Shown here: positions 1 through 64,000 of the stretch, piece after piece
How the letters are laid out: each line of letters opens with the position of its first letter
Numbering within the stretch: position 1 is the stretch's first letter
Assembly: GCA_016865015.1 (NCBI GenBank)
Contig: CP018226.1
Location: forward strand, 2,511,001-2,575,000
Length of the DNA stretch: 64,000 nucleotides
Direction: 5' to 3'
From: Rhizobiales bacterium IMCC20636
GTDB lineage: Bacteria; Pseudomonadota; Alphaproteobacteria; Rhizobiales; GCA-2746425
Translations under genes and position numbers: made by a program
The notes under the pieces: model-generated
What the model was told of the DNA's origin: nothing
The model's database searches: none
What the model saw: only the letters and a program-made list of their open reading frames with translations

Positions 1-1
1 G

Positions 2-625
2 GCCTTTGCGTCCATGAAAGCGGGTTCCATTTTTGTCGACAACACCACGGCCTCTGCTGAAGTTGCCCGGGAATTACGCGCGGCAGCAGATGCCAGCGGA
101 TTCGAGTTTCTCGACGCGCCGGTCTCCGGTGGTCAGGCTGGCGCGGAGAATGGCGTGCTCACTGTGATGGTCGGCGGCGACAAGGCGGTGTTTGACCGCG
201 CAGAGCCTGTGATTTCATCCTATGCCCGTATGGTTGGCCATATGGGGCCAACGGGTGCCGGTCAATTGACCAAAATGGTCAATCAGATTTGTATTGCAGG
301 ATTGGTCCAGGGCCTGTCGGAAGCTATTCAGTTTGGACAGAATGCCGGACTGGACATGGAAGCGGTAATCAATGTGATCTCAAAAGGTGCGGCTGGCTCA
401 TGGCAGATGGACAACCGCTACAAGACCATGCTTGCAGGTGATTATGAACATGGGTTTGCCGTCGACTGGATGCGCAAGGATCTTGATATCGTTCTGGCTG
501 AAGCGCGCGTGAACAAATCAAACCTGCCTGTCACAGCCCTTGTTGATCAATTCTACGCTCAAGTTCAGGCGATGGGTGGTAATCGTTGGGATACATCATC
601 CTTGCTGGCGCGACTGAAAAACTGA
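2..625 (+). CDS. beta-hydroxyacid dehydrogenase (3-hydroxyisobutyrate dehydrogenase family), 5' end cut by window
   Basis: This is an NAD(P)-dependent oxidation enzyme of the 3-hydroxyisobutyrate / 6-phosphogluconate dehydrogenase superfamily. The reading frame is open to the first base of the window (AFAS precedes the first ATG at 14), so the N-terminal Rossmann dinucleotide site lies outside. What remains shows the substrate loop DAPVSGGQAGAENGVLTVMV and the catalytic helix GAGQLTKMVNQ, whose Lys and Asn are the conserved general-acid and substrate residues. The C-terminal helical domain is complete and ends normally. Substrate cannot be told from this part: 3-hydroxyisobutyrate, tartronate semialdehyde and succinic semialdehyde enzymes all share these motifs. 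Confidence 0.85.
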   Translation, partial: AFASMKAGSIFVDNTTASAEVARELRAAADASGFEFLDAPVSGGQAGAENGVLTVMVGGDKAVFDRAEPVISSYARMVGHMGPTGAGQLTKMVNQICIAGLVQGLSEAIQFGQNAGLDMEAVINVISKGAAGSWQMDNRYKTMLAGDYEHGFAVDWMRKDLDIVLAEARVNKSNLPVTALVDQFYAQVQAMGGNRWDTSSLLARLKN

Positions 626-772
626 CCCAGAGCCACAGACAAGCCTCCCTGCCCTAACGTAACTTGCTGCCTTGATGCGTATTGCAGGAGCCACGATGCT
701 CGACTAACGTTTCCAAGTGCTGCGAATCAATGGTTTTCAGCACTTGGGGAACGAGCCGATGGGACAAGGCTG

Positions 773-1990
773 ATGTCTGATAGTGGATCGAGCGCGACAG
801 AACGCCAGAAACGGGCGTTTGGTCTTCTTTTGCGCCGCCTCAGCGAAAATGCAGGGCTGACACAAGATCAGAACGTGTTGCGCGACCGTTTGTACCAAAT
901 GGCAGCCGCAGGTGAATACGAACAGGCCTTCGACATCAACCATCAACTCCTTTTGGAGGTTGGAAACGGGCACTGTGATACCCCGAAAACAGTGGAATTA
1001 CCTCAAAATCTATTAAGTCGTCTTTTCAAACGACGTCAGATTACAGACCCGGATATCCCTCACGTTTTTCAAAGCCGGGAGCGACAACTCACCACGTTGG
1101 CACTGGATCGCGCTGTATTGCTTGGAATGTCGGGACAGCCCGGCGAAGCAAATGCCTTGCTGGACAAGCTGATGGACGCCCGTGGCGAAGATCCGGGCAA
1201 TCACATGGCTGAGGATATCTTTGAAGCTGCATTGGGTCTGGCCGATCTGACGGATAGTCCCGTGCGGCGGCAACAAATTCTGCGCGCACGCATGCAGTTC
1301 CATTATGATCTCGCGCTGGATCTTGGTGATGAAGAAAAGCTCCAGACAGCGCTGCAGGCGCTTGAGAGCCTTTACTCTGAAGCCCTTGATGTTGATGACG
1401 TGTCGCAAGATCTGGATGCTACCCGCGGCAAAGCCGATATGTTGCGCAAATTTGGCGAGTTACATGAAAAGACAGGCTTGTTGAAAATTGCCGCCAAACT
1501 CTTGTCTGACCTGGCGTTGACGATCCGCAAAAATGGCCACATCAAAGAGAGCTACAATCTTGTTCTGGAAGCTCTTGAGGCTGAAATAGCCCTCGCCTCA
1601 TTGATGTCAGATACGTCGGAATTATCGTCTTTATCCAACAGGCTGCGGGATATTGTCGACCTTCCCGACACCATGATTTCCATCGAAGCCCGTGGTCAGG
1701 CACGCCATATCCTGGGCACCAGTCTTGCACGTCAGGCGGAAATTGATGGACGAATCGTCACCCTTCGCAAAGCCTTTGGCTATTTTGAATCAGCTGCCAA
1801 GCTTTATGCAGATATCGGTCTTGAGGCAAAGGAACTGCAATGTCTGCGAGATCTTGCCCTCGCCAAGCTGACTGCTGCAGAATTGCTGGCTTTGGATTCG
1901 CAAAACGCTGAGACGGATTTGGTTCTTGCACAGCGCTACAACGCGGAAGCGATGCTGTTGCAGCAGCAATTATCCGCCCGTATCGGATGA
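773..1990 (+). CDS. unknown all-helical (TPR-like) protein, 405 aa
   Basis: I do not recognise this protein. It has no signal peptide and no obvious membrane segment. It is almost wholly predicted helix, with repeated Ala/Leu-rich helical pairs (for example ALQALESLYSEAL, LLKIAAKLLSDLAL, LRKAFGYFESAAKLYADIGL) that resemble tetratricopeptide repeats, so a scaffold or protein-binding role is possible. The start at 773 follows GGGACAAGGCTG. An upstream ATG at 759 closes at once on TGA. The gene stands alone, 147 bp after the dehydrogenase and 14 bp from the convergent panE-like gene. Base composition matches the surrounding genes, so it looks resident. Confidence 0.7.
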   Translation: MSDSGSSATERQKRAFGLLLRRLSENAGLTQDQNVLRDRLYQMAAAGEYEQAFDINHQLLLEVGNGHCDTPKTVELPQNLLSRLFKRRQITDPDIPHVFQSRERQLTTLALDRAVLLGMSGQPGEANALLDKLMDARGEDPGNHMAEDIFEAALGLADLTDSPVRRQQILRARMQFHYDLALDLGDEEKLQTALQALESLYSEALDVDDVSQDLDATRGKADMLRKFGELHEKTGLLKIAAKLLSDLALTIRKNGHIKESYNLVLEALEAEIALASLMSDTSELSSLSNRLRDIVDLPDTMISIEARGQARHILGTSLARQAEIDGRIVTLRKAFGYFESAAKLYADIGLEAKELQCLRDLALAKLTAAELLALDSQNAETDLVLAQRYNAEAMLLQQQLSARIG

Positions 1991-2004
1991 TATCGGCAAT
2001 TTTT

Positions 2005-2979
2005 TCAGTAGAGACCTGACACGCGCGCCCGCAACTGGATGAGCGCCAGCACTGTGTCGATCGTAGGTGTCGGCGTATCGGTCACATGCCCCAATTCCTG
2101 AACAGAGCGCACCAACGCATCAATTTCCATTGGTCGACCGCCGTCAAGATCCTGCAGCATGGATGTGCGATGCGCACCGACAGCAGCGCCACCATCAATA
2201 CGACGTTCGACATCGATGGGAAACCTGACCCCCAGCTTTTCAGCAATCGTCTGCGCTTCCAGCATCATGTGTCTGGCAACATCCCGCGTACCGGGATCAG
2301 TGCACAGGACATCGAGAGTGGCATGTGTCAGAGCGGATATGGGGTTGAAGGACAAATTGCCCCAAAGCTTGATCCAGATTTCATCGCGCAATTTCGGTCG
2401 TACCGGCGCTTTCAATCCAGCAGCACCCAGAGCCTGAGACAAGCGCATTGCGCGCTCGGACTTTGATCCATCCGGCTCGCCCAGCGAAAACCGGTTTCCC
2501 TCAATATGACGCACGATACCCGGCTCAACCACTTCAGCCGCCGGATAAACTACGCACCCCAAGACCCGATCAGGGCCAAAACCATTCCATTGCACATCAT
2601 CAGGATCGACACAGTGCACGCGGGTGCCTTCAAGCGGTCCACCGATTTTATGAAAATACCACCAGGGCACCCCATTCACACCGCTGACGATTGTCGTGTG
2701 CGGACCAATCAAGGGCTGCATCTTGCCAACGAGTGCTGGAACCGAGTGCGCCTTGAGTGTGACGAATACATAATCCTGTGGACCAAAATCTGCAGGATTC
2801 TCACTGACACTCACTGGCACATCCACCGTACCGCCCGCCTCAATCAGCGTCAGCCCGTTTGTCTGCATGGCTTTCAAATGCGGACCACGCGCTACGAGGC
2901 AGACATCAAAGCCTGCATTGATCAGCTTCACAGCCAGATAGCCGCCAATCGCACCAGCGCCAAAAATACAAATTTTCAT
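2005..2979 (-). CDS. ketopantoate reductase (PanE/ApbA) family protein
   Basis: It is an NADPH-dependent 2-dehydropantoate 2-reductase family protein, 324 aa, slightly longer than typical PanE. The N-terminal Rossmann motif GAGAIGG is at residues 7-13. Residue Lys204 in DEIWIKLWGN matches the family catalytic Lys, with Asn208 following, and the late DLDGGRPMEIDA segment carries the substrate-binding Glu. It is the last gene of the leftward transporter operon, 25 bp after the CoA ligase. That context suggests it reduces a 2-oxo acid produced or imported by the cluster rather than serving pantothenate synthesis. The substrate is an inference. Confidence 0.82.
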   Translation of the reverse strand: MKICIFGAGAIGGYLAVKLINAGFDVCLVARGPHLKAMQTNGLTLIEAGGTVDVPVSVSENPADFGPQDYVFVTLKAHSVPALVGKMQPLIGPHTTIVSGVNGVPWWYFHKIGGPLEGTRVHCVDPDDVQWNGFGPDRVLGCVVYPAAEVVEPGIVRHIEGNRFSLGEPDGSKSERAMRLSQALGAAGLKAPVRPKLRDEIWIKLWGNLSFNPISALTHATLDVLCTDPGTRDVARHMMLEAQTIAEKLGVRFPIDVERRIDGGAAVGAHRTSMLQDLDGGRPMEIDALVRSVQELGHVTDTPTPTIDTVLALIQLRARVSGLY

Positions 2980-3004
2980 CGCTCAAATCCTAAACGGCCC
3001 ACGG

Positions 3005-4540
3005 TTAGTCCGATTTCACAAGGCCGAGTTTTTCCGCCAGACCAATGCGCTGCATTTTGCCTGTGGCGCCTTTCGGAATTTCCTCCATGATCACTACTTT
3101 CCGGGGCACTTTGAAATCTGCCATTTGGGTCGCAGCGAAATCGCGGATCTCACGCTCCGTCGCAACAATGCCTTCCCTGAGAACAACAGCAGCCGCCACT
3201 TCCTCTCCAAGCTTTGGATGCGGCAGCGCAAAGGTCACCACCTGTGCCACAGCCGGGTGATCCATCAACACGCCGTCGATCTCCAGCGGACTGATTTTCT
3301 CGCCGCCACGATTGATGATTTCCTTCAAACGACCAGTCAGTCTCAGATAGCCGTCTTCGTCCAGAACACCGCGGTCCCCTGTGCGGAACCAGCGCTGGCC
3401 ATCGGCCATAAAGAAGCTTGTTCGGTTCGCTTCCTCATTGCTCTCATAGCCGGGCGTGACGTTGGGACCGGAAATGACAACTTCCCCCGGAGTCTGGATC
3501 AGGACATTGTCCTGCTCGTCGGCAATGCGGATCAGTGGTCCGGCTTCCAATCCAACCGAGCCGGGTTTTTGCTCGCCCGGCGGCAGTGGATTGGAAGACA
3601 TCTGATGCGCTGCTTCTGTCATGCCATAGGCTTCGATCACCGGTGCCTTGAATGTTTCCACCAACTCTTTCATCACCTGTGCCGGCAAGGAGGCAGAGGA
3701 AGACCGCAAAAAGCGTAAATGTGCATTCTCGATTATATCCATGTTGCGCGCGGCGCGGCTGAGGAGTGCCTGATGCATGGTGGGCACAGCGGTATACCAG
3801 GTTGGACGGGATTCTTTCATCCAGCCAAAAAACCGCAGCGCATCAAAGCCCGGTGCACACCAGATCGAGGCGCCTGCAGCCAATGATGCAGAAACCGCAG
3901 CGATCAGCCCATGAATGTGGAATAACGGCATGACATTCATGCAGCGATCAGCCGGTGTGAGTTGCAATGTGTCCTTGATATGAAGCGCCGATGCCACAAC
4001 ATTTGACTGCAACAACGGCACGATCTTTGGCCGCGACGTTGTGCCCGAAGTGTGAAGTATCAGTGCGGTATCTTCAGATGTCGGTTCGGTTCCATCCTGG
4101 ATTTTGGAATTTTTGCCCTCTAGGACAAGAGTGAATTCTCCCGCTGGCAATTCTGAATTCGTATGCAGCCTGATAATTGCAATGCCAATGCACTTTGCAG
4201 CAGTTACGGCAGGTCCATCATCATCGGCCAGCACAATAATGGCTTTTGCTTTCAGATCATCCAGATAGAACGCATATTCTTCTTCGCGATAGGCCGGGTT
4301 CAACGGCGCGGTTACCGCAGCCTGCGCAACGCTTATGAACGCAGTTGCCATTTCCGGACCATTGGGCAGCACAATCGCGACCCTGTCCTGGGGCCCAATC
4401 CCCATATCTTTCAGAGATTTTGCTACGTTCGCAGCCAGTTTCCGAAGTCCGCCATAGGTCAGCCATTCCCGTTCCGGCGCGCCGATGGCCAACAAATTCG
4501 GGTCATGTCTCTGCAGAAGTGCCTTGATTGTTCCGGTCAT
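3005..4540 (-). CDS. acyl-CoA synthetase, Pcs60/AAE3 (oxalate-CoA ligase-like) type
   Basis: ATP-dependent acid-CoA ligase of the ANL superfamily, 511 aa. The AMP-binding P-loop LHTSGTTSRPK is at residues 162-172, the hinge region is GRLKEIINRGGEKISPLEI, and the C-terminal catalytic Lys is Lys495 in KGATGK. The stretches PLFHIHGLIAAVSASL, TWYTAVPTMHQ, LRSSSASLPAQVM and AYGMTEAAHQMSSNPLPPG match from memory the fungal Pcs60 and plant AAE3 oxalyl-CoA synthetases more closely than fatty-acid ligases. It lies 75 bp after the second permease in the ABC operon, which suggests it activates the imported acid or its cleavage product. Oxalate is the leading guess, not proved. Confidence 0.85.
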   Translation of the reverse strand: MTGTIKALLQRHDPNLLAIGAPEREWLTYGGLRKLAANVAKSLKDMGIGPQDRVAIVLPNGPEMATAFISVAQAAVTAPLNPAYREEEYAFYLDDLKAKAIIVLADDDGPAVTAAKCIGIAIIRLHTNSELPAGEFTLVLEGKNSKIQDGTEPTSEDTALILHTSGTTSRPKIVPLLQSNVVASALHIKDTLQLTPADRCMNVMPLFHIHGLIAAVSASLAAGASIWCAPGFDALRFFGWMKESRPTWYTAVPTMHQALLSRAARNMDIIENAHLRFLRSSSASLPAQVMKELVETFKAPVIEAYGMTEAAHQMSSNPLPPGEQKPGSVGLEAGPLIRIADEQDNVLIQTPGEVVISGPNVTPGYESNEEANRTSFFMADGQRWFRTGDRGVLDEDGYLRLTGRLKEIINRGGEKISPLEIDGVLMDHPAVAQVVTFALPHPKLGEEVAAAVVLREGIVATEREIRDFAATQMADFKVPRKVVIMEEIPKGATGKMQRIGLAEKLGLVKSD

Positions 4541-4615
4541 TTCAATCTTTCCAATATTGTCCGGCGCGACGGGTTTCGCGCGCAGTTGGCTCCACAGATG
4601 GCCTGGTTTACCCGG

Positions 4616-5368
4616 TCATCTGGAAGCGGCGTAGTAGGATACTCTGCGCTCCAGATAGGCAAAAAACTCCGACAGTGAGAATGCAAGAGCAAACAGAACA
4701 ATCAGGACCGCCCAGAAATGGGACATCATGAAATTGTTGGAATAGAGCTCAAACAGAGCGCCAAATCCGACAATCGAGATCAGCAACTGACCGATGATCA
4801 CACCCTTCACCGCCCGGATGACGCCAATGCGCACCCCGCCCAGAATCTCTGGCAGCGCGGCCCAGAAATAGACTTTGAAGAATGCATCAAAGGGCGATGC
4901 GCCAAAACTGTGTGCCATCTCCACAAGGGATCTGTTGATCTGCTTCACACCGGCCCGCGAGTTCAAAATGATGATCCAGATCGCGAACAGCGTTGTGGTG
5001 ATGATGATCGATTTCATGCCGAACCCAAACAGCACCATCAGCACGGGAACAAGAGCTGTCAGCGGAGCGCTGAGGAAGATATTGACCCAGGGCAAAATCA
5101 ATTCATCAAGCAGTCGGCTTTTGCCGATCAGAATTCCGACCGGTACGCCGATGACGATGGCAAAGAAGACGCCGGCGACAAATGCGTAGGCTGTCTCATA
5201 CATGGCTTTCTGAAATGCCGGTGTGCCGATGACATTGAATAATGTCACCAGAACCTCGGACAGCGGCGGGATAAAAAACGTCCAGCCTGTCTGTCCAACG
5301 ATCTCCCAGAGTAGCGCCCACAACAGCAGTGAAGACATGCCTGGTAATCTGCGTCCAAATACAATCAT
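4616..5368 (-). CDS. ABC transporter permease, TauT/SsuC-like (second permease)
   Basis: Inner-membrane permease of the nitrate/taurine/sulfonate ABC family, 250 aa, with about six hydrophobic segments. The EAA-type loop that contacts the ATPase is around VEMAHSFGASPFDAFFKVYFWAALP, followed by the typical GVRIGVIRAVKGVIIGQLL helix. It begins 6 bp after the ATPase gene. The operon encodes two different permeases, suggesting a heterodimeric channel, whereas TauC/SsuC systems normally use one. The start at 5368 opens with MIVFGRRLPG, just after the ATPase stop. Confidence 0.85.
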   Translation of the reverse strand: MIVFGRRLPGMSSLLLWALLWEIVGQTGWTFFIPPLSEVLVTLFNVIGTPAFQKAMYETAYAFVAGVFFAIVIGVPVGILIGKSRLLDELILPWVNIFLSAPLTALVPVLMVLFGFGMKSIIITTTLFAIWIIILNSRAGVKQINRSLVEMAHSFGASPFDAFFKVYFWAALPEILGGVRIGVIRAVKGVIIGQLLISIVGFGALFELYSNNFMMSHFWAVLIVLFALAFSLSEFFAYLERRVSYYAASR

Positions 5369-5374
5369 GTCACA

Positions 5375-6175
5375 CTACTCCACATAGTTGCGCAAGGACG
5401 CCCAGATTTGATCGACGATATCGAGATATTCCGGAGAACGGCGGATGTTTTCGACATCGGTGTTGCGGAAGCTTGTTGGCCGAATGATTTCGGACACACG
5501 GCTTGGGCGCGGCAACAGAATTGCAATTTGATCCGAAACATAGACCGCTTCCTCGATGGAATGTGTCACGAAAATAAACGTCTTGTTTTCGTTGCGGACC
5601 AGTTCAAGCATGTCTTCCTGAAACTTGCGCCTGTTTTGCTCATCCACGGCGGAAAATGGCTCATCTAGCAAAAGCACCTGCGAATCCACGGACAGCGCCC
5701 GCGCCAGACCGACACGCTGGCGCATCCCGCCTGACAATTCATGCGGATAGGACTTTTCAAAGCCGGACAAACCAACATTCTTGATGTATTTTTCTGCAAT
5801 GGCCTCGCGTTCCGACTTTGCCACACCGCGCAACTCCAATCCGAAGGCTACGTTGCGGATCACACTGGCCCATGGCAGAAGCGCGAAATCCTGGAACACA
5901 AAGGCTCGGTCTGCACCGGGACCGGTGACCTTTTTGCCTTCAATTAGAATCTCACCGGATGTTGGCTCCAACAAGCCGGCGATGATCTTGAGCAAGGTCG
6001 TCTTGCCGCATCCCGATGGCCCCAACAGAGAGGTCAGCTGACCCCGTGGGAACTCCAGCGACAGATCGCGCAGCGCTTCGACAGTGCCGTAATTCTTCGA
6101 GACACTACGCACTGAAACTGCGGAATCCATATCGACAGGTTCTGATTTTTCAAAAGCATCGTTAGTCTGAGACAT
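5375..6175 (-). CDS. ABC transporter ATP-binding protein, TauB/SsuB-like
   Basis: Cytoplasmic ATPase of the importer, 266 aa. Walker A GPSGCGKTT is at residues 52-60, the Q-loop FVFQDFALLPW follows, the signature LSGG is at 147-150, and Walker B LLLDEP is at 168-173, with the switch His in FVTHSIEEA. I chose the ATG at 6175, which overlaps the preceding permease by 14 bases. The frame also opens at a TTG at 6211, but that would overlap the permease by 50 bases. It sits between two permease genes and energises both. Confidence 0.88.
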   Translation of the reverse strand: MSQTNDAFEKSEPVDMDSAVSVRSVSKNYGTVEALRDLSLEFPRGQLTSLLGPSGCGKTTLLKIIAGLLEPTSGEILIEGKKVTGPGADRAFVFQDFALLPWASVIRNVAFGLELRGVAKSEREAIAEKYIKNVGLSGFEKSYPHELSGGMRQRVGLARALSVDSQVLLLDEPFSAVDEQNRRKFQEDMLELVRNENKTFIFVTHSIEEAVYVSDQIAILLPRPSRVSEIIRPTSFRNTDVENIRRSPEYLDIVDQIWASLRNYVE

Positions 6176-6923
6176 AACCACGATTGTTCCCTTCAAATAG
6201 GAAGTCTTCAATCCGTTCCAGCAGGTTGAGGAAGAGCACTGCCAAAACGATTATGGAAAAAATAGCTGCATACATTGAGGGGTAGTCAGCAATCGAGCGA
6301 CTGTAGGTGATGATATCCCCAACACCTGTGGGTGTGATTTTCAACTCGGATAGAATAGCGCCGATGAAACCGGCAGAGATGCCAAGCCGAAGCCCTGAAA
6401 AGATAACGGGCGAAGCTGCCGGAATGACAATTTTCAGGACAATATCGCGATCTGTTGCCAGAAATGATTTGCCCATATCCTTGATGGAAGCTGGCGTATT
6501 GCGCACGGCACTGGCCGTATTGAGGACAATCACCGGCATCGCCATGATGCAAACCACAAATACTTTTGACGTGAGGCCAATGCCATACGCCATCACCAAT
6601 ATCGGTATCAGCGCGGCAAGTGGGGCTGCCTGCATGACGATGAATATGGGAGAAAACAGCCATTCAAACCGTTGACTTAAGCCAACCCACAACCCCATTC
6701 CGATTCCAAAGAAAGCGGATATCGAAACACCAACCACCAGAGGCTTCAGGGTTTCGGCATAGGCTGTGAAGATCGTGCCTTCGATCGTTAATCTGAAAAG
6801 CGCCTGCATTGATTCAATGAATGTCGGAAATGCGAAACTGACCGGAACACGACCCGCAATCTCCCACGCTCCGAACACAATAAATGCAGAGAGCAGCTTT
6901 AGTGCAAGAGGACGATTGATCAT
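6162..6923 (-). CDS. ABC transporter permease, TauT/SsuC-like (first permease)
   Basis: Inner-membrane permease, 253 aa, about six transmembrane segments. The EAA-like loop is around IKDMGKSFLATDRDIVLKIV and is followed by IFSGLRLGISAGFIGAILSE. The ATG at 6923 is preceded by a clear AGGTGA ribosome site. It differs in sequence from the second permease of the operon, although both share the family fold. A hairpin (6952-6980) separates it from the binding-protein gene and probably lowers its expression relative to that gene. Confidence 0.86.
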   Translation of the reverse strand: MINRPLALKLLSAFIVFGAWEIAGRVPVSFAFPTFIESMQALFRLTIEGTIFTAYAETLKPLVVGVSISAFFGIGMGLWVGLSQRFEWLFSPIFIVMQAAPLAALIPILVMAYGIGLTSKVFVVCIMAMPVIVLNTASAVRNTPASIKDMGKSFLATDRDIVLKIVIPAASPVIFSGLRLGISAGFIGAILSELKITPTGVGDIITYSRSIADYPSMYAAIFSIIVLAVLFLNLLERIEDFLFEGNNRGYVSD

Positions 6924-6951
6924 CTTAACTCACCTGATGCATGGAAAAAGA

Positions 6952-6980
6952 ACCACCCGCCAGAATGGTTGGCGGGTGGT
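6952..6980 (-). terminator. attenuating hairpin after the binding-protein gene
   Basis: The arms ACCACCCGCCA (6952-6962) and TGGCGGGTGGT (6970-6980) are perfect 11-bp complements with a 7-base loop. On the minus strand the stem is followed by TTCTTTTTCC. It starts 11 bases after the stop of the substrate-binding protein gene and precedes the permease ribosome site. Partial terminators or 3'-protecting stems in this position commonly raise binding protein over membrane subunits. Confidence 0.75.
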
Positions 6981-6991
6981 ATATGGCGAAG

Positions 6992-7969
6992 CTATTTCGC
7001 CATTGCTGCATCAAGCGGAGCGAGGTACCAGAAATCCTCGATATTCAAAGTTGACGGGTCGCCATCCAGCTGTCCGGCGGCCGAATACCATTCCATGTCA
7101 GCTGCGGCGGCTTTGCGCCCGCCACCATTGGGATCGTACAGACCACCTGCTACTGCATCAGTGTAAAATCCATCCAGTTCAGCAAGCAGTTCCTTTGGCA
7201 ACTGGCCAATCGGTCCGTCCGGATCTGTCTCTCTGCTTATGATCGTCGGATCTTCGTGCATATCCTGCCAGACACTGGCAAGCGCCTTCACAAAGATGTT
7301 GACCTGCTCTTCGTTCTCCTTGATCCAGTCAAGATTGGCAAACAGGGCCTCATCGCTTGAATCCACTTCAAACATCGGCAGAACGTTGAACTTGTCCGGG
7401 AATTGTTTGACGACCTTGTTCTTGTTGGACAGATCAATGATGGTTGCATCAGTCTGTCCGCCAACCAGAGCGACCACGCGGTTCGAGGAGCCTGGAACGT
7501 AAGACCGTTTGCCAAATTTGATGCCGACCTTGTCTTCAATCACATTGGCAATTGAATCCGTACCACCGCCGCGTGAGTGCAGCAGAATTGGTTCGCCATC
7601 AAGATCTTTCAGATCATCGTATTTCTTGCTTGTGACGGGAAAAAACTTCAGTTTTGACAGCTGGAAAATAATACGGATTGGCGCTTTTGAACGCTGCATC
7701 GCAGAATAAGGTGTGCCAAATCCAATATTCATCTGACCACTGAGAACCGCCTGAATCGCCAGTTCTTCATCGGAAAAAGCTGTCCACTCATAGTCAAGAC
7801 CGGCAGCTTTGGCGCGATCCAGTGCCACAAAGAATGCAGCCAACTCATCAGACGGCGTCTCTGCCAGAGCAATTTTCAGCTTTTCGGCGTAGGATGTTGA
7901 CAACATCAAGCCGGCAGCAAGCGGCACTGCAACCGCAAAAGTAGCGATCTTCTTGATAAATTTTTTCAT
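6992..7969 (-). CDS. ABC transporter periplasmic substrate-binding protein, NMT1/TauA-like
   Basis: Periplasmic ligand-binding protein, 325 aa, of the nitrate/sulfonate/taurine (NMT1-like) class. Residues 1-28 form a Sec signal peptide: KKFIKK, then a hydrophobic core, then a probable AxA-like cleavage near SYAEK. The mature part begins KLKIALAETPSDELAAFF, with the family's SGQMNIGFGTPYSAM segment. It is the first gene of the leftward operon. The ATG at 7969 has a strong GGAGGGGAAC ribosome site. It determines substrate choice for the importer; the ligand is unknown, but the downstream CoA ligase and 2-oxoacid reductase suggest an organic acid. Confidence 0.85.
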   Translation of the reverse strand: MKKFIKKIATFAVAVPLAAGLMLSTSYAEKLKIALAETPSDELAAFFVALDRAKAAGLDYEWTAFSDEELAIQAVLSGQMNIGFGTPYSAMQRSKAPIRIIFQLSKLKFFPVTSKKYDDLKDLDGEPILLHSRGGGTDSIANVIEDKVGIKFGKRSYVPGSSNRVVALVGGQTDATIIDLSNKNKVVKQFPDKFNVLPMFEVDSSDEALFANLDWIKENEEQVNIFVKALASVWQDMHEDPTIISRETDPDGPIGQLPKELLAELDGFYTDAVAGGLYDPNGGGRKAAAADMEWYSAAGQLDGDPSTLNIEDFWYLAPLDAAMAK

Positions 7970-8072
7970 TGTTCCCCTCCCAGAGATTTTGGTTTCAGTT
8001 CATGGCAATCGAGGGCCTAGATCCTCCATTGCCCATCGTATTGGCCGCCCTCCAGCGGCTAATAGCTCTGTG

Positions 8073-8768
8073 TCAAATGTCTCCAAACAAGCGTCCGGAG
8101 ACGGATTTCAAATGCGCGCGCATTGCGTCGTAAGCTGCGGCTGGTTCCCGGTTGGAAATCGCCGACGCAATATCTTCATGTTCCTTGAAGCTGGTGTGGT
8201 TTGACGGTGGTTTTACGGACTGGCGTGTGACGCTGCCCCAAGCCACTGCGCGATGCACAAGATTGAGCTGATCGAATATCGACAGAAGCAAGAGATTGTC
8301 GCTCGCCTCGGCAATGGCCCGGTGAAAATGATCATCCTGCTCTTCATACAGTTTCCAATCTTCAGCGGCGCGTGCCCGTTCCATGGCAACACGCATCCGG
8401 CTCAAGGCTTCTCCTGATGCATTGATTGCAGCTTCCCGCGCGATTGCCGGTTCCACAGCCAGGCGGGCGCGCATCATCCGAAACGGGGTCAATTGTTTGC
8501 CAAGTTCAATTGGCGATGCGGTCATGTTGTCCAGATCTTCAACTGTCGCGGCAACAAAGGTGCCTTTGCCGACATGGCGCCAGATTGTGCCTTCGCGCTC
8601 CAGCGCATCGAGTGCCTTGCGCAAGGTGTTGCGACTAAAACCAAGTTCGGCAGTCAGTTTTCGCTCTGACGGCAGCCGCTGTCCTGGTTTCAATCCACTG
8701 GACTGGATGTATTGACGCAAACCGCTCAACGCATCGCCCGCTTCCGCAAGAGTTTCAGATACCAGCAT
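8073..8768 (-). CDS. GntR-family regulator, FadR (FCD) subfamily
   Basis: Transcription factor, 231 aa. An N-terminal winged helix-turn-helix (about residues 17-75; GLKPGQRLPSERKLTAELG then FSRNTLRKALDALEREG) is followed by an all-helical FCD effector domain. The FCD metal/ligand residues are visible in DDHFHRAI, KEHEDIASAI and AMRAHLKSV. GGAGG precedes the ATG at 8768. It is divergent from the FAH hydrolase gene and lies upstream of, and codirectional with, the ABC operon, so it very probably represses both in response to a small carboxylate. Several copies of its likely operator lie in the divergent promoter. Confidence 0.9.
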   Translation of the reverse strand: MLVSETLAEAGDALSGLRQYIQSSGLKPGQRLPSERKLTAELGFSRNTLRKALDALEREGTIWRHVGKGTFVAATVEDLDNMTASPIELGKQLTPFRMMRARLAVEPAIAREAAINASGEALSRMRVAMERARAAEDWKLYEEQDDHFHRAIAEASDNLLLLSIFDQLNLVHRAVAWGSVTRQSVKPPSNHTSFKEHEDIASAISNREPAAAYDAMRAHLKSVSGRLFGDI

Positions 8769-8779
8769 TCATTCCTCCG

Positions 8780-8875
8780 AATTGGTTGACCAATTATCTA
8801 TTTGTGCAACCAATTGAATCTCAGAATATGAATTGGTTCACAAAATGCAACTAAAATATTGCATTGGTCACGATT
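8780..8875. promoter_or_regulatory. operator array with ATTGGTY repeats between gntR and the FAH gene
   Basis: AATTGGT-TG-ACCAATT (8780-8795) is a perfect palindrome with 7-bp arms. Related sites follow: AACCAATT (8808-8815, opposite sense), AATTGGTTCACAA (8831-8843) and ATTGGTCACGA (8863-8873). FadR-subfamily sites are usually short palindromes of the TGGTnnnACCA kind, so these look like a cluster of operators for the adjacent GntR regulator. The palindrome is only 12 bases from the gntR start, suggesting autoregulation. The binding claim is inferred from position and symmetry. Confidence 0.65.
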
Positions 8876-8935
8876 GATTTTTAGAAGTTCTTGCCATATG
8901 TCAAAAGATCAACAAGAAAATTCTAGGAGATTCCA

Positions 8936-9619
8936 ATGTCTGATTATGTAATACCGGCTCCAAAAATTCCAACGATACCTGTCGATGGAGGTGGCGAATT
9001 TCCAGTCAGGCGCGTGTATTGCATTGGACGGAATTATGCAGCCCATTCTATTGAAATGGGGGATGATCCAGACCGTGACCCACCCTTCTTTTTTCAAAAA
9101 AACCCAAACAATCTAGATGCTTCCGGAGATTTTCCATATCCAAGCCAAACATCTGACGTGCATTATGAAGTCGAGATGGCTGTCGCGTTGAAAACCGGCG
9201 GCACCAATATTGCGACGGAAGATGCGCTGGATCACGTGTTCGGTTATGCGCCTTGTCTGGACATGACGCGTCGTGACCTTCAGGGAGAAGCAAAGAAAAA
9301 GGGGCGCCCCTGGGAAATCGGCAAGGCGTTTGAACGCTCTGGACCAATTGGACCATTGCAGCGCGTCGCTGATGTCGGCCATCCCGATAATGGTCGTGTC
9401 GAACTGCTGGTGAACAACGAAGTCCAGCAGGAAGGCGATCTCAACCAGATGATCTGGAAAGTTCCTGAGATGATCTCGTACCTGTCCGACTTCTTTGAAT
9501 TGGAACCGGGTGATGTGATCATGTCCGGGACACCATCCGGTGTTGGCCCGATTCAAAAAGGCGACGTCATGGTGGTCAATATTGCAGGCTTAAAATCACT
9601 GACCGTCAAGGTCACCTGA
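8936..9619 (+). CDS. FAH-family hydrolase, fumarylpyruvate hydrolase-like
   Basis: Member of the fumarylacetoacetate hydrolase family, 227 aa, the size of the single-domain acylpyruvase/fumarylpyruvate hydrolase branch. Key motifs: GRNYAAHSIEMGDDPDRDPP, then HYEVEMAVAL (His76, Glu78 and Glu80) and CLDMTRRDLQ (Asp109), which supply the divalent metal site, and a late GTPSGVG loop. AGGAGA precedes the ATG at 8936. It is the only gene of the cluster on this strand and faces the GntR regulator. It should cleave a 2,4-dioxo acid to pyruvate plus an acid, or act on a related 2-oxo acid. The exact substrate is open. Confidence 0.85.
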   Translation: MSDYVIPAPKIPTIPVDGGGEFPVRRVYCIGRNYAAHSIEMGDDPDRDPPFFFQKNPNNLDASGDFPYPSQTSDVHYEVEMAVALKTGGTNIATEDALDHVFGYAPCLDMTRRDLQGEAKKKGRPWEIGKAFERSGPIGPLQRVADVGHPDNGRVELLVNNEVQQEGDLNQMIWKVPEMISYLSDFFELEPGDVIMSGTPSGVGPIQKGDVMVVNIAGLKSLTVKVT

Positions 9620-9635
9620 TCAAATGCCCAAAAAC

Positions 9636-9663
9636 ACACCCCGGTGAGATAGATCCGGGGTGT
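9636..9663 (-). terminator. hairpin downstream of the FAH gene
   Basis: ACACCCCGG (9636-9644) pairs with CCGGGGTGT (9655-9663) over 9 bp, with a 10-base loop. The flanking A run at 9631-9634 makes the U tract fall on the minus strand (GTTTTTGGG after the stem). It therefore looks better as a terminator for leftward transcripts, although it may also protect the 3' end of the hydrolase mRNA. Confidence 0.6.
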
Positions 9664-9726
9664 CAGTGGCTGAACAGGCAAAGTTCCAACAGCCGACCAG
9701 AATGTTTCATCCAGAACATCGAGAGA

Positions 9727-9999
9727 TGCGTTCACAGAGTGGATTTTCGGAACAAGTCCGAAAATGACGGCGCAGGGACTGGATGTGATTCTGTGAACAA
9801 TACAATGAGACGTGAATTTGAGAAGATTTGCATGCGAAGGACGCTCTGCCAGTAATGATGTCGAAGGCCTTTGCCAGACGCCCCACCGGTATACTCTCAG
9901 TCATCCCTCCGCCAAACAAGCCGTCATTCTCGGACTTGTTCCGAGAATCTATCTTGGCGAGCCTCCGATCATCCCACATGGACGCGCATGTAGAATTGG
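9727..9999 (-). repeat. 273-bp dispersed repeat element, copy 1 (reverse orientation)
   Basis: The reverse complement of this segment aligns over its whole length with 60449-60714, as judged by eye. It has a hairpin near each end: ATTTTCGGA-ACAAG-TCCGAAAAT at 9743-9765 and ATTCTCGGA-CTTGT-TCCGAGAAT at 9926-9948, in inverted orientation, flanked by GACGG. The short ORFs here (encoding IDSRNKSENDG-like strings) come from the repeat and are not genes. It resembles a non-coding MITE-like element. Confidence 0.8.
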
Positions 10000-10582
10000 C
10001 ACAGACCGCACGGTCGGATAAAAATGACAAAACACCTCATAATCCGCTCGGTGCAAACCGAGACAACCTATTGAGGCACCACAGCTAATCTGCAATCTGC
10101 CGCATGAAATTCAGAACATTGCCTCGATCACCTGCACATCGACTTCAAATCACTGCCTACGCGCAGTGATGGTGGTTTTGATAGGCGTGCAGATCAGATC
10201 GCAGGACAATTATGTAAAACACCCAATGTGATCAGACTTCTACAAGTGGAAGGCTTTGCTGCAGTTGGCAATTGCAGCCTCACGAAAACCCTGTGCAACC
10301 GGTTTCAAGGCCGGACGGGACACTGACATATGGGAAGAACCTTTCTCCGCAATGACGGGTCATGGAGATTTTCCGGACGAGTTCTTGGTTGCAAGCACAA
10401 AAGCCAAAAGACACTGCAAGCGCGTGGCCAGACTACGGTCAGATTGAAGATGACCTGTCAGTTATAACAATGCGGTTTGGTCTGTCTCCGGTCAGATTGA
10501 CAGCCTGAATTGAATGGAATCAGTGCGTCTGATGGAGGTCAAACAGCGCCAGGAAATTTACCGACAAATCATTGAAAGAAAT
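10000..10582. other. gene-free stretch between repeat element and tRNA-Lys(CTT)
   Basis: I see no supported gene here. The short open frames (for example 10256-10447) lack ribosome sites and recognisable sequence. The only internal structure noticed is a pair of GGTCAGATTGA words at about 10438 and 10491. It may be decayed sequence. Confidence 0.5.
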
Positions 10583-10658
<76 letters not shown>

Positions 10659-11302
10659 CTCATGAGTGTCGTGCTATATAGGCGCGTCACTATTGTGTAA
10701 ATAGGACTTACTGTGTCGAAGTCCAGTGTGCAACCCAACGGTCTCCATAGCACCATATTTTTTTGCTGACATACAGCACAAGCAGTCCCGCAATCAGATG
10801 CCCCAATAGGCATCCGATTTATCGAACACGTGCCAACTGTAGTATCGACGCATTTGATTTGGGACACATAATATTGTCGCGCACGCGGTCGCGCGCAGTC
10901 ACAAATGACAGAACCGATTCTGGCAGACTGCCGGTCCTTCACGATTGGGGCTGTTTTGAGTTGAAAAAATTCGGAGTCAATTCGGGCATCACACCAAAAA
11001 TTGTGATTTCGCTCTGGGGCTTGAAGGACGCATTCAAACGTTCTGAAAATGGCACAGATGATACATCATCTCAGAAACAGGAATCACGAACTAATCGGGA
11101 GTTTTAACTTTTAGTTCCAACAGCTTATAATGGTTCGTGCGAATCCAATCGGCGGAAGCCTTACTGATTTAGCGAATTGATTTTCAGTTTTTATCATGGA
11201 AAACGAACTGAGGAACTTGGCTCAGCGTCATGGGTAAAACAGAGCCGCTCTGCATTACCGCCAAGCATCACACGATTTCGGAGGTGCATTTGGCTTCTGT
11301 CA
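10659..11302. other. gene-free stretch left of the island
   Basis: There is no gene I can support. A 114-codon frame at 10763-11107 has no ribosome site, no family resemblance and an unlikely residue pattern. The stretch ends at the left direct repeat of the tRNA-Lys island, so it is the chromosome sequence that would have followed tRNA-Lys(TTT) before integration. Confidence 0.5.
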
Positions 11303-11358
11303 AGGAAATTTGGTGAGCCCTCACGGGTTCGAACCGTGGACCTACTGATTAAAAGTCA
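11303..11358. repeat. left attachment repeat (att) of the island
   Basis: 56 bp identical to 13909-13964. The match begins AGGAAATTTGGTGAGCC and ends ATTAAAAGTCA; flanking bases differ on both sides. It covers the anticodon arm through the 3' end of tRNA-Lys(TTT) plus 8 bp beyond CCA. The crossover occurred somewhere within it. Confidence 0.95.
11311..11358 (-). pseudogene. 3' fragment of tRNA-Lys(TTT)
   Basis: The fragment contains the anticodon loop, T arm (CACGG-GTTCGAA...), acceptor 3' strand and CCA but lacks the D arm and 5' acceptor strand. After TGACTTTTAATCAG-type sequence it runs into unrelated island DNA at 11359. It is the remnant left at the distal att site and cannot fold into a tRNA. 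Confidence 0.93.
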
Positions 11359-11395
11359 AAAGCAAAATAGGGTAAGTAGCTGAAAAGTCTAACTT

Positions 11396-11459
11396 CGTTT
11401 GCACTCTACGATCAAAAATCGGTGTTTTATAGGCTATAAATATAAACAGAGTGCAAACG
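11396..11459. repeat. inverted GTGCAAACG pair at left island end
   Basis: CGTTTGCACTC (11396-11406) and GAGTGCAAACG (11449-11459) are perfect 11-bp inverted repeats 42 bp apart, in AT-rich DNA just inside the left att repeat. The same core occurs twice at the other end. Position and symmetry suggest recombinase or excisionase arm-type sites. Confidence 0.7.
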
Positions 11460-11512
11460 ATTTTATTGACGAGGAAACTCAAAACTTTTACTAAAAAAGC
11501 GAACTTGTCCTG

Positions 11513-12142
11513 TTATTCAACAGGGTTCTTCAAGACTGCCGGCAAAAACTCCGCCAGGTCGCCTTCGGTCATATTTTTGACCTCCTTGAGAGAGCTCATT
11601 CCACCTATTTGGTTAAAAAGAATATGCTTGAGAGAATTCTCATCTTTGGGGTCCAGTTTTGAAGAACTGTATACCACATCCGCATGGGACATCCGGTCAG
11701 GAGTGATTGGAGTGTCTAGCACGCATGCTATTCTCGCACCGCTCTCTTCGTTGATACGGACTGCCTCAGCGGAGAATTCAACCACGCCGTAAATACCGCC
11801 AAATTCACCCCAATTGCGTACTTGATTATCAAAAACTATTTTTGCAGCAGCTTGAATTTCGTTCTTGGTACAATGTTCCAGTCTATATGTGGACATCCCT
11901 TTCTGAAAGGCCCTTTTGAATATTGCAGGAGAGAATTTTTTCTTGGGTTTTTTCAGGTCATGGTCAGATCTAGAAGTTACGAAATATCGAAGCACCTCAT
12001 GCCCCAGCACTGGCCCGAATCCACCATCCACCTGACTTGCGGATTCGCACCCACAATCTGGGTACGCCTCAGATAATTCATAAACGCAAGGATTTAGTTC
12101 CCACCTGTTCAGAAACTCGCGCTTTTCTACACTATCACTCAC
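11513..12142 (-). CDS. unknown island protein C, 209 aa (third gene of cassette)
   Basis: I cannot assign a function. It is soluble, with no signal peptide or membrane segment. Its layout recalls sporadic bacterial proteins found with TIGR04255 genes: an SSxxF-like region near residue 35, a GMSTYRLE segment (82-89) followed by a Glu/Ala-rich helix, then GGIYGVVEFSAEAVRI, and a His-containing PDRMSHADVVY stretch. That likeness is from memory. Start is GTG at 12142 with AGG 7 bases upstream, 8 bp after gene B. The stop codon lies inside a CCTGTT/AACAGG stem followed by a T-rich minus-strand tract, a weak terminator. GC is low. Alternative: a decayed toxin partner. Confidence 0.65.
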   Translation of the reverse strand: MSDSVEKREFLNRWELNPCVYELSEAYPDCGCESASQVDGGFGPVLGHEVLRYFVTSRSDHDLKKPKKKFSPAIFKRAFQKGMSTYRLEHCTKNEIQAAAKIVFDNQVRNWGEFGGIYGVVEFSAEAVRINEESGARIACVLDTPITPDRMSHADVVYSSSKLDPKDENSLKHILFNQIGGMSSLKEVKNMTEGDLAEFLPAVLKNPVE

Positions 12143-12150
12143 TGAAAAAC

Positions 12151-12828
12151 CTAAGCGAGAACTTCGTAAAAGCTGTTAAAAAATTTACGAATTTCGGATG
12201 GATTTGAAGCGTTCAGTTCGGATGAAACCAAAACTTTGGAGCCGCTTACGACAGAAATAACTGCGGAGTGATCAGTACCGGAAAACTCAAAACCTCCGAT
12301 TGAAAACCCATTTTTATCAATGACATCGAGAACTACACTACCGCTAACATCGACATCAGCGATAGGTAACGGAAGTGTACCCGGCCACATAGATGCAACG
12401 GAAAGGGCATCTTTCACTGCATCACGATCCGGAGACAAACTACCCTCACCATCCCATCCATCCACCAAATCTCCAAATCCCCTAATCTCCAATAAGACGG
12501 GATCAATTGGCCGTTGAGATTCCAGTGTATGTAGGCTGGCTGGAGTTAAATTTACTGATGTTCCCTCATCATCTGTCGCAATAAGCGCACTTGATTTTGA
12601 CGTTTCAGGAAATGGGCTGCTCTGAACGGATGAAAAGCCCTCTAGGTGATCAGATGCTGGTATAAAAACTTCCTGAAATTTAGATGGCACAGCAGAATAC
12701 CGTGACGTTTCCTCTTCATTATCGAAGTAGGCGGCAGAAGAGTTTGAAAGCGCACCAATAACTATAACGACTCCACCAAAAACTCTTGTTGGAATACTGA
12801 CATCGCTACTTATTGCTAGATCTGTCAT
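12151..12828 (-). CDS. unknown island protein B with GWDGEGS motif, 225 aa
   Basis: Function unknown. Residues 16-29 are hydrophobic but too short to be a clear anchor. The middle (40-100) is Ser/Thr-rich and looks disordered. The C-terminal half holds the motif LVDGWDGEGSLSP (Trp125, Asp126), then an Ala-rich helix and paired beta strands (VSGSVVLDVIDKNGFSIGGFEF, DHSAVISVVSGSKVLVSSEL). Similar GWDG-type proteins occur as sporadic cassette genes in proteobacteria, as far as I recall, without known activity. Its ATG overlaps the TAA of gene A (TAATG), so the two are translationally coupled. Low GC marks it as island DNA. Confidence 0.68.
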   Translation of the reverse strand: MTDLAISSDVSIPTRVFGGVVIVIGALSNSSAAYFDNEEETSRYSAVPSKFQEVFIPASDHLEGFSSVQSSPFPETSKSSALIATDDEGTSVNLTPASLHTLESQRPIDPVLLEIRGFGDLVDGWDGEGSLSPDRDAVKDALSVASMWPGTLPLPIADVDVSGSVVLDVIDKNGFSIGGFEFSGTDHSAVISVVSGSKVLVSSELNASNPSEIRKFFNSFYEVLA

Positions 12829-13625
12829 TACGCCCTCTCGATCCCGATTCGATTCCTCATATCAATGTTGATTGATGACGAAAAAATCTCAAGGGACCTA
12901 TTGTGAAGAAATTGCAACCATCTCATTACGTCATCTGAATTAGCTTCGGAACCATCCACCCGAAAATCCACAAGAGTATAAAATCTAACTACTCTTCTTT
13001 TATTCTCGGCATCGATCGTCTCATCTTGTACATCTATATTCCGGTTAACCAGCATTTTATGGTTGTCAATTTCTTCAAACCAACCGGAATGGGAGTGCCA
13101 AGTCAAACCGCCCTTAATATTAGCGGCTGGAATAGATTCGTCAACGTTCGCCAATAGTTCGCTTGCATCAGCTTGCTCCACTGGACCATCAAAATAAAAC
13201 CTATCCCAATATTCCAAGCGGACGGTTGCTAAATCGGTGATACCTAAAGCCACCTCCAATTGGTCTCCGAACAACTCTCGGAACCGATTTTGAAAATTCT
13301 CCCATCGAACATAGACAAAAGAAATGAAACCGAAAGTCTGATCTCGGAAACCAGCTTCCTCTATCTTATTTTCTCCTTCAAACCTCTGGAAGAGTTTGCC
13401 AATTTCGTTGCGTTTAGCTTCGACGGGCTTGTTGTCGATAGAAAGCACGATCGGAGGAAAATCGCTCTCGGCGAGCTTAATCGAATCGAAGCCAAAATCT
13501 TCATAGGCATCTGAAATAGGTTTCGTGATTTTCGAAAGCATCTTCTCAGGAAGTGCGCTCTTGAATCGAACTATCACACGCACTTGATCTATTGCATGTG
13601 CTTCATGAACTGGTGTCCACGCCAT
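12828..13625 (-). CDS. island protein A, TIGR04255-like, 265 aa
   Basis: First gene of the cassette. The pattern of an early VRVIVRFKSALPEK strand, a central acidic/aromatic region (FGFISFVYVRWENFQNRFRELF) and a late LQFLHNRSLEIFSSSIN helix resembles the sporadically distributed TIGR04255 family, whose role is unknown. The match is from memory and was not searched. There is no signal peptide, membrane segment, nuclease or kinase motif that I can see. The ATG at 13625 has GAGG 8 bases upstream. Its stop overlaps the start of gene B. It may form a complex with B and C. Confidence 0.7.
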   Translation of the reverse strand: MAWTPVHEAHAIDQVRVIVRFKSALPEKMLSKITKPISDAYEDFGFDSIKLAESDFPPIVLSIDNKPVEAKRNEIGKLFQRFEGENKIEEAGFRDQTFGFISFVYVRWENFQNRFRELFGDQLEVALGITDLATVRLEYWDRFYFDGPVEQADASELLANVDESIPAANIKGGLTWHSHSGWFEEIDNHKMLVNRNIDVQDETIDAENKRRVVRFYTLVDFRVDGSEANSDDVMRWLQFLHNRSLEIFSSSINIDMRNRIGIERA

Positions 13626-13908
13626 ATAAAACCTCAGGTCATTTCGTACGATTCTAGCAACTGTATCACTGTCATATAGGTATTAGTAAGTTGTAAATCG
13701 AGCGTTTCGCAAGCAGACAGCGCGAAAGCGGCATCGGTCATATAGCGGGAGCCAAGCTACGCCAATGATAAGCCATCAGCAGCACCAACGCAAAAAACCG
13801 TCGCGTTTATTGCATTCAATTGAGTGTAAAGTGCAAACGGTTTTCGTACATTTCCAAAAAAGTGCAAACGGTTTTTAAGGCGCAATCACGTAAGATTCTG
13901 AAGTTTAT
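13626..13908. other. island right-end non-coding region with cassette promoter
   Basis: There is no gene here. This 283-bp stretch between the cassette and the right att repeat must hold the leftward cassette promoter. It also carries two direct copies of AGTGCAAACGGTTTT near the att end. Confidence 0.6.
13830..13875 (+). repeat. direct GTGCAAACGG repeats at right island end
   Basis: AGTGCAAACGGTTTT occurs at 13830-13844 and again at 13861-13875, 31 bp apart (three helical turns), 34 bp from the right att repeat. The core GTGCAAACG also occurs twice at the left island end. Spacing and location fit arm-type recombinase sites. Confidence 0.7.
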
Positions 13909-13964
13909 AGGAAATTTGGTGAGCCCTCACGGGTTCGAACCGTGGACCTACTGATTAAAAGTCA
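13909..13964. repeat. right attachment repeat (att) inside tRNA-Lys(TTT)
   Basis: Perfect copy of 11303-11358. It spans the anticodon stem to the 3' end of the intact tRNA gene plus 8 bp past the encoded CCA. Confidence 0.95.
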
Positions 13965-13992
13965 GTTGCTCTACCGACTGAGCTAAGGGCTC
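13917..13992 (-). tRNA. tRNA-Lys (anticodon TTT)
   Basis: On the minus strand: acceptor GAGCCCT pairs with AGGGCTC, D arm AGCTCAGTCGGTAGAGC, anticodon loop CTTTTAA (anticodon TTT), T arm CACGG-TTCGAAC-CCGTG, discriminator A and encoded CCA, 76 nt. It is intact although its 3' half is the integration site of the island. It decodes AAA/AAG. Confidence 0.97.
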
Positions 13993-14006
13993 CCAAATTC
14001 CGGCGG

Positions 14007-14035
14007 AACATAGGCAAGGCAACGGGGCGGGTCAA
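14007..14035 (-). promoter_or_regulatory. sigma70-type promoter of tRNA-Lys(TTT)
   Basis: On the minus strand, TTGACC (14035-14030) and TATGTT (14012-14007) are separated by exactly 17 bp. The -10 box ends 14 bases before the mature 5' end of the tRNA. Confidence 0.75.
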
Positions 14036-14116
14036 TAGCGCATTTCCTAAATATGCGTTTTGTCCAAATCCAGTTAATACCTATGTTTCCGAAGGGCTTT
14101 GTTTAGCGGAAAACCG

Positions 14117-14353
14117 TTAAAAAGCCTTGAAGGTTGGAATGGTGCGCGTGTCCTTGATTCCGGTGAAATGTTGGATCTTTTCCGTGACGAAATGTCCTAT
14201 GTCATCGCCCTCACCCACATAGAACTTGACCAGAAGGTCAAAATCGCCGGCTGTCGAGTAAATTTCAGATGCTATCTCCGCATCAGCAATCTGATCTGCC
14301 ACCTCATATGCTTTTCCCAGATGGCATTTGATTTGTACGAAAACGGCCTGCAT
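14117..14353 (-). CDS. stand-alone Lrp/AsnC ligand-binding (RAM) domain protein, 78 aa
   Basis: Small protein made only of the Lrp/AsnC effector-binding domain, without the DNA-binding helix-turn-helix. The family pattern is clear: AVFVQIKCHLGKAYEVADQI, IYSTAGDFDLLVKFYV (the conserved G-D-D-L turn), then HFVTEKIQHFTGIKDTRT. Full-length regulators are about 150 aa; rhizobial genomes commonly encode such short versions. It probably binds an amino acid or pairs with full-length Lrp proteins. GAGGG precedes the ATG at 14353. It is divergent from the formamidase-like gene by 58 bp, a neighbour that could share amino-acid control. Confidence 0.88.
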   Translation of the reverse strand: MQAVFVQIKCHLGKAYEVADQIADAEIASEIYSTAGDFDLLVKFYVGEGDDIGHFVTEKIQHFTGIKDTRTIPTFKAF

Positions 14354-14411
14354 GATCCCTCACATAGAAATGCGGTAAAAACTGATCAGACCCTAAGGGA
14401 AAAGGCAGACT

Positions 14412-15230
14412 ATGGAAAGTGAGTTGGACTTGGAAGCAGAGTATGACAATCGCGCACTTGTGCCAGATCATGTTGAAATACTGCCGCGCTGGGAGCGGGA
14501 AGCTGCAGACTTTCGCGCTGTGACCCGATTTGAGACCAATCGATACGGATCTGCAGAGCGAAATCTGGTCGATGTGTTTCGCGGAGACGATTCGGCGCAA
14601 AATCAAAAACCGCTGATTCTGTTTATCCATGGCGGCTATTGGCGGGGGCTGGGAAAAGACATGTTCAGCCACATGGCAAAGGGTCTGCTGGACCACGGCT
14701 TTGATGTGGCCATCCCGCAATACACGCTCTGTCCCGACATCAGCGTTGCCGGCATTGGCAATGAAATCGCAGCCTGTTGCCAGCACCTTGCACAGATCGA
14801 AAAGCGTTCTTTGATGATCACCGGGCATTCTGCTGGCGGACATCTGGCAGCGATGATGTGTCAGAAGGACAGAGTCGCGGAGATTTCGGTGCCCATTGTC
14901 GCAGGACTTGGCATTTCCGGTGTCTATGATCTGACGCCATTGTTGCATGTGTCCATGAACACAGATTTGAAGCTTGATCTGAAATCTGCGTTGGAAACGA
15001 GCCCCTATTTTGCTGCGCCCGAACCCGGCATCTACTTTGATGCCTGGGTTGGATCAGACGAATCGGATGAATTTCGTCGGCAAAGCGAAGACTTCGCGAT
15101 GAAATGGCGTGAGAACGCTGCTCACACAACGTGTATCGAATTGGCCGGAGCCAATCATTTTACGGCCGTTGAGCCACTCACCAACAGCGAAAGCCTTCTG
15201 GTCAAGCGCATTGTCACCCTGGCGGGATAG
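14412..15230 (+). CDS. alpha/beta hydrolase, kynurenine formamidase-like
   Basis: Esterase-type alpha/beta hydrolase, 272 aa. The oxyanion-hole motif HGGYWRG lies near residue 75, the nucleophile elbow GHSAGGH near 137, and the likely catalytic His is in GANHFTAVEPL near the C terminus. HGGYW with GHSAGG is typical of the arylformamidases that hydrolyse N-formylkynurenine in tryptophan breakdown, although related carbamate or ester hydrolases look alike. It is divergent from the Lrp-like sensor gene. No other kynurenine-pathway gene lies nearby, so the substrate stays tentative. Confidence 0.82.
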   Translation: MESELDLEAEYDNRALVPDHVEILPRWEREAADFRAVTRFETNRYGSAERNLVDVFRGDDSAQNQKPLILFIHGGYWRGLGKDMFSHMAKGLLDHGFDVAIPQYTLCPDISVAGIGNEIAACCQHLAQIEKRSLMITGHSAGGHLAAMMCQKDRVAEISVPIVAGLGISGVYDLTPLLHVSMNTDLKLDLKSALETSPYFAAPEPGIYFDAWVGSDESDEFRRQSEDFAMKWRENAAHTTCIELAGANHFTAVEPLTNSESLLVKRIVTLAG

Positions 15231-15311
15231 GCACAAGACACTGCACACATGATCCAAGACGAGTGGTTTTGCGTAATTCCAGTAGGAGCAACTTATCTGA
15301 CGGAGGCAGGC

Positions 15312-15758
15312 ATGAAAAACCACACAAGACGCGTGACCGGACTTTTGGCCGGTGTTGTGACACTGGCAGGTGTCTCGATCACCAGTATTTCGGCACAAAC
15401 CCTGGCGGCGACGGACCAGTCCGAAATCCAGTCTGTTATTCGAATGCAGGTTGATGCCTTTCTGGCTGATAATTCACTGACAGCGTTTTCCTTTGCCGCT
15501 CCGTCCATCAAGAACATGTTTGGGTCTGATGAACGGTTCATGAGCATGGTGCGTCAGCAATACCCACAGGTATTCCGGCCACAATCTTTTGAGTTTGGAC
15601 GTCTGGAGAGCAGCCCGACCGGGCCTGTTCAGGAAGTTTTTATTACAGGTCCTGCAGGCAAAGACTGGCTTGCGGTCTACACGCTGGAACAACAGGCTGA
15701 TGGCAGCTGGAAGATCAATGGTTGTTACATTGTGCCGGATAGAGGCGCAAAGGTCTGA
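15312..15758 (+). CDS. exported DUF4864 protein, 148 aa
   Basis: Periplasmic protein of unknown function. Residues 1-28 form a signal peptide (KNHTRR, then hydrophobic, cleavage near ISAQT). The mature part has the DUF4864 hallmarks IQSVIRMQVDAFLADN, AFSFAAPSIKNMFGS, FMSMVRQQYPQVFRPQSFEF and a C-terminal GSWKINGCYIV strand, an NTF2-like arrangement. I chose the ATG at 15312 because GGAGGCAGG lies just upstream and the signal peptide begins there; the frame is open further upstream to 15249. It is not clearly linked to neighbouring genes. Confidence 0.85.
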   Translation: MKNHTRRVTGLLAGVVTLAGVSITSISAQTLAATDQSEIQSVIRMQVDAFLADNSLTAFSFAAPSIKNMFGSDERFMSMVRQQYPQVFRPQSFEFGRLESSPTGPVQEVFITGPAGKDWLAVYTLEQQADGSWKINGCYIVPDRGAKV

Positions 15759-15778
15759 AGGTCCGCCATCGCGAGCAC

Positions 15779-16750
15779 TCAGGGGATCTGACGCACCAGA
15801 TCGGGACCCAGTGAGCCGTTTGCAATCAGAAACAGTACGAACGTAACCGTCGCGACCGACATGCCTGTGCCAATCAGCACGGCTGTGGAAGCACGCTCCA
15901 CATAAACGTTATATTGCTGGGCAATCACATAGATGGTGGCTGCAGGCGGCAATGAGGCCATCAGGACCCCTGTTGCCACCCAGACCGGGTCGAAGTCACC
16001 GACAACTCCAAGCATCAGGTAAACGATCAGCGGATGGGCGATCAGTTTCACGGCCAGCAGACCTGGCAATTCCACCGGAAACCGCTTCAATGGACGCAGG
16101 GCCACAGTGACCCCCATGGCAAACAGAGCTGATGGCGCGGCGGCAGATCTCAGAAATGTGAGAATCGTATCAATCGCCTGTGGCGGCTCATAGCGGAATG
16201 CTGCTCCCAGCACGCCGGCAATCGTCGCAATGATGAAGGGGTGCAGAAACACCTTCTTCAGGATCTGCAAAGCCAGTTGCAGAGGCGGTTTCTTCTCGGT
16301 GCCGGCAAAGGCCATCAACAAGGGTGCCAGAGTAAAAACCAGAGCCACATCAAAGCAAAAAATGAGCGCTGCAGGCACTGCAGCCTCCGGCCCCAGCACA
16401 GCCAGCGTCAGGCCTGGCCCCATATATCCCACATTGGCATAACCACCCACCATGCCTTGAATGGTGGCGATGGCGACATTGCCTTTGGTGACATAGATAC
16501 CGATGCAGAATGCCAGGGCGAACGCACAATATGTCGAGAAACTGGTCGAAAACACATAGGTCCAATTGGCAAGTTGCTCAATTGGGGTTTTCGAAATGAG
16601 CTGGAAGAACAAGGCTGGCAGAGCAAAATAGATAATAAAGATATTCAGCCATGCGAGGCCCTCTGCCGGCACCTTGAAAATCCGACCTGCAAAAAAACCC
16701 AGAAAAATCAAACCGAAAAATGGAAAGGCGAGTGTGGCAACCTGCAGCAT
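15779..16750 (-). CDS. AEC-family transporter (auxin efflux carrier-like)
   Basis: Inner-membrane carrier, 323 aa, with about ten hydrophobic segments in two halves. Family features are the early FLGFFAGRIFKVP turn, a mid-protein cytoplasmic break (GTEKKPPLQLAL), and the late LPPAATIYVIAQQYNVYVERAS loop. Members export carboxylates or malonate-like anions. The ATG at 16750 gives the usual AEC N terminus directly at the first membrane helix; the upstream extension to 16885 reads as non-membrane sequence. It is divergent from the LpxL-like gene. Confidence 0.88.
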   Translation of the reverse strand: MLQVATLAFPFFGLIFLGFFAGRIFKVPAEGLAWLNIFIIYFALPALFFQLISKTPIEQLANWTYVFSTSFSTYCAFALAFCIGIYVTKGNVAIATIQGMVGGYANVGYMGPGLTLAVLGPEAAVPAALIFCFDVALVFTLAPLLMAFAGTEKKPPLQLALQILKKVFLHPFIIATIAGVLGAAFRYEPPQAIDTILTFLRSAAAPSALFAMGVTVALRPLKRFPVELPGLLAVKLIAHPLIVYLMLGVVGDFDPVWVATGVLMASLPPAATIYVIAQQYNVYVERASTAVLIGTGMSVATVTFVLFLIANGSLGPDLVRQIP

Positions 16751-16853
16751 ATCTGTGTTGATTTCCGGTGGCGTGTGTTGTTGGCAGTTGATTTCGTCAA
16801 AGGGCGATTGCGTTGTAAAGCAAAATGCCGTTATTGCGTAGCAGCAAATCAGA

Positions 16854-17744
16854 TTGAGTGACTGTTCCTTGGCTAAACCCACCACACCTACGTTTCAGCA
16901 TCGCCTCGAATATATGGGGTTTCGCGCTGTTGCGGGCCTCATGAATGCGCTGCCAATTGGTGCAGCTTCGGCCATCATGGGGTTTCTCTGGCAGGTACTG
17001 GCGCCGTTCAACCATCGCCATGCCACCGTTCAAAAGCACCTCAAAGACGCATTTCCCGAGAAGAATCAGGCATGGATTCGCCAAATTACTTCCCAGCATT
17101 GGAATAATCTAGGACGCACGATGGCAGAAGGTCTGTGTGTCGGAAAGCTGCTGCAACAAAGACACAGAATCACACTCCAGTCGCAGGACCTCATTGATCA
17201 ACTGGCACAAAGCACGAAGGGTGCGGTGTTTGTGTCGCTGCATATGGGGAACTGGGAGTTGCTAGCTGTACCGGCGCTGGAAAATGGCCTGTCCATGGCG
17301 GGGATCTATCAACGGGCCTCAAATCCACTGGTCGATCGCTACATCAGGCAGGTCCGCCAACCGCTTTATCCGGGCGGACTTCATTCCAAACGCAGAGCGT
17401 CGGTCAACGGGTTGATCAAGTGGGTCCGTGGCGGCGAAACAGTGTGCATGATGGGTGATTTGCGCCAGAGTGGCGGCATCAAGGTTCCATTTTTCGGCCA
17501 TTTGGCGCCCTCGACTCCGTTCCCGGCGATGATTGCGGAAAAGCTTGATGTCCCGCTGATTGCAGCCTGCTGTCGCCGGACAAATGGTTGCCACTTTACA
17601 ATTCAAGCTGTCGAAATCAAACCCGGCGTAGGTGATACGATGGACGAGCGCGTTGCTGATGCAACCGCGCGACTTCACAGGCAATTTGAAGACTGGATCC
17701 GCGAAACGCCGGAGCAATGGATGTGGGGCCACCGCAGACGGTGA
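16854..17744 (+). CDS. lipid A acyltransferase, LpxL/HtrB family
   Basis: Membrane-associated acyl-ACP-dependent acyltransferase adding a secondary acyl chain to lipid A precursors, about 296 aa. The catalytic HxxxxE motif is HMGNWE, and the second conserved region is GGETVCMMGDLRQSGGIKVPFFG; the C terminus EQWMWGHRRR is typical (E. coli has EQYLWTHRR-like ends). No in-frame ATG precedes the conserved region, so the start is probably TTG at 16854 or TTG at 16869. Internal ATG 16914 would cut the first helix. It is far from the other lipid A genes in the window (37.7-42.2 kb). Confidence 0.85.
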   Translation: MSDCSLAKPTTPTFQHRLEYMGFRAVAGLMNALPIGAASAIMGFLWQVLAPFNHRHATVQKHLKDAFPEKNQAWIRQITSQHWNNLGRTMAEGLCVGKLLQQRHRITLQSQDLIDQLAQSTKGAVFVSLHMGNWELLAVPALENGLSMAGIYQRASNPLVDRYIRQVRQPLYPGGLHSKRRASVNGLIKWVRGGETVCMMGDLRQSGGIKVPFFGHLAPSTPFPAMIAEKLDVPLIAACCRRTNGCHFTIQAVEIKPGVGDTMDERVADATARLHRQFEDWIRETPEQWMWGHRRR

Positions 17745-17854
17745 CACAAACATTGTTGGCTAAAATGCTGCCACACCGGGTGTTTTCGCTTTGTGGATGC
17801 CCTCTCAGATTGTAAACTTTGTTATTTCCAACCCGATCATTTGAAGGGGCATTT

Positions 17855-18598
17855 ATGCGTTTTGCTGTTATCTCTGACATCCATGGCAATCATTTGGCTC
17901 TTGAAGCCGTTCTCAATGACATTGCTGATAGCGGCATCGATCATATCCTCAATCTGGGTGATCATTTTGGCGGTCCGCTGGAGGCTGGCAAAACCGCAGA
18001 CATTTTAATCAAACAGAAAAATATGCTGTCGATACTCGGCAATCATGATCGCTTTATGCTGGAATCTCCCGTCAATGAGCTGGGCGATTGGGACAGACCG
18101 GCATTTCAGCAGTTGAGCGATGAGCATCTGAAATGGCTCGCGTCTCTGCCAGCAACAGCCCAGTTTGAGAACGATATCTTTCTGTGCCACGGAACCCCTT
18201 CCAGCGATTCCGTAAAATGGCTGGACACCGCGGATGCGCCTATTGGCATGCGCATGCGACAATTGGCGGATATCGAGCGTGAAGCCGAGGGAATTGATGC
18301 TTCGCTGATGCTGTGTGGGCATACCCACCTTGCGCGCGTTGTGCGGTTGTCAGACGGACGTCATGTTTTGAATCCGGGAAGTGTTGGCTGTCCGGGCTTC
18401 AAGGACACCCGCGCAGAGACCTATATCATGCATACCGGAAATCCGAGTGCGGCCTATGCGATTGTTGAACAACGCAGCCAGGGTTGGGATTTCTCGCTCC
18501 GCCATGTCCCCTACGACAATCTGGCAATGGCGGAAATTGCACGTTCCAAGGGAATGCGGGATTGGGCAAATGCCTTGACTGGCGGATGGATTTCCTAG
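17855..18598 (+). CDS. calcineurin-like metallophosphoesterase (YfcE/MJ0936-like)
   Basis: Metal-dependent phosphodiesterase, 247 aa. The metal ligands appear in order: FAVISDIHGNH (Asp8, His10), LNLGDHFGG, ILGNHDRF, and the late LCGHTHLARVV with NPGSVG. It has the two-domain compact form seen in YfcE-type enzymes with a C-terminal YAIVE strand. Activity on natural substrates is unknown for most members. The ATG at 17855 with GAAGGGGC upstream starts directly at the first beta strand; the extra upstream codons to 17819 are not used. Confidence 0.9.
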   Translation: MRFAVISDIHGNHLALEAVLNDIADSGIDHILNLGDHFGGPLEAGKTADILIKQKNMLSILGNHDRFMLESPVNELGDWDRPAFQQLSDEHLKWLASLPATAQFENDIFLCHGTPSSDSVKWLDTADAPIGMRMRQLADIEREAEGIDASLMLCGHTHLARVVRLSDGRHVLNPGSVGCPGFKDTRAETYIMHTGNPSAAYAIVEQRSQGWDFSLRHVPYDNLAMAEIARSKGMRDWANALTGGWIS

Positions 18599-18730
18599 AG
18601 CCACCTCTCGAGTTTCCATCGCTTTACAATGCAATCGTTTCAGACCGTGATTTGCTTCGCCTCAGGGAGAGGACTACGCTTTGGATCCCGTCACAAAAGT
18701 TGTGACAGTCATCCTACAAATGGAGTTCAC

Positions 18731-18934
18731 ATGTCAGTTGCACGCGTTACGGAAATCATTGCCTCATCCTCCAAGAGCTTTGAAGATGCTTTGGAGAAAG
18801 GCATCAAGCGCGCCTCGGAGACACTTAAGAATGTTGAAGGCGCATGGGTCAAGGATCAGAAAGTTGTCGTTTCCAACGGCAAGATCTCTGAATACCGGGT
18901 CGTGATGAAGGTCACATTCGTTTTGAACGATTAA
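18731..18934 (+). CDS. dodecin, flavin-storage protein
   Basis: 67-aa dodecin, which assembles into a hollow dodecamer binding riboflavin/FMN or CoA. Sequence features are the beta-alpha-beta-beta pattern MSVARVTEIIASSSKSFEDA, KGIKRASETLKNVEGAWVKD (with the flavin-stacking Trp) and ISEYRVVMKVTFVLND. The ATG at 18731 has GGAG 6 bases upstream; the longer frame from 18629 is discarded. It may buffer flavin for the numerous flavoproteins nearby (DMGDH-like, SoxABDG), although that link is only positional. Confidence 0.95.
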   Translation: MSVARVTEIIASSSKSFEDALEKGIKRASETLKNVEGAWVKDQKVVVSNGKISEYRVVMKVTFVLND

Positions 18935-18947
18935 TTCAAAACGTTTT

Positions 18948-18972
18948 GCAACAGGGCTTTATGCCCTGTTGC
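18948..18972. terminator. bidirectional hairpin between dodecin and cyclophilin genes
   Basis: GCAACAGGGC (18948-18957) and GCCCTGTTGC (18963-18972) form a perfect 10-bp stem with a 5-base loop, 13 bases after the dodecin stop and between two convergent genes. U tracts on either side are weak. Confidence 0.7.
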
Positions 18973-19041
18973 TGATACTTTGAATCTGCCGCCCCAAGAT
19001 ACTGTCAGAGATCGAGATGGCTAGACCCAAACTGACCGATC

Positions 19042-19584
19042 CTAGAACTGATCTGCAGTGCGCATTTTGACAATCGTATCCGGATCGCTGACGGCTCCGT
19101 TCTGAGAACGGGAACCCTTCTTGATCTGATCTACATGATCCATACCGTCTGTGACCTTGCCGAATACGGTGTATTCCCCATTCAGGCTCGGTGCGGAGTC
19201 AAACATGATGAAGAATTGCGAATTTGCACTGTTTGGGCTCCGTGAACGGGCCATGCCAAGGACGCCGCGTTCGAATGGCACATCTGAAAATTCCGCCTTC
19301 AAATCGGGAAGATCAGATCCACCGGTTCCATTACCCAGCGGATCACCTGTTTGCGCCATGAAGCCGTCAATCACCCGGTGGAACTTCAAGCCATCATAAA
19401 ACCCGCTATTGGCCAGGGTTTTCATGCGCTCGACATGATTTGGCGCGGCATCCGGCATCAATTCGATTTTGATCTGACCGGTTTTGGTCTGCAGGATCAG
19501 AGTATCTGCGTCACTCGCTGCATAGCTCATGGTTGTCAGTGCAAGCACCATGATGGCGGTTGCGAAGGATTTGATCAGGCTCAT
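19042..19584 (-). CDS. periplasmic cyclophilin-type peptidyl-prolyl isomerase
   Basis: Peptidyl-prolyl cis-trans isomerase that assists folding of exported proteins, 180 aa. A signal peptide (SLIKSFATAIMVLALTTMSYA) is followed by the cyclophilin core: FHRVIDGFMAQTGDPLGNGTGG, SQFFIMFDSAPSLNGEYTVFG and GVLGMARSRSPNSANSQ. These contain the catalytic Arg and the Phe/Met/Gln of the active site. The ATG at 19584 is preceded by CCGGAG and starts the signal peptide, so I use it in place of the frame opening at 19695. Confidence 0.92.
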   Translation of the reverse strand: MSLIKSFATAIMVLALTTMSYAASDADTLILQTKTGQIKIELMPDAAPNHVERMKTLANSGFYDGLKFHRVIDGFMAQTGDPLGNGTGGSDLPDLKAEFSDVPFERGVLGMARSRSPNSANSQFFIMFDSAPSLNGEYTVFGKVTDGMDHVDQIKKGSRSQNGAVSDPDTIVKMRTADQF

Positions 19585-19718
19585 TGAAAACTCCGGTTTT
19601 GGTTGTTTGTTCAGGCTTCCTAAAACCATCAACAGTTGGGCTTTTTTAGGATCGCCGTTTGCAAGGTAAGTATGTCCCGGCGCAATCTGCGTCAATGATC
19701 CCTTTCTGCGTCAGGCTT

Positions 19719-22226
19719 TCAACCGCGCAACACCACATTTTCCGGATCAAAAGGACTTTCCTCTATGACCGTGGCTTGATAGGCCTCCCCCAGAATATGG
19801 ATTTGCATCTTTGAACCCAGTTCCGAGTAGGCTGGCGGCACCATGGCCAAAGCCAAAGATTTTTCGACACGCCAGCCATATCCGCCAGAGGTCGCACGAC
19901 CAATCAGCGTCTCGCCGTCAAAGATAGCTTCCGATCCCCTTGCATCTGCGTCCTTGATTCCATGAATTTCCAGCGTCACAAAAGACCAATTGTCTCCTGC
20001 CCCATGACGTTTCAACAGCGCCTCTTTCCCGACAAAGTCCTTGGCGGGTTTGATGAAACGATCAAGTCCGGATTCATAGGCGGAATACTCAATCGATAAT
20101 TCGCGAGGGATCAAGCGGTAGGATTTTTCCAGGCGCATGGCATCCATGGCGCGAATGCCGAAGGGCTGAATGCCGAATTCTGCGCCCGCTTCCATCAGTG
20201 CATCAAAAATTTCCAGCTGCATTTCAATCGGATGGTGGAATTCCCAACCCAGTTCTCCGACAAAATTGACCCGCAGCGCATGTGCCGTCGCCCGCCCTAC
20301 GCTGATTTTCTGACCGGAGAGCCATGGGAATGCGGCGTTGGACAGATCAACATCTGTCAGCTTTGCGAGCACGTCACGCGATTTGGGACCAGCCAGGACA
20401 AGTACCCCATGCTGTGAGGTGATGGTCGACAGATGCACGGAGCCATCATTCGGCAGTGCTTTTTTCAAGACATCATGGTCGTGACGCTCATAGGCACCTG
20501 CCGACACTAGATAGAAGCGTCCAGGATGCCATTCATAGACCGTGAATTCTGACAAGACACCGCCAGATCGGGTGAGCAAATGGCACAGGGCAATCCGGCC
20601 CTGTTTCTTGGGAATGCTGTTTGCGAACAGGCCATTCAGCCAGTCACGTGCACCCGGTCCGGTGACTTCCATCTTGGCAAAGGCCGACATGTCGAGCACG
20701 CCGACATTCTGTGTGACATTCTTCACTTCCTCGCCGACAAATTCGAAATAGTTGGAGCGTCGGAACGACCATTTCTCGACAATTCGGCCATCTTCGGTGG
20801 CTGGCGCGTGATTGTGGTTCAACAGCAGATCGGGATAATCCAGTTCCTCCGGCGGAACGGAATAATCCAGCGGCGCAAACCAGTTGGCGCGCTCCCAGCC
20901 ATAAACCGATCCAAACACCGCGCCTCGTGCTTTCAGGCGGTCATAAATAGGCGTTTTCTTCAACGGACGGGCTGCAAGGCGCTCTTCGTCCGGGTAATGC
21001 ATGGTGAAGACGTTGGCATAGGCTTCTTCGTTCTTTTCCTTCAGATAACCCTTGGTGGCATAGGGTCCGAAGCGGCGGGGATCGACGCCCATCATGTCAA
21101 TGGTTGGCTCCCCGTCAACAATCCACTCGGCCAACTGCCATCCGGCACCGCCAGCGGCTGTGATACCGAATGAATGCCCTTCATTGAGCCAGACATTGGG
21201 CACATCCCAGGCAGGGCCAATGATGGGAGAGCCATCTGGTGTATAGGCTATGGCGCCATTATAAACTTTCTTGATGCCGACTTCACCGAAGGCAGGTACA
21301 CGTTCAATGGCGCTTTCGATATGCGGCATCAATCGGTCAAGGTCTTCCTGGAAGAGCTCATATTCGCTCTGCTCATCAGGACCGTCGACATAACAGCAGG
21401 GAGCGCCCTTCTCGTAAGGACCCAGCAACAGGCCACCGGCCTCTTCGCGCATATACCAGGATGAATCGCTTTCCCTCAAAACACCCATTTCGGGCAGGCC
21501 CTGCGCACGACGTTCCTGAATGGCCGGATGGGCTTCGGTGACGATGTATTGATGCTCGACGGGGATCACGGGAATATCAAGGCCAAACATCTCTCCGGTC
21601 TTGCGCGCAAAATTGCCGGAACAGCACACGATGTGCTCGCACTCAATCTCGCCCTGATCGGTTTCGACGATCCAGCTGCCGCGCGCGCTTCGGGTGGCAC
21701 CGGTCACATTGGTGTTGCGATAGATCTTTGCACCATTGTCCCGTGCGCCCTTGGCCAGCGCCTGTGTCAGGTCCGCAGGTTGAATGTAACCGTCATCGAG
21801 ATGTTGAATGGCACCCAGAATTCCATCGGTCTCACATAATGGCCAGATTTCTTTCAGTTCATCAGGAGTCAGAAAATTGACGTCGATGCCAATGGTTTTG
21901 GCAATGCCGGCATAATACAAATACTCGTCCATACGGTCCTGGCTGCGGGCCAGCCGAATGTTGGACACACGCGACAGACCGGCATTCATTCCGGTCTCCG
22001 CTTCCAGCTCTCCATAGAGTTTCACAGAGTATTTATGAATCTGGCCAACTGAGTAGCTGAGATTGAACAAGGGCAACAAGCCGGCTGCATGCCAGGTGGA
22101 CCCTGAGGTCAGTTCCTTGCGCTCCAGAAGAACAACATCGGACCAGCCTTTTTTTGCCAGATGATAGAGGGTTGAGACGCCCACCGCACCACCGCCAATG
22201 ACAACCACCTTTGCCCGAGATTCCAT
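19719..22226 (-). CDS. dimethylglycine/sarcosine dehydrogenase-like FAD + GcvT protein, 835 aa
   Basis: Two-part enzyme that oxidatively removes N-methyl groups and hands the one-carbon unit to tetrahydrofolate. The N-terminal DAO domain has GGGAVG at 11-16 and GSTWHAAGL with His46, the residue that carries covalent FAD in mitochondrial DMGDH/SarDH. The C-terminal half (after about 430) is GcvT-like: a central GPGARDWLNGLFANSIP-type loop and a late GWEFHHPIEMQLEIFDALM segment. GGATC precedes the ATG at 22226. It is divergent from soxBDAG, which supports a role in glycine betaine to glycine conversion. Confidence 0.88.
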   Translation of the reverse strand: MESRAKVVVIGGGAVGVSTLYHLAKKGWSDVVLLERKELTSGSTWHAAGLLPLFNLSYSVGQIHKYSVKLYGELEAETGMNAGLSRVSNIRLARSQDRMDEYLYYAGIAKTIGIDVNFLTPDELKEIWPLCETDGILGAIQHLDDGYIQPADLTQALAKGARDNGAKIYRNTNVTGATRSARGSWIVETDQGEIECEHIVCCSGNFARKTGEMFGLDIPVIPVEHQYIVTEAHPAIQERRAQGLPEMGVLRESDSSWYMREEAGGLLLGPYEKGAPCCYVDGPDEQSEYELFQEDLDRLMPHIESAIERVPAFGEVGIKKVYNGAIAYTPDGSPIIGPAWDVPNVWLNEGHSFGITAAGGAGWQLAEWIVDGEPTIDMMGVDPRRFGPYATKGYLKEKNEEAYANVFTMHYPDEERLAARPLKKTPIYDRLKARGAVFGSVYGWERANWFAPLDYSVPPEELDYPDLLLNHNHAPATEDGRIVEKWSFRRSNYFEFVGEEVKNVTQNVGVLDMSAFAKMEVTGPGARDWLNGLFANSIPKKQGRIALCHLLTRSGGVLSEFTVYEWHPGRFYLVSAGAYERHDHDVLKKALPNDGSVHLSTITSQHGVLVLAGPKSRDVLAKLTDVDLSNAAFPWLSGQKISVGRATAHALRVNFVGELGWEFHHPIEMQLEIFDALMEAGAEFGIQPFGIRAMDAMRLEKSYRLIPRELSIEYSAYESGLDRFIKPAKDFVGKEALLKRHGAGDNWSFVTLEIHGIKDADARGSEAIFDGETLIGRATSGGYGWRVEKSLALAMVPPAYSELGSKMQIHILGEAYQATVIEESPFDPENVVLRG

Positions 22227-22464
22227 GTTCTGATCCTTTGCAGATGTAAAATGTACTCCCACCAACCTATTGGCAGGCGTCAGCGGTTTCCAGCTTCAAT
22301 GCGACAGAGAACCTTTTACCCTGCGACATGGGCTTTCAGCGGTGAGATGAAATGATTATCCCAGAACAACCCGTATTGCCAATTGCACAAGCCTTGCTTA
22401 GACCTGCACTATATTTACAGGGTGCGGTGTCTCAAGGGTGAGGCTCCTCATCAGGGAGAATTCT
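22227..22464. promoter_or_regulatory. divergent promoter region, DMGDH-like gene / soxBDAG
   Basis: 238 bp with no ORF that I can support. It must carry both promoters. I could not define boxes or an operator with confidence; TTGCTTAG and TATATT words near 22395-22415 are candidates for the rightward promoter. Confidence 0.5.
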
Positions 22465-23724
22465 GTGGCTCGATTTTCTGCGTGGGCAGTGGCAAAAAAC
22501 GCACTTTCAGGGAACCGTAACTGGACCAGCCAGTGGCGGAAACCAGACCCCAAACCATCCTATGATGTCATCATCATTGGCGGGGGCGGCCATGGGCTTG
22601 CAACTGCATTCTATCTGGCCAAGGAACATGGCATTCACAATGTGGCGGTTGTGGAAAAGGGCTGGATTGGCGGCGGAAATGTGGGGCGCAACACAACCAT
22701 CGTGCGCTCCAACTATGAATTGCGGCCAAATGCGCTGTTTTACGAGCACAGTCTGAAATTGTGGGAAGGCCTGTCGCAAGTGTTGAACTACAATGTGATG
22801 TTTTCTCAACGTGGCGTGCTTTACCTTGCGCATTCGCCTGGGGAACTGGATGCCCATGCCACAAGAGGCAACGCCATGCGCCTACACGGCATTGATGCGG
22901 AACTGCTCGACCGCGACGCGGTGGCGCGGTTTGTGCCGCAACTTGATATGTCAGACCACACCCGCTTTCCAATAGTCGGCGGGCTGCTGCAACCACGTGC
23001 TGGCACGGCGCGTCATGACGCAATTGCCTGGGGTTATGCGCGCGCAGCCGATCAACTTGGCATTGATATTCTGGAAAATTGCGAGGTCACCGGTTTTCTG
23101 AAAAAGGGCGATACTGTCACCGGCATCCAGACAACACGCGGCGACATCTCGGCACCCAAAATTGGCGTTGCCGTTGCCGGAAGCACGTCGGAGGTGCTGC
23201 GCAAGGCCGGTGTCGACAATCTGCCGATTGAAAGCCATGTGCTGCAAGCCTTCGTCTCAGAAGCACTGAAGCCTGTTTTGAACACGGTGGTGATTGGCGC
23301 TGGCGGCCATTTTTACATGTCTCAATCTGACAAGGGTGGTTTGGTTTATGGCGGTGAGTTGGACAAGTACAATTCCTATGCCCAGCGCGGCAATCTACCC
23401 ATTGTGGAAGATGTGCATACCATGATGCTTGCGCTCTGCCCGCAATTCGCCAAGCTGCGCTTGCTGCGCCACTGGGGCGGGATCATGGATATGTCGATGG
23501 ATGGCAGTCCGATCATTACCAAGGGCCCACTGCCCGGCCTCTATTTGAATGCCGGCTGGTGCTATGGCGGGTTCAAGGCAACACCTGCCTCTGGTTGGTG
23601 TTTTGCCCACACAATTGCGAATGATGCACCTCACGCGCTCAACGCACCATTCACACTGGACCGGTTCAACACCGGCTACACCATTGATGAAGGTGGTTCA
23701 GGCCCCTTCCCAAGATTGCAATAG
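22465..23724 (+). CDS. soxB: sarcosine oxidase, beta subunit
   Basis: FAD/FMN-binding subunit of heterotetrameric sarcosine oxidase, which oxidises sarcosine to glycine with H2O2 and methylene-THF production. The family start pattern ARFSAWAVAKNALSGNRNW and YDVIIIGGGGHGLATAFYLA (nucleotide site near 39-44) with GNVGRNTTIVRSNY are diagnostic. I chose GTG at 22465, preceded by AGGGAGA and matching the usual SoxB N terminus; another GTG in frame lies at 22438. Length 419 aa is normal. It is the first gene of soxBDAG, 9 bp before soxD. Confidence 0.95.
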   Translation: MARFSAWAVAKNALSGNRNWTSQWRKPDPKPSYDVIIIGGGGHGLATAFYLAKEHGIHNVAVVEKGWIGGGNVGRNTTIVRSNYELRPNALFYEHSLKLWEGLSQVLNYNVMFSQRGVLYLAHSPGELDAHATRGNAMRLHGIDAELLDRDAVARFVPQLDMSDHTRFPIVGGLLQPRAGTARHDAIAWGYARAADQLGIDILENCEVTGFLKKGDTVTGIQTTRGDISAPKIGVAVAGSTSEVLRKAGVDNLPIESHVLQAFVSEALKPVLNTVVIGAGGHFYMSQSDKGGLVYGGELDKYNSYAQRGNLPIVEDVHTMMLALCPQFAKLRLLRHWGGIMDMSMDGSPIITKGPLPGLYLNAGWCYGGFKATPASGWCFAHTIANDAPHALNAPFTLDRFNTGYTIDEGGSGPFPRLQ

Positions 23725-23733
23725 GGGCTTGAG

Positions 23734-24009
23734 ATGTTGATACTATGCCCCAATTGTGGTGACCGCGACTTGTCAGAATTTTCTTATGTCGGCGATGCCA
23801 CGGTGCAACGTCCCAATCCGCCAGAAGCCCGACCCGAGGATTGGCAGAGTTTTGTGTACCACCGTCAAAACCCGCGCGGACCGCATAGGGAGTTATGGCA
23901 GCATAATGGCGGTTGCCGGCTGATCCTTGAAGTGACCAGAAATACGCTCACCCATGAAATCGTGGGCACCAAGGTTGCAGGACCTCAGAGAGCAGGATCT
24001 GGAACATGA
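23734..24009 (+). CDS. soxD: sarcosine oxidase, delta subunit
   Basis: Small zinc-binding subunit, 91 aa. Cys5 and Cys8 (CPNCGDRDLSEF) with His57 and Cys61 (QHNGGC) match the zinc ligands of SoxD. AGGGGC lies before the ATG. Its stop overlaps the soxA start (ATGA), so translation is coupled. Confidence 0.95.
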   Translation: MLILCPNCGDRDLSEFSYVGDATVQRPNPPEARPEDWQSFVYHRQNPRGPHRELWQHNGGCRLILEVTRNTLTHEIVGTKVAGPQRAGSGT

Positions 24010-26978
24010 GCGGATTTCGACTAAAAACCGGCGGATTGATTGATCGCAGCCAAACGCGGACATTTACATTCGATAGCAAGAAAATGTCCGGTTTTGCCGG
24101 AGATACGCTGGCCTCTGCATTGCTTGCCAATGGACAAAGCCTGTTTGGTCGCAGTTTCAAATATCATCGGCCACGGGGGCTGATGAGCGTTGGCAGCGAA
24201 GAGCCCAATGCGCTGGTGACCCTGGCACGAGACGGTGTGCAGGAGCCCAATGCACGAGCCACGATGGTTGAAATTTTTGACGGATTGAAAGCCACCAGCC
24301 AAAACCGCTGGCCTAGCCTTTCGTTTGATCTGTTGTCTGCCAACCAGTTGGCCGGGCCAATGCTGCAGGCCGGGTTCTACTACAAGACGTTCATGGGGCC
24401 GACACGCAAGGCATGGCGTTTTTACGAGCCATTGATCCGGCGCGCGGCAGGACTGGGAAAAGCTGCGCAAAAACCTGATCCGGACAGATACGAAAAGATC
24501 AATAGCTTTGCCGATATACTAATTGTTGGTGGTGGAATTGCAGGTCTGACAGCCGCGCTGAAAGCTGCAGAGAAGAATGCGCGTGTTGTGCTGGTGGATG
24601 AACACGCCGAGTTTGGTGGGTACCACCGCGGTGACCCGAGAGAGGCTGACACCATTGCCGATCTTCTGGTTCGCCTCAAATCCCTTGATAACGTCAGCAT
24701 GCTGCCGAGGACTACCTGTTTCGGCCAATATGATGGTGGCACCTATGGTCTTGTTGAACGCGTTTCGGGACACAATCGCGAAGCGATGCAATTTGCGCCC
24801 TGCGAGCGTTATCATGTCTTGCGGGCGCGCCATGCCATCTACGCTACCGGCGCAATCGAACGCCCCCTTGTCTTTCCAGGAAATGACCGTCCGGGCGTGA
24901 TGCTGGCAGATGCAGTCAGGGCCTATGCGCTGCGATATGGCGTATCGGCGGGTCGGGATGTGGTGTTGTTCACCAGCCATGATGGTGCGTACAAACAACT
25001 CAGTACCTTGCAGGACATGGGTGTTCCGATACGGGCAATCGTCGACACCAGGACGGCCATTTCAGACATTGCGATGGCGCAAGTGGCTGCAACCGGCCTG
25101 CAGTTGATTACAGGCCATACCGTCACCCAAATCCATGGCCATCATCGTATCAAACGCATCAGTATTGCGCCCTTCGACCCTTACACCAGTGCAGTGAACG
25201 GCAAAGAACGCGCATTTGAGTGTGATTGTCTTGGCATATCCGGTGGTTGGACACCGAGCATCCATCTGACCAGTCAGATGGGCGGGGCACCTGAATGGGA
25301 TGAAACACTTCACACAGTTCTGCCCGGTGCTTCAAATGGCAGTTGGAGCGTATGTGGTTCAGTCGCGGGTTATTTTGACCGGGAGGATTCAGTTCAAAGT
25401 GCTGAGCAAACAGCGGAACAGGTATTGCGTAAACTCTCACTGAGCCGCGCACGCAAGGCGTTGGCGCAGCCGGAGCGGAAAGATGTTCTGAATGTCGGAC
25501 CTGTCTGGAGCATCAAAGGGGCAGTCGGCAATGCCTTTGTGGACTTTCAACATGATGTGACAGCAGATGACATTCTTCTGGCGCATCAGGAAGGCTTTCT
25601 CAGTGTAGAGCACCTGAAACGCTACACCACATTGGGCATGGGGACAGATCAGGGAAAATTATCCAATATCAACGGCTTGGCTTTGATGGCTGAAGCACGG
25701 GGTCTGGAGATTCCAAAAGTTGGAACCACACGATTCCGCCCGCCCTACACACCGGTGTCCTTTGGGAGTCTGGTTGCAGATGCACGCGGAAGTCATTGGC
25801 GTCCCACAAGACGGACGGCCCTCCATTCCTGGCATCTGGATGCTGGCGCCGAGATGATTGATGCAGGTCTTTGGAAACGCCCAAGAGTTTACAAACGGGG
25901 CGATGAAGATTTGGAGCAGGCCTATATCCGTGAGGCCAGAACAACGCGCCAATCCGTTGGCATTGTTGATGTTTCCACCTTGGGCAAGATTGCGGTTCAA
26001 GGTCCTGATGCTGCCGGATTTCTGGATCAGGTCTACAGCAATGCGTTCGCAAAACTTGCCGTTGGCAAAGCACGCTATGGCTTGATGTTGCGGGAAGACG
26101 GCATTGTGTATGATGACGGCACAGCCTGGCGATTGAGCGAGACGGAGTTTCTGGTCACGACAACCACGGCCCAGGCAGCAGCGGTGCTGGAGCATCTGGA
26201 GCTTTACCTCGCCGTCCACTGGCCCGATTTGAAAGTCCATGTGACCTCCGTCACCGATCAGTGGGCGGGCGCCTCAGTTGCCGGACCGAAGGCACGTGCG
26301 ATGCTGAGTTCCGCGATGCCCTCCATTGATTTTGACAATGACGCATTTCCATTCATGGCCATTCGCCACGGCAAAACCGCACAGGGCATTCCGGTCATGT
26401 TGTGCCGCCTCTCCTTTTCAGGAGAACTGGCCTATGAGGTGTTCACACCTTCCCGCTATGGGTTGGCCGTCTGGGAAGAGCTTCAAGCCGCTGGCAAGCC
26501 AATGGATCTGGTGACCTATGGCATGGAGGCCCTTGGAACCTTGCGCATTGAAAAAGGACATGTGGTGAGTTCCGAACTGAACGGACTTACAACCGCAGAA
26601 ATGGTTGGTCTGGGTGGCATGGCGTCGCAGAAGAAGCCCTATATCGGGTCTGGCATGACCGACCGCACTGCGTTTCAGGATGAACGGCGGCACCAGCTTG
26701 TCGGTCTCGTTTCCAAATCAGATGCCAGCGTGCTGACAGGCAGTCATCTGGTGCGCAGCCCGGTGTTGACGACCCCTTGCTTGAGTCTGGGCCATGTGAC
26801 CTCGGCGACCTACAGTCCTGCGCGTGAAAAATATGTTGCACTGGCGCTGCTGGAAAAAGGCCGCGATCTGATTGGCAGGGAGCTGTATGCGACCTTCCCG
26901 CTGAAGGGGCATCACGTGGCGGTGGAGGTTGTGGATCCCTGCTTCTTCGACAAGGATGGGGAGCGGATGCATGGTTGA
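24006..26978 (+). CDS. soxA: sarcosine oxidase, alpha subunit
   Basis: Large subunit, 990 aa, the usual length. The N terminus binds folate/ferredoxin-like elements (FRLKTGGLIDRSQTRTFTFD and SFKYHRPRGLMSVGSEEPNA), then comes the NAD-binding site ILIVGGGIAGLTAALKAAEK near 170, a central disulfide-reductase-like part, and a C-terminal GcvT-type tetrahydrofolate domain (from about 610; TRRTALHSWHLDAGAEM, ARTTRQSVGIVDVSTLGKI). It overlaps soxD by 4 bases and soxG by 8. All domains appear intact. Confidence 0.96.
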   Translation: MSGFRLKTGGLIDRSQTRTFTFDSKKMSGFAGDTLASALLANGQSLFGRSFKYHRPRGLMSVGSEEPNALVTLARDGVQEPNARATMVEIFDGLKATSQNRWPSLSFDLLSANQLAGPMLQAGFYYKTFMGPTRKAWRFYEPLIRRAAGLGKAAQKPDPDRYEKINSFADILIVGGGIAGLTAALKAAEKNARVVLVDEHAEFGGYHRGDPREADTIADLLVRLKSLDNVSMLPRTTCFGQYDGGTYGLVERVSGHNREAMQFAPCERYHVLRARHAIYATGAIERPLVFPGNDRPGVMLADAVRAYALRYGVSAGRDVVLFTSHDGAYKQLSTLQDMGVPIRAIVDTRTAISDIAMAQVAATGLQLITGHTVTQIHGHHRIKRISIAPFDPYTSAVNGKERAFECDCLGISGGWTPSIHLTSQMGGAPEWDETLHTVLPGASNGSWSVCGSVAGYFDREDSVQSAEQTAEQVLRKLSLSRARKALAQPERKDVLNVGPVWSIKGAVGNAFVDFQHDVTADDILLAHQEGFLSVEHLKRYTTLGMGTDQGKLSNINGLALMAEARGLEIPKVGTTRFRPPYTPVSFGSLVADARGSHWRPTRRTALHSWHLDAGAEMIDAGLWKRPRVYKRGDEDLEQAYIREARTTRQSVGIVDVSTLGKIAVQGPDAAGFLDQVYSNAFAKLAVGKARYGLMLREDGIVYDDGTAWRLSETEFLVTTTTAQAAAVLEHLELYLAVHWPDLKVHVTSVTDQWAGASVAGPKARAMLSSAMPSIDFDNDAFPFMAIRHGKTAQGIPVMLCRLSFSGELAYEVFTPSRYGLAVWEELQAAGKPMDLVTYGMEALGTLRIEKGHVVSSELNGLTTAEMVGLGGMASQKKPYIGSGMTDRTAFQDERRHQLVGLVSKSDASVLTGSHLVRSPVLTTPCLSLGHVTSATYSPAREKYVALALLEKGRDLIGRELYATFPLKGHHVAVEVVDPCFFDKDGERMHG

Positions 26979-27576
26979 TGCGCTGACAGAATTACAGGCC
27001 TGCCCGCTTGATCGGGTTTGGGTACCCGGACGCTATGGTGCGCTGGTGACACCGGAAAACCCAGGCATCAGACTGGAGCGCACCACACCAGTGGCTTTGG
27101 CTCAGCTTTCTTTGTTTCCGGGGCAGGAAAAGAAGGCACTGACCGCCCTCAGGAAAGTTGGTATCAAGGCATTGCCAGAGACCGGGCATTCTGAGCTCAA
27201 CGCAAAACTGTCGATCTACGCGCTGGGCTCCGGACGCTATCTGGTTGAAAGTCCCTCAACGGATCTGCAGGACAAATTGTCAAAAGCAATTTCATCAGAA
27301 ATCGGATCCGTGACCGATTTATACAGCGCAAGGACAGTTTTGACTATCAGTGGTCCTGATGTCGAAACCGTGCTGGCAAAAGGGATCGCAATTGATTTCC
27401 ACCAACAGGCTTTTCCAGTTGGCACTGTTGCGCAAACCAGCGTTCACCACATGCCGGTGATGATCGTCAGGCTGACAGACGATCAATTCCGCTTGTTCGC
27501 GTTCAGTACCTATGCAGAAAGCACACTGCATTGGCTTGAAACAGCCTGCCATGCTCACGGTTTCGAGCGAGTTTAA
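26971..27576 (+). CDS. soxG: sarcosine oxidase, gamma subunit
   Basis: Fourth subunit, 201 aa, GcvT-related. Recognisable segments are DLYSARTVLTISGPDVETVL, IDFHQQAFPVGTVAQTSVHH and the C-terminal TYAESTLHWLETACH. The ATG at 26971 overlaps the end of soxA by 8 bases, the typical SoxA/G arrangement; the frame opening at 26929 is inside soxA and not used. No glyA, folD or purU follows as in many soxBDAG loci. The next gene is convergent glmU after 4 bp. Confidence 0.92.
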   Translation: MVDALTELQACPLDRVWVPGRYGALVTPENPGIRLERTTPVALAQLSLFPGQEKKALTALRKVGIKALPETGHSELNAKLSIYALGSGRYLVESPSTDLQDKLSKAISSEIGSVTDLYSARTVLTISGPDVETVLAKGIAIDFHQQAFPVGTVAQTSVHHMPVMIVRLTDDQFRLFAFSTYAESTLHWLETACHAHGFERV

Positions 27577-27580
27577 AACT

Positions 27581-28942
27581 CTATTTTTTAGTTTCCATAG
27601 CTTTTTGTTTGGCGGCGCGTAGGCGATCCTTGAGTTCCGCGCCTCGGCCAGCCTTGTTGGTTTGGCGTGCCCGGCCAAATGCCAATGCGTCAGAGGGAAC
27701 ATTTTCGGTGATCACAGACCCGGTTGCGATATAGGCGTTGGATCCAACGTCCAGAGGTGCCACCAGCAGACTGCCGGAGCCGATGAAACTGTGCGCTCCG
27801 ATAGTGGTCCGGTGCTTGCCAAATCCGTCATAATTACACGTCACGGTGCCTGCACCGATATTCACGCCTGCTCCAATATGGGCATCCCCCACATAGCTCA
27901 GATGATTGATCTTGCTACCCTCTTCGACGGTCGCGCCTTTGATCTCGACAAAATTGCCCACCTTGGTATTGGCACCCAAATCGGTGCCGGGGCGCAATCG
28001 GGCATATGGTCCAATGATGGCGCCCTCGCCTATGATGGCGCCTTCCAGGTGAGAGAAGGCCCGGATGACTGCACCGCTCCTGACGGAGACCTTCGGTCCA
28101 AACACCACATTCGGCTCCACAGTGACATCAGCATCCAATTTGGTATCGTAGCAAAAATGCACCGTTTCCGGAGCCATCAGGGTCACGCCATCTGCCATTG
28201 CCTGTTGGCGCATGCGCTGTTGGAAAATGGCTTCCACCGCCGCCAGTTGGGCCCGGCTGTTAATACCGGCAGCATCTGCTGCATCCCCCTTGACCACACG
28301 AACCGTGAGACCTTGTGCGCATGCAAGCTCAACGCAATCAGTGAGATAGTATTCCCCCTGTGCATTCTTGTTCGTCAACGAATTCAAAAGCTTGTTCAGG
28401 ATACCTGGACCAAATCCCATGGCACCGGCATTACAAAGGCCAATCTTACGCTCCGCATCTGTGGCATCCTTTTCTTCGCGAATAGCTGTCAATTGACCGT
28501 CTTCGACCAGAAGACGCCCGTAACCGGTTGGGTCCTCTGGCTCAAATCCCTGCACTACCAGATCTGCATCCGCTTCGAGAAGCGATCTGATCCGCTCCAG
28601 CGTTTGTGGTCGTATCAGGGGCGTATCCCCGAACAGCACGATATTGGCGTTGTGCCCGTCCGCAAAAAAATCGGCGGCTGCCATAGTGGCATGCCCTGTG
28701 CCAAGCCGCTCGGTCTGCACGAAGGTGTCAATTGGCACGGGCCGCTGCTTCAGAAAGCTTTCAACTTTCGGCACATTCGGCCCAATCACAACTGCTGTGC
28801 GTTCCGCGCCAAAGGCCTGTGCTGCCCGCAGAACATGCTCCAGCATCGGCAGGCCACCCACTGAATGCAGAACTTTAGGCGTTGCGGACTTCATCCGCGT
28901 ACCTTCGCCTGCTGCGAGTACGATAATATCCACGCTCGACAA
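27581..28942 (-). CDS. glmU: bifunctional GlcNAc-1-P uridyltransferase / GlcN-1-P acetyltransferase
   Basis: Makes UDP-GlcNAc for peptidoglycan and lipid A, 453 aa. The N-terminal nucleotidyltransferase shows LAAGEGTRMKSATPKVLH and later FGDTPLI; the C-terminal left-handed beta helix has repeated hexapeptides (EGAIIGPYARLRPGTDLG) with the acetyltransferase His region in KINHLSYVGDAHIGAGVNIG. The start is probably TTG at 28942, with GGAGAG 7 bases upstream; GTG at 28933 is the alternative. It ends 4 bp from soxG in tail-to-tail arrangement. Confidence 0.97.
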   Translation of the reverse strand: MSSVDIIVLAAGEGTRMKSATPKVLHSVGGLPMLEHVLRAAQAFGAERTAVVIGPNVPKVESFLKQRPVPIDTFVQTERLGTGHATMAAADFFADGHNANIVLFGDTPLIRPQTLERIRSLLEADADLVVQGFEPEDPTGYGRLLVEDGQLTAIREEKDATDAERKIGLCNAGAMGFGPGILNKLLNSLTNKNAQGEYYLTDCVELACAQGLTVRVVKGDAADAAGINSRAQLAAVEAIFQQRMRQQAMADGVTLMAPETVHFCYDTKLDADVTVEPNVVFGPKVSVRSGAVIRAFSHLEGAIIGEGAIIGPYARLRPGTDLGANTKVGNFVEIKGATVEEGSKINHLSYVGDAHIGAGVNIGAGTVTCNYDGFGKHRTTIGAHSFIGSGSLLVAPLDVGSNAYIATGSVITENVPSDALAFGRARQTNKAGRGAELKDRLRAAKQKAMETKK

Positions 28943-29081
28943 GATAGCTCTCCATTTCCACGACCTGATTTCACGCGTTGGTTAGCATTGAATGTCTTGA
29001 ATTACGAGCCAGCAACCGCATCGACATGCTTAACAAAATCTAAACAATTGTTTCACTATTCTACAAACTGGGAAATGACAG

Positions 29082-29609
29082 ATGTCCAAGGATGCAAGCG
29101 TGTCGAAAACCACATGGTTTCAAATTACCCTCCTCGGAGTTTGGGGTGCTTCCGCAGTGGCAGCGTTGGCCGGATCGTTCTGGCTGACCCAGGCAGAGTG
29201 GGTTCATGCGTTCAGGGCCGATGCGAATGCAAAACTGATGCAACAGTCCGATGCAGGAGATTTTGCCGATACAGGCCCTCTTCGGGAAGAAGTACTGAGG
29301 CTGAGGGATGCGGTGAAACGCCTCGACAGTCAAAATAACATTTTGATGTCCCGGCTTGGAGTTCTTGAAAAAGACGCCGGTGATTTTACAGCGAATATTC
29401 AAGCGAGCCAATTCTCGCGCGGTCAGCAGAGTGGTGAAGTGCGGTCACAACAAATGCCAGGAACTTTGAGTAAATCCCTGAAACAACAGCAAAAACTTCA
29501 ATCTGGTGGTCGTGTCTTTACGCGGACTGATCCCTATCCGCTCAAACTGCAGGGAACAAACCGCGCGCCGACAGATGAAGAGATTTCCAGAGCATTGAAA
29601 GGGCAGTAA
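29082..29609 (+). CDS. unknown single-span membrane protein with coiled coil, 175 aa
   Basis: I do not recognise a family. It has a short cytoplasmic N terminus, one transmembrane segment (about 13-36, WFQITLLGVWGASAVAALAG), then a periplasmic part with a heptad-like helix (66-98, GPLREEVLRLRDAVKRLDSQ onward) and a Gln/Ser-rich tail. The GGGAA preceding the ATG at 29082 supports the start. The layout suits an envelope or cell-division accessory protein, but this is only topology. It is divergent from glmU (139 bp). Confidence 0.75.
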   Translation: MSKDASVSKTTWFQITLLGVWGASAVAALAGSFWLTQAEWVHAFRADANAKLMQQSDAGDFADTGPLREEVLRLRDAVKRLDSQNNILMSRLGVLEKDAGDFTANIQASQFSRGQQSGEVRSQQMPGTLSKSLKQQQKLQSGGRVFTRTDPYPLKLQGTNRAPTDEEISRALKGQ

Positions 29610-29706
29610 TTCTGCCATCAATGTTCCCCGGTGTGAAAATGCATCCGGCGGCGAAAACAGAGTTTTTGCAATTGCCAGTGCCACCTAACTCCGCTAGCAA
29701 ACGGAC

Positions 29707-30651
29707 ATGACCGCATCTTCCGAGACCATCGAATCCGACAACAAGAACAAGGCTAAAGCCTATCTGATTCTTGTCTTCATGCCCTTGTTCTTTGGCTCCA
29801 ATATCATCATTGGACGCGCAGTGATTGCCGGGACGGAGCCCTTTATTCTGGCTTTTTTTCGATGGTTCATAACGTCGTTGATTTTGCTGGCAATCAGCTT
29901 TCCTGCCGTGAAGGCGCATTGGCCGGTTTTTCGCAAGCACTGGCGGCAGATATTTGTCATTGGCTTTCTTGGCATGTGGATTTGTGGCGCGCTGGTCTAT
30001 CTGGCGCTGAAACACACCACAGCTTCCAATGGGACGCTTATCTATACGTCTTCATCGGTCCTGATCATCCTTCTGGAGTGGATGTTTCGTGGCCGTAAAA
30101 TCGGCTGGCGCGAGATGCTCGGTGTGCCGATTGCAATTGCCGGTGTTGCGGTGATTGTTTTCAAGGGAGATCTGGCGGGTTTTCTGTCTTTGCAATTCAA
30201 TCCGGGAGATGGATTGTTTGTCCTGACATCATTTTGCTGGGCGATCTACTCGGTGTTGCTGCGCAATGCGCCATTTCCCAGCCTGCCAACCCTGCCGTTG
30301 ATTGGCATTGTCGGCATGGCCGGCGCCATAACCTTGCTGCCCTTTGCGATCTTTGAAGTTCTCTGGACAGGGCACTTCCCTACGAGCGGTGCAAACTGGA
30401 TCGGGATTGCAAGTCTGGTTGTGATTTCGTCCCTGTTTCCATTCACCGCCTATCAGTATGGCGTGAAAATCGTCGGGCCATCCATCACTGGCGTGTTTCT
30501 CTATTTGCTACCGCCATATGGTGTGGGCCTTTCGGTTCTGTTGCTTGGAGAAACACTGAAACCGTTCCACTTTGCCGGGCTTGCCTTGATATTGGGCGGC
30601 GTCATTCTGGCAACCATTCCAAGGCGGCTGATTGCCAGGTTCTGGTCCTGA
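29707..30651 (+). CDS. EamA/DMT-family transporter
   Basis: Inner-membrane drug/metabolite exporter, 314 aa, with ten predicted helices in two EamA repeats (first: MPLFFGSNIIIGRAVIAGTE, second: GDGLFVLTSFCWAIYSVLLR). A charged N terminus precedes helix 1. Substrates in the family range from amino acids to purines; none can be read here. It ends one base before the convergent ccdA stop. Confidence 0.9.
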   Translation: MTASSETIESDNKNKAKAYLILVFMPLFFGSNIIIGRAVIAGTEPFILAFFRWFITSLILLAISFPAVKAHWPVFRKHWRQIFVIGFLGMWICGALVYLALKHTTASNGTLIYTSSSVLIILLEWMFRGRKIGWREMLGVPIAIAGVAVIVFKGDLAGFLSLQFNPGDGLFVLTSFCWAIYSVLLRNAPFPSLPTLPLIGIVGMAGAITLLPFAIFEVLWTGHFPTSGANWIGIASLVVISSLFPFTAYQYGVKIVGPSITGVFLYLLPPYGVGLSVLLLGETLKPFHFAGLALILGGVILATIPRRLIARFWS

Positions 30652-30652
30652 T

Positions 30653-31390
30653 CTAACCAATCGTGCCAAGAGCCGGGAACATTTCCAGCAGCCAGAACGA
30701 AAAGACCGACATCTGGTTGGTGAGGAACAACACTCCAGTCACCACCAGCATCGCCCCCATGACACGCTCAACCGTTTGCATATGACGTTTGAATTTTGAC
30801 ATCCAGTTCATGAAAGGCCTCGCGAACAGCGCCGCTAGAATGAATGGAATGCCAAGGCCCATGGAATAGACCGCCAGCAGCCCTGCACCTTTGGCCACCG
30901 TATCTTCCGAGCCTGCGACAGCCAGAATCGCCGCCAAGACAGGGCCGATACACGGCGTCCAGCCAAATGCAAAGGCCAGACCCATGACGTAACCGCCCAG
31001 ATAACCCGGTGGCTTTCGATCTAATTGGATGCGGGCTTCACGGTACAACAGGCCAATCCGGAAGACGCCGAGAAAATGCAGACCCATGATGATGATCAAA
31101 ATGCCAGCGATGATGCTCAGGGTGCCAGAATTTCTGGCTATGAACTGTCCCGCAACTGAAGCAGCCGCACCAAGCAGAACAAACACGGTTGTAAAGCCCA
31201 GAACGAAGCTGATGGCTGACAGGACCACCTGACGGCTGCGCGCACGATTAAGCTCCGAAGAGGTTAGTTGATCCAGCGACACACCGGTCAGATAGCAAAG
31301 ATATGGCGGGACCAACGGAAGAACGCAGGGTGAGATGAAGGATACAAATCCCGCCAGCAGGACAGTCAGAAGTGTCAGTTCAGCAACCAT
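30653..31390 (-). CDS. ccdA: cytochrome c biogenesis / DsbD-like thiol transporter CcdA
   Basis: Moves reducing equivalents across the inner membrane to periplasmic apocytochrome c or thioredoxins, 245 aa, about six helices. The redox Cys pair is seen in ISPCVLPLVPPYLCYLTG and GWTPCIGPVLAAIL, the positions conserved in CcdA/DsbD-beta. The early part FVSFISPCVLPL is diagnostic. The ATG is at 31390. No cytochrome gene is adjacent. Confidence 0.92.
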   Translation of the reverse strand: MVAELTLLTVLLAGFVSFISPCVLPLVPPYLCYLTGVSLDQLTSSELNRARSRQVVLSAISFVLGFTTVFVLLGAAASVAGQFIARNSGTLSIIAGILIIIMGLHFLGVFRIGLLYREARIQLDRKPPGYLGGYVMGLAFAFGWTPCIGPVLAAILAVAGSEDTVAKGAGLLAVYSMGLGIPFILAALFARPFMNWMSKFKRHMQTVERVMGAMLVVTGVLFLTNQMSVFSFWLLEMFPALGTIG

Positions 31391-31501
31391 TCAATTCCCC
31401 GGTTCAAAAAATTGGTTCAACCCGGGTTACATATAACAATGATTCTGCCTGCAGAAAGTCACGACTTCGCGAGATTTTGACTGCTCGGTAAAAAAAGAGA
31501 C

Positions 31502-33823
31502 CTAGTTCCAGGGTCTTTTGCGGGATGGTAGGCTTGTTTCAATCGTCAGGCCCAATTCACGCAACCGTTTTTCAATAGCGTCTGCATTGGCGGGAATGAT
31601 CGGTGCTGCATCGTCCATTCGGGACAAGATCACCGAACCCCGCTCAGCCAGAAAAGATTTGCTGATGATCACTTTCTGAACCTCCGGCAGAATGGGGCAT
31701 GGTGGTGTGTGGTCCAGGGAACTGATGATCAATTCGGCGGTTCCACTGCAAGCCTCGAACATAGCCTCCGCGCGTTTCACCGTCGCAACTTCAATCATCC
31801 GCTCTGGCTGGGCCATGATTTCAAAAAGACACCCGGTGCGGTCACAGGCCTGTCCCGCACGGTCCTGTTTCAGCACATTGTCCACATCCCGCCCGTCTCC
31901 ATAGGCACGCATCCAGATTCCAGCCGCAAAGGAATTTCGGGCTGTGCCACGGAACTCAAGCCCATCCGGCGTGACTTCCGCCATCATCTTGCCGTCTTGC
32001 GAGACAAGCAGAACCGGATTTCCATTGTCATCTGCGCTCATTGACATCGCTGAGAACGCCAATATGGATGCGGCTACAAAACGCAGTTTTGTGCGCAACA
32101 GACACAAACATATCAATGCCAGCCCCAGCAAGAGTGCCACCAGCGCTGGCTGTTGACCTGGAATTCTGACCGCGCCCTCCCAATTGGATACCTGCTGTGC
32201 AACGCTCACAACACCATCGAGACCAAGTTTCATTAGGCTCAGAGGAAGCCATTCCAGCCCGAACGGCATCAACAGCATGGTGAGAATGCCGGAGGGCATC
32301 ACAATAAACCCGACCAGCGGCATGGCAGCCAGATTACCAGCCAAACCATAAACAGCGAACTGATAGAAATGGTGGATGGCGAAAGGGGCTGTTGCAAGGC
32401 CCGCAACGAGTGATGTCAAAGCCAGCCCTTCGGCGCCTGCCAGCAAGGATTTTACCAGACCTGTTCTTCCTGCCCGACTGCGATGCCGCGAAAATACGCT
32501 ATCACGCCGGTAAACCGCTACCAAAGCAATGACTGCCATGAAAGACATTTGAAATCCTGGCGTCAGAATTGCAGATGGAAAGACAGCGAGGATTGCTATT
32601 GCAGCTATCGCCACGTTGCGCATGGTCAAAGCGGCACGGTTGAACATGATCGCCAGCAGAAATATCGCTGCCATCAGAAATGCTCTTTGCGCTGAAATCC
32701 CAGCGCCGGATACGGCCAGATACCCGAGTGCTCCCAGCAGAGCGGTAGCGGCGGCCCATCGTTTGACATCGTATCTTGCTGACACGTCTCGCGCGAAGCT
32801 GGCAGCCAGTCTGATCGTGCCAAACAGAAGTGCCGTCACCAGCGCCATATGCAGTCCTGAGATTGCCAGAATATGGGCCAGGCCCGAATTTCGTAGCGCC
32901 TGTTCGGTTGTATCCGAGATGCCGCTGCGAATTCCCACCAGAAGTGCCGATGCCAGCGCACCGGTTTCTCCAGGCGACGCGCTCTGCAGCCGCTCGGAAA
33001 TGGTTTTACGAAAATCTGTCAGCCAATCCGCCGAGGTTTTTTCCTGCATCCCATCCAAATTCAGCTCGGGTATGGCTTCCCCCAATAGAAATCCGCGGGC
33101 CGAGAGCCCCTTGAAATAACCAATGCGGCGAAAATCATAGCCATTGGGTATCAAAGCGCCACTGAGCGGTTCAAGTCGGGCCCTCAACCAGACCTGATCT
33201 CCGATTTGCAGATTTTCGATGTGTTGATTGAAAGCACTCAGTTGCACAGCGGCCAGCAAGACAGGCTGTGAAGACAGATCTGTCACATCCCTCAAGATCA
33301 GTCGGCTTCTTTGTTCACCTGGAACAATATCCGCAACCTGCCCGCTCAATGGAAATGTGCCGGGTTCACGCAAAAGAGGTGTTGATGCCCGCTCTGTCTG
33401 CCATTTTGCCAATCCAACCCCAGTAATCAGCAAAGTGAGCGCGAGAACAGTCTTGAACCGGTAATCAGTGCCGCGCAGATGCCAGGTAACGATCATCAGA
33501 ATGGCGAGCAACCCGAACAGCGCCAGACCACTCGGCTCCCGCGCCATGGAAAAATAACCTATAATTCCCAATGACATGAAGACCGGTATCCAGCAAAATA
33601 CATCAGGACCAATAGCCTCGCGTTGAACAGTTTTGCCAAGCACATCCCAGACAGTGCGCAACCGGTTGGCGAGTCCACGGCTGGCTCGAGGCACGACCGG
33701 AAACCTGTTGATTGCGGACACCGGAACACCCATCTGCAACCGCAGTTTCTCGCCATCGGTCAGACCGGCAGATTGCTGGCCAATTCTCTGTGGGGGAACT
33801 TGGTTCGAACCTCTTTGGGTCAT
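31502..33823 (-). CDS. comEC: ComEC/Rec2-family DNA-uptake channel protein
   Basis: Putative channel passing single-stranded DNA across the inner membrane, 773 aa. An N-terminal hydrophobic region and OB-like DUF4131 part (about 180-270) are followed by the competence domain with [35 protein letters not shown] and [12 protein letters not shown]-like helices. I do not see the C-terminal metallo-beta-lactamase HxHxDH motif that some ComEC proteins carry. It is divergent from gltX by 78 bp, a common pairing in the order. Whether the organism is competent cannot be told. Confidence 0.9.
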
Positions 33824-33901
33824 GTCACATCAGGGGTTTTGATCTGGTCGATCTCCATGCTACACGAAACGCCTGAATTTCCAAATTTTGACAGGCTCCT
33901 G

Positions 33902-35320
33902 ATGTCCCCTCCCGTAATTACCCGTTTTGCTCCCTCGCCCACCGGTTTTCTTCATATTGGTGGTGCCCGTACTGCACTGTTCAACTGGCTGTATGCCAAA
34001 GCCAATGGCGGCAAGATGCTGCTGAGAATTGAGGATACGGACAGATCACGTTCAACACCTGAAGCTGTGACCGCATTGATGGATGGCCTGCAATGGCTGG
34101 GAATTGATTGGGATGGTGATGCAATTTCTCAGTTTTCCAGACAAGCGCGCCATGCGGAGGTCGCCAAACAACTGGTGGACGAAGGCAAGGCCTATTATTG
34201 CTACACCTCCCCTGACGAATTGAACGCGATGCGTGAAAAAGCGCGTGCTGAAAACCGTGCGCCGAAATATGACGGGACGTGGCGCTCAAAAGACCCAAGA
34301 GAAGCTCCCGAAGGGGTCAAGCCTGTGATCCGCATCAAAGCGGAGCAATCTGGCACAACAACGGTAACTGACCATGTGCAGGGTGTTGTAGAGTTTCCGA
34401 ATGCAGACCTTGATGATTTCATCCTGATGCGCAGCGATGGCACGCCGACCTATATGCTGGCTGTTGTGGTGGATGATCATGATATGGGGATAACCCATAT
34501 TGTTCGCGGTGATGATCATCTGACCAACGCCGCTCGGCAAATCCAGATTTACAAGGCTTTGGACTGGCCTGTGCCGGAAATGGCCCATGTTCCACTGATA
34601 CACGGTCCAGACGGCGCAAAACTTTCCAAACGACATGGTGCACTTGGTGCCGAAGCTTACCGTGCCATGGGATATCTGCCGGAAGCGTTGTGCAATTATC
34701 TGGTTCGTCTGGGGTGGGCCCATGGCGATGAAGAGGTGATTTCCATCGAGCAGATGATCGAATGGTTTTCGCTGGATGCCATTGGCAAATCTCCATCACG
34801 GTTTGACTTTGCCAAGCTGGAAAATCTGAATGGCATCTATATGCGTGCCGCTGATGATCAAAGACTGATCGACGCAATAGAACTGGTCTTGCCCGAAATG
34901 GCTGAGCCAAGCCTGTTTGGAACAAAATTGACGAGCGATCACCGCAAGAAGTTGCTGTTGGCAATGCCGGGCCTGAAAGAACGCGCAAAGACTGTTCTGC
35001 AACTTATCGAAAGTGCTGAGTTTATTGCTGCAAGCGTGCCGCTGAGCTACACGGAAAAAGCGCTTGGGCTTCTCAATGAAGATGGACGCAAAATCATTGC
35101 TGATCTGATTCCCCTGGTGGAGAAAGCCGAGTGGAACGCTGAGGAACTGGAATCCAGCGTGAAGGCTTTTGCTCTGGCGAGCGAACTGAAACTTGGCAAA
35201 GTCGCACAGCCGCTGCGGGCAGCATTGACAGGCAGTCACATGTCGCCGGGAATTTATGATGTGCTGCTTGTGCTGGGCCGGGACGAGTCGCTGAAACGGA
35301 TGACAGCTGCGATCTCCTGA
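33902..35320 (+). CDS. gltX: glutamyl-tRNA synthetase
   Basis: Charges tRNA-Glu, 472 aa. Class I motifs are HIGG (18-21, in [20 protein letters not shown]) and KLSKRHG as the KMSKS equivalent. The start at 33902 ([12 protein letters not shown]) matches the family N terminus; the frame is open upstream to 33623 but that part overlaps comEC and is not conserved-looking. It stands between comEC and gltA. Discriminating versus non-discriminating specificity cannot be decided from motifs. Confidence 0.96.
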
Positions 35321-35772
35321 TGCTGTGTTTCAGACTTGCGCCAAAAGACAGCGAGCAATTTCTTGCGGCGTTGCAGCAAATCGGGTAGTTGGTAACAGAA
35401 CTCTGGGGCTGAACTCAATTGGGAGGTGGTATTGATGAACGTGTTTGCGCTCAGAATTGAGCCCAAAAGCGCAGAAAACCGAAGGTTCTCATCGCTTTTG
35501 CAACTCTGTGCGCACCGAGACAACGCTCATCTATCGGGATATAATATGGAATTGCAGCCAGCACATACACCGAACGGTTTCTAGCAGTCAGTCCTTCCAT
35601 ATAACGCACCAATACACTCTTCCAATTGAGTTCAGGCCCCAGCAAATCTTCTGAAGAAATCAGGCTGAGGTTTTTCAACCCATTGGCAGATTAACTTCTT
35701 CAGGGATGGCAATGTATTGCCGCCCCTCAACGGATGTGCCCTCCGATATGGGCAAATATGAAAGGGACGCAT
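35321..35772. other. 452-bp gltX-gltA intergenic region
   Basis: No gene is supported. Short frames such as the one starting at 35436 have no family likeness. The region must contain the gltA promoter and a long leader; no clear box pair, riboswitch or terminator was found by eye. Confidence 0.5.
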
Positions 35773-37062
35773 ATGAGCGAAAAGACAGCAAAGCTGACCA
35801 TTGGAGATCAGACATACGAATTTCCAATTCATCCAGGCACTGTTGGCCCAGAAGTGATCGATATCTCATCGCTTTACAAACAAACAGACCGTTTCACTTT
35901 TGATCCCGGTTTCACTTCGACGGCGTCTTGTGAATCCAAAATTACCTATATTGATGGTGATGAAGGAATTCTGCTTCACAGAGGATACCCTATCGACCAA
36001 TTGGCCGAACAAGGTGACTTCCTGGAAACATGCTATTTGCTGCTTTATGGTGAGTTGCCGACAGCGGTCCAAAAGAAAGATTTTGACAGCCGCGTCACCT
36101 ATCACACCATGCTGCATGAGCAGATGTCGCGATTCTTCACAGGCTTCCGCCGTGATGCACATCCGATGGCCATCATGTGTGGTGTCGTCGGCGCCTTGTC
36201 TGCTTTCTATCATGATTCAACAGATATCTCTGATCCGCATCAGCGGATGGTCGCATCGCTGCGCATGATCGCAAAAATGCCGACCATCGCTGCGATGGCC
36301 TTCAAATATCATGTTGGTCAGCCATTCGTGTATCCAAGCAATGACCTTGATTACGCATCCAATTTCCTGCGGATGTGTTTTGCGGTTCCATGTGAGGAAT
36401 ACACTGCCAATCCGGTGCTGGCACGCGCAATGGATCGAATTTTCATTCTTCATGCCGATCACGAACAGAATGCATCAACGTCGACAGTGCGTCTGGCCGG
36501 TTCGTCAGGAGCCAATCCATTCGCCTGTATTGCAGCCGGTATTGCCTGTTTGTGGGGACCTGCTCATGGCGGCGCCAATGAGGCGGCTCTCAACATGCTG
36601 GCTGAAATTGGAAGTGTCGACAAGATCCCTGAATATGTTGCAAGGGCGAAAGACAAGAATGATCCTTTCCGCCTGATGGGCTTTGGGCACCGGGTCTACA
36701 AGAACTACGATCCAAGAGCCAAGATCATGCAGAAAACCTGCCATGAGGTTCTCAATGAACTTGGTATCTCTGACGATCCGATGCTGGAAGTTGCGTTGGA
36801 ACTGGAGCAAATTGCCCTGACCGATGACTACTTCATCGAGAAAAAGCTCTATCCCAATATTGATTTCTACTCAGGGATCACACTGCGCGCACTTGGCTTC
36901 CCGCCTTCCATGTTCACAGTGCTGTTTGCGCTGGCGCGGACCGTTGGCTGGATTGGTCAGTGGAATGAGATGATTGAGGATCCAGGTCAACGTATTGGCC
37001 GGCCGCGTCAGCTTTACACTGGCGCGACGCACAGAGACTTTGTGCCCATATCGCAACGTTAG
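35773..37062 (+). CDS. gltA: type II citrate synthase
   Basis: Condenses acetyl-CoA and oxaloacetate in the TCA cycle, 429 aa, the length of hexameric NADH-sensitive enzymes. Active-site segments are [12 protein letters not shown] (His), [13 protein letters not shown] (His/Arg) and the catalytic Asp in YPNIDFYSG. The N terminus [18 protein letters not shown] is the type II pattern. AAAGGGA precedes the ATG at 35773; the upstream in-frame ATG 35758 lacks a good site. A strong terminator follows. Confidence 0.97.
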
Positions 37063-37082
37063 TTCGGACACCCCTCACAACA

Positions 37083-37113
37083 AAAGCCGCCCCGCACTGC
37101 CGGGCGGCTTTTT
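37083..37113 (+). terminator. intrinsic terminator of gltA
   Basis: AAAGCCGCCC (37083-37092) pairs with GGGCGGCTTT (37102-37111), 9-base loop, running into TTTTT. A textbook Rho-independent terminator 21 bases past the gltA stop. Confidence 0.95.
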
Positions 37114-37129
37114 CATAAGGAACAGGTTT

Positions 37130-37744
37130 ATGCTGAAACTTTATTACGCGCCCGGAACATGTGCTCTAGCAGCCCATATTGCACTTGCTGAAACCGGTGC
37201 TGAATACGAAGGTATCGCTCTCGATTTTTCCAGCAAAGAGCAACTGGCCCCGAAGTTTCTGAAGCTGAACAGCAAGGCTCGTGTCCCGGTTTTGGTAACG
37301 GATGAAGGCGTGCTGACCGAAACTCCCGCCATTCTGGCCTACATCGCGCAAAGCTATCCGGATGCTCAGCTTGCGCCTTTGGACAATCCCTTTGAATTTG
37401 CCAGAATTCAGGCCTTCAACAATTATCTATCCTCAACAGTTCATGTTGCCCACGCACATAAGCTACGCGGCAGCCGTTGGGCTGACGAGCCTTCATCTCT
37501 GGAAGATATGTTCCGAAAAGTTCCGGAAAACATGAGTCACCTCATGAAGACACTCGAGGACACCATGTTTGTGGGGCCGTGGGTGATGGGTGACAGCTAC
37601 ACGATTTGCGATCCCTATCTTTATACCATTGCACGTTGGTTGAAGAATGACAGCGTTGATGTGGCCAGCTTTCCGAAAATAGAAGCCCATATGAAGCGTA
37701 TGGAAGCACGCCCTGCCGTGCAATCCATTTTGCCGCATCATTAG
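37130..37744 (+). CDS. glutathione S-transferase family protein
   Basis: Cytosolic GST, 204 aa. The N-terminal thioredoxin fold begins KLYYAPGTCALAAHIALAE with YAPGTCA as the beta-class active-site Ser/Cys region, then ARVPVLVTDEGVLTETPAIL (the conserved cis-Pro and glutathione Glu-Thr). The C-terminal helical domain ends MEARPAVQSIL. The ATG at 37130 has AAGGAACAGG upstream. Its TAG overlaps the convergent lpxB TAA (TTAG), so no intergenic terminator exists there. Confidence 0.92.
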   Translation: MLKLYYAPGTCALAAHIALAETGAEYEGIALDFSSKEQLAPKFLKLNSKARVPVLVTDEGVLTETPAILAYIAQSYPDAQLAPLDNPFEFARIQAFNNYLSSTVHVAHAHKLRGSRWADEPSSLEDMFRKVPENMSHLMKTLEDTMFVGPWVMGDSYTICDPYLYTIARWLKNDSVDVASFPKIEAHMKRMEARPAVQSILPHH

Positions 37745-38889
37745 GCTGGCGGCGCGTATTCCAGCACTATTCTTGCTGCGCGCTGTGCCGGGCTGTCCGG
37801 GGCAATTGAGCACAGATCCTGAAGCTGCTTGAAGGCGTCGATCTGGTTTGGGTGGGGCTGGTTTTCCAGGAGCAAGGGCAGAATTGCTTCGCTTAGCGCC
37901 TCTCCAATGCACGCCTCATCAATAAACTCCGGAACAATGTTTTCTTCCAGAATGAGATTCGGCAGAACGATTGAAGACACATTGCCCAACCATTTGAGCC
38001 GTTTGGCAATCGGGTCGAGCTTATAACCAACGACCATGGGAATGCCCCATAGAGCCAATTCCAACGTTGCGGTTCCGGAAGCAACCAGGGCTGCATCTGC
38101 TGTGGCAAAGGCTTTGAACTTTTCGTCTTCACCTGACACAATTTGCGGGCGGATCGCCCAATTGGCGGTTTCCTGCTCGATGTGATGCTTCAAATGGGCG
38201 ACCGCAGGGATGTCGAGTTGCAGGTCGGGCATTGTGACTTTCAAAATCGCGACTGCGTCTGCGAAGGGACCCAGCAAACGCGTGACTTCGCTGGTTCGGC
38301 TTCCCGGCATGACAAGCAACCGCTTGGCGCCTGTTCCTTGCGCGGTGATCGCTTCGGCCTTGAGTGCAGCAATCTTGTCGACCAGCGGGTGTCCGACATA
38401 GGTGCATTTTGGTCCGGACAGTCGCTTATAGGCTTCCGGCTCAAATGGCAGGATACCAAGAACACGATCGATATAGCTGACCATTTTACGTGCCCGACCG
38501 GAACGCCATGCCCAAACGCTGGGTGACACATAATCTATCACCGGCAGATCTGGCATTTTACGCCGCACGCGCCTGGCGACTGGATGGGTGAAATCCGGAC
38601 TGTCGATGATGACAAGAATATCGGGCTCGAACGCAACGATATGATCAATCAGTCGATATGCAAGTCTGATGATTTTCGGCAAGCGTGCCAGAACCGCGCT
38701 GAAGCCCATAACGGCGATATCCGAGAGGGGAAACAGGCTGTTTAACCCCTCATTGCGCATCAAGGTGCCACCAACGCCGGCAATCTCCAGGTCACCATCA
38801 TATTGTGCGCGCAGGCTTGCCAGCAATTCCGCACCCAATTGATCGCCAGATTCTTCACCGGCCACAATTGCAATGCGCAGGGGCCTCAT
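37741..38889 (-). CDS. lpxB: lipid-A-disaccharide synthase
   Basis: Glycosyltransferase joining UDP-2,3-diacyl-GlcN and lipid X to make the lipid A disaccharide at the inner membrane face, 382 aa. The start AIVAGEESGDQLGAELL and later IDYVSPSVWAWRSGRARKM, YVGHPLVDKI and VMPGSRTSEVTRLL are LpxB signatures. Last gene of the leftward rpsB-lpxB block; its ATG overlaps the lpxI stop by 4 bases. Confidence 0.97.
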   Translation of the reverse strand: MRPLRIAIVAGEESGDQLGAELLASLRAQYDGDLEIAGVGGTLMRNEGLNSLFPLSDIAVMGFSAVLARLPKIIRLAYRLIDHIVAFEPDILVIIDSPDFTHPVARRVRRKMPDLPVIDYVSPSVWAWRSGRARKMVSYIDRVLGILPFEPEAYKRLSGPKCTYVGHPLVDKIAALKAEAITAQGTGAKRLLVMPGSRTSEVTRLLGPFADAVAILKVTMPDLQLDIPAVAHLKHHIEQETANWAIRPQIVSGEDEKFKAFATADAALVASGTATLELALWGIPMVVGYKLDPIAKRLKWLGNVSSIVLPNLILEENIVPEFIDEACIGEALSEAILPLLLENQPHPNQIDAFKQLQDLCSIAPDSPAQRAARIVLEYAPPA

Positions 38890-39746
38890 GATGCATCCAC
38901 CGATCGCTCCAAGGAAATCCCCTGAATGAATATATTTTCCTGCTCCGCAACGCGCAAAAGCTCTTCCCGATCCAGCAACAGCACATGACCGGCTTCAATG
39001 GCTATTCCGGCAAGACCAGCCGCCTTGATCTGATGAACGGTATCGGGACCAATGACCGGAACATCAAAACGGATGTCCTGTCCGGGTTTTGCACGCTTTA
39101 CCAAAACACCCTGCCCGGCTTTCCACCGCGCACGCTTCTGCTTGTGGATCGTTGCAACACGCTGCAGCATGTCCCGCGTTCCTTCAGGGCCTTCCATGGC
39201 AATCACCCTGTTATCTGCGGCAACAGCTCCCTGCCCCATATCAAGCGTCCCGGCAGCGTGTGCAGCCCGTGTTGCCAGTTCGATATCGTCCAGAGCCTGC
39301 GGTTGTGGCCCGTTTCGGGAAACCTGTCCGTGTGGGCAGGACATTTCAGGCGTCGCTTCCAGAACGCCAATGACCTGATAACCGCGCTTTTCGAAAATGC
39401 CCGCTACATTGCTCAACACCTTGTCATCGCCGCCAATAACGGTAGCGATGGCTTCAGGAAGGGCTTTGATGCCGCCAAAATCGAGCTTCAAAGATGAAAA
39501 ATCGGGCCGCTTGGTGACACCGCCTACGGCCAGAACATGGGTGCATTTCTGATCCTTCAGGAACCGAAAGAAACGCCCGATCTGGCCCCATCCGACTGTC
39601 ACCTGTTGCACGGTGGCGGGTATCTCAAGGTCAGTGTCAGCTTCGCCAGCCAGTCGGATCACAACGAAATCTGACTGTTTCTTCAAGAGCGCCTGTGCGA
39701 CATCTTTTGGAAGTATCCCACCACCACAGATAAGAGCAATTTTCAT
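38886..39746 (-). CDS. lpxI: UDP-2,3-diacylglucosamine pyrophosphatase, LpxI type
   Basis: Hydrolyses UDP-diacylglucosamine to lipid X; LpxI replaces LpxH in most alphaproteobacteria. 286 aa. Typical parts are IALICGGGILPKDVAQAL, VTVGWGQIGRFFRFLKDQ, GVTKRPDF, and the C-terminal catalytic domain MGQGAVAADNRVIAMEGPEG followed by RFDVPVIGPDTV. It lies between lpxA and lpxB, which fixes the function. Confidence 0.95.
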   Translation of the reverse strand: MKIALICGGGILPKDVAQALLKKQSDFVVIRLAGEADTDLEIPATVQQVTVGWGQIGRFFRFLKDQKCTHVLAVGGVTKRPDFSSLKLDFGGIKALPEAIATVIGGDDKVLSNVAGIFEKRGYQVIGVLEATPEMSCPHGQVSRNGPQPQALDDIELATRAAHAAGTLDMGQGAVAADNRVIAMEGPEGTRDMLQRVATIHKQKRARWKAGQGVLVKRAKPGQDIRFDVPVIGPDTVHQIKAAGLAGIAIEAGHVLLLDREELLRVAEQENIFIQGISLERSVDAS

Positions 39747-39781
39747 TGATGCACCTTCGGGATCGGGGCCACGGAGCTATC

Positions 39782-40576
39782 TCAGTTTGACTGTTCCCGT
39801 GGCATGCAGATCCGACGTCCATTACCGGCACGTATGAAATCAATCATGTTTTTGACGAGTTGGCTGTCAGGATAAGATTCGGCCACTTGGTCAACCCGCT
39901 CCTGAAAAGTCCCTTCTTCGATGAAGAGTTGGGCATAGGCATTGCGCAGCACATGGATTTCGGCCTTGTCGATGTTCCGGCGTCGAAGCCCGACCAGGTT
40001 CAACCCACCCAACCGGGCGCGGTTGCCAATCACTGAGCCGTACGGAATGACATCATTTTCCACGCCCGTCATTCCGCCGACAAAAGCATGTTCGCCAATG
40101 CGAGCGAACTGATGAACCGCAGACAGACCACCAAGAATCGCATGATCGCCAATATTGGCATGCCCGGCGACAGTGGCATTGTTGACGAATATCACGTGAT
40201 GGCCCACCACGCAGTCATGCGCGATATGGGCACCGGCCATGATCAAACAGTGATCGCCAACCTTGGTCAGCATACCGCCACCTTCAGTGCCGGTGTTGAT
40301 TGTGACATTTTCCCGAATTGTACAATTTGCACCTATTTCCAGACGGCTCGGCTCGCCATTATACTTCAAGTCCTGCGGCTGGGCACCAATACTGGCAAAC
40401 TGGAATATTTCAGTTTTTTCACCAATGGTCGTGCGCCCCTCGACGACGACATGAGACCGGATGGTCACATTGTCGGCCAGTGTGACGTGCTCTGCGATGA
40501 CGCTGTAAGCGCCGATGGACACACCCTGACCCAGTTTGGCGCCAGGATGAACGATTGCGGTTGAATGAATGGTCAC
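39782..40576 (-). CDS. lpxA: UDP-GlcNAc O-acyltransferase
   Basis: First committed lipid A step, 264 aa, left-handed beta-helix trimer. Hexapeptide repeats start at IHSTAIVHPGAKLGQGVSIG. The catalytic His lies in the GDHCLIMAGAHIAHDCVVG region, and the helical C terminus NAYAQLFIEEGTFQERVDQV is usual. The start is GTG at 40576, with AGGAAA upstream. Eight bp from fabZ, so they are probably coupled. Confidence 0.96.
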   Translation of the reverse strand: MTIHSTAIVHPGAKLGQGVSIGAYSVIAEHVTLADNVTIRSHVVVEGRTTIGEKTEIFQFASIGAQPQDLKYNGEPSRLEIGANCTIRENVTINTGTEGGGMLTKVGDHCLIMAGAHIAHDCVVGHHVIFVNNATVAGHANIGDHAILGGLSAVHQFARIGEHAFVGGMTGVENDVIPYGSVIGNRARLGGLNLVGLRRRNIDKAEIHVLRNAYAQLFIEEGTFQERVDQVAESYPDSQLVKNMIDFIRAGNGRRICMPREQSN

Positions 40577-40584
40577 TTAGTTTC

Positions 40585-41049
40585 CTATTTGTCGATCAGC
40601 ATGGCAGAGATTTCAGCTTCACAGGCTTTCTTGCCATCGACCATTGCGGTGCATGAAAATTTCCATACGCTGCCGCGGCTCTGTATTTTCTTGACGTGAT
40701 ATTCAATCTGGTCACCCGGCACCACAGGTCTGCGGAACTTGGCCTTGTCTATGCTCATCAGATAGACGAGGCTTGGTGGTGCATCAGCTGACTTTGCCAA
40801 AATACACAAAGCGCCGGCAGTCTGGGCCATGCCCTCCAGCATCAAAACGCCTGGCATAACCGGATGTCCGGGAAAATGGCCCATGAATTGCGGTTCGTTT
40901 GCCGAAACATTCTTGATGCCAACACAAGAGTTTTCGCCGTCGATGTCTTTCAATTTGTCGACCAGCAAGAAAGGATATCTGTGTGGAAGGGCCTTCAACA
41001 AATCAAGAATATCTGCTGACCCCAATTCGGTTATCATGGTTTCACTCAT
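40585..41049 (-). CDS. fabZ: 3-hydroxyacyl-ACP dehydratase
   Basis: Dehydrates 3-hydroxyacyl-ACP in fatty acid synthesis and competes with LpxA/LpxD for substrate, 154 aa. Motifs: [13 protein letters not shown] with the catalytic His, and [20 protein letters not shown] with the catalytic Glu. Embedded between lpxD and lpxA as in most proteobacteria. Confidence 0.97.
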
Positions 41050-41116
41050 ATGCTTTCTTGTCCCCCTTCATCACAACATCTGATTCTGAACACGCTTATG
41101 TCCCAGATGCGGACGA

Positions 41117-42202
41117 TCACAATTTATCGGATTCTGAATCCGTTTTCTCAACAATGACAATCTCTTTTCTTGCCAGTTGCCCCAACACTGTAACTTCCTT
41201 GAACCATTCGCGCACCGGTTTGGCCGGAACACCGCCCCATCGGGCACCTGCCGGAACGTCGCCGTGCACAGCACTCACGCCAGCAATTTGTGCGCCGTCG
41301 CCAATGGTGACATGGCCAATGACGCCGGTTTGCCCGCCGATCACGACGAAATTACCAAGTGTAGCGCTTCCAGCAATCGCAACCTGACCAACCAGCACAC
41401 AATGGCGCCCTATGGAAACATTGTGTCCAATCTGCACCTGATTGTCGATTTTGGTGCCTTCTCCGACAGTCGTATCGCGGTTGGTCCCGCGATCAATGCA
41501 GGTGTTTGCACCAATCTCAACATCGTCCTGAATGATAACGCGGCCAATTTGAGGAACTTTCAGATGACCAGATGCGCCCATCGCATATCCGAATCCGTCC
41601 TGGCCGATACAGGTTCCAGAATGCACGGCCACGCGGTTCCCAACCAGCGCATGCTGCACGACGGCATTCGCGCCGATGAAACAGTTCCGCCCAATCTTGA
41701 CGCGACGTCCGATAACTGCTCCGGCAGCGACAACAGTGCCAGACCCAATCTCTGCCTCTTCACCAACCGTCGCATTTGGCTCGATGACAACGTCCTTTTC
41801 CAGCTTCGCAGTCTGGTGCACGCGTCCTCTGATAATCTTGGTATCGTTCGGACCGGTTGCGACCATGGGCGCAGCACCCACCGCTTGCGGATAAAGGGCG
41901 GCTGCCAGCCGCGCATAAGCGTGATATGGCGCTGGTGTCACCCAAGCGACAGCCCCGGCAGGAACTTTGTCAGCGTAACGTTGCTTGCAAAATATCACTG
42001 TCGCCTGACAGGTTTGCAGCATGTCAACATATTTGGGATTGTCCAAGAATGTGGCATCGCCTTGTCCGGCATCAGCGAGTGCCTTGGTATCACCAATCAG
42101 GACTGACTCATCGACTCCCTCGGGAAGTGCGTCTCCCAACAGAGCTGCGATCTCTTTCAGGGATATCGGAGTAGGAACTGCGAAAAACCTTGTATCAGAC
42201 AC
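41117..42202 (-). CDS. lpxD: UDP-3-O-(3-hydroxyacyl)glucosamine N-acyltransferase
   Basis: Third lipid A enzyme, 361 aa. The N-terminal uridine-binding part (PISLKEIAALLGDALPEGVD) precedes about ten hexapeptide coils (QTAKLEKDVVIEPNATVGEE) and the acyl-transfer His in VQIGHNVSIGRHCVLVGQV. The start is GTG at 42202. It is separated from bamA by a strong terminator, so the lpx genes probably have their own promoter in 42203-42323. No skp gene lies between bamA and lpxD here. Confidence 0.96.
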   Translation of the reverse strand: MSDTRFFAVPTPISLKEIAALLGDALPEGVDESVLIGDTKALADAGQGDATFLDNPKYVDMLQTCQATVIFCKQRYADKVPAGAVAWVTPAPYHAYARLAAALYPQAVGAAPMVATGPNDTKIIRGRVHQTAKLEKDVVIEPNATVGEEAEIGSGTVVAAGAVIGRRVKIGRNCFIGANAVVQHALVGNRVAVHSGTCIGQDGFGYAMGASGHLKVPQIGRVIIQDDVEIGANTCIDRGTNRDTTVGEGTKIDNQVQIGHNVSIGRHCVLVGQVAIAGSATLGNFVVIGGQTGVIGHVTIGDGAQIAGVSAVHGDVPAGARWGGVPAKPVREWFKEVTVLGQLARKEIVIVEKTDSESDKL

Positions 42203-42323
42203 TTCTCTGATCCCTTTGTGACTAACTGTGTTGTGTTGAATTATTTAGCCGAATTGTAGGCTGGATGGCCACTTTTATTCGAACCTGCCTGGCTTCATCG
42301 AATAATTGTTTCCAGACCCTGAC

Positions 42324-42362
42324 AAAAAAAGGGCCGCCACTGCCTTACGACAGGGCGGCCCT
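42324..42362 (-). terminator. intrinsic terminator of bamA
   Basis: On the minus strand, GGGCCGCC (42361-42354) pairs with GGCGGCCC (42338-42331) and runs into TTTTTTT (42330-42324). It lies 17 bases after the bamA stop and ends transcription before lpxD. Confidence 0.93.
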
Positions 42363-42378
42363 AATGCGAGAATACTGT

Positions 42379-44697
42379 CTAGAACTTGGCACCACCGCCG
42401 AAGCGGAAGAACTGTTCCTCATCGTAATCTTCTTTGGTAATCGTCTGCGCAATATCAGCACGCAACGGACCAAATGGGCTCTGCCACAGGATACTGGCAC
42501 CAACTGACGAACGAATGGAAGCATCATCCTGGTAGCTGGCTGTCTTACGTTCATCAACACCCCAAAGAGAGCCGGCATCAGCAAACACCGCTGCGCGAAG
42601 CCCAAAGGATTCAGGCAAGCCCCAAACTGGGAAATTAACTTCTGCGGTCGCATTCCAGAAATTGTTACCGCCGATCAAACCAGTCGATACGTTGTCATAA
42701 GGACCATAGGTCTTGAAGCCACGAATGGTCTCGCCACCCTTGAAGAACGCATCTGAAGACCGCACGCCCTCACCCAGACCGGTGATATTACCGGCCTTCG
42801 CGCCGACCATACCAACCACATCCCAATCGGTATGCAGCTGACGGTAGATGCGGGCATCAGCCAGAGTACGGATGTAATGCACATCCCCGCCAACACCGGC
42901 AAAGTCCTGAGTGATGCGCAGGAATTCGCCATCCCTTGGCAGGGTCAGGCTGTCTACACTGTTATAGGTCACGGTATATCCGACCGATGATGTTATGATA
43001 GCACCAGCAGCGATATCAGCAAGCACACCAGCGGGAAGACTCGCAGCACTTCCGGTCAACGTCGACTCAGATTGTTCTATGCCATACCGAAGTTGCAGGC
43101 TTGTGTATTCGCGGATCGGAAGACCAAAGCGAATGCCGCCTCCAATTCTCTCGACATCATAGTCGTCATTTTCCTTGAAGCGGCTGTAGACATCAAACCC
43201 TGCAGACATCCGGCGACCAAGGAAATATGGATCGGTGAAACCGAAATCATAGTTCTGCTTGTCGGAACCGGCACTCAAGGAAGCTTTGACCTTGTATCCG
43301 CGTCCCATGAAGTTTGATTCTGTCAGAGACACATCACCAACAAGGCCGTCACCAGTTGACAGGCCGGCACCGAAGGAAAGCTCGCCGGTCGGTTGATCTT
43401 CTACGGTTACGTTCAAGATCATGCGATCAGGCGACGAACCAGGTGACCGACTGATATTCACAGTCTTGAAGAAACCAAGCCTGCGCAATCTGCGTTCGGC
43501 ACGATCAACCAGAACCTTGTTATAGGCATCACCTTCAGCCAGATCGAACTCCCGACGAATGACATAATCACGGGTCCGCGTGTTGCCGCGAATATTGATC
43601 CGCTCCACATAAACCCGTGGGCCTTCATCAATCACATAGGTCAGATGAATGATCTGCTGATCATAGTCACGATCGCCGCGAGGGCGGATCTGTGTGAACG
43701 GAAAGCCCATGCGAGCTGTTTCCAAGGTCAACTCTTCCAGGCTTCTTTCGATCAACTCGGCATTATAAGTCTTGCCACTTTTCGTCAAAACAACGTGGCG
43801 CAACGCATCACCATCCAAGCCGACAACACCGGAATCGATGGTGACGTCACCGAACTCGTAGCGCTCGCCTTCGTCAATCGTGAAGGTCACGAAGAACTTA
43901 TTACGCTCGCGATCCAAATCAGCAACGGCTGAAATAATTCTGAAATCGGCATAGCCTTTGCGATAATAGAAAGCGCGCAAACGCTCTTCATCAGCGTTCA
44001 GCTTATCCGGGTCGTAAATATCATTACCACTGAGGAAACTCAGAAAATTCTTCTGGCTGGTATCAACAACTTCACGCAGCTTTCCGTCGCTGTAAGCATA
44101 ATTCCCGATAAAGCTTACGCGAGAGATGGAGGTTTTTGCAGACTCGTCGATTTCAAACACCAGATCGACGCGGTTCTGAGGCAGGTCAATCACTTTCGGC
44201 GTGACGCGCGCATCGAATCGACCGGAACGACGGTACATTTCCAGAACACGCTGTGTATCGTTCTGAACTTTCGCCCGTGTGAAGACACCACGTGGCTTGC
44301 TCAGCACGATGGCTTCCAGAGCGTCATCTTTCAATCGATCATTACCCTCGAAAACAACCCGGTTCAAAACCGGGTTTTCCTCAACGATCACCACCAGAAC
44401 AGTCCGGCGGCGCTCAATTTCAACATCAGCAAACAAACCGGTCGCAAACAGGGCTTTCAGAGATTCGTTAATGTCGAATTCACTGTAACGTTGGCCTGGC
44501 TGTACCGAGAGATAAGCGCGAATTGTATCGTCATCAACGCGCTGATTCCCTTCCACCAAAACCTGGCTTGCTGTTTGAGCGTGAGCTGACCCGTCACCTG
44601 CCCCCAATATGGGAAGGCTGGAAACGATCGCAGTTAAAGAAAGCGAAAGGACCGCAATAACTGCGACTTTACGGAGAGACGAAAGCATAAAATACAT
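42379..44697 (-). CDS. bamA: outer membrane protein assembly factor BamA
   Basis: Outer-membrane insertase (Omp85), 772 aa. Signal peptide about 1-40 with cleavage near AHAQT, then five POTRA repeats (about 44-440; first VEGNQRVDDDTIRAYL) and a 16-strand barrel with the VRGF-type motif as IRGFKTYGPYDN. The C terminus FFRFGGGAKF ends in Phe, the barrel signal. It follows rseP in the block, 205 bp apart, and has its own terminator. Confidence 0.97.
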   Translation of the reverse strand: MYFMLSSLRKVAVIAVLSLSLTAIVSSLPILGAGDGSAHAQTASQVLVEGNQRVDDDTIRAYLSVQPGQRYSEFDINESLKALFATGLFADVEIERRRTVLVVIVEENPVLNRVVFEGNDRLKDDALEAIVLSKPRGVFTRAKVQNDTQRVLEMYRRSGRFDARVTPKVIDLPQNRVDLVFEIDESAKTSISRVSFIGNYAYSDGKLREVVDTSQKNFLSFLSGNDIYDPDKLNADEERLRAFYYRKGYADFRIISAVADLDRERNKFFVTFTIDEGERYEFGDVTIDSGVVGLDGDALRHVVLTKSGKTYNAELIERSLEELTLETARMGFPFTQIRPRGDRDYDQQIIHLTYVIDEGPRVYVERINIRGNTRTRDYVIRREFDLAEGDAYNKVLVDRAERRLRRLGFFKTVNISRSPGSSPDRMILNVTVEDQPTGELSFGAGLSTGDGLVGDVSLTESNFMGRGYKVKASLSAGSDKQNYDFGFTDPYFLGRRMSAGFDVYSRFKENDDYDVERIGGGIRFGLPIREYTSLQLRYGIEQSESTLTGSAASLPAGVLADIAAGAIITSSVGYTVTYNSVDSLTLPRDGEFLRITQDFAGVGGDVHYIRTLADARIYRQLHTDWDVVGMVGAKAGNITGLGEGVRSSDAFFKGGETIRGFKTYGPYDNVSTGLIGGNNFWNATAEVNFPVWGLPESFGLRAAVFADAGSLWGVDERKTASYQDDASIRSSVGASILWQSPFGPLRADIAQTITKEDYDEEQFFRFGGGAKF

Positions 44698-44902
44698 ACG
44701 GCCACTTGCCTGTCTTTGCCGGTTTCGGCTTCCTCAGATAATCGGAGGCGCGTCCAACGGACTCAATTGCATATAGGTGACTTGTTTTTACAGGGTTTTT
44801 ATTTGCGTTCAACCCATAGAGCGAATTGGTTTGCTGATTTGTAAACTCCGTTGCAAACAGGTCACGCATTGACAACATAGTTTGATGGATCTGCTGGCAT
44901 GG

Positions 44903-46048
44903 TTAAGACCCCATTAAGAAGTTGATGTCGTTCCAGTTCACAAACAGGAACAATAAAAGAATCACGGCCAGTCCCGCCCTGAACCCATATTCCTGTGCGC
45001 GCTCGCTCAAAGGTTTACCGCGCACCGCTTCAACGGCATAAAACGCCAGATGTCCGCCATCCAGCATTGGGATCGGGAACAGATTGATCAGCCCAATACT
45101 GGCAGATAAAACGGCGGTCAGATTGAGCAGAGCCACAAAACTGATGGCGGCCACCTGACTTGACATATTCACAACTCGAATGGGTCCGCCAAGCTGATCT
45201 GCAGATTCACGGCCTGTCACGATGCCCCAGAGATATCCCAGTGTGCGCGTTACAATAAAGCTTGTTTCCTTCACGCCTTCCACAACACCTGTGACCGGGT
45301 TGAAACTCTTTATGACAATATCTTCGCGCAGTGCGCTTTGCCGAATCCCCAGAACGCCAACACGCTGGGTGTTTCCAAAGCGATCGGTAAGTTCCTGGCG
45401 TTGGGGTGTGGCTTCAAGGGTCACGTCACTGCCATCACGTTCAACCACCAGCGCGATCTGGCGATCGGCACTGGCTGTCACGATCCGTTGCAAGTCGGTG
45501 AAGGATTCTACATCCACCCCATCGACTGACAAGATACGATCATCCACCATCAAACCGGCATCCTGCGCCGCGCTGCCTTCAATCACTTCGCTGACGATTG
45601 GCGGAATGATGGGTTTGCCAAGAAAAACAAACATCCCGGCAAAAATGACAATCGAGAGCAGAAAACTTGCCAATGGCCCGGCTGCAACAACAGCGGCACG
45701 CTGACCAACGGTCTTGCCAGCTAATGTCTGAGAACGTTCTTCGTCCGCCATCGCCGACAATGCAGTGTTATCTGGAACACTTGCCGCATTTTCGTCGCCG
45801 CGAAACTTGACATAGCCACCAAGAGGCACCCAGCACAGCTTCCAACGCGTGCCGTGCTTGTCGGTGTAGCCCACCACTTCACCGCCGAATCCGATCGAAA
45901 ATGCATCAATGCCCACATTGCAGATACGCCCAACACAATAATGGCCAAGCTCGTGGAAAAACACCACGACAGTGAACACAAACAAAGCAGGCAAGGCGTA
46001 TCCCAGAAAGCCGGATCCGAGGCTGGGAAGGGTTGTCAAAAAATCCAT
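44903..46048 (-). CDS. rseP: site-2 intramembrane metalloprotease RseP
   Basis: Cleaves membrane-anchored anti-sigma factors or signal-peptide remnants, 381 aa. The zinc motif is HELGHYCVG (HExxH) in helix 1, one PDZ domain (SAAQDAGLMVDDRILSVDGV) and the second metal-ligand motif LFPIPMLDGGHLAFYAVEAV near the C terminus. Four membrane segments. Position between dxr and bamA is conserved across proteobacteria. Confidence 0.96.
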   Translation of the reverse strand: MDFLTTLPSLGSGFLGYALPALFVFTVVVFFHELGHYCVGRICNVGIDAFSIGFGGEVVGYTDKHGTRWKLCWVPLGGYVKFRGDENAASVPDNTALSAMADEERSQTLAGKTVGQRAAVVAAGPLASFLLSIVIFAGMFVFLGKPIIPPIVSEVIEGSAAQDAGLMVDDRILSVDGVDVESFTDLQRIVTASADRQIALVVERDGSDVTLEATPQRQELTDRFGNTQRVGVLGIRQSALREDIVIKSFNPVTGVVEGVKETSFIVTRTLGYLWGIVTGRESADQLGGPIRVVNMSSQVAAISFVALLNLTAVLSASIGLINLFPIPMLDGGHLAFYAVEAVRGKPLSERAQEYGFRAGLAVILLLFLFVNWNDINFLMGS

Positions 46049-46142
46049 ATTCTACAATTTCCAATTTCAGGCGGCAGGCACAAAACCGTTCGGTGCCATA
46101 CATGTGACGTAGGCTGAACGCATGCCACCCGACATGCGAATC

Positions 46143-47330
46143 CTACCATTGCTTTTGTACAAGATATTGGCTCGCGCGATCACGTGCAACGCGATCGCTC
46201 TCAACAGCCTGATCAATGCTGTCAAACTCCGCCAAATTCGTCTCATTGCATGTCTGTTGCAAAACCTTGTCAACAATATGCGCGATACCGCCGAATGGAA
46301 TTTTTCCGCCGAGAAAAGCTGCCACTGCGACTTCATTGGCGGCGTTTAGGGCGCAGGTTGCAGCACCGCCCGCTGCCATCGCTTCATAAGCGAGGCCAAG
46401 ACAGGGGAAACGGTCAAGGTCAGGCATTTCGAATGTCAGCGCGGAAATTGTTGAAAAATCCAGTTTTGGCGCCGGTGAAATGCCCCGGACCGGCCAATTC
46501 AGGCAATAGCTGACGGGCACGCGCATGTCAGCGCAGCCCAACTGGGCCAGAACCGACCCGTCTTGATAATGGACGAGACCATGAATGATCGACTGCGGAT
46601 GGACGAGCACCCGCAGTTGCTCGACCTCCAATCCAAACAGGTACTTTGCCTCAATGAGTTCCAAACCCTTGTTCATGAGGGAGGCAGAATCGATTGTGAT
46701 CTTGGAACCCATGTCCCAGATCGGATGGTTCAGAGCCTGCTCTGGCGTGGCTGACGCAATCTGTTCTTGTGACCATGTTCTAAACGGCCCACCGGATGCG
46801 GTGATGGTGACGGCCTGAATTGCGCTCTTGTTCGTCTCGTCAAACACCTGCCAGATAGCATTGTGCTCTGAATCCATTGGCAGAATCGGTTTGTTCTGCC
46901 TGCTGGCTTCTGCCATGAACAGGCTTCCGGCAGAGACCATGCATTCCTTGTTTGCCAACGCAATTTGATTACCAGCTTTCAGCGCCGCCCATGTGGGGCG
47001 AATGCCTGCAGCGCCTACAATTGCGGCAACCACAAGGTCGACAGGCCAGGTTGCTGCTTCAAGAATGGCTTCCGGTCCGGCCGCACAATGAATGCCGGTT
47101 CCAGCTAATGCATCCTGCAAGGTTGGCAACTCATCCATTTCTGCCAACACCGCCGAACTTGCGCGTGCTGCGATAGCAATCTTCGCAAGTTTGATTGCCG
47201 ATTTATTGGCGACCACTGCGTGTACGCGAAAACGATCGGGCTGCGCAGCGATGACGCTCAGGACACTCTCGCCGACCGAACCTGTAGCGCCCAGGAGCGT
47301 TATGGTTTTCGGGGAAACATGGTCCGTCAT
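46143..47330 (-). CDS. dxr: 1-deoxy-D-xylulose 5-phosphate reductoisomerase
   Basis: Second step of the MEP isoprenoid pathway, 395 aa. It shows the NADPH site ITLLGATGSVGESVLSVI, LANKECMVSAGSLF, MDSEHNAIWQVF (metal Asp/Glu) and the flexible-loop region NHPIWDMGSKITIDSASLMN. It supplies precursors for UppS, directly upstream. Directly abuts cdsA (stop and start 1 bp apart). Confidence 0.97.
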   Translation of the reverse strand: MTDHVSPKTITLLGATGSVGESVLSVIAAQPDRFRVHAVVANKSAIKLAKIAIAARASSAVLAEMDELPTLQDALAGTGIHCAAGPEAILEAATWPVDLVVAAIVGAAGIRPTWAALKAGNQIALANKECMVSAGSLFMAEASRQNKPILPMDSEHNAIWQVFDETNKSAIQAVTITASGGPFRTWSQEQIASATPEQALNHPIWDMGSKITIDSASLMNKGLELIEAKYLFGLEVEQLRVLVHPQSIIHGLVHYQDGSVLAQLGCADMRVPVSYCLNWPVRGISPAPKLDFSTISALTFEMPDLDRFPCLGLAYEAMAAGGAATCALNAANEVAVAAFLGGKIPFGGIAHIVDKVLQQTCNETNLAEFDSIDQAVESDRVARDRASQYLVQKQW

Positions 47331-48188
47331 CTATACGGAGCCAAAAAACAAGGCCCGGGCTGGCTGAGCCAAACTGCCATCTGCCAACCAGGCCAGAAAA
47401 AAGGCCAAAATCACGGCAAAGACAAGTCCATCGACCCGATCCATGACACCGCCATGGCCGGGAATCAGATTACCGGAATCCTTCACCTGAAATCGCCTCT
47501 TTATCCAGCTTTCAAACAAATCGCCGCATTCGGACACGACGGACAACAGAAACCCCACCCAAATCAGACGGACCAGGGACAAATCATCGATGACGCCAAT
47601 AAAGGCAACACTTGCCAGAATGCCGGCGCAGAGCCCACCGATTGCACCGGACCAGGTTTTTCCGGGGGAGATTGCTGGCCAGAGTTTTGGACCACCAAAC
47701 GTGCGGCCAACCACATATGCAAAAATATCAGTTGCCCACACCACAGCGACGATCAACGCAATCGCGGCCATACCAAATTCAGAATCATTGCGAATGATGA
47801 GGAGTGCCGCGCCCAGCAAGAACGCATAGGCAAATCCCGCGCCCAGCCAGAACCTTTGACCAGATGCATACCCTGCGATCAGAAGACCGCAGAACAGGAG
47901 GATGACCGGCCAAATAGCCGTGCTCAATGAAACAGTCGCCACAAAGTAGAGACTGGACAGCATCAAGGCGACAATCAAAGCAATCGGGACTGATCGCATT
48001 TTTGGGGAAGTTATGCGCAACCATTCAAAACAGACCGCTGCCGATATGATCAGAACCAGAGCCAGAAATGGCCAACCGCCCCACCACTCCGCTGCAATTA
48101 CAATTGGGGCCAGGACAAGGGCAGAACAAATTCGGATAAATAGATTGCTGTCAAAGAAACCACGCTGCGGGGATTGCTGAGTGGCCAT
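47331..48188 (-). CDS. cdsA: phosphatidate cytidylyltransferase
   Basis: Makes CDP-diacylglycerol, the precursor of all phospholipids, in the inner membrane, 285 aa with about seven helices. The C-terminal CDS signature is visible as KDSGNLIPGHGGVMDRVDGL, with the metal-binding Asp residues. Its start overlaps the uppS stop by one base. Confidence 0.96.
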   Translation of the reverse strand: MATQQSPQRGFFDSNLFIRICSALVLAPIVIAAEWWGGWPFLALVLIISAAVCFEWLRITSPKMRSVPIALIVALMLSSLYFVATVSLSTAIWPVILLFCGLLIAGYASGQRFWLGAGFAYAFLLGAALLIIRNDSEFGMAAIALIVAVVWATDIFAYVVGRTFGGPKLWPAISPGKTWSGAIGGLCAGILASVAFIGVIDDLSLVRLIWVGFLLSVVSECGDLFESWIKRRFQVKDSGNLIPGHGGVMDRVDGLVFAVILAFFLAWLADGSLAQPARALFFGSV

Positions 48189-48955
48189 TACACCACACTT
48201 TTGGTGGCACAGACATTTCCATACCGGCGATCCCGTTTGGCGAAGCTTTGCAAGGCTTCGTCGAAATCACTTTCCGCAAAATCCGGCCATAACACATCCA
48301 AAAATACAAACTCCGTGTAGGCGCTTTGCCACAATAGAAAATTGCTCAACCGGCTTTCGCCTGACGTCCGTATCAACAGATCGGGATCTGGCAAGCTCGC
48401 GGTATCAAGCTCACCGCCCAAAATGGCTTCGGTAATCTCGTCGGGATTCAAATCACCGTCCGCAATCTTGTGTGCAATTTTCTGAACGGCCCGGCAAATT
48501 TCATCACGCGCCCCATAGTTGAAGGCCACAATCAGAGTAAGACCCGTATTTGACTCTGTGGTTTTCTCCGCCTCGATGAGATAGTTCAAAATGTCATCTG
48601 GCAGGTGGTCTCTGGAGCCGATGATTTTGATGCGTACATTTTTTGCATTCAAATCCGCCAGATCGCTTCTGACGAACCTGCGCAACAGCCCCATGATGCC
48701 ATCGACTTCACTGGCTGGTCGCGACCAGTTTTCCGAGCTGAAACTGAACAGTGTCAGGTATTCCAGTTTGAGTTTCAGAGCATGACCAATGGTCTTGCGC
48801 AGGGACTCCACGCCGGCACGGTGTCCGGCAATGCGAGGTAATCCGCGTTGCTGGGCCCACCGACCATTGCCATCCATTATGAAAGCTACATGACGCGGCA
48901 CGATAGGCTGCTCGTCATCGATCTGCACCATGGAGGAAGAAATCGCATCACGCAT
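48188..48955 (-). CDS. uppS: undecaprenyl diphosphate synthase
   Basis: cis-Prenyltransferase that makes the C55 lipid carrier for peptidoglycan and O-antigen, 255 aa. Region I HVAFIMDGNGRWAQQRGLPR with Asp and the GHRAGVESLRK helix, then LTLFSFSSENWSRP and the C-terminal PDLLIRTSGESRLSNFLLWQ with Arg/Ser/Glu are all present. It follows frr by 42 bp. Confidence 0.97.
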   Translation of the reverse strand: MRDAISSSMVQIDDEQPIVPRHVAFIMDGNGRWAQQRGLPRIAGHRAGVESLRKTIGHALKLKLEYLTLFSFSSENWSRPASEVDGIMGLLRRFVRSDLADLNAKNVRIKIIGSRDHLPDDILNYLIEAEKTTESNTGLTLIVAFNYGARDEICRAVQKIAHKIADGDLNPDEITEAILGGELDTASLPDPDLLIRTSGESRLSNFLLWQSAYTEFVFLDVLWPDFAESDFDEALQSFAKRDRRYGNVCATKSVV

Positions 48956-48997
48956 AGCTGATCCTTCAAGAGAACAAGGTCAACGGACTCACCGTCC

Positions 48998-49564
48998 TTA
49001 TACCTGCATGATCTCGGCTTCTTTGCCACTCAATGTCTCGTCAATGTTCTTGATGGCCTCGTCAGTCAATTTCTGAACCTTGTCTGACAATGTTCTGGCG
49101 TCATCCTGGCTTATGTCACCGGATTTTTCGCCCTTCTTCAACTGGTCCATCACATCGCGGCGCACATGGCGCACAGACACTTTTGTCCGCTCAGCGTATT
49201 TGTGGGCCACTTTCACCATTTCCTGGCGACGCTCTTCATTCAGCTCAGGGATTGGAATGCGGAACAAATTGCCTTCAACCACTGGATTGAGGCCAAGCTG
49301 CGACTCACGAATGGCCTTTTCAACGGCAGAAGCCATGCTGCCATCCCAGACCTGAACGCTGATCATTCGTGCTTCAGGCACGGACACGGTGGCGATCTGA
49401 TTGAGCGGCGTACGCGTGCCGTAAGCTTCAACATGAATCGGGTCGAGCAGACTGGCGGAAGCCCGGCCAGTTCTCAAACCACCCAGATCGGATGAAAGGG
49501 CTGCAATCGCTCGATCCATTCGTTTTGTTATTTCATCGAAATCGATAGCTGCTTCATCATCCAT
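48998..49564 (-). CDS. frr: ribosome recycling factor
   Basis: Splits post-termination ribosomes together with EF-G, 188 aa. [20 protein letters not shown] and the C-terminal [21 protein letters not shown] are typical. I use the ATG at 49564, preceded by GGGAGAAG, rather than the TTG at 49579 in the same frame. Follows pyrH, the usual order. Confidence 0.96.
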
Positions 49565-49633
49565 TTTGGCTTCTCCCAATGTGTAATTCTGCCAACATTG
49601 CTGTTGTTCCGTTGTTCACCATGGCCGGTTGCA

Positions 49634-50344
49634 TCAGGACACGATAGTCGCAGTGCCCCTGCCCTGCGCAACTTCAACAAGTCCGCCCGGCTCATGAATT
49701 GAAAACACAACGACCGGTATGTTGTTGTCCCGTGCAAGGGATACCGCAGCTGTGTCCATAACCTGCAATCCGCGTGACAAAACTTCCTGATGGCTAATTC
49801 GGTCGAACCGGACAGCATCCGGGTCTAGGTTCGGATCAGCCGTATAGATACCATCCACTTGTGTTGCCTTCAACAACGCATCGCACTGCATTTCAACCGC
49901 GCGCAAGGCAGCGCCGCTATCTGTCGTGAAAAACGGGTTTCCCGTTCCACCGGCAAATATCAGGACATGATGGTTTTCCAGATGCTTAAGCGCTTTTCTG
50001 TGCGTAAAGGTTTCGCAGATTGTCGGCATGCCGACCGCTGACATTACCCGCGCATTGCAGCCAGTGTTATTGATGGCACCCTCAAGAGCGAGCGCGTTCA
50101 TCACGGTTGCAAGCATGCCCATCTGATCGCCGGTGACTCGATCTGCGCCCTTGGCGGCCAGCGAGACGCCGCGAAAGATGTTTCCGCCGCCAACCACAAC
50201 ACCGATCTCGATCCCCAAATTTACGACTTGAGCAATCTCGTCCGCAATGCGTTTCACCACCGAATTATCGATACCAAAGGCCAATTCGCCCATCAAAGCT
50301 TCGCCGGAGAGTTTCAGGAGAATTCTGCGATATGGCAGCGACAT
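49634..50344 (-). CDS. pyrH: UMP kinase
   Basis: Hexameric uridylate kinase of the amino acid kinase fold, 236 aa. ILLKLSGEALMG, VVVGGGNIFRG, AGGTGNPFFTTDSGAALRA and the nucleotide-binding GIYTADPNLD segment are seen. AAAGG precedes the ATG at 50344. A hairpin separates it from tsf. Confidence 0.97.
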   Translation of the reverse strand: MSLPYRRILLKLSGEALMGELAFGIDNSVVKRIADEIAQVVNLGIEIGVVVGGGNIFRGVSLAAKGADRVTGDQMGMLATVMNALALEGAINNTGCNARVMSAVGMPTICETFTHRKALKHLENHHVLIFAGGTGNPFFTTDSGAALRAVEMQCDALLKATQVDGIYTADPNLDPDAVRFDRISHQEVLSRGLQVMDTAAVSLARDNNIPVVVFSIHEPGGLVEVAQGRGTATIVS

Positions 50345-50392
50345 TGAACAGACCTTTGAATACACGATGAATCACGCTGTAGGGTCGGATAC

Positions 50393-50431
50393 ACGAAGGG
50401 CGCCCGCTTGTCACGGACGCCCTTCGTTTTT
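50393..50431. terminator. hairpin between tsf and pyrH
   Basis: ACGAAGGGCG (50393-50402) and CGCCCTTCGT (50418-50427) form a perfect 10-bp stem. The T run (TTTTT) follows on the plus strand, so on the minus strand, in which the operon runs, the stem lacks a U tract. It may act as a partial terminator or RNA-processing site that lowers pyrH-frr relative to rpsB-tsf. Confidence 0.65.
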
Positions 50432-50458
50432 GACGTGTATTGATGTTGAATTCAGCAA

Positions 50459-51382
50459 TCAGCCTTTAACGGCAGCCGCAACTTCAGCAGCGAAATCCGA
50501 CTCTTCCTTCTCAACGCCCTCACCGAGCTTGAAAAGAATGAAGGATGAGAGTTTCACATCAACTCCGATTTCTTTAGCCAGACGCTCCAAAGCACCTTCA
50601 ACAGTCACATCAGGGTCAATGACGAAAGTCTGCTTCAGCAAGGTCACTTCTTCATAGAATTTGCGAATGCGGCCTTCGACCATCTTTTCAACGACACCAT
50701 CCGGCTTGCCAGAGGCTTTCGCCTGATCGATCAACACGTTGCGCTCACGCTCCACAACCGATGGATCAAGGTCATCAGGACCAAGTGCCAGTGGGCTGGA
50801 TGCAGCAATATGCATCGCGATCTGTTTGCCAAGAGCTGCCAGTTTGTCGGCGTCACCGGAAGATTCCATGCCGACAAGCACACCGATCTTGCCGAGATTA
50901 GGCGCTACCGAATTGTGCACGTAGCTGGCTACAACACCCTGGGAAACAGAGAGTTTTGCCGAACGGCGCAATGCCATGTTCTCACCAATAGTGGCAACTG
51001 CGTCAGTAATCGTTGTTTCAACCGCTTTACCGTTAGCACCTGATTCTGTTGCCAGAATGGTTGCAACATTACCATCAGACTTCAAAGCAATTGACGCGAC
51101 ATCACGGACCAGATCCTGGAACTGCTCGTTGCGTGCAACAAAGTCAGTCTCGGAATTCATCTCAATGATTGCAGCTTCCGTACCATCAACCGCTACGGCA
51201 ACGAGGCCTTCAGCAGCCACACGAGAGGATTTCTTGGCGGCTTTGGACAGGCCTTTTTTCCGCAGCCAGTCAATGGCAGCATCAATATTGCCATCATTTT
51301 CCTGAAGTGCGTTCTTGCAGTCCATCATGCCAGCGCCGGTAGATTGGCGCAGTTCTTTGACCATTGCAGCTGTGACAGCCAT
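50459..51382 (-). CDS. tsf: elongation factor Ts
   Basis: Nucleotide exchange factor for EF-Tu, 307 aa. The N-terminal UBA-like part [20 protein letters not shown] and the core [15 protein letters not shown] with the conserved TDFV contact loop are present. Second gene of rpsB-tsf; ATG at 51382. Confidence 0.97.
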
Positions 51383-51408
51383 CTTACATACCCCTTTGTT
51401 CGTCGAAA

Positions 51409-51431
51409 CGCCGCCGGTGGGACCGACGGCG
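51409..51431 (-). other. GC-rich hairpin in the rpsB-tsf spacer
   Basis: On the minus strand, CGCCGTCGGT, a 3-base loop, then ACCGGCGGCG form a 10-bp stem with one G-U pair, followed by TTTC, 27 bases before the tsf start. It could attenuate or stabilise; the U tract is too short to call it a terminator. Confidence 0.55.
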
Positions 51432-51521
51432 CATGCACGACTTGTCTTTTCAATTCGTCAAATTGTGTTTGACGGGTGCAATGTCAACGCATGGCACCCG
51501 TGCATTTTTGCAGGTCCTGGA

Positions 51522-52607
51522 TTATCCGGCTGCCAAAGTGGTCGCCTGTGCAACCCAGTTATCACGATCAATGCGACCTTTGAAAGACAGCGCATCATCA
51601 ACACGTGTAATGTCGTCAGCCGTAAAGTTAGCGATCTGAGAAAACTTCTTGATTCCCAGTTCATGCAGCTTTGTTTCAAGCACGGGTCCAACACCTGAAA
51701 TCAACTTCAGATCATCGGGATCACCTTCCGGCGCATTGAACAATGCGACTGGAGCGGCGTCAGGTGCAGCAGCAGCTTCTTCAGCGGCAGTTGCAGGTGC
51801 TTCTTCAGCAACAGGTGCTTCAACAACAGCGGGTGCTTCAACAACTGCAACTGGTTCTGAAAGAGCCAGTTCGACAGGCACTTCTTCAGATGCACCCAGA
51901 TCGATGCCCATGTCAGTCTGTCCACGGGACAGACCATCAATTGCTGCACGTGCGATCAAATCGCAATACAGGCTGATGGCACGGCCAGCATCATCATTGC
52001 CGGGCACAGGATAATCAATACCATCGGGATTACTGTTGCTGTCAACAATCGCTGCGATTGGAATGTTCAAGCGACGGGCTTCCTGAAGCGCAATCGATTC
52101 CTTGTTGGTGTCGATCACGAACAGAAGGTTTGGAATGCCGCCCATGTCCTTGATGCCACCAAGAGCACGCTCAAGCTTGTCACGCTCACGTGTCAGCGAC
52201 AGGCGCTCTTTCTTGGTCAGGCCTTGTGCGCCACCATCCAGTGTTTCATCAACCGCGCGCAGGCGTTTGATGGAATTTGACATTGTCTGCCAATTGGTGA
52301 GCATGCCGCCAAGCCAGCGCGCATTCACATAATATTGTGCGGAGCGACGTGCGGAATCAGCCACATAATCAGCAGCCTGACGTTTTGTTCCAACGATCAG
52401 AACACGGCCACCCTTTGCAACTGTGTCGCTGACAGCCTGAAGGGCTTGATACAGCATTGGCACAGTCTGAGCCAGATCGAGAATGTGAACATTGTTGCGT
52501 GCACCGAAGATGAATTTATCCATCTTGGGATTCCAGCGGTGTGTTTGGTGACCAAAGTGAACGCCTGCTTCAAGCAATTGGCGCATAGAAAAATCGGGCA
52601 GAGCCAT
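51522..52607 (-). CDS. rpsB: 30S ribosomal protein S2 with C-terminal HhH-like extension
   Basis: Ribosomal protein S2, 361 aa against about 240-260 in most bacteria. The S2 core covers roughly residues 1-230 ([53 protein letters not shown]). It is followed by an acidic Ala/Pro/Val-rich linker (about 243-297). A 64-residue tail (298-361) then reads [20 protein letters not shown] and [20 protein letters not shown], a helix-hairpin-helix-like module that in relatives is fused to L21. AAGGAGAAACAG precedes the ATG. Heads the growth operon. Confidence 0.96.
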
Positions 52608-52702
52608 GACTCTGTTTCTCCTTTACCGGTTTGTCCTCCGGAAAGCAGTCCACGTTGGTTTGTCTAATTCGGATGAAAAAGGCAAAATCAACGCGACCGG
52701 AC

Positions 52703-52722
52703 GGTTTGGCGTACACCAAACC
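52703..52722 (-). promoter_or_regulatory. leader hairpin in rpsB 5' UTR
   Basis: GGTTTGG (52703-52709) and CCAAACC (52716-52722) make a perfect 7-bp stem with a 6-base loop, inside the predicted rpsB leader about 96 bases before the start codon. S2 is known to autoregulate rpsB-tsf through leader structure in other proteobacteria; this stem is a candidate part. Confidence 0.5.
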
Positions 52723-52746
52723 AGCTTTCCGTGTGTGATGGCGCGC

Positions 52747-52775
52747 TACATAGACCCAAGCACGCTGCTTTGCAA
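52747..52775 (-). promoter_or_regulatory. predicted rpsB-tsf promoter
   Basis: On the minus strand, TTGCAA (52775-52770) and TATGTA (52752-52747) are exactly 17 bp apart, 30 bases after the dnaE stop. It implies a start near 52740 and a leader of about 130 nt. Confidence 0.55.
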
Positions 52776-52804
52776 CCGACTTTTACGCGAGGAGGCTTTC
52801 AACC

Positions 52805-55800
52805 CTAATTTAGAGCCACATCCACCACGCCACTGATCGATTTGATTGATCCGGCAATATCAGAGGACAATTTATAGCTACCTGGCAGCTCAATCACTGT
52901 TTCACGCTTTCCATTATCCATCATCAAGACGAGAGAAATCGTGCCCCCCCTTCGGCCGCGACCACGCGCATTGCCGGTATTTTGAACCAGCAGCCCGCTC
53001 ATCTGCTGCGCTATGGCACCAAAAGGCTGGCTTTCCTCGGCAAAAATCTGAAGCTTGGAGAACCCATGCTCGGCGATTTCTTCAAGGGGTGCCAATGACT
53101 GGATCCGGATACGGACCTCATCGGTTTCATCATCCGTGTCGGCACCAACAGTGAAAATGAATGATTGGCCGACTTCGAGTCGCTCGCGATATTCCGTCAG
53201 TCTTTCGGCATACAAGGTTGCTTCATATTGGCCGGACGGATCGGACAGCACCAAAATACCCATCCGATTCCCGTTTCGGGTCTTTCGTTCCTGCTTGCCG
53301 ATAATCGTAGCGGCCAGCTTTCCTGCGCTTTTGCCTTTTCGCACTTGCCCCTGAAAATCTTCCCACCGGGGAATCTCCAGTTTTTCCAGCACAGTCTTGT
53401 ATTCATCCAGCGGGTGCGCCGTCAGATACAGTCCGATGGCCTTGTGCTCGCGGGACAGACGGTCTGCAGTTTTCCATGGCTGGGCATCCGGCAGAATGAT
53501 CTTTTCCTTATGAGCGCCTGCCCCGCCAAACAACTCATCCTGTCCACTGAGTGCATTTTGACTGATGCGTTGGGCATGGGCCATGACCCGGTCGAGACCG
53601 GCATCAAGTTGCGCACGATTGTCGGCAAACACATCAAAGGCACCGGAGCATACCAACGCATCCAGAGTTCGCTTGTTGAGCACCTTGGCATCCACCCGCT
53701 CGGCGAAATCCGACAGATCATCATAAGGCTTTTCGCTGCGCGTCTTGACGATTTCATCAATAACATTGTGGCCGACGCCTTTCAGAGCGCCCAGCGCGTA
53801 TACGATCTGACCATCCTCAACTTCAAACTCGTAGCAGGATTTTGCAACGCTGGGCGGCAGGATGTTGACGCCCATTCGAACGGCTTCCTGGCGAAATTCC
53901 GACAGTTTGTCCGTATTCCCCATATCGAGTGTCATGGTGGCTGCCAGGAACTCAACCGGGTAGTTCGCTTTCAGATAGGCTGTGTGATAGGCGACCAACG
54001 CATAAGCAGCGGCATGTGATTTGTTGAAACCGTAATCGGCAAACCGGGCAACCAGATCAAAAATCGTGTTCGCTTGCCCTTTGGCAATCTTGCGTTCAAC
54101 GGCACCTTCAACAAAGCGTACGCGTTGGACATCCATCTCGGACTTGATTTTCTTACCCATCGCACGGCGCAGCAAATCCGCTTCGCCCAGTGAATAGCCC
54201 GACAGTTCCTGAGCGATCTGCATGACCTGCTCCTGATAAATGATGACGCCATGCGTCTCCTTCAGGATCTCCTCAAGACAGGGATGCATATAGTCCGGTT
54301 CTTCGAGCCCGTGCTTGCGTCTGTTATAGGTTGGAATGTTGTCCATTGGACCTGGACGGTACAATGCCACAAGCGCAATGATATCTTCAAATCTATCCGG
54401 TTTCATACCGGCCAGGGCACGTCTCATGCCCTGACTTTCCAACTGGAAAACGCCGGCGGTTTCACCGCGCGCCAGCATTTCGAAAGTCTTTTTGTCCTCA
54501 AGTGGCACGGTGCTCAAATCGACTTCAATTCCGCGCCGGGCAATCAGACCAACGGCGCGTTCCAATGTTGTCAGGGTCTTGAGACCCAAAAAGTCGAACT
54601 TGACGAGGCCAGCCTGCTCCACCCACTTCATATTGTACTGGGTGACCGGCATATCGGATCGCGGATCGCGGTAGAGCGGTACAAGCTGCTCTAACGGGCG
54701 GTCGCCTATGACAATACCCGCAGCATGTGTCGAGGCGTGGCGGAACAGACCCTCAAGGCGCGTTGCCATGGAGAACAGACGCGCTACAACCTCTTCTTCT
54801 TGTCCAGCCTCCTTCAGCCGCGGCTCTGTATCAATGGCTTCCTGGAGAGTCATTGGATTGGCAGGCGTCGACGGCACCATTTTGCACAGTCTATCGACCT
54901 GCCCATATGGCATTTGTAACACACGACCGACATCTCGCAGAACCGCACGGGCCTGCAATGTTCCAAATGTGATGATTTGAGCCACCTGTGCGGCACCATA
55001 GCGCTTTTGCACATAGCGGATGACCTTGTCCCGCTTTTCCTGGCAAAAATCGATGTCGAAATCGGGCATGGATACACGGTCTGGATTCAAGAACCGCTCG
55101 AACAACAGCGAAAAGCGCAAAGGATCAATGTCGGTAATTGTCAGCGACCACGCCACCAACGACCCGGCACCAGATCCACGGCCAGGGCCAACCGGAACAT
55201 CGTTCAATTTTGCCCATTTGATAAAGTCGGCAACGATCAGGAAATAGCCGGGAAACTTCATCCCGACGATGACATCCAGTTCAAATTCAAGTCGCTTGTC
55301 ATAGGCTTCCCGGTCAACCCCCGGCGCAAGACCCAACAAGTTGAGTCGTTGCTCCAGACCATCCAGCGCCTGCTGACGCAATTCCGCAGCTTCGCGTTCG
55401 AGCAATTGCGCGGTGTCTTCCACTTCCATTGCGTCAACGTTTTCCCCGACCTCCGCAGGTACGTCGCTTTCCTCTCCGGTAAAATTTGGCAAGATGGGAT
55501 CGTGCTTAACAGGACGGAATTGGCACCTTCGCGCAATCTCGACAGTGTTCTCCAAAGCCTCCGGCAAATCTGCAAACAGCTCGCGCATTTCCGATCGACT
55601 TTTGAAGTAGTGGTGCGGCGTCACCTTGCGACGATCATCTTCCGCAACCATGCGCCCCTGTGCGATGGCCAACAACGCATCATGAGCTTCAAAATCACTT
55701 CGTTCGGGAAAGAAGACCTCATTTGTCGCTACCAGAGCGATGTCATGGTCATAAGCGTAATTGACCAAAAAGCGTTCGGTAAGCCTTTCCGCAGGATGTT

Positions 55801-56359
55801 CATGACGTTGGATCTCAATATAAAATCGATCATCAAAAATCTGGCTTAATGTCTGCAGCCTTGTGGTTGCCCGGGCGTCGTCCCTGTCAGCAATCAGTTG
55901 GTCGATTGCCCCTTCCAAGCCACCTGACAGACAGATTAGCCCTTCATTCATTTCCTTCAACTGCTCAAGGGATATGTGTGACCGGGTGGAGGCATCTGTT
56001 TCCAGAAAGCTGCGGCTGACAAGCTTTGACAGGTTGAGAAAGCCGGCCTGACTTATGACGATCAATACAACATTGCCAAAGGCAACATCCTGCCGGTTGC
56101 GACCATCTCTCGCACGTGGATCAATTTCGATGTCGGCAAAATCAATCGACATCTGACAGCCGATGATCGGCTGAATGCCTTTGGATTGCGCCTTGTCGGA
56201 GAACTCAAGTGCGCCAAACAGATTGCCGGTGTCGGTGATTCCGACAGCCGGCATATCATTGGCCTTTGACAACTCCAGCAGTTTTGCAATCTGCAAGGCA
56301 CCTTCGAGCAGAGAGTAGGCAGAGTGTACTCTGAGATGGATGAAGCCCGGATCGATCAT
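52805..56359 (-). CDS. dnaE: DNA polymerase III alpha subunit
   Basis: Replicative polymerase, 1184 aa. N-terminal PHP domain (FIHLRVHSAYSLLEGALQIA, VGITDTGNLFGALEF), palm with catalytic acids in GPGRGSGAGSLVAWSL and MPDFDIDFCQEKRDKVI, then finger and tandem HhH parts (FNKSHAAAYALVAYHTAYLK), an OB fold (GILVLSDPSGQYEATLYAER) and a C-terminal tau-binding part. No insertion or frameshift. Transcribed with lolD/lolC but 320 bp separate it from lolD. Confidence 0.97.
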   Translation of the reverse strand: MIDPGFIHLRVHSAYSLLEGALQIAKLLELSKANDMPAVGITDTGNLFGALEFSDKAQSKGIQPIIGCQMSIDFADIEIDPRARDGRNRQDVAFGNVVLIVISQAGFLNLSKLVSRSFLETDASTRSHISLEQLKEMNEGLICLSGGLEGAIDQLIADRDDARATTRLQTLSQIFDDRFYIEIQRHEHPAERLTERFLVNYAYDHDIALVATNEVFFPERSDFEAHDALLAIAQGRMVAEDDRRKVTPHHYFKSRSEMRELFADLPEALENTVEIARRCQFRPVKHDPILPNFTGEESDVPAEVGENVDAMEVEDTAQLLEREAAELRQQALDGLEQRLNLLGLAPGVDREAYDKRLEFELDVIVGMKFPGYFLIVADFIKWAKLNDVPVGPGRGSGAGSLVAWSLTITDIDPLRFSLLFERFLNPDRVSMPDFDIDFCQEKRDKVIRYVQKRYGAAQVAQIITFGTLQARAVLRDVGRVLQMPYGQVDRLCKMVPSTPANPMTLQEAIDTEPRLKEAGQEEEVVARLFSMATRLEGLFRHASTHAAGIVIGDRPLEQLVPLYRDPRSDMPVTQYNMKWVEQAGLVKFDFLGLKTLTTLERAVGLIARRGIEVDLSTVPLEDKKTFEMLARGETAGVFQLESQGMRRALAGMKPDRFEDIIALVALYRPGPMDNIPTYNRRKHGLEEPDYMHPCLEEILKETHGVIIYQEQVMQIAQELSGYSLGEADLLRRAMGKKIKSEMDVQRVRFVEGAVERKIAKGQANTIFDLVARFADYGFNKSHAAAYALVAYHTAYLKANYPVEFLAATMTLDMGNTDKLSEFRQEAVRMGVNILPPSVAKSCYEFEVEDGQIVYALGALKGVGHNVIDEIVKTRSEKPYDDLSDFAERVDAKVLNKRTLDALVCSGAFDVFADNRAQLDAGLDRVMAHAQRISQNALSGQDELFGGAGAHKEKIILPDAQPWKTADRLSREHKAIGLYLTAHPLDEYKTVLEKLEIPRWEDFQGQVRKGKSAGKLAATIIGKQERKTRNGNRMGILVLSDPSGQYEATLYAERLTEYRERLEVGQSFIFTVGADTDDETDEVRIRIQSLAPLEEIAEHGFSKLQIFAEESQPFGAIAQQMSGLLVQNTGNARGRGRRGGTISLVLMMDNGKRETVIELPGSYKLSSDIAGSIKSISGVVDVALN

Positions 56360-56481
56360 GAAGCGACTCGCGTTGAAAAACCTGTTCGTCTTTCATTGTC
56401 GCTCATGGGCCGATTGCGGTCCAGCGGGAAGCAGATGTTTCCACATATCTGGCAGAAACCTATTGCGGCCAGGAACCGGGC

Positions 56482-56583
56482 TCAGAAGCCGGAGACAACG
56501 GCCCAGTCTCCAAGAAACGCGACCAAACAGGCAAACATGATAACTGTTACGAAAGCGGTTATGTCACGGATTTGATAGAACAT
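56482..56583 (-). CDS. 33-aa single-span membrane small protein
   Basis: A short ORF between lolD and dnaE on the same strand. It starts with ATG at 56583 behind an excellent AAAGGAGCC site 7 bases upstream and ends with TGA at 56482. The product begins MFYQIRDITAFVTVIMFACL and continues VAFLGDWAVVSGF. It has a polar start, one hydrophobic stretch (about 9-24) and an acidic/aromatic tail, as in many small inner-membrane proteins. The strong ribosome site is the main support; function unknown. Confidence 0.6.
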   Translation of the reverse strand: MFYQIRDITAFVTVIMFACLVAFLGDWAVVSGF

Positions 56584-56679
56584 TTTTGGCTCCTTTATGT
56601 CTGGAGCTACACAATGTTCCATTTTTGTTCTCAATTCAAGAAAAAGAACAAACAGGGAATACTTATGGTAAACAGTCGC

Positions 56680-57375
56680 TTAATGATCTGTAATCTGCTG
56701 ATCCCGAATTGTGATCATGCGGTCCATTCGCGATGCCAGATCCAGATTATGGGTGGCCACCAAAGCTGACAGTCCAGATGCTTTTACCAGTTGGGACAGC
56801 GCATCAAAGACGTAGTCGGAGGTTTTGGGATCAAGATTGCCGGTCGGTTCATCTGCCAGCAATATACGCGGACTGTTGGCAACCGCTCTTGCGATGGCCA
56901 CACGCTGCTGTTCACCACCTGACAATTCCGTCGGCCGGTGGCTGCCTCTGTGGTCAATGTGAAGATACTGGAGCAGAACCAACGCACGCTTGGTGGCTTC
57001 AGCCTTGGTCAAACCACGGATCATCATTGGCATTGCGATGTTCTCAACGGCGGTAAATTCATGCAGAAGATGATGAAACTGGTAGACGATGCCAATCTCG
57101 GTCCGCCGCATGCGCGTCAGTGCCTTATCATTCAGTTTGTGACAGGCGGCGCCGCCCACATAAACTTCACCGTGAGTCGGTTTTTCCAAAAGACCTGCAA
57201 TGTGGAGTAAGGTGGATTTACCGGTGCCCGATGGTGCCACAAGCGCAACCATTTCACCCGCTGCCAGATCAAGATTTGCATCTTTCAAGACCGTCAGAGT
57301 GCCGTCACCCTGCCCGTAGGTCTTTTCAATTCCGATCAATTGCATGGCCGGTTGCATGTCGATACCACTACTCAT
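56680..57375 (-). CDS. lolD: lipoprotein-releasing ABC ATPase LolD
   Basis: ATPase of the LolCDE complex, which releases lipoproteins from the inner membrane to LolA, 231 aa. Walker [13 protein letters not shown], the signature [14 protein letters not shown], Walker [13 protein letters not shown], and the LolD-type motif around [20 protein letters not shown] are all present. Overlaps the end of the permease gene by 8 bases, so the two are coupled. Confidence 0.95.
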
Positions 57376-58660
57376 AACGAAGCGCGTCCACTGGATCGAG
57401 GCGCGCTGCGCGCCAGGCTGGGTACAAGGTTGCCAGAAAAGAAAGAACCAGCGCCATCAGAACAACAGTCGCCACTTCCGAGGGGTCCATATCTGCCGGC
57501 AACCGACTGAGGAAATAGAGTTCAGGCGAAAACAACTCTGTTTGCGTCAAACGAGACAGGAATTGCCGTATGTTTTCAATGTTGAGGCAAATCACTGTTC
57601 CCAAGACGAAGCCGGCTAGTGTTCCCAGCATCCCGATCGCAGCACCTGTAATGAAGAATATCCGCATGATAGCGCCTCGTGTCGCACCCATTGTGCGCAA
57701 AACGGCAATGTCCCTACCCTTGTCCTTCACCAGCATTATCAACCCTGATATGATATTCAGAGCCGCGACCAGAATGATCAGTGTCAGGATAATGAACATG
57801 ACATTGCGTTCCACCTGCAGGGCGGAAAAGAAGGTTGCATTGCGCTGCTGCCAATCAGTGATGTAGATCGACCTTTCAGCAGCTTCCATCACCGGCTCGC
57901 GCATCAGTCCGACAGTGTCGGGATCTTCAAGATAGACTTCAATGAAGGACACGGTGTCATCCTTGTTGAAGTAAAGCTGTGCTTCAACCTGCGGCATGAA
58001 CACATAGGTCGAATCATATTCCGACATGCCAAGCTGGAAGATGGCAGTAATTGGATAGGCTTTTACCCGTGGTGCGACGCCCATTGGCGTGACCGCCCCT
58101 CTGGGCGAGACAAGCGTCATGCGGTCTCCCAGTTGCAACCCAAGGCTGGCCGCCAGCCGAGACCCGACTGCCAGGCCGCCGGCTTCATCAAATCCAGTCA
58201 AGGTTCCCTGGAGCACATTATTGACAACGGCCGGAAGCTTCTGAAAATCTGCTTCCTGGATGCCACGCACAAGCACGCCCCTGCTGTTGTCCCGAGCGGA
58301 GGCCAGAACCTGACCTTCCACAACCGGAATTGCAGCTGTGACACCCTCCAGTTTTGACAAGCGCTCCGAAACCCCTTCAAAGTCGTTCAGTGGGCTGTCG
58401 ATTGGTTCAATGATCATATGCCCGTTAATGCCGAGAATCTTGCCGAGCAATTCGGTGCGAAACCCGTTCATGACTGCCATCACAATAATGAGAGCCGCCA
58501 CACCCAGCATAATGCCGGCAAAGGAGAAGCCTGCAATTGCTGAAATGGACGCTTCCTTGCGCCGCGCCCTCAAATAGCGACCGGCCAGCATCCATTCATA
58601 TCGTGAAAATGGCTTTGTACCATTGGGCGCATCCGCAAAATCTGGAGCCAGGTCAGTCAT
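57368..58660 (-). CDS. lolC: lipoprotein-releasing ABC permease LolC/LolE
   Basis: Membrane subunit of the Lol transporter, 430 aa. Helix 1 near residue 40 ([20 protein letters not shown]), a large periplasmic MacB-like domain (about 70-280), and three C-terminal helices ([40 protein letters not shown]) are seen. Only one permease gene is present, so it probably forms a homodimer (the LolF arrangement seen outside gammaproteobacteria). Preceded by proS, 33 bp upstream. Confidence 0.94.
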
Positions 58661-58693
58661 AAAATCTCTCGGGTGATTCTCTGGGTAGGATCG

Positions 58694-60022
58694 CTATGAA
58701 TTCAGCGTAGCCTGTAATTTGTTGAATGCTGCATCCGGTGTCAGGCTTTCGCGTGCGCCGGTGCGACGATTCTTCAGTTCAATTTCTCCGCTTTCGACGC
58801 CCTTCGGTCCGATAATCAGTTGCCATGGCAAACCGATGAGATCCATCGAAGCAAACTTTCCACCGGCGCGCATGTCACGATCATCGTAAAGCACGGACAT
58901 TCCGGCGTTAGTAAGGCGCTCGTAAAGACCTTCGCAAGCAGCATCCGTGGCTTCATGGCCGGCTTTCAGGCTGATCAGACCGATCTGGAATGGCGCAACC
59001 GATTCAGGCCAGATGATGCCGTTTTCATCGTGGCTGGCTTCAATGATGGCACCCACAAGACGGGACACGCCAATGCCGTATGATCCCATATGAACCGGGA
59101 CATCCACTCCGTCCGGGCCAGCAACGCGGGCATTCATCGGTTCGGAATATTTAGTGCCAAAATAGAAGATGTGGCCGACTTCAATACCCCGGGCCGACAC
59201 GCGGTCCTCTTCTGGAATTTCGGCAAAGGCAGCCTCATCATGCATTTCTTCAGTGGCTGCATATTGAGCGGTGTATTTGTCCACCCATGGCGACAGATCA
59301 CCGTCAAAATCAATATTTTCGTCGGGCACAGGCAAGTCGAGGAAATCACGATGGCAGAAGACTTCGCTTTCGCCGGTATCCGCCAAAACAATGAATTCGT
59401 GCGTCATGTCACCGCCAATCGGGCCGGAATCCGCTTTCATCGGAATCGCGGTCAGGCCGAGGCGCTGGTAGGTTCGCAGATAGGCGACAAACATCCGGTT
59501 GTAGGATTTGCGCGCATCTTCCTTGGTCAAATCAAATGAATAGGCATCCTTCATCAGGAATTCCCGACCGCGCATCACTCCGAAACGGGGACGTACTTCA
59601 TCGCGAAACTTCCACTGGATGTGATACAAATTCAACGGCAGGTCCTTGTAGGATTTTACCGACCCACGGAAAATGTCAGTGACCATCTCCTCATTGGTGG
59701 GGCCAAACAGCATATCCCTATCATGGCGGTCGGTGATGCGAAGCATCTCTTTGCCATAATCATCATACCGCCCGCTTTCCTTCCATAAGTCTGCAGGCTG
59801 GATGGTCGGCATCAGCAGTTCGACGGCACCAGAGCGATTCTGCTCTTCGCGTACAATCTGATCAACCTTTTGAAGCACAGCGTGGCCAAAGGGCAGCCAG
59901 GAATAAATTCCGGCGGATTGCTGTCGGATCATGCCGGCGCGCAGCATGAGACGATGAGAGACGATTTCCGCCTCCTTTGGAGTTTCTTTTAGAATCGGAA
60001 GGAAGTAACGGGAAAGACGCAT
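58694..60022 (-). CDS. proS: prolyl-tRNA synthetase (short alpha type)
   Basis: Class II synthetase for tRNA-Pro, 442 aa. This is the alphaproteobacterial form lacking the INS editing domain. Motifs: [20 protein letters not shown] and [21 protein letters not shown] (motif 2), [14 protein letters not shown] and [15 protein letters not shown] (motif 3). Leads the leftward proS-lolC-lolD group. A separate Ala-Pro deacylase would be needed in trans and is not in this window. Confidence 0.96.
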
Positions 60023-60179
60023 CGAGAATCCGTTTGTAACAATCGTTAATTATTAACGAGAGAGAAACCGTATGGCAGGGGAAAACACAAGCCTTTTGTT
60101 GGAAACAACCTGCATGGTCTTCGCCAGCGCCAATTCAAACTCGTCTGATAAAAAAATGCATTTCAGTGGTCACAAAATA
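60023..60179. other. proS upstream region
   Basis: Gene-free. It holds the leftward proS promoter, not resolved by eye, and lies back to back with the candidate sRNA promoter. Confidence 0.5.
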
Positions 60180-60208
60180 GTGACAAAATGAATTTTCACC
60201 GTTAGTTT
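60180..60208 (+). promoter_or_regulatory. predicted promoter of the candidate sRNA
   Basis: GTGACA (60180-60185) and TAGTTT (60203-60208) with a 17-bp spacer. A transcript would start near 60215, at the base of a 9-bp hairpin. Confidence 0.5.
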
Positions 60209-60214
60209 ATCTGA

Positions 60215-60381
60215 GAAGGTGACGTAGTGTCACTTTCTTTCGCGGTCTTAGTCTTGGGAGGGAGTGTTTCCATTGCGCGGTTTTTCCAGCGCAGATTCGG
60301 AACGAAGTCTATTCAATTCGGATTGGGAACAGGAACGCGGAACTGGAAAGAGCGGAGGTTTATCCTCCGCTCTTTTTTTTT
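60215..60381 (+). ncRNA. candidate small RNA upstream of proS, about 165 nt
   Basis: A plausible promoter, a 5' stem GAAGGTGAC/GTCACTTTC (60214-60236), a purine-rich single-stranded middle (CTTGGGAGGGAG and GGAACGAAG), and a perfect 12-bp terminator stem with eight or more U residues together outline a transcription unit with no protein frame. Position between proS and the DUF1467 gene is, as I recall, that of the rhizobial alpha-r9 (Smr9C) trans-acting sRNA, of similar length. That identity is from memory and needs an Rfam check. Confidence 0.55.
60347..60381 (+). terminator. strong intrinsic terminator of the candidate sRNA
   Basis: AAAGAGCGGAGG (60347-60358), loop TTTAT, CCTCCGCTCTTT (60364-60375), then an unbroken T run to 60381. 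No protein-coding gene on this strand ends here, which is why a non-coding transcript is suspected. Confidence 0.93.
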
Positions 60382-60448
60382 GAATTTGCGAATATGAGAT
60401 CAATGGAACAGCGCTTGACGCGCGGTTCATTCAATTGATCTGTCGCGA

Positions 60449-60714
60449 CCAATCTCTACATGCGGGCAATTCTACGACTCGCTGAGATAGATTCTCGGAA
60501 CAAGTCCGAGAACGACGATGTGTGTGGCCGAGGGGTGACGGAGAGTGTACGGGAGTGCGTATGGCAATGGCCTGGTTATGATTACAGGCAGAGCGTTTTC
60601 CGGTATGTACGTACAGCCCTTGAAATCCACGTCTCAGCAAAATGCTCATAGAGTCACACCCAGCTCCCCCCCGTCGTTCTCGGACTTGTTCTGAGAATCT
60701 ACTCTGTGAACACA
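60449..60714 (+). repeat. 266-bp dispersed repeat element, copy 2 (forward orientation)
   Basis: Aligns end to end with the reverse complement of 9727-9999: shared blocks include AGATAGATTCTCGGAACAAG, GGCAGAGCGT, CACGTCTCA, CGGACTTGTTC and ACTCTGTGAAC. The terminal hairpins lie at 60491-60513 and 60676-60698 in inverted orientation. A 10-bp length difference near the CTACATGCG end separates the copies. No transposase is inside. Confidence 0.8.
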
Positions 60715-60982
60715 AGGCGACAAACTTTGACGATGATTCCGCGTGTCTTGAAAAGAACGATCAGCATCGTCTTCAGGCGAGCAATTGACGAAAATTTTGC
60801 TTGAGACACCATTTTGCCAAGCTGTCTGAACTTGGGTCAAGTCGCCTGCAAGCGCAGACTGCGCCAATTCCGCGGGACGCAGGGGCGTCAAAGCCGCAAT
60901 CGCTCCCTCCAGGAAGTATTGACGTCTGGGGTAACTCCAATTCCCTCGATCCAGAGCGAATGGAGAACCTAAGGGAACGGCT
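60715..60982. other. gene-free stretch before DUF1467
   Basis: A minus-strand frame (part of 60646-61176) crosses it and reads like protein for about 60 codons. It has no ribosome site, overlaps the DUF1467 gene at one end and runs into the repeat at the other. At most it is a decayed gene remnant. Confidence 0.4.
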
Positions 60983-61246
60983 TTAATATGTCGGCAAGAA
61001 TGGAAAATCATCCAGACCAATTCCGGCCACCACACGTGCGTAATAGAATCCGGCAAACAGGACAAATGCAATGATGGTGGTGGCGATCGCTTTCTTGCCA
61101 AGGCTGGCTTTGATCGGTGCGCCACGGTCTGTCCCCAGCGCCATATCCTCGCCCTCGTGCTGAGAGCGCACACCAAATGGAAGGGTCACAAACAGGACCA
61201 ACCACCAAATGATGAAATATATTGCAAGGCCACTTGCAAACGACAT
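60983..61246 (-). CDS. DUF1467 membrane protein, 87 aa
   Basis: Small inner-membrane protein with two helices: SFASGLAIYFIIWWLVLFVT and KAIATTIIAFVLFAGFYYAR. Between them is the conserved cytoplasmic FGVRSQHE...GTDRGAPI loop that defines the DUF1467 family of alphaproteobacteria. Function unknown; it sits 3 bp after mce, a constant neighbour in the order, and so is probably cotranscribed with birA-rnj-mce. Confidence 0.92.
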   Translation of the reverse strand: MSFASGLAIYFIIWWLVLFVTLPFGVRSQHEGEDMALGTDRGAPIKASLGKKAIATTIIAFVLFAGFYYARVVAGIGLDDFPFLPTY

Positions 61247-61249
61247 TGT

Positions 61250-61654
61250 CTAAACCTCTTCCAACTCGATGAGTGTGCCCTGAAAATCTTTCGGGTGCAG
61301 AAACAGCACAGGTTTTCCATGCGCCCCGATCTTGGGTTCACCATCGCCCAGAATACGCACGCCGTCTGCCTGCAATTTGTCGCGGGCTTTTAGAATATCA
61401 GCAACCTCGTAGCAGATATGATGTATGCCACCAGATGGATTCTTCTCCAGAAACCCGGAAATTGGAGAGTTCTCGCCCAAAGGCTCAAGCAATTCAATTT
61501 TGGTGTTTGGCAGTTCAATGAACACCACAGTGACACCCTGTTCGGCAATCTCAATCGGCTCTGATACCGTAGCGCCGAGGGTTTCGGTGTATTGCCGTGT
61601 GGCGGTCTGCAAGTCCGGAACGGCTATTGCGATATGGTTCAATCGGTCCAGCAT
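61250..61654 (-). CDS. mce: methylmalonyl-CoA epimerase
   Basis: Converts (S)- to (R)-methylmalonyl-CoA in propionate and branched-chain breakdown, 134 aa, glyoxalase/VOC fold. LNHIAIAVPDL gives the first metal His, then FIELPNTKIELLEPLGENSP and the second His in GGIHHICYEV, with the last Glu in GTLIELEEV. Lies 19 bp after rnj. Confidence 0.95.
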   Translation of the reverse strand: MLDRLNHIAIAVPDLQTATRQYTETLGATVSEPIEIAEQGVTVVFIELPNTKIELLEPLGENSPISGFLEKNPSGGIHHICYEVADILKARDKLQADGVRILGDGEPKIGAHGKPVLFLHPKDFQGTLIELEEV

Positions 61655-61673
61655 GGGCGTGGTTCCTCAATAA

Positions 61674-63341
61674 TCAGACGATGTGCACCCGCACCAGACA
61701 AACCGGTTTCTTGCCCCAGATATGCTGAACTTCACCGCGAATGGCCCGGCGGATGGATTCTTCCAACTGGCCTGAATTCTTGCGGCGCTTTGCAGGCATA
61801 CTATCGAGCGCTCCATCAATGGCATCAAGGATGATATCTTCAAAATCTGCGCCTTTGGAATCAGTATCTGGAAGACCGTACAAATCAGCTACCGGGTCAT
61901 CCAGAATTTCTCCCTGGCGTGATACGACCAGTGATACCGACACCATACCAGCAAAGGAGAGTTTTACACGCTCGCCTACACCGCCAGTCTCCGGCTCGGT
62001 AATAAGTTTGCCATCCTTGTGAAGCCGTCCGACTTTCATATCGTCAATGATACCCGGCTTGCCGGGGGCCAGCTTGACCATTGCGCCATTTCGGATCTGG
62101 ACAACATTCTTGACGCCCTGCTCAGCCGCAAGCTTTGCATGCGCAGACAGATGGAGCGGTTCGCCATGAACGGGAACGGCAATCTCGGGCTTCATCCAAT
62201 CATACATCTGAACCAGCTCCCCCCTGCGTGGGTGTCCGGAGACGTGCACAAGTCCATCACGATCAGTGATGACTTCCATACCCTGATCGCACAGGCTGTT
62301 GATAACCGTATTCACAGGTATTTCGTTTCCAGGAATGGTGCGGGAAGAAAAGATGACGCGATCACCGGACACCAGCTTGATGTTGCGATGGCTTCCACTT
62401 GCAATACGTGCCAATGCCGCACGATCTTCACCCTGACTGCCGGTGCACATCACCAGAACCTTGTCGCGCGGAAGATGACCAAAATCATCTTCCGACAGGA
62501 ATGGCCTAATCCCGTCGAAGAAACCAAGTTCTCTGGAAATGGTCGCCACGCGCTGCATGGCGCGTCCGACCAAAATGACATCCCGGCCCGCTTTTTCAGC
62601 CACTTCGGCAACGGTTCGCATGCGTGCGACATTTGAAGCGAAAGATGTGACGGCCACCCGGTTCGGCGCATCCTTGATAAATTCGTAGAGGCCTTCCGCA
62701 ATGTCAGCTTCGCTGGGGCTGATGCCCTCGCGCACAGCATTTGTGGAATCACAGATCAGAGCGAGAACACCCTCTTTTCCGATTTCCTTCAGGCGATCAA
62801 CGTCCATTGCCCTTCCGACGACGGGTGTCGGATCAATTTTCCAGTCACCTGTGTGGACTGCCAGACCAAGTGATGTGCGAATCGCCAAAGCGTTCGGCTC
62901 GGGTATGGAATGGGAGACCGGAACCATCTCCAGATCGAACGGTCCCAGGTTCCAACGCTCAGTCTGACTGATTGTCTTTATTGGAATCTTGCCTGCCCAT
63001 GGTGCGCTGGCGAGCTTGGCTTCCAGCATGGCCGCTGTGAACGGCGTCGCGTAGACCGGCGCGCCAACGCGCTCCCAAAGGTCTACAAGTCCACCATAAT
63101 GGTCTTCATGGGCATGGGTCAGAATTATGCCAAGAACATTCTTCTTTTCAGATTCCAGAAAGCGAATGTCCGGAAAGACAAGATCAACACCGGGTTGTGT
63201 ATCTCTGGCAAAGCCCAGTCCGAAATCCACGACAATCCAGGATTTCTGATCTGTTGGCCCGAAGCCGTACATGCCGAGATTCATGCCGATTTCGCCAACA
63301 CCACCCAGTGGCAAGAAAACGAATTGGTTCTGATCGCTCAT
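61674..63341 (-). CDS. rnj: ribonuclease J
   Basis: Endo/5'-exoribonuclease with a metallo-beta-lactamase/beta-CASP core, 555 aa. The metal motif is ILTHAHEDHYGGL (HxHxDH), with VHTGDWKIDPTP, CDSTNA and the beta-CASP region VMCTGSQGE, and a late GHPRRGELVQMYDWMKPEIA. It takes part in rRNA and mRNA maturation in alphaproteobacteria. Directly abuts birA. Confidence 0.96.
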   Translation of the reverse strand: MSDQNQFVFLPLGGVGEIGMNLGMYGFGPTDQKSWIVVDFGLGFARDTQPGVDLVFPDIRFLESEKKNVLGIILTHAHEDHYGGLVDLWERVGAPVYATPFTAAMLEAKLASAPWAGKIPIKTISQTERWNLGPFDLEMVPVSHSIPEPNALAIRTSLGLAVHTGDWKIDPTPVVGRAMDVDRLKEIGKEGVLALICDSTNAVREGISPSEADIAEGLYEFIKDAPNRVAVTSFASNVARMRTVAEVAEKAGRDVILVGRAMQRVATISRELGFFDGIRPFLSEDDFGHLPRDKVLVMCTGSQGEDRAALARIASGSHRNIKLVSGDRVIFSSRTIPGNEIPVNTVINSLCDQGMEVITDRDGLVHVSGHPRRGELVQMYDWMKPEIAVPVHGEPLHLSAHAKLAAEQGVKNVVQIRNGAMVKLAPGKPGIIDDMKVGRLHKDGKLITEPETGGVGERVKLSFAGMVSVSLVVSRQGEILDDPVADLYGLPDTDSKGADFEDIILDAIDGALDSMPAKRRKNSGQLEESIRRAIRGEVQHIWGKKPVCLVRVHIV

Positions 63342-64000
63342 TTAGTGTCCTTTTGGAGTCGGGTCCGACCGAGGCAGCATGAAGACATCTCCCGCTGAGA
63401 TGACGCTTGTGCCGTTTTCGGGATGCGAAAGCAAGAGGCGGCCTGTGGCATCCAATCCGCTAAAGCGTCCATTAAGCTCCCGGTCGTTCAAACGAACCGT
63501 GATTTCTTCACCAACACCGCTGGCCCGTTGAAGCCATGCTTCTCTCACGGAGGCGAAATTCTTGCCCTGTTGCCATTCTGACAGTCCCTTGGTCATTTCT
63601 GCGCTGAACAGTTCCAAAACCGCATCTGCGGAGATGACCTGCCCTTCGGCAGAAAAACTGGTCACCGGATAGGGCGCTGTTGCCGGACTGGAGGTACAAT
63701 TGATGCCGCAACCGATGACAATGCCAGTGCGTCCGGCCATGTGGTTCGCTTCCATCAATATGCCGGCGATCTTCTTGCGGTCATATAGAAGATCATTCGG
63801 CCATTTCACAGTCAGTTTTGACTGCACGATTGGTGGAAGCGCACGAGCCAAGGCCCTATGCAGTGCCAGCGATACGACAAACGCCAATTGGGGCAAGGCC
63901 TCGGACGGAGCGGGATCGACAAGCAAGAGAGACCCGTAGAAATTCCCCGGTGGCGAAACCCAGTTGCGGCCGCGCCGTCCTTTGCCATCCAGTTGCTCGT
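63342..64000 (-). CDS. birA: biotin-[acetyl-CoA-carboxylase] ligase, 5' end cut by window
   Basis: Attaches biotin to the carboxyl carrier protein. The frame runs open to the last base of the window, giving KGRRGRNWVSPPGNFYGSLL (the biotinyl-AMP loop GRGRxGRxW) ahead of SKLTVKWPNDLLYDRKKIAG and the IGCGINC segment. The C-terminal SH3-like domain (EITVRLNDRELNGRFSGLDA) is present. The missing N terminus is short, so a group I enzyme without DNA-binding domain is likely but unproved. Confidence 0.94.
   Translation of the reverse strand, partial: EQLDGKGRRGRNWVSPPGNFYGSLLLVDPAPSEALPQLAFVVSLALHRALARALPPIVQSKLTVKWPNDLLYDRKKIAGILMEANHMAGRTGIVIGCGINCTSSPATAPYPVTSFSAEGQVISADAVLELFSAEMTKGLSEWQQGKNFASVREAWLQRASGVGEEITVRLNDRELNGRFSGLDATGRLLLSHPENGTSVISAGDVFMLPRSDPTPKGH

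Follow-up and report, generated by a model that had tools for sequence, protein, structure and literature searches.

The window analysed here is a 64,000-nucleotide stretch of the genome of the Rhizobiales bacterium IMCC20636. On its plus strand, between the divergent proS gene and a minus-strand gene that we take to encode a DUF1467-type membrane protein, lies a compact unit (60179-60381) composed of a promoter, a hairpin, a conserved block, a variable middle and a terminator (Table 1). The gene beyond, on the minus strand, is presumably a methylmalonyl-CoA epimerase-like gene (mce). The unit is predicted to be a free-standing sRNA gene that is transcribed away from proS and presumably expressed in IMCC20636.

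Table 1. Predicted features of the sRNA unit and its neighbours (window coordinates)
Feature	Coordinates	Strand	Basis or remark
Promoter, AGTGAC - 17 nt - TTAGTT	60179..60207	+	alphaproteobacterial sigma70 type; conservation; architecture as in the mapped S. meliloti sra32 promoter
Putative ar9 sRNA, about 165 nt	60214..60380	+	Rfam ar9, R2 model, fold z; putative 5' end within 60211-60218
5' hairpin SL1, 10 bp	60214..60238	+	fold; sequence variable among relatives
Invariant block CGCGGUC-UU-AGUCUUGGGAGG	60241..60261	+	antisense to αR8 core and 5' arm of αR8 terminator
CGCG closing the long-range helix with 60241-60244	60336..60339	+	invariant in alignment A2
Intrinsic terminator and U run	60345..60381	+	predicted; helix with compensatory changes among relatives
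proS (prolyl-tRNA synthetase), divergent, syntenic	58694..60022	-	neighbour
DUF1467-type membrane protein (presumed), far neighbour, syntenic	60983..61246	-	neighbour
Methylmalonyl-CoA epimerase-like gene (presumed), syntenic	61250..61654	-	neighbour

The -35 element of the promoter is GTGAC, written AGTGAC in the alphaproteobacterial convention (60179-60184), and is separated by a 17-nt spacer from the -10 element TTAGTT (60202-60207). An E. coli-type promoter scan did not list this promoter, which therefore does not match the E. coli-type consensus. Comparison with relatives revealed [GA]TGAC upstream of 138 of 150 loci with a T/C-T/C-A..T -10 element at n17, and the mapped promoter of the S. 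meliloti orthologue sra32 reads gaTGAC-n17-CTA.AT (PMC2245857). In the window, the -35 box overlaps a GTCAC-N6-GTGAC inverted repeat (60169-60184) that is possibly a regulator site; several other genera carry CACAAA..GTGACAA at the equivalent place.

Folding of 60210-60381 gave -69.4 kcal/mol (z -5.1), a value that none of 200 shuffles equalled. The terminator helix comprises 14 pairs (60345-60377) followed by the U run, and both sides change among relatives in six of its eight pairs in the alignment behind model R2 (described below). The four CGCG closing pairs of the long-range helix never vary and therefore lend no covariation support. The initial annotation of this DNA had proposed a 17-bp-spaced promoter, a hairpin at the 5' end and a terminator followed by a long U run, all of which were borne out, and its length of about 165 nt is consistent with the predicted unit; the middle, described there as purine-rich, is so only in part and is better characterized by a conserved GGGAGG block.

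The same annotation had guessed that the unit may be a divergent member of the rhizobial ar9 family and named an Rfam ar9 covariance search as the check. The Rfam model RF02343 matched 60211-60378 over its full length (1-149/149) with 33.6 bits (E 7.6e-4 for 481 bases), below the Rfam gathering score of 45 bits. That cut-off is a curator's choice rather than a biological trait: at E<=0.001 the model matched 83 of 297 genomes of the order, of which 48 reached 45 bits and 35 fell below. In a whole-genome search of a same-genus genome, ar9 scored 40.7 bits (E 4.8e-5). A broader covariance model, R1, was built with the sequence of the window itself, so that a match of R1 to the window is no independent evidence; model R2, constructed from 22 sequences of other genera only, was used instead and matched 60241-60378 with 72.8 bits (E 4.4e-17), with nothing comparable elsewhere in the window. 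Other Rfam families hit on this stretch (HrrF, sraA and others) were discarded as chance-level terminator matches.

The features that characterize ar9 are present at the locus, namely the core CGCGGUC-N-AGUCUUGGGAGG, the adjacency to proS, the terminator hairpin with a U run and the sigma70-type gaTGAC-n17 promoter. All testable biological traits that define ar9 were found here, leaving the curated Rfam score as the only point at which the locus falls short. The unit is thus, as predicted from its sequence, an orthologue of rhizobial ar9 (SmrC9/sra32/SmelC289), and the guess made in the initial annotation is supported. It resembles ar9 (RF02343) in its position between proS and the DUF1467 gene, orientation, promoter type and length class as well as in the invariant core, the closing CGCG helix and the terminator, but its middle is longer and its SL1 and terminator sequences differ. 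The RNA ar9 (SmrC9) was discovered in 2007; in S. meliloti its transcript measures about 149 nt and adjoins proS, which is also the neighbour of the rhizobial members (PMC3927594), and SmrC9 co-precipitates with Hfq (PMC2848018).

The published range of ar9 covers Rhizobiaceae, Brucellaceae and Phyllobacteriaceae (PMC3927594), whereas the family delineated here is far wider. Model R1 recovered members from 157 of the 297 order genomes, spanning 69 of 122 genera, with the weakest matches counted on score alone, and a class-wide R1 search returned only two matches outside the order (E 1.5e-4 and 6.2e-4), both of which adjoin syntenic neighbours of the ar9 locus. The shared-core pattern occurred in more than 117 named contigs, which belonged to Hyphomicrobiales wherever the title names a group. 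The gene order proS / DUF1467 / mce / RNase J recurs across Hyphomicrobiales along with the invariant core, and only 4 of 152 loci lacked all five of the flanking genes considered (proS, DUF1467, mce, RNase J, lolC/E).

The most conserved part of ar9, the block CGCGGTC-N-AGTCTTGGGAGG, in which 19 columns are identical throughout 22 members from other genera, is complementary to another sRNA. The fixed core TTTCCTCCCTAGACTT of αR8 (RF00519; suhB family, MmgR in Sinorhizobium and SisA-D in Caulobacter) is followed by a 5' terminator arm GGCCGC or similar, and among 25 genomes the ar9 block is antisense to it over ~20 bp in most lineages, with one fixed mismatch opposite an αR8 U in most of them. 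αR8, with its invariant seed UUUCCUCCCUAGACUU, would thus be the partner and target of ar9, not its homologue. IMCC20636 has a single αR8 gene at another locus (C1:1230441-1230517, 70.4 bits), and its 4.79-Mb genome contains CCTCCCNAGACT at three sites: the αR8 core, the antisense of ar9 itself and one more.

Duplex energies of full-length ar9 and αR8 were uninformative (5-9% of shuffles equal) because the terminators dominate, and the core block was then tested alone. The window block and its own αR8 form a predicted duplex of -37.1 kcal/mol, equalled by 1 of 3000 dinucleotide shuffles; in five lineages, 0-1 of 3000 such shuffles of the ar9 block reached the observed energy. Among 42,644 pieces of the window, the antisense of ar9 itself was the only one with a better score. 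When internal folding was allowed, binding was still predicted to be favourable, at about -13 kcal/mol (-13.0 net; -1.9 for a core mutant), but this value is only moderately unusual, being equalled by 5 of 150 αR8s whose 5' part had been shuffled. The ar9 block itself is largely paired in the predicted fold, and a chaperone is therefore likely needed.

Pairing is weaker in family f44 (-22.6 to -31.0 kcal/mol), where ar9 has TGTC in place of the AGTC of the others and αR8 reads CCTCCTTAGAC. The ar9 residue opposite the αR8 U (60255 and equivalents) is T in most of the order, C in families f36 and f42, and never A; in other orders, A stands at this position in most ar9-like units, which pair fully. 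One ar9 lineage (L025, L027, L030, L031, L037, L038, L055) carries a second GGGAGG in the middle that could be a second αR8 site. In G046 and G085 (family f43), ar9 is present and αR8 was undetected by RF00519, which may reflect a divergent αR8 or a counter-example to titration of αR8 by ar9.

Covariation between the two RNAs within Hyphomicrobiales was not significant (p 0.07) because both cores are nearly invariant there, and the 1-kb region upstream of proS was therefore examined in 60 families from other alphaproteobacterial orders. About 7-9 of these 60 proS regions contained genuine ar9-like units, several with a GATGAC promoter and a terminator, to which the two R1 matches in the same neighbourhood were added. 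For 11 outside genomes with both RNAs, the sites were located by the αR8 consensus only and then paired with the αR8 of the same genome. Cognate pairs averaged -42.7 vs -35.6 kcal/mol for non-cognate pairs, a difference that no permutation out of 50,000 reached in these genomes, which were selected for an αR8-consensus site and whose lineages are not fully independent. Sham sites (second-best, third-best and antisense) displayed no cognate effect (p 0.09 to 0.59). Matched changes include αR8 AGACUGAAGCCACC with ar9-like GGUGGCCUCAGUCU (G342), and ACUCGGGC with GCCCGAGU (G320) vs ACUUGGGC with GCCCAAGU (G509). Three of the best 'anti-αR8 sites' beside proS (L279, L289, L299) were dropped as αR8 genes on the opposite strand; in these non-Hyphomicrobiales, the place upstream of proS that holds an ar9-like unit in others is taken by the αR8 gene itself, running against the ar9 direction.

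In the literature searched, no function was assigned to ar9 and no link between ar9 and αR8 was found, and the near-perfect, covarying complementarity predicted between the ar9 block and αR8 is a new result. Since the most conserved part of ar9 is a near-perfect αR8 antisense, ar9 probably soaks up αR8, and we consider it likely that it acts as an Hfq-dependent αR8 sponge. The block CGCGGUC-N-AGUCUUGGGAGG would pair with the single-stranded αR8 seed UUUCCUCCCUAGACU and the 5' arm of the αR8 terminator, thereby hiding the seed used to block ribosome-binding sites. Pairing would probably take place on Hfq and possibly lead to decay of the pair, and the αR8 targets would be released once the seed is hidden. 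For IMCC20636, complementarity to the αR8 seed and an αR8 gene in the same genome were found; expression, Hfq dependence, pairing in the cell and the direction of the effect are inferred.

A precedent is provided by CrfA of Caulobacter crescentus, a proven Hfq-dependent sponge that pairs with the same αR8 seed and lowers SisA (PMC12559287). As compared by its published description, CrfA is likewise complementary to the αR8 seed, in its case via a G/A-rich second stem-loop, and the residues replaced in its mutant M2 are G49-G54 (PMC12559287). If the mapped 5' end of S. meliloti is transferred to the Sinorhizobium locus L040 and positions are counted by eye, GGGAGG of ar9 also occupies positions 49-54, a coincidence that is a hint only. 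We lean slightly towards the view that a proS-linked αR8 antisense is old in Alphaproteobacteria, and that ar9, the ar9-like units and perhaps CrfA represent one co-evolving sponge whose function is common to all ar9 members.

The covarying antisense match gives ar9 (SmrC9) a concrete, testable role. A sponge circuit known from one organism (CrfA-SisA, in carbon starvation) would then also operate in rhizobia and related bacteria, in which polyhydroxybutyrate storage is limited by αR8 (MmgR). The covarying RNA-RNA pair can be used for tracing the circuit by sequence alone, and should a single co-evolving sponge be confirmed, the αR8 network would have an RNA brake of its own throughout much of the class.

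Other readings of the ar9 block were weighed against titration of αR8. Hfq binding fits any trans-acting sRNA, fliM and a cytochrome oxidase gene were predicted as sra32 targets (PMC2245857), and even CrfA was initially interpreted as an activator of mRNAs; ar9 might accordingly be an ordinary trans-acting sRNA on mRNAs with an incidental αR8 match. We regard this as unlikely, because the best-conserved block forms an antisense of about 20 nt to an sRNA, αR8, with which it covaries, a G-rich block resembling a ribosome-binding site would be an unusual seed against mRNAs, and the sra32 residues involved in the predicted targeting, nt 60-95, lie outside the conserved block.

The complementarity of GGGAGGA to CUCCUCCC, the aSD1 motif of AbcR1/2 (PMC8844928), raises the question of whether the block acts as a general decoy, sequestering several anti-Shine-Dalgarno sRNAs (AbcR1/2, NfeR1) rather than αR8 in particular. 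The αR8 pairing, however, runs beyond GGGAGG through AGUC and GCGG, and with GGGAGG held fixed the flanks are still beyond chance, 0 to 34 of 3000 shuffles being equal in the five lineages. In addition, a search of the IMCC20636 genome gave no match for ar14 and only noise, no credible match, for ar15. A general decoy is thus very unlikely.

The pairing itself is symmetrical, and in Caulobacter the overexpression of SisA lowers CrfA and yields a CrfA fragment (PMC12559287), as would be expected if αR8 silenced ar9 and ar9 had another function. Yet beyond its paired block, closing helix and terminator, ar9 is highly variable, which leaves little room for a separate conserved function, and we judge this reverse relation highly improbable.

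Two GTG-start frames of 56 and 39 codons (60227-60397 and 60264-60383) would allow a small protein to be encoded, and four same-genus genomes with 82-90% identity to 60180-60381, one over part only, were available for comparison. This last reading can be dismissed as already contradicted, since stops or frameshifts interrupt both frames in three of these four genomes, relatives differ by indels whose lengths do not preserve a reading frame, not being divisible by three, and RNA covariation is seen in the terminator helix. No conserved peptide is therefore seen, in agreement with the initial annotation, which had found no ORF in the unit and named a conserved peptide frame in relatives as the contrary sign. 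Titration of αR8 by ar9 remains the favoured reading.

Two further elements were observed in the window. Between ar9 and the DUF1467 gene, a segment of 214 bp is flanked by a 30-nt inverted repeat (97%; 60488-60517 and 60672-60701). The core of this repeat is found again, likewise as an inverted pair, at 9750-9766 and 9925-9941; these pairs constitute an intergenic MITE-like repeat. The Rfam family rpsB sRNA (RF01815) matched 52611-52735 on the minus strand with 44.2 bits vs a gathering score of 40.
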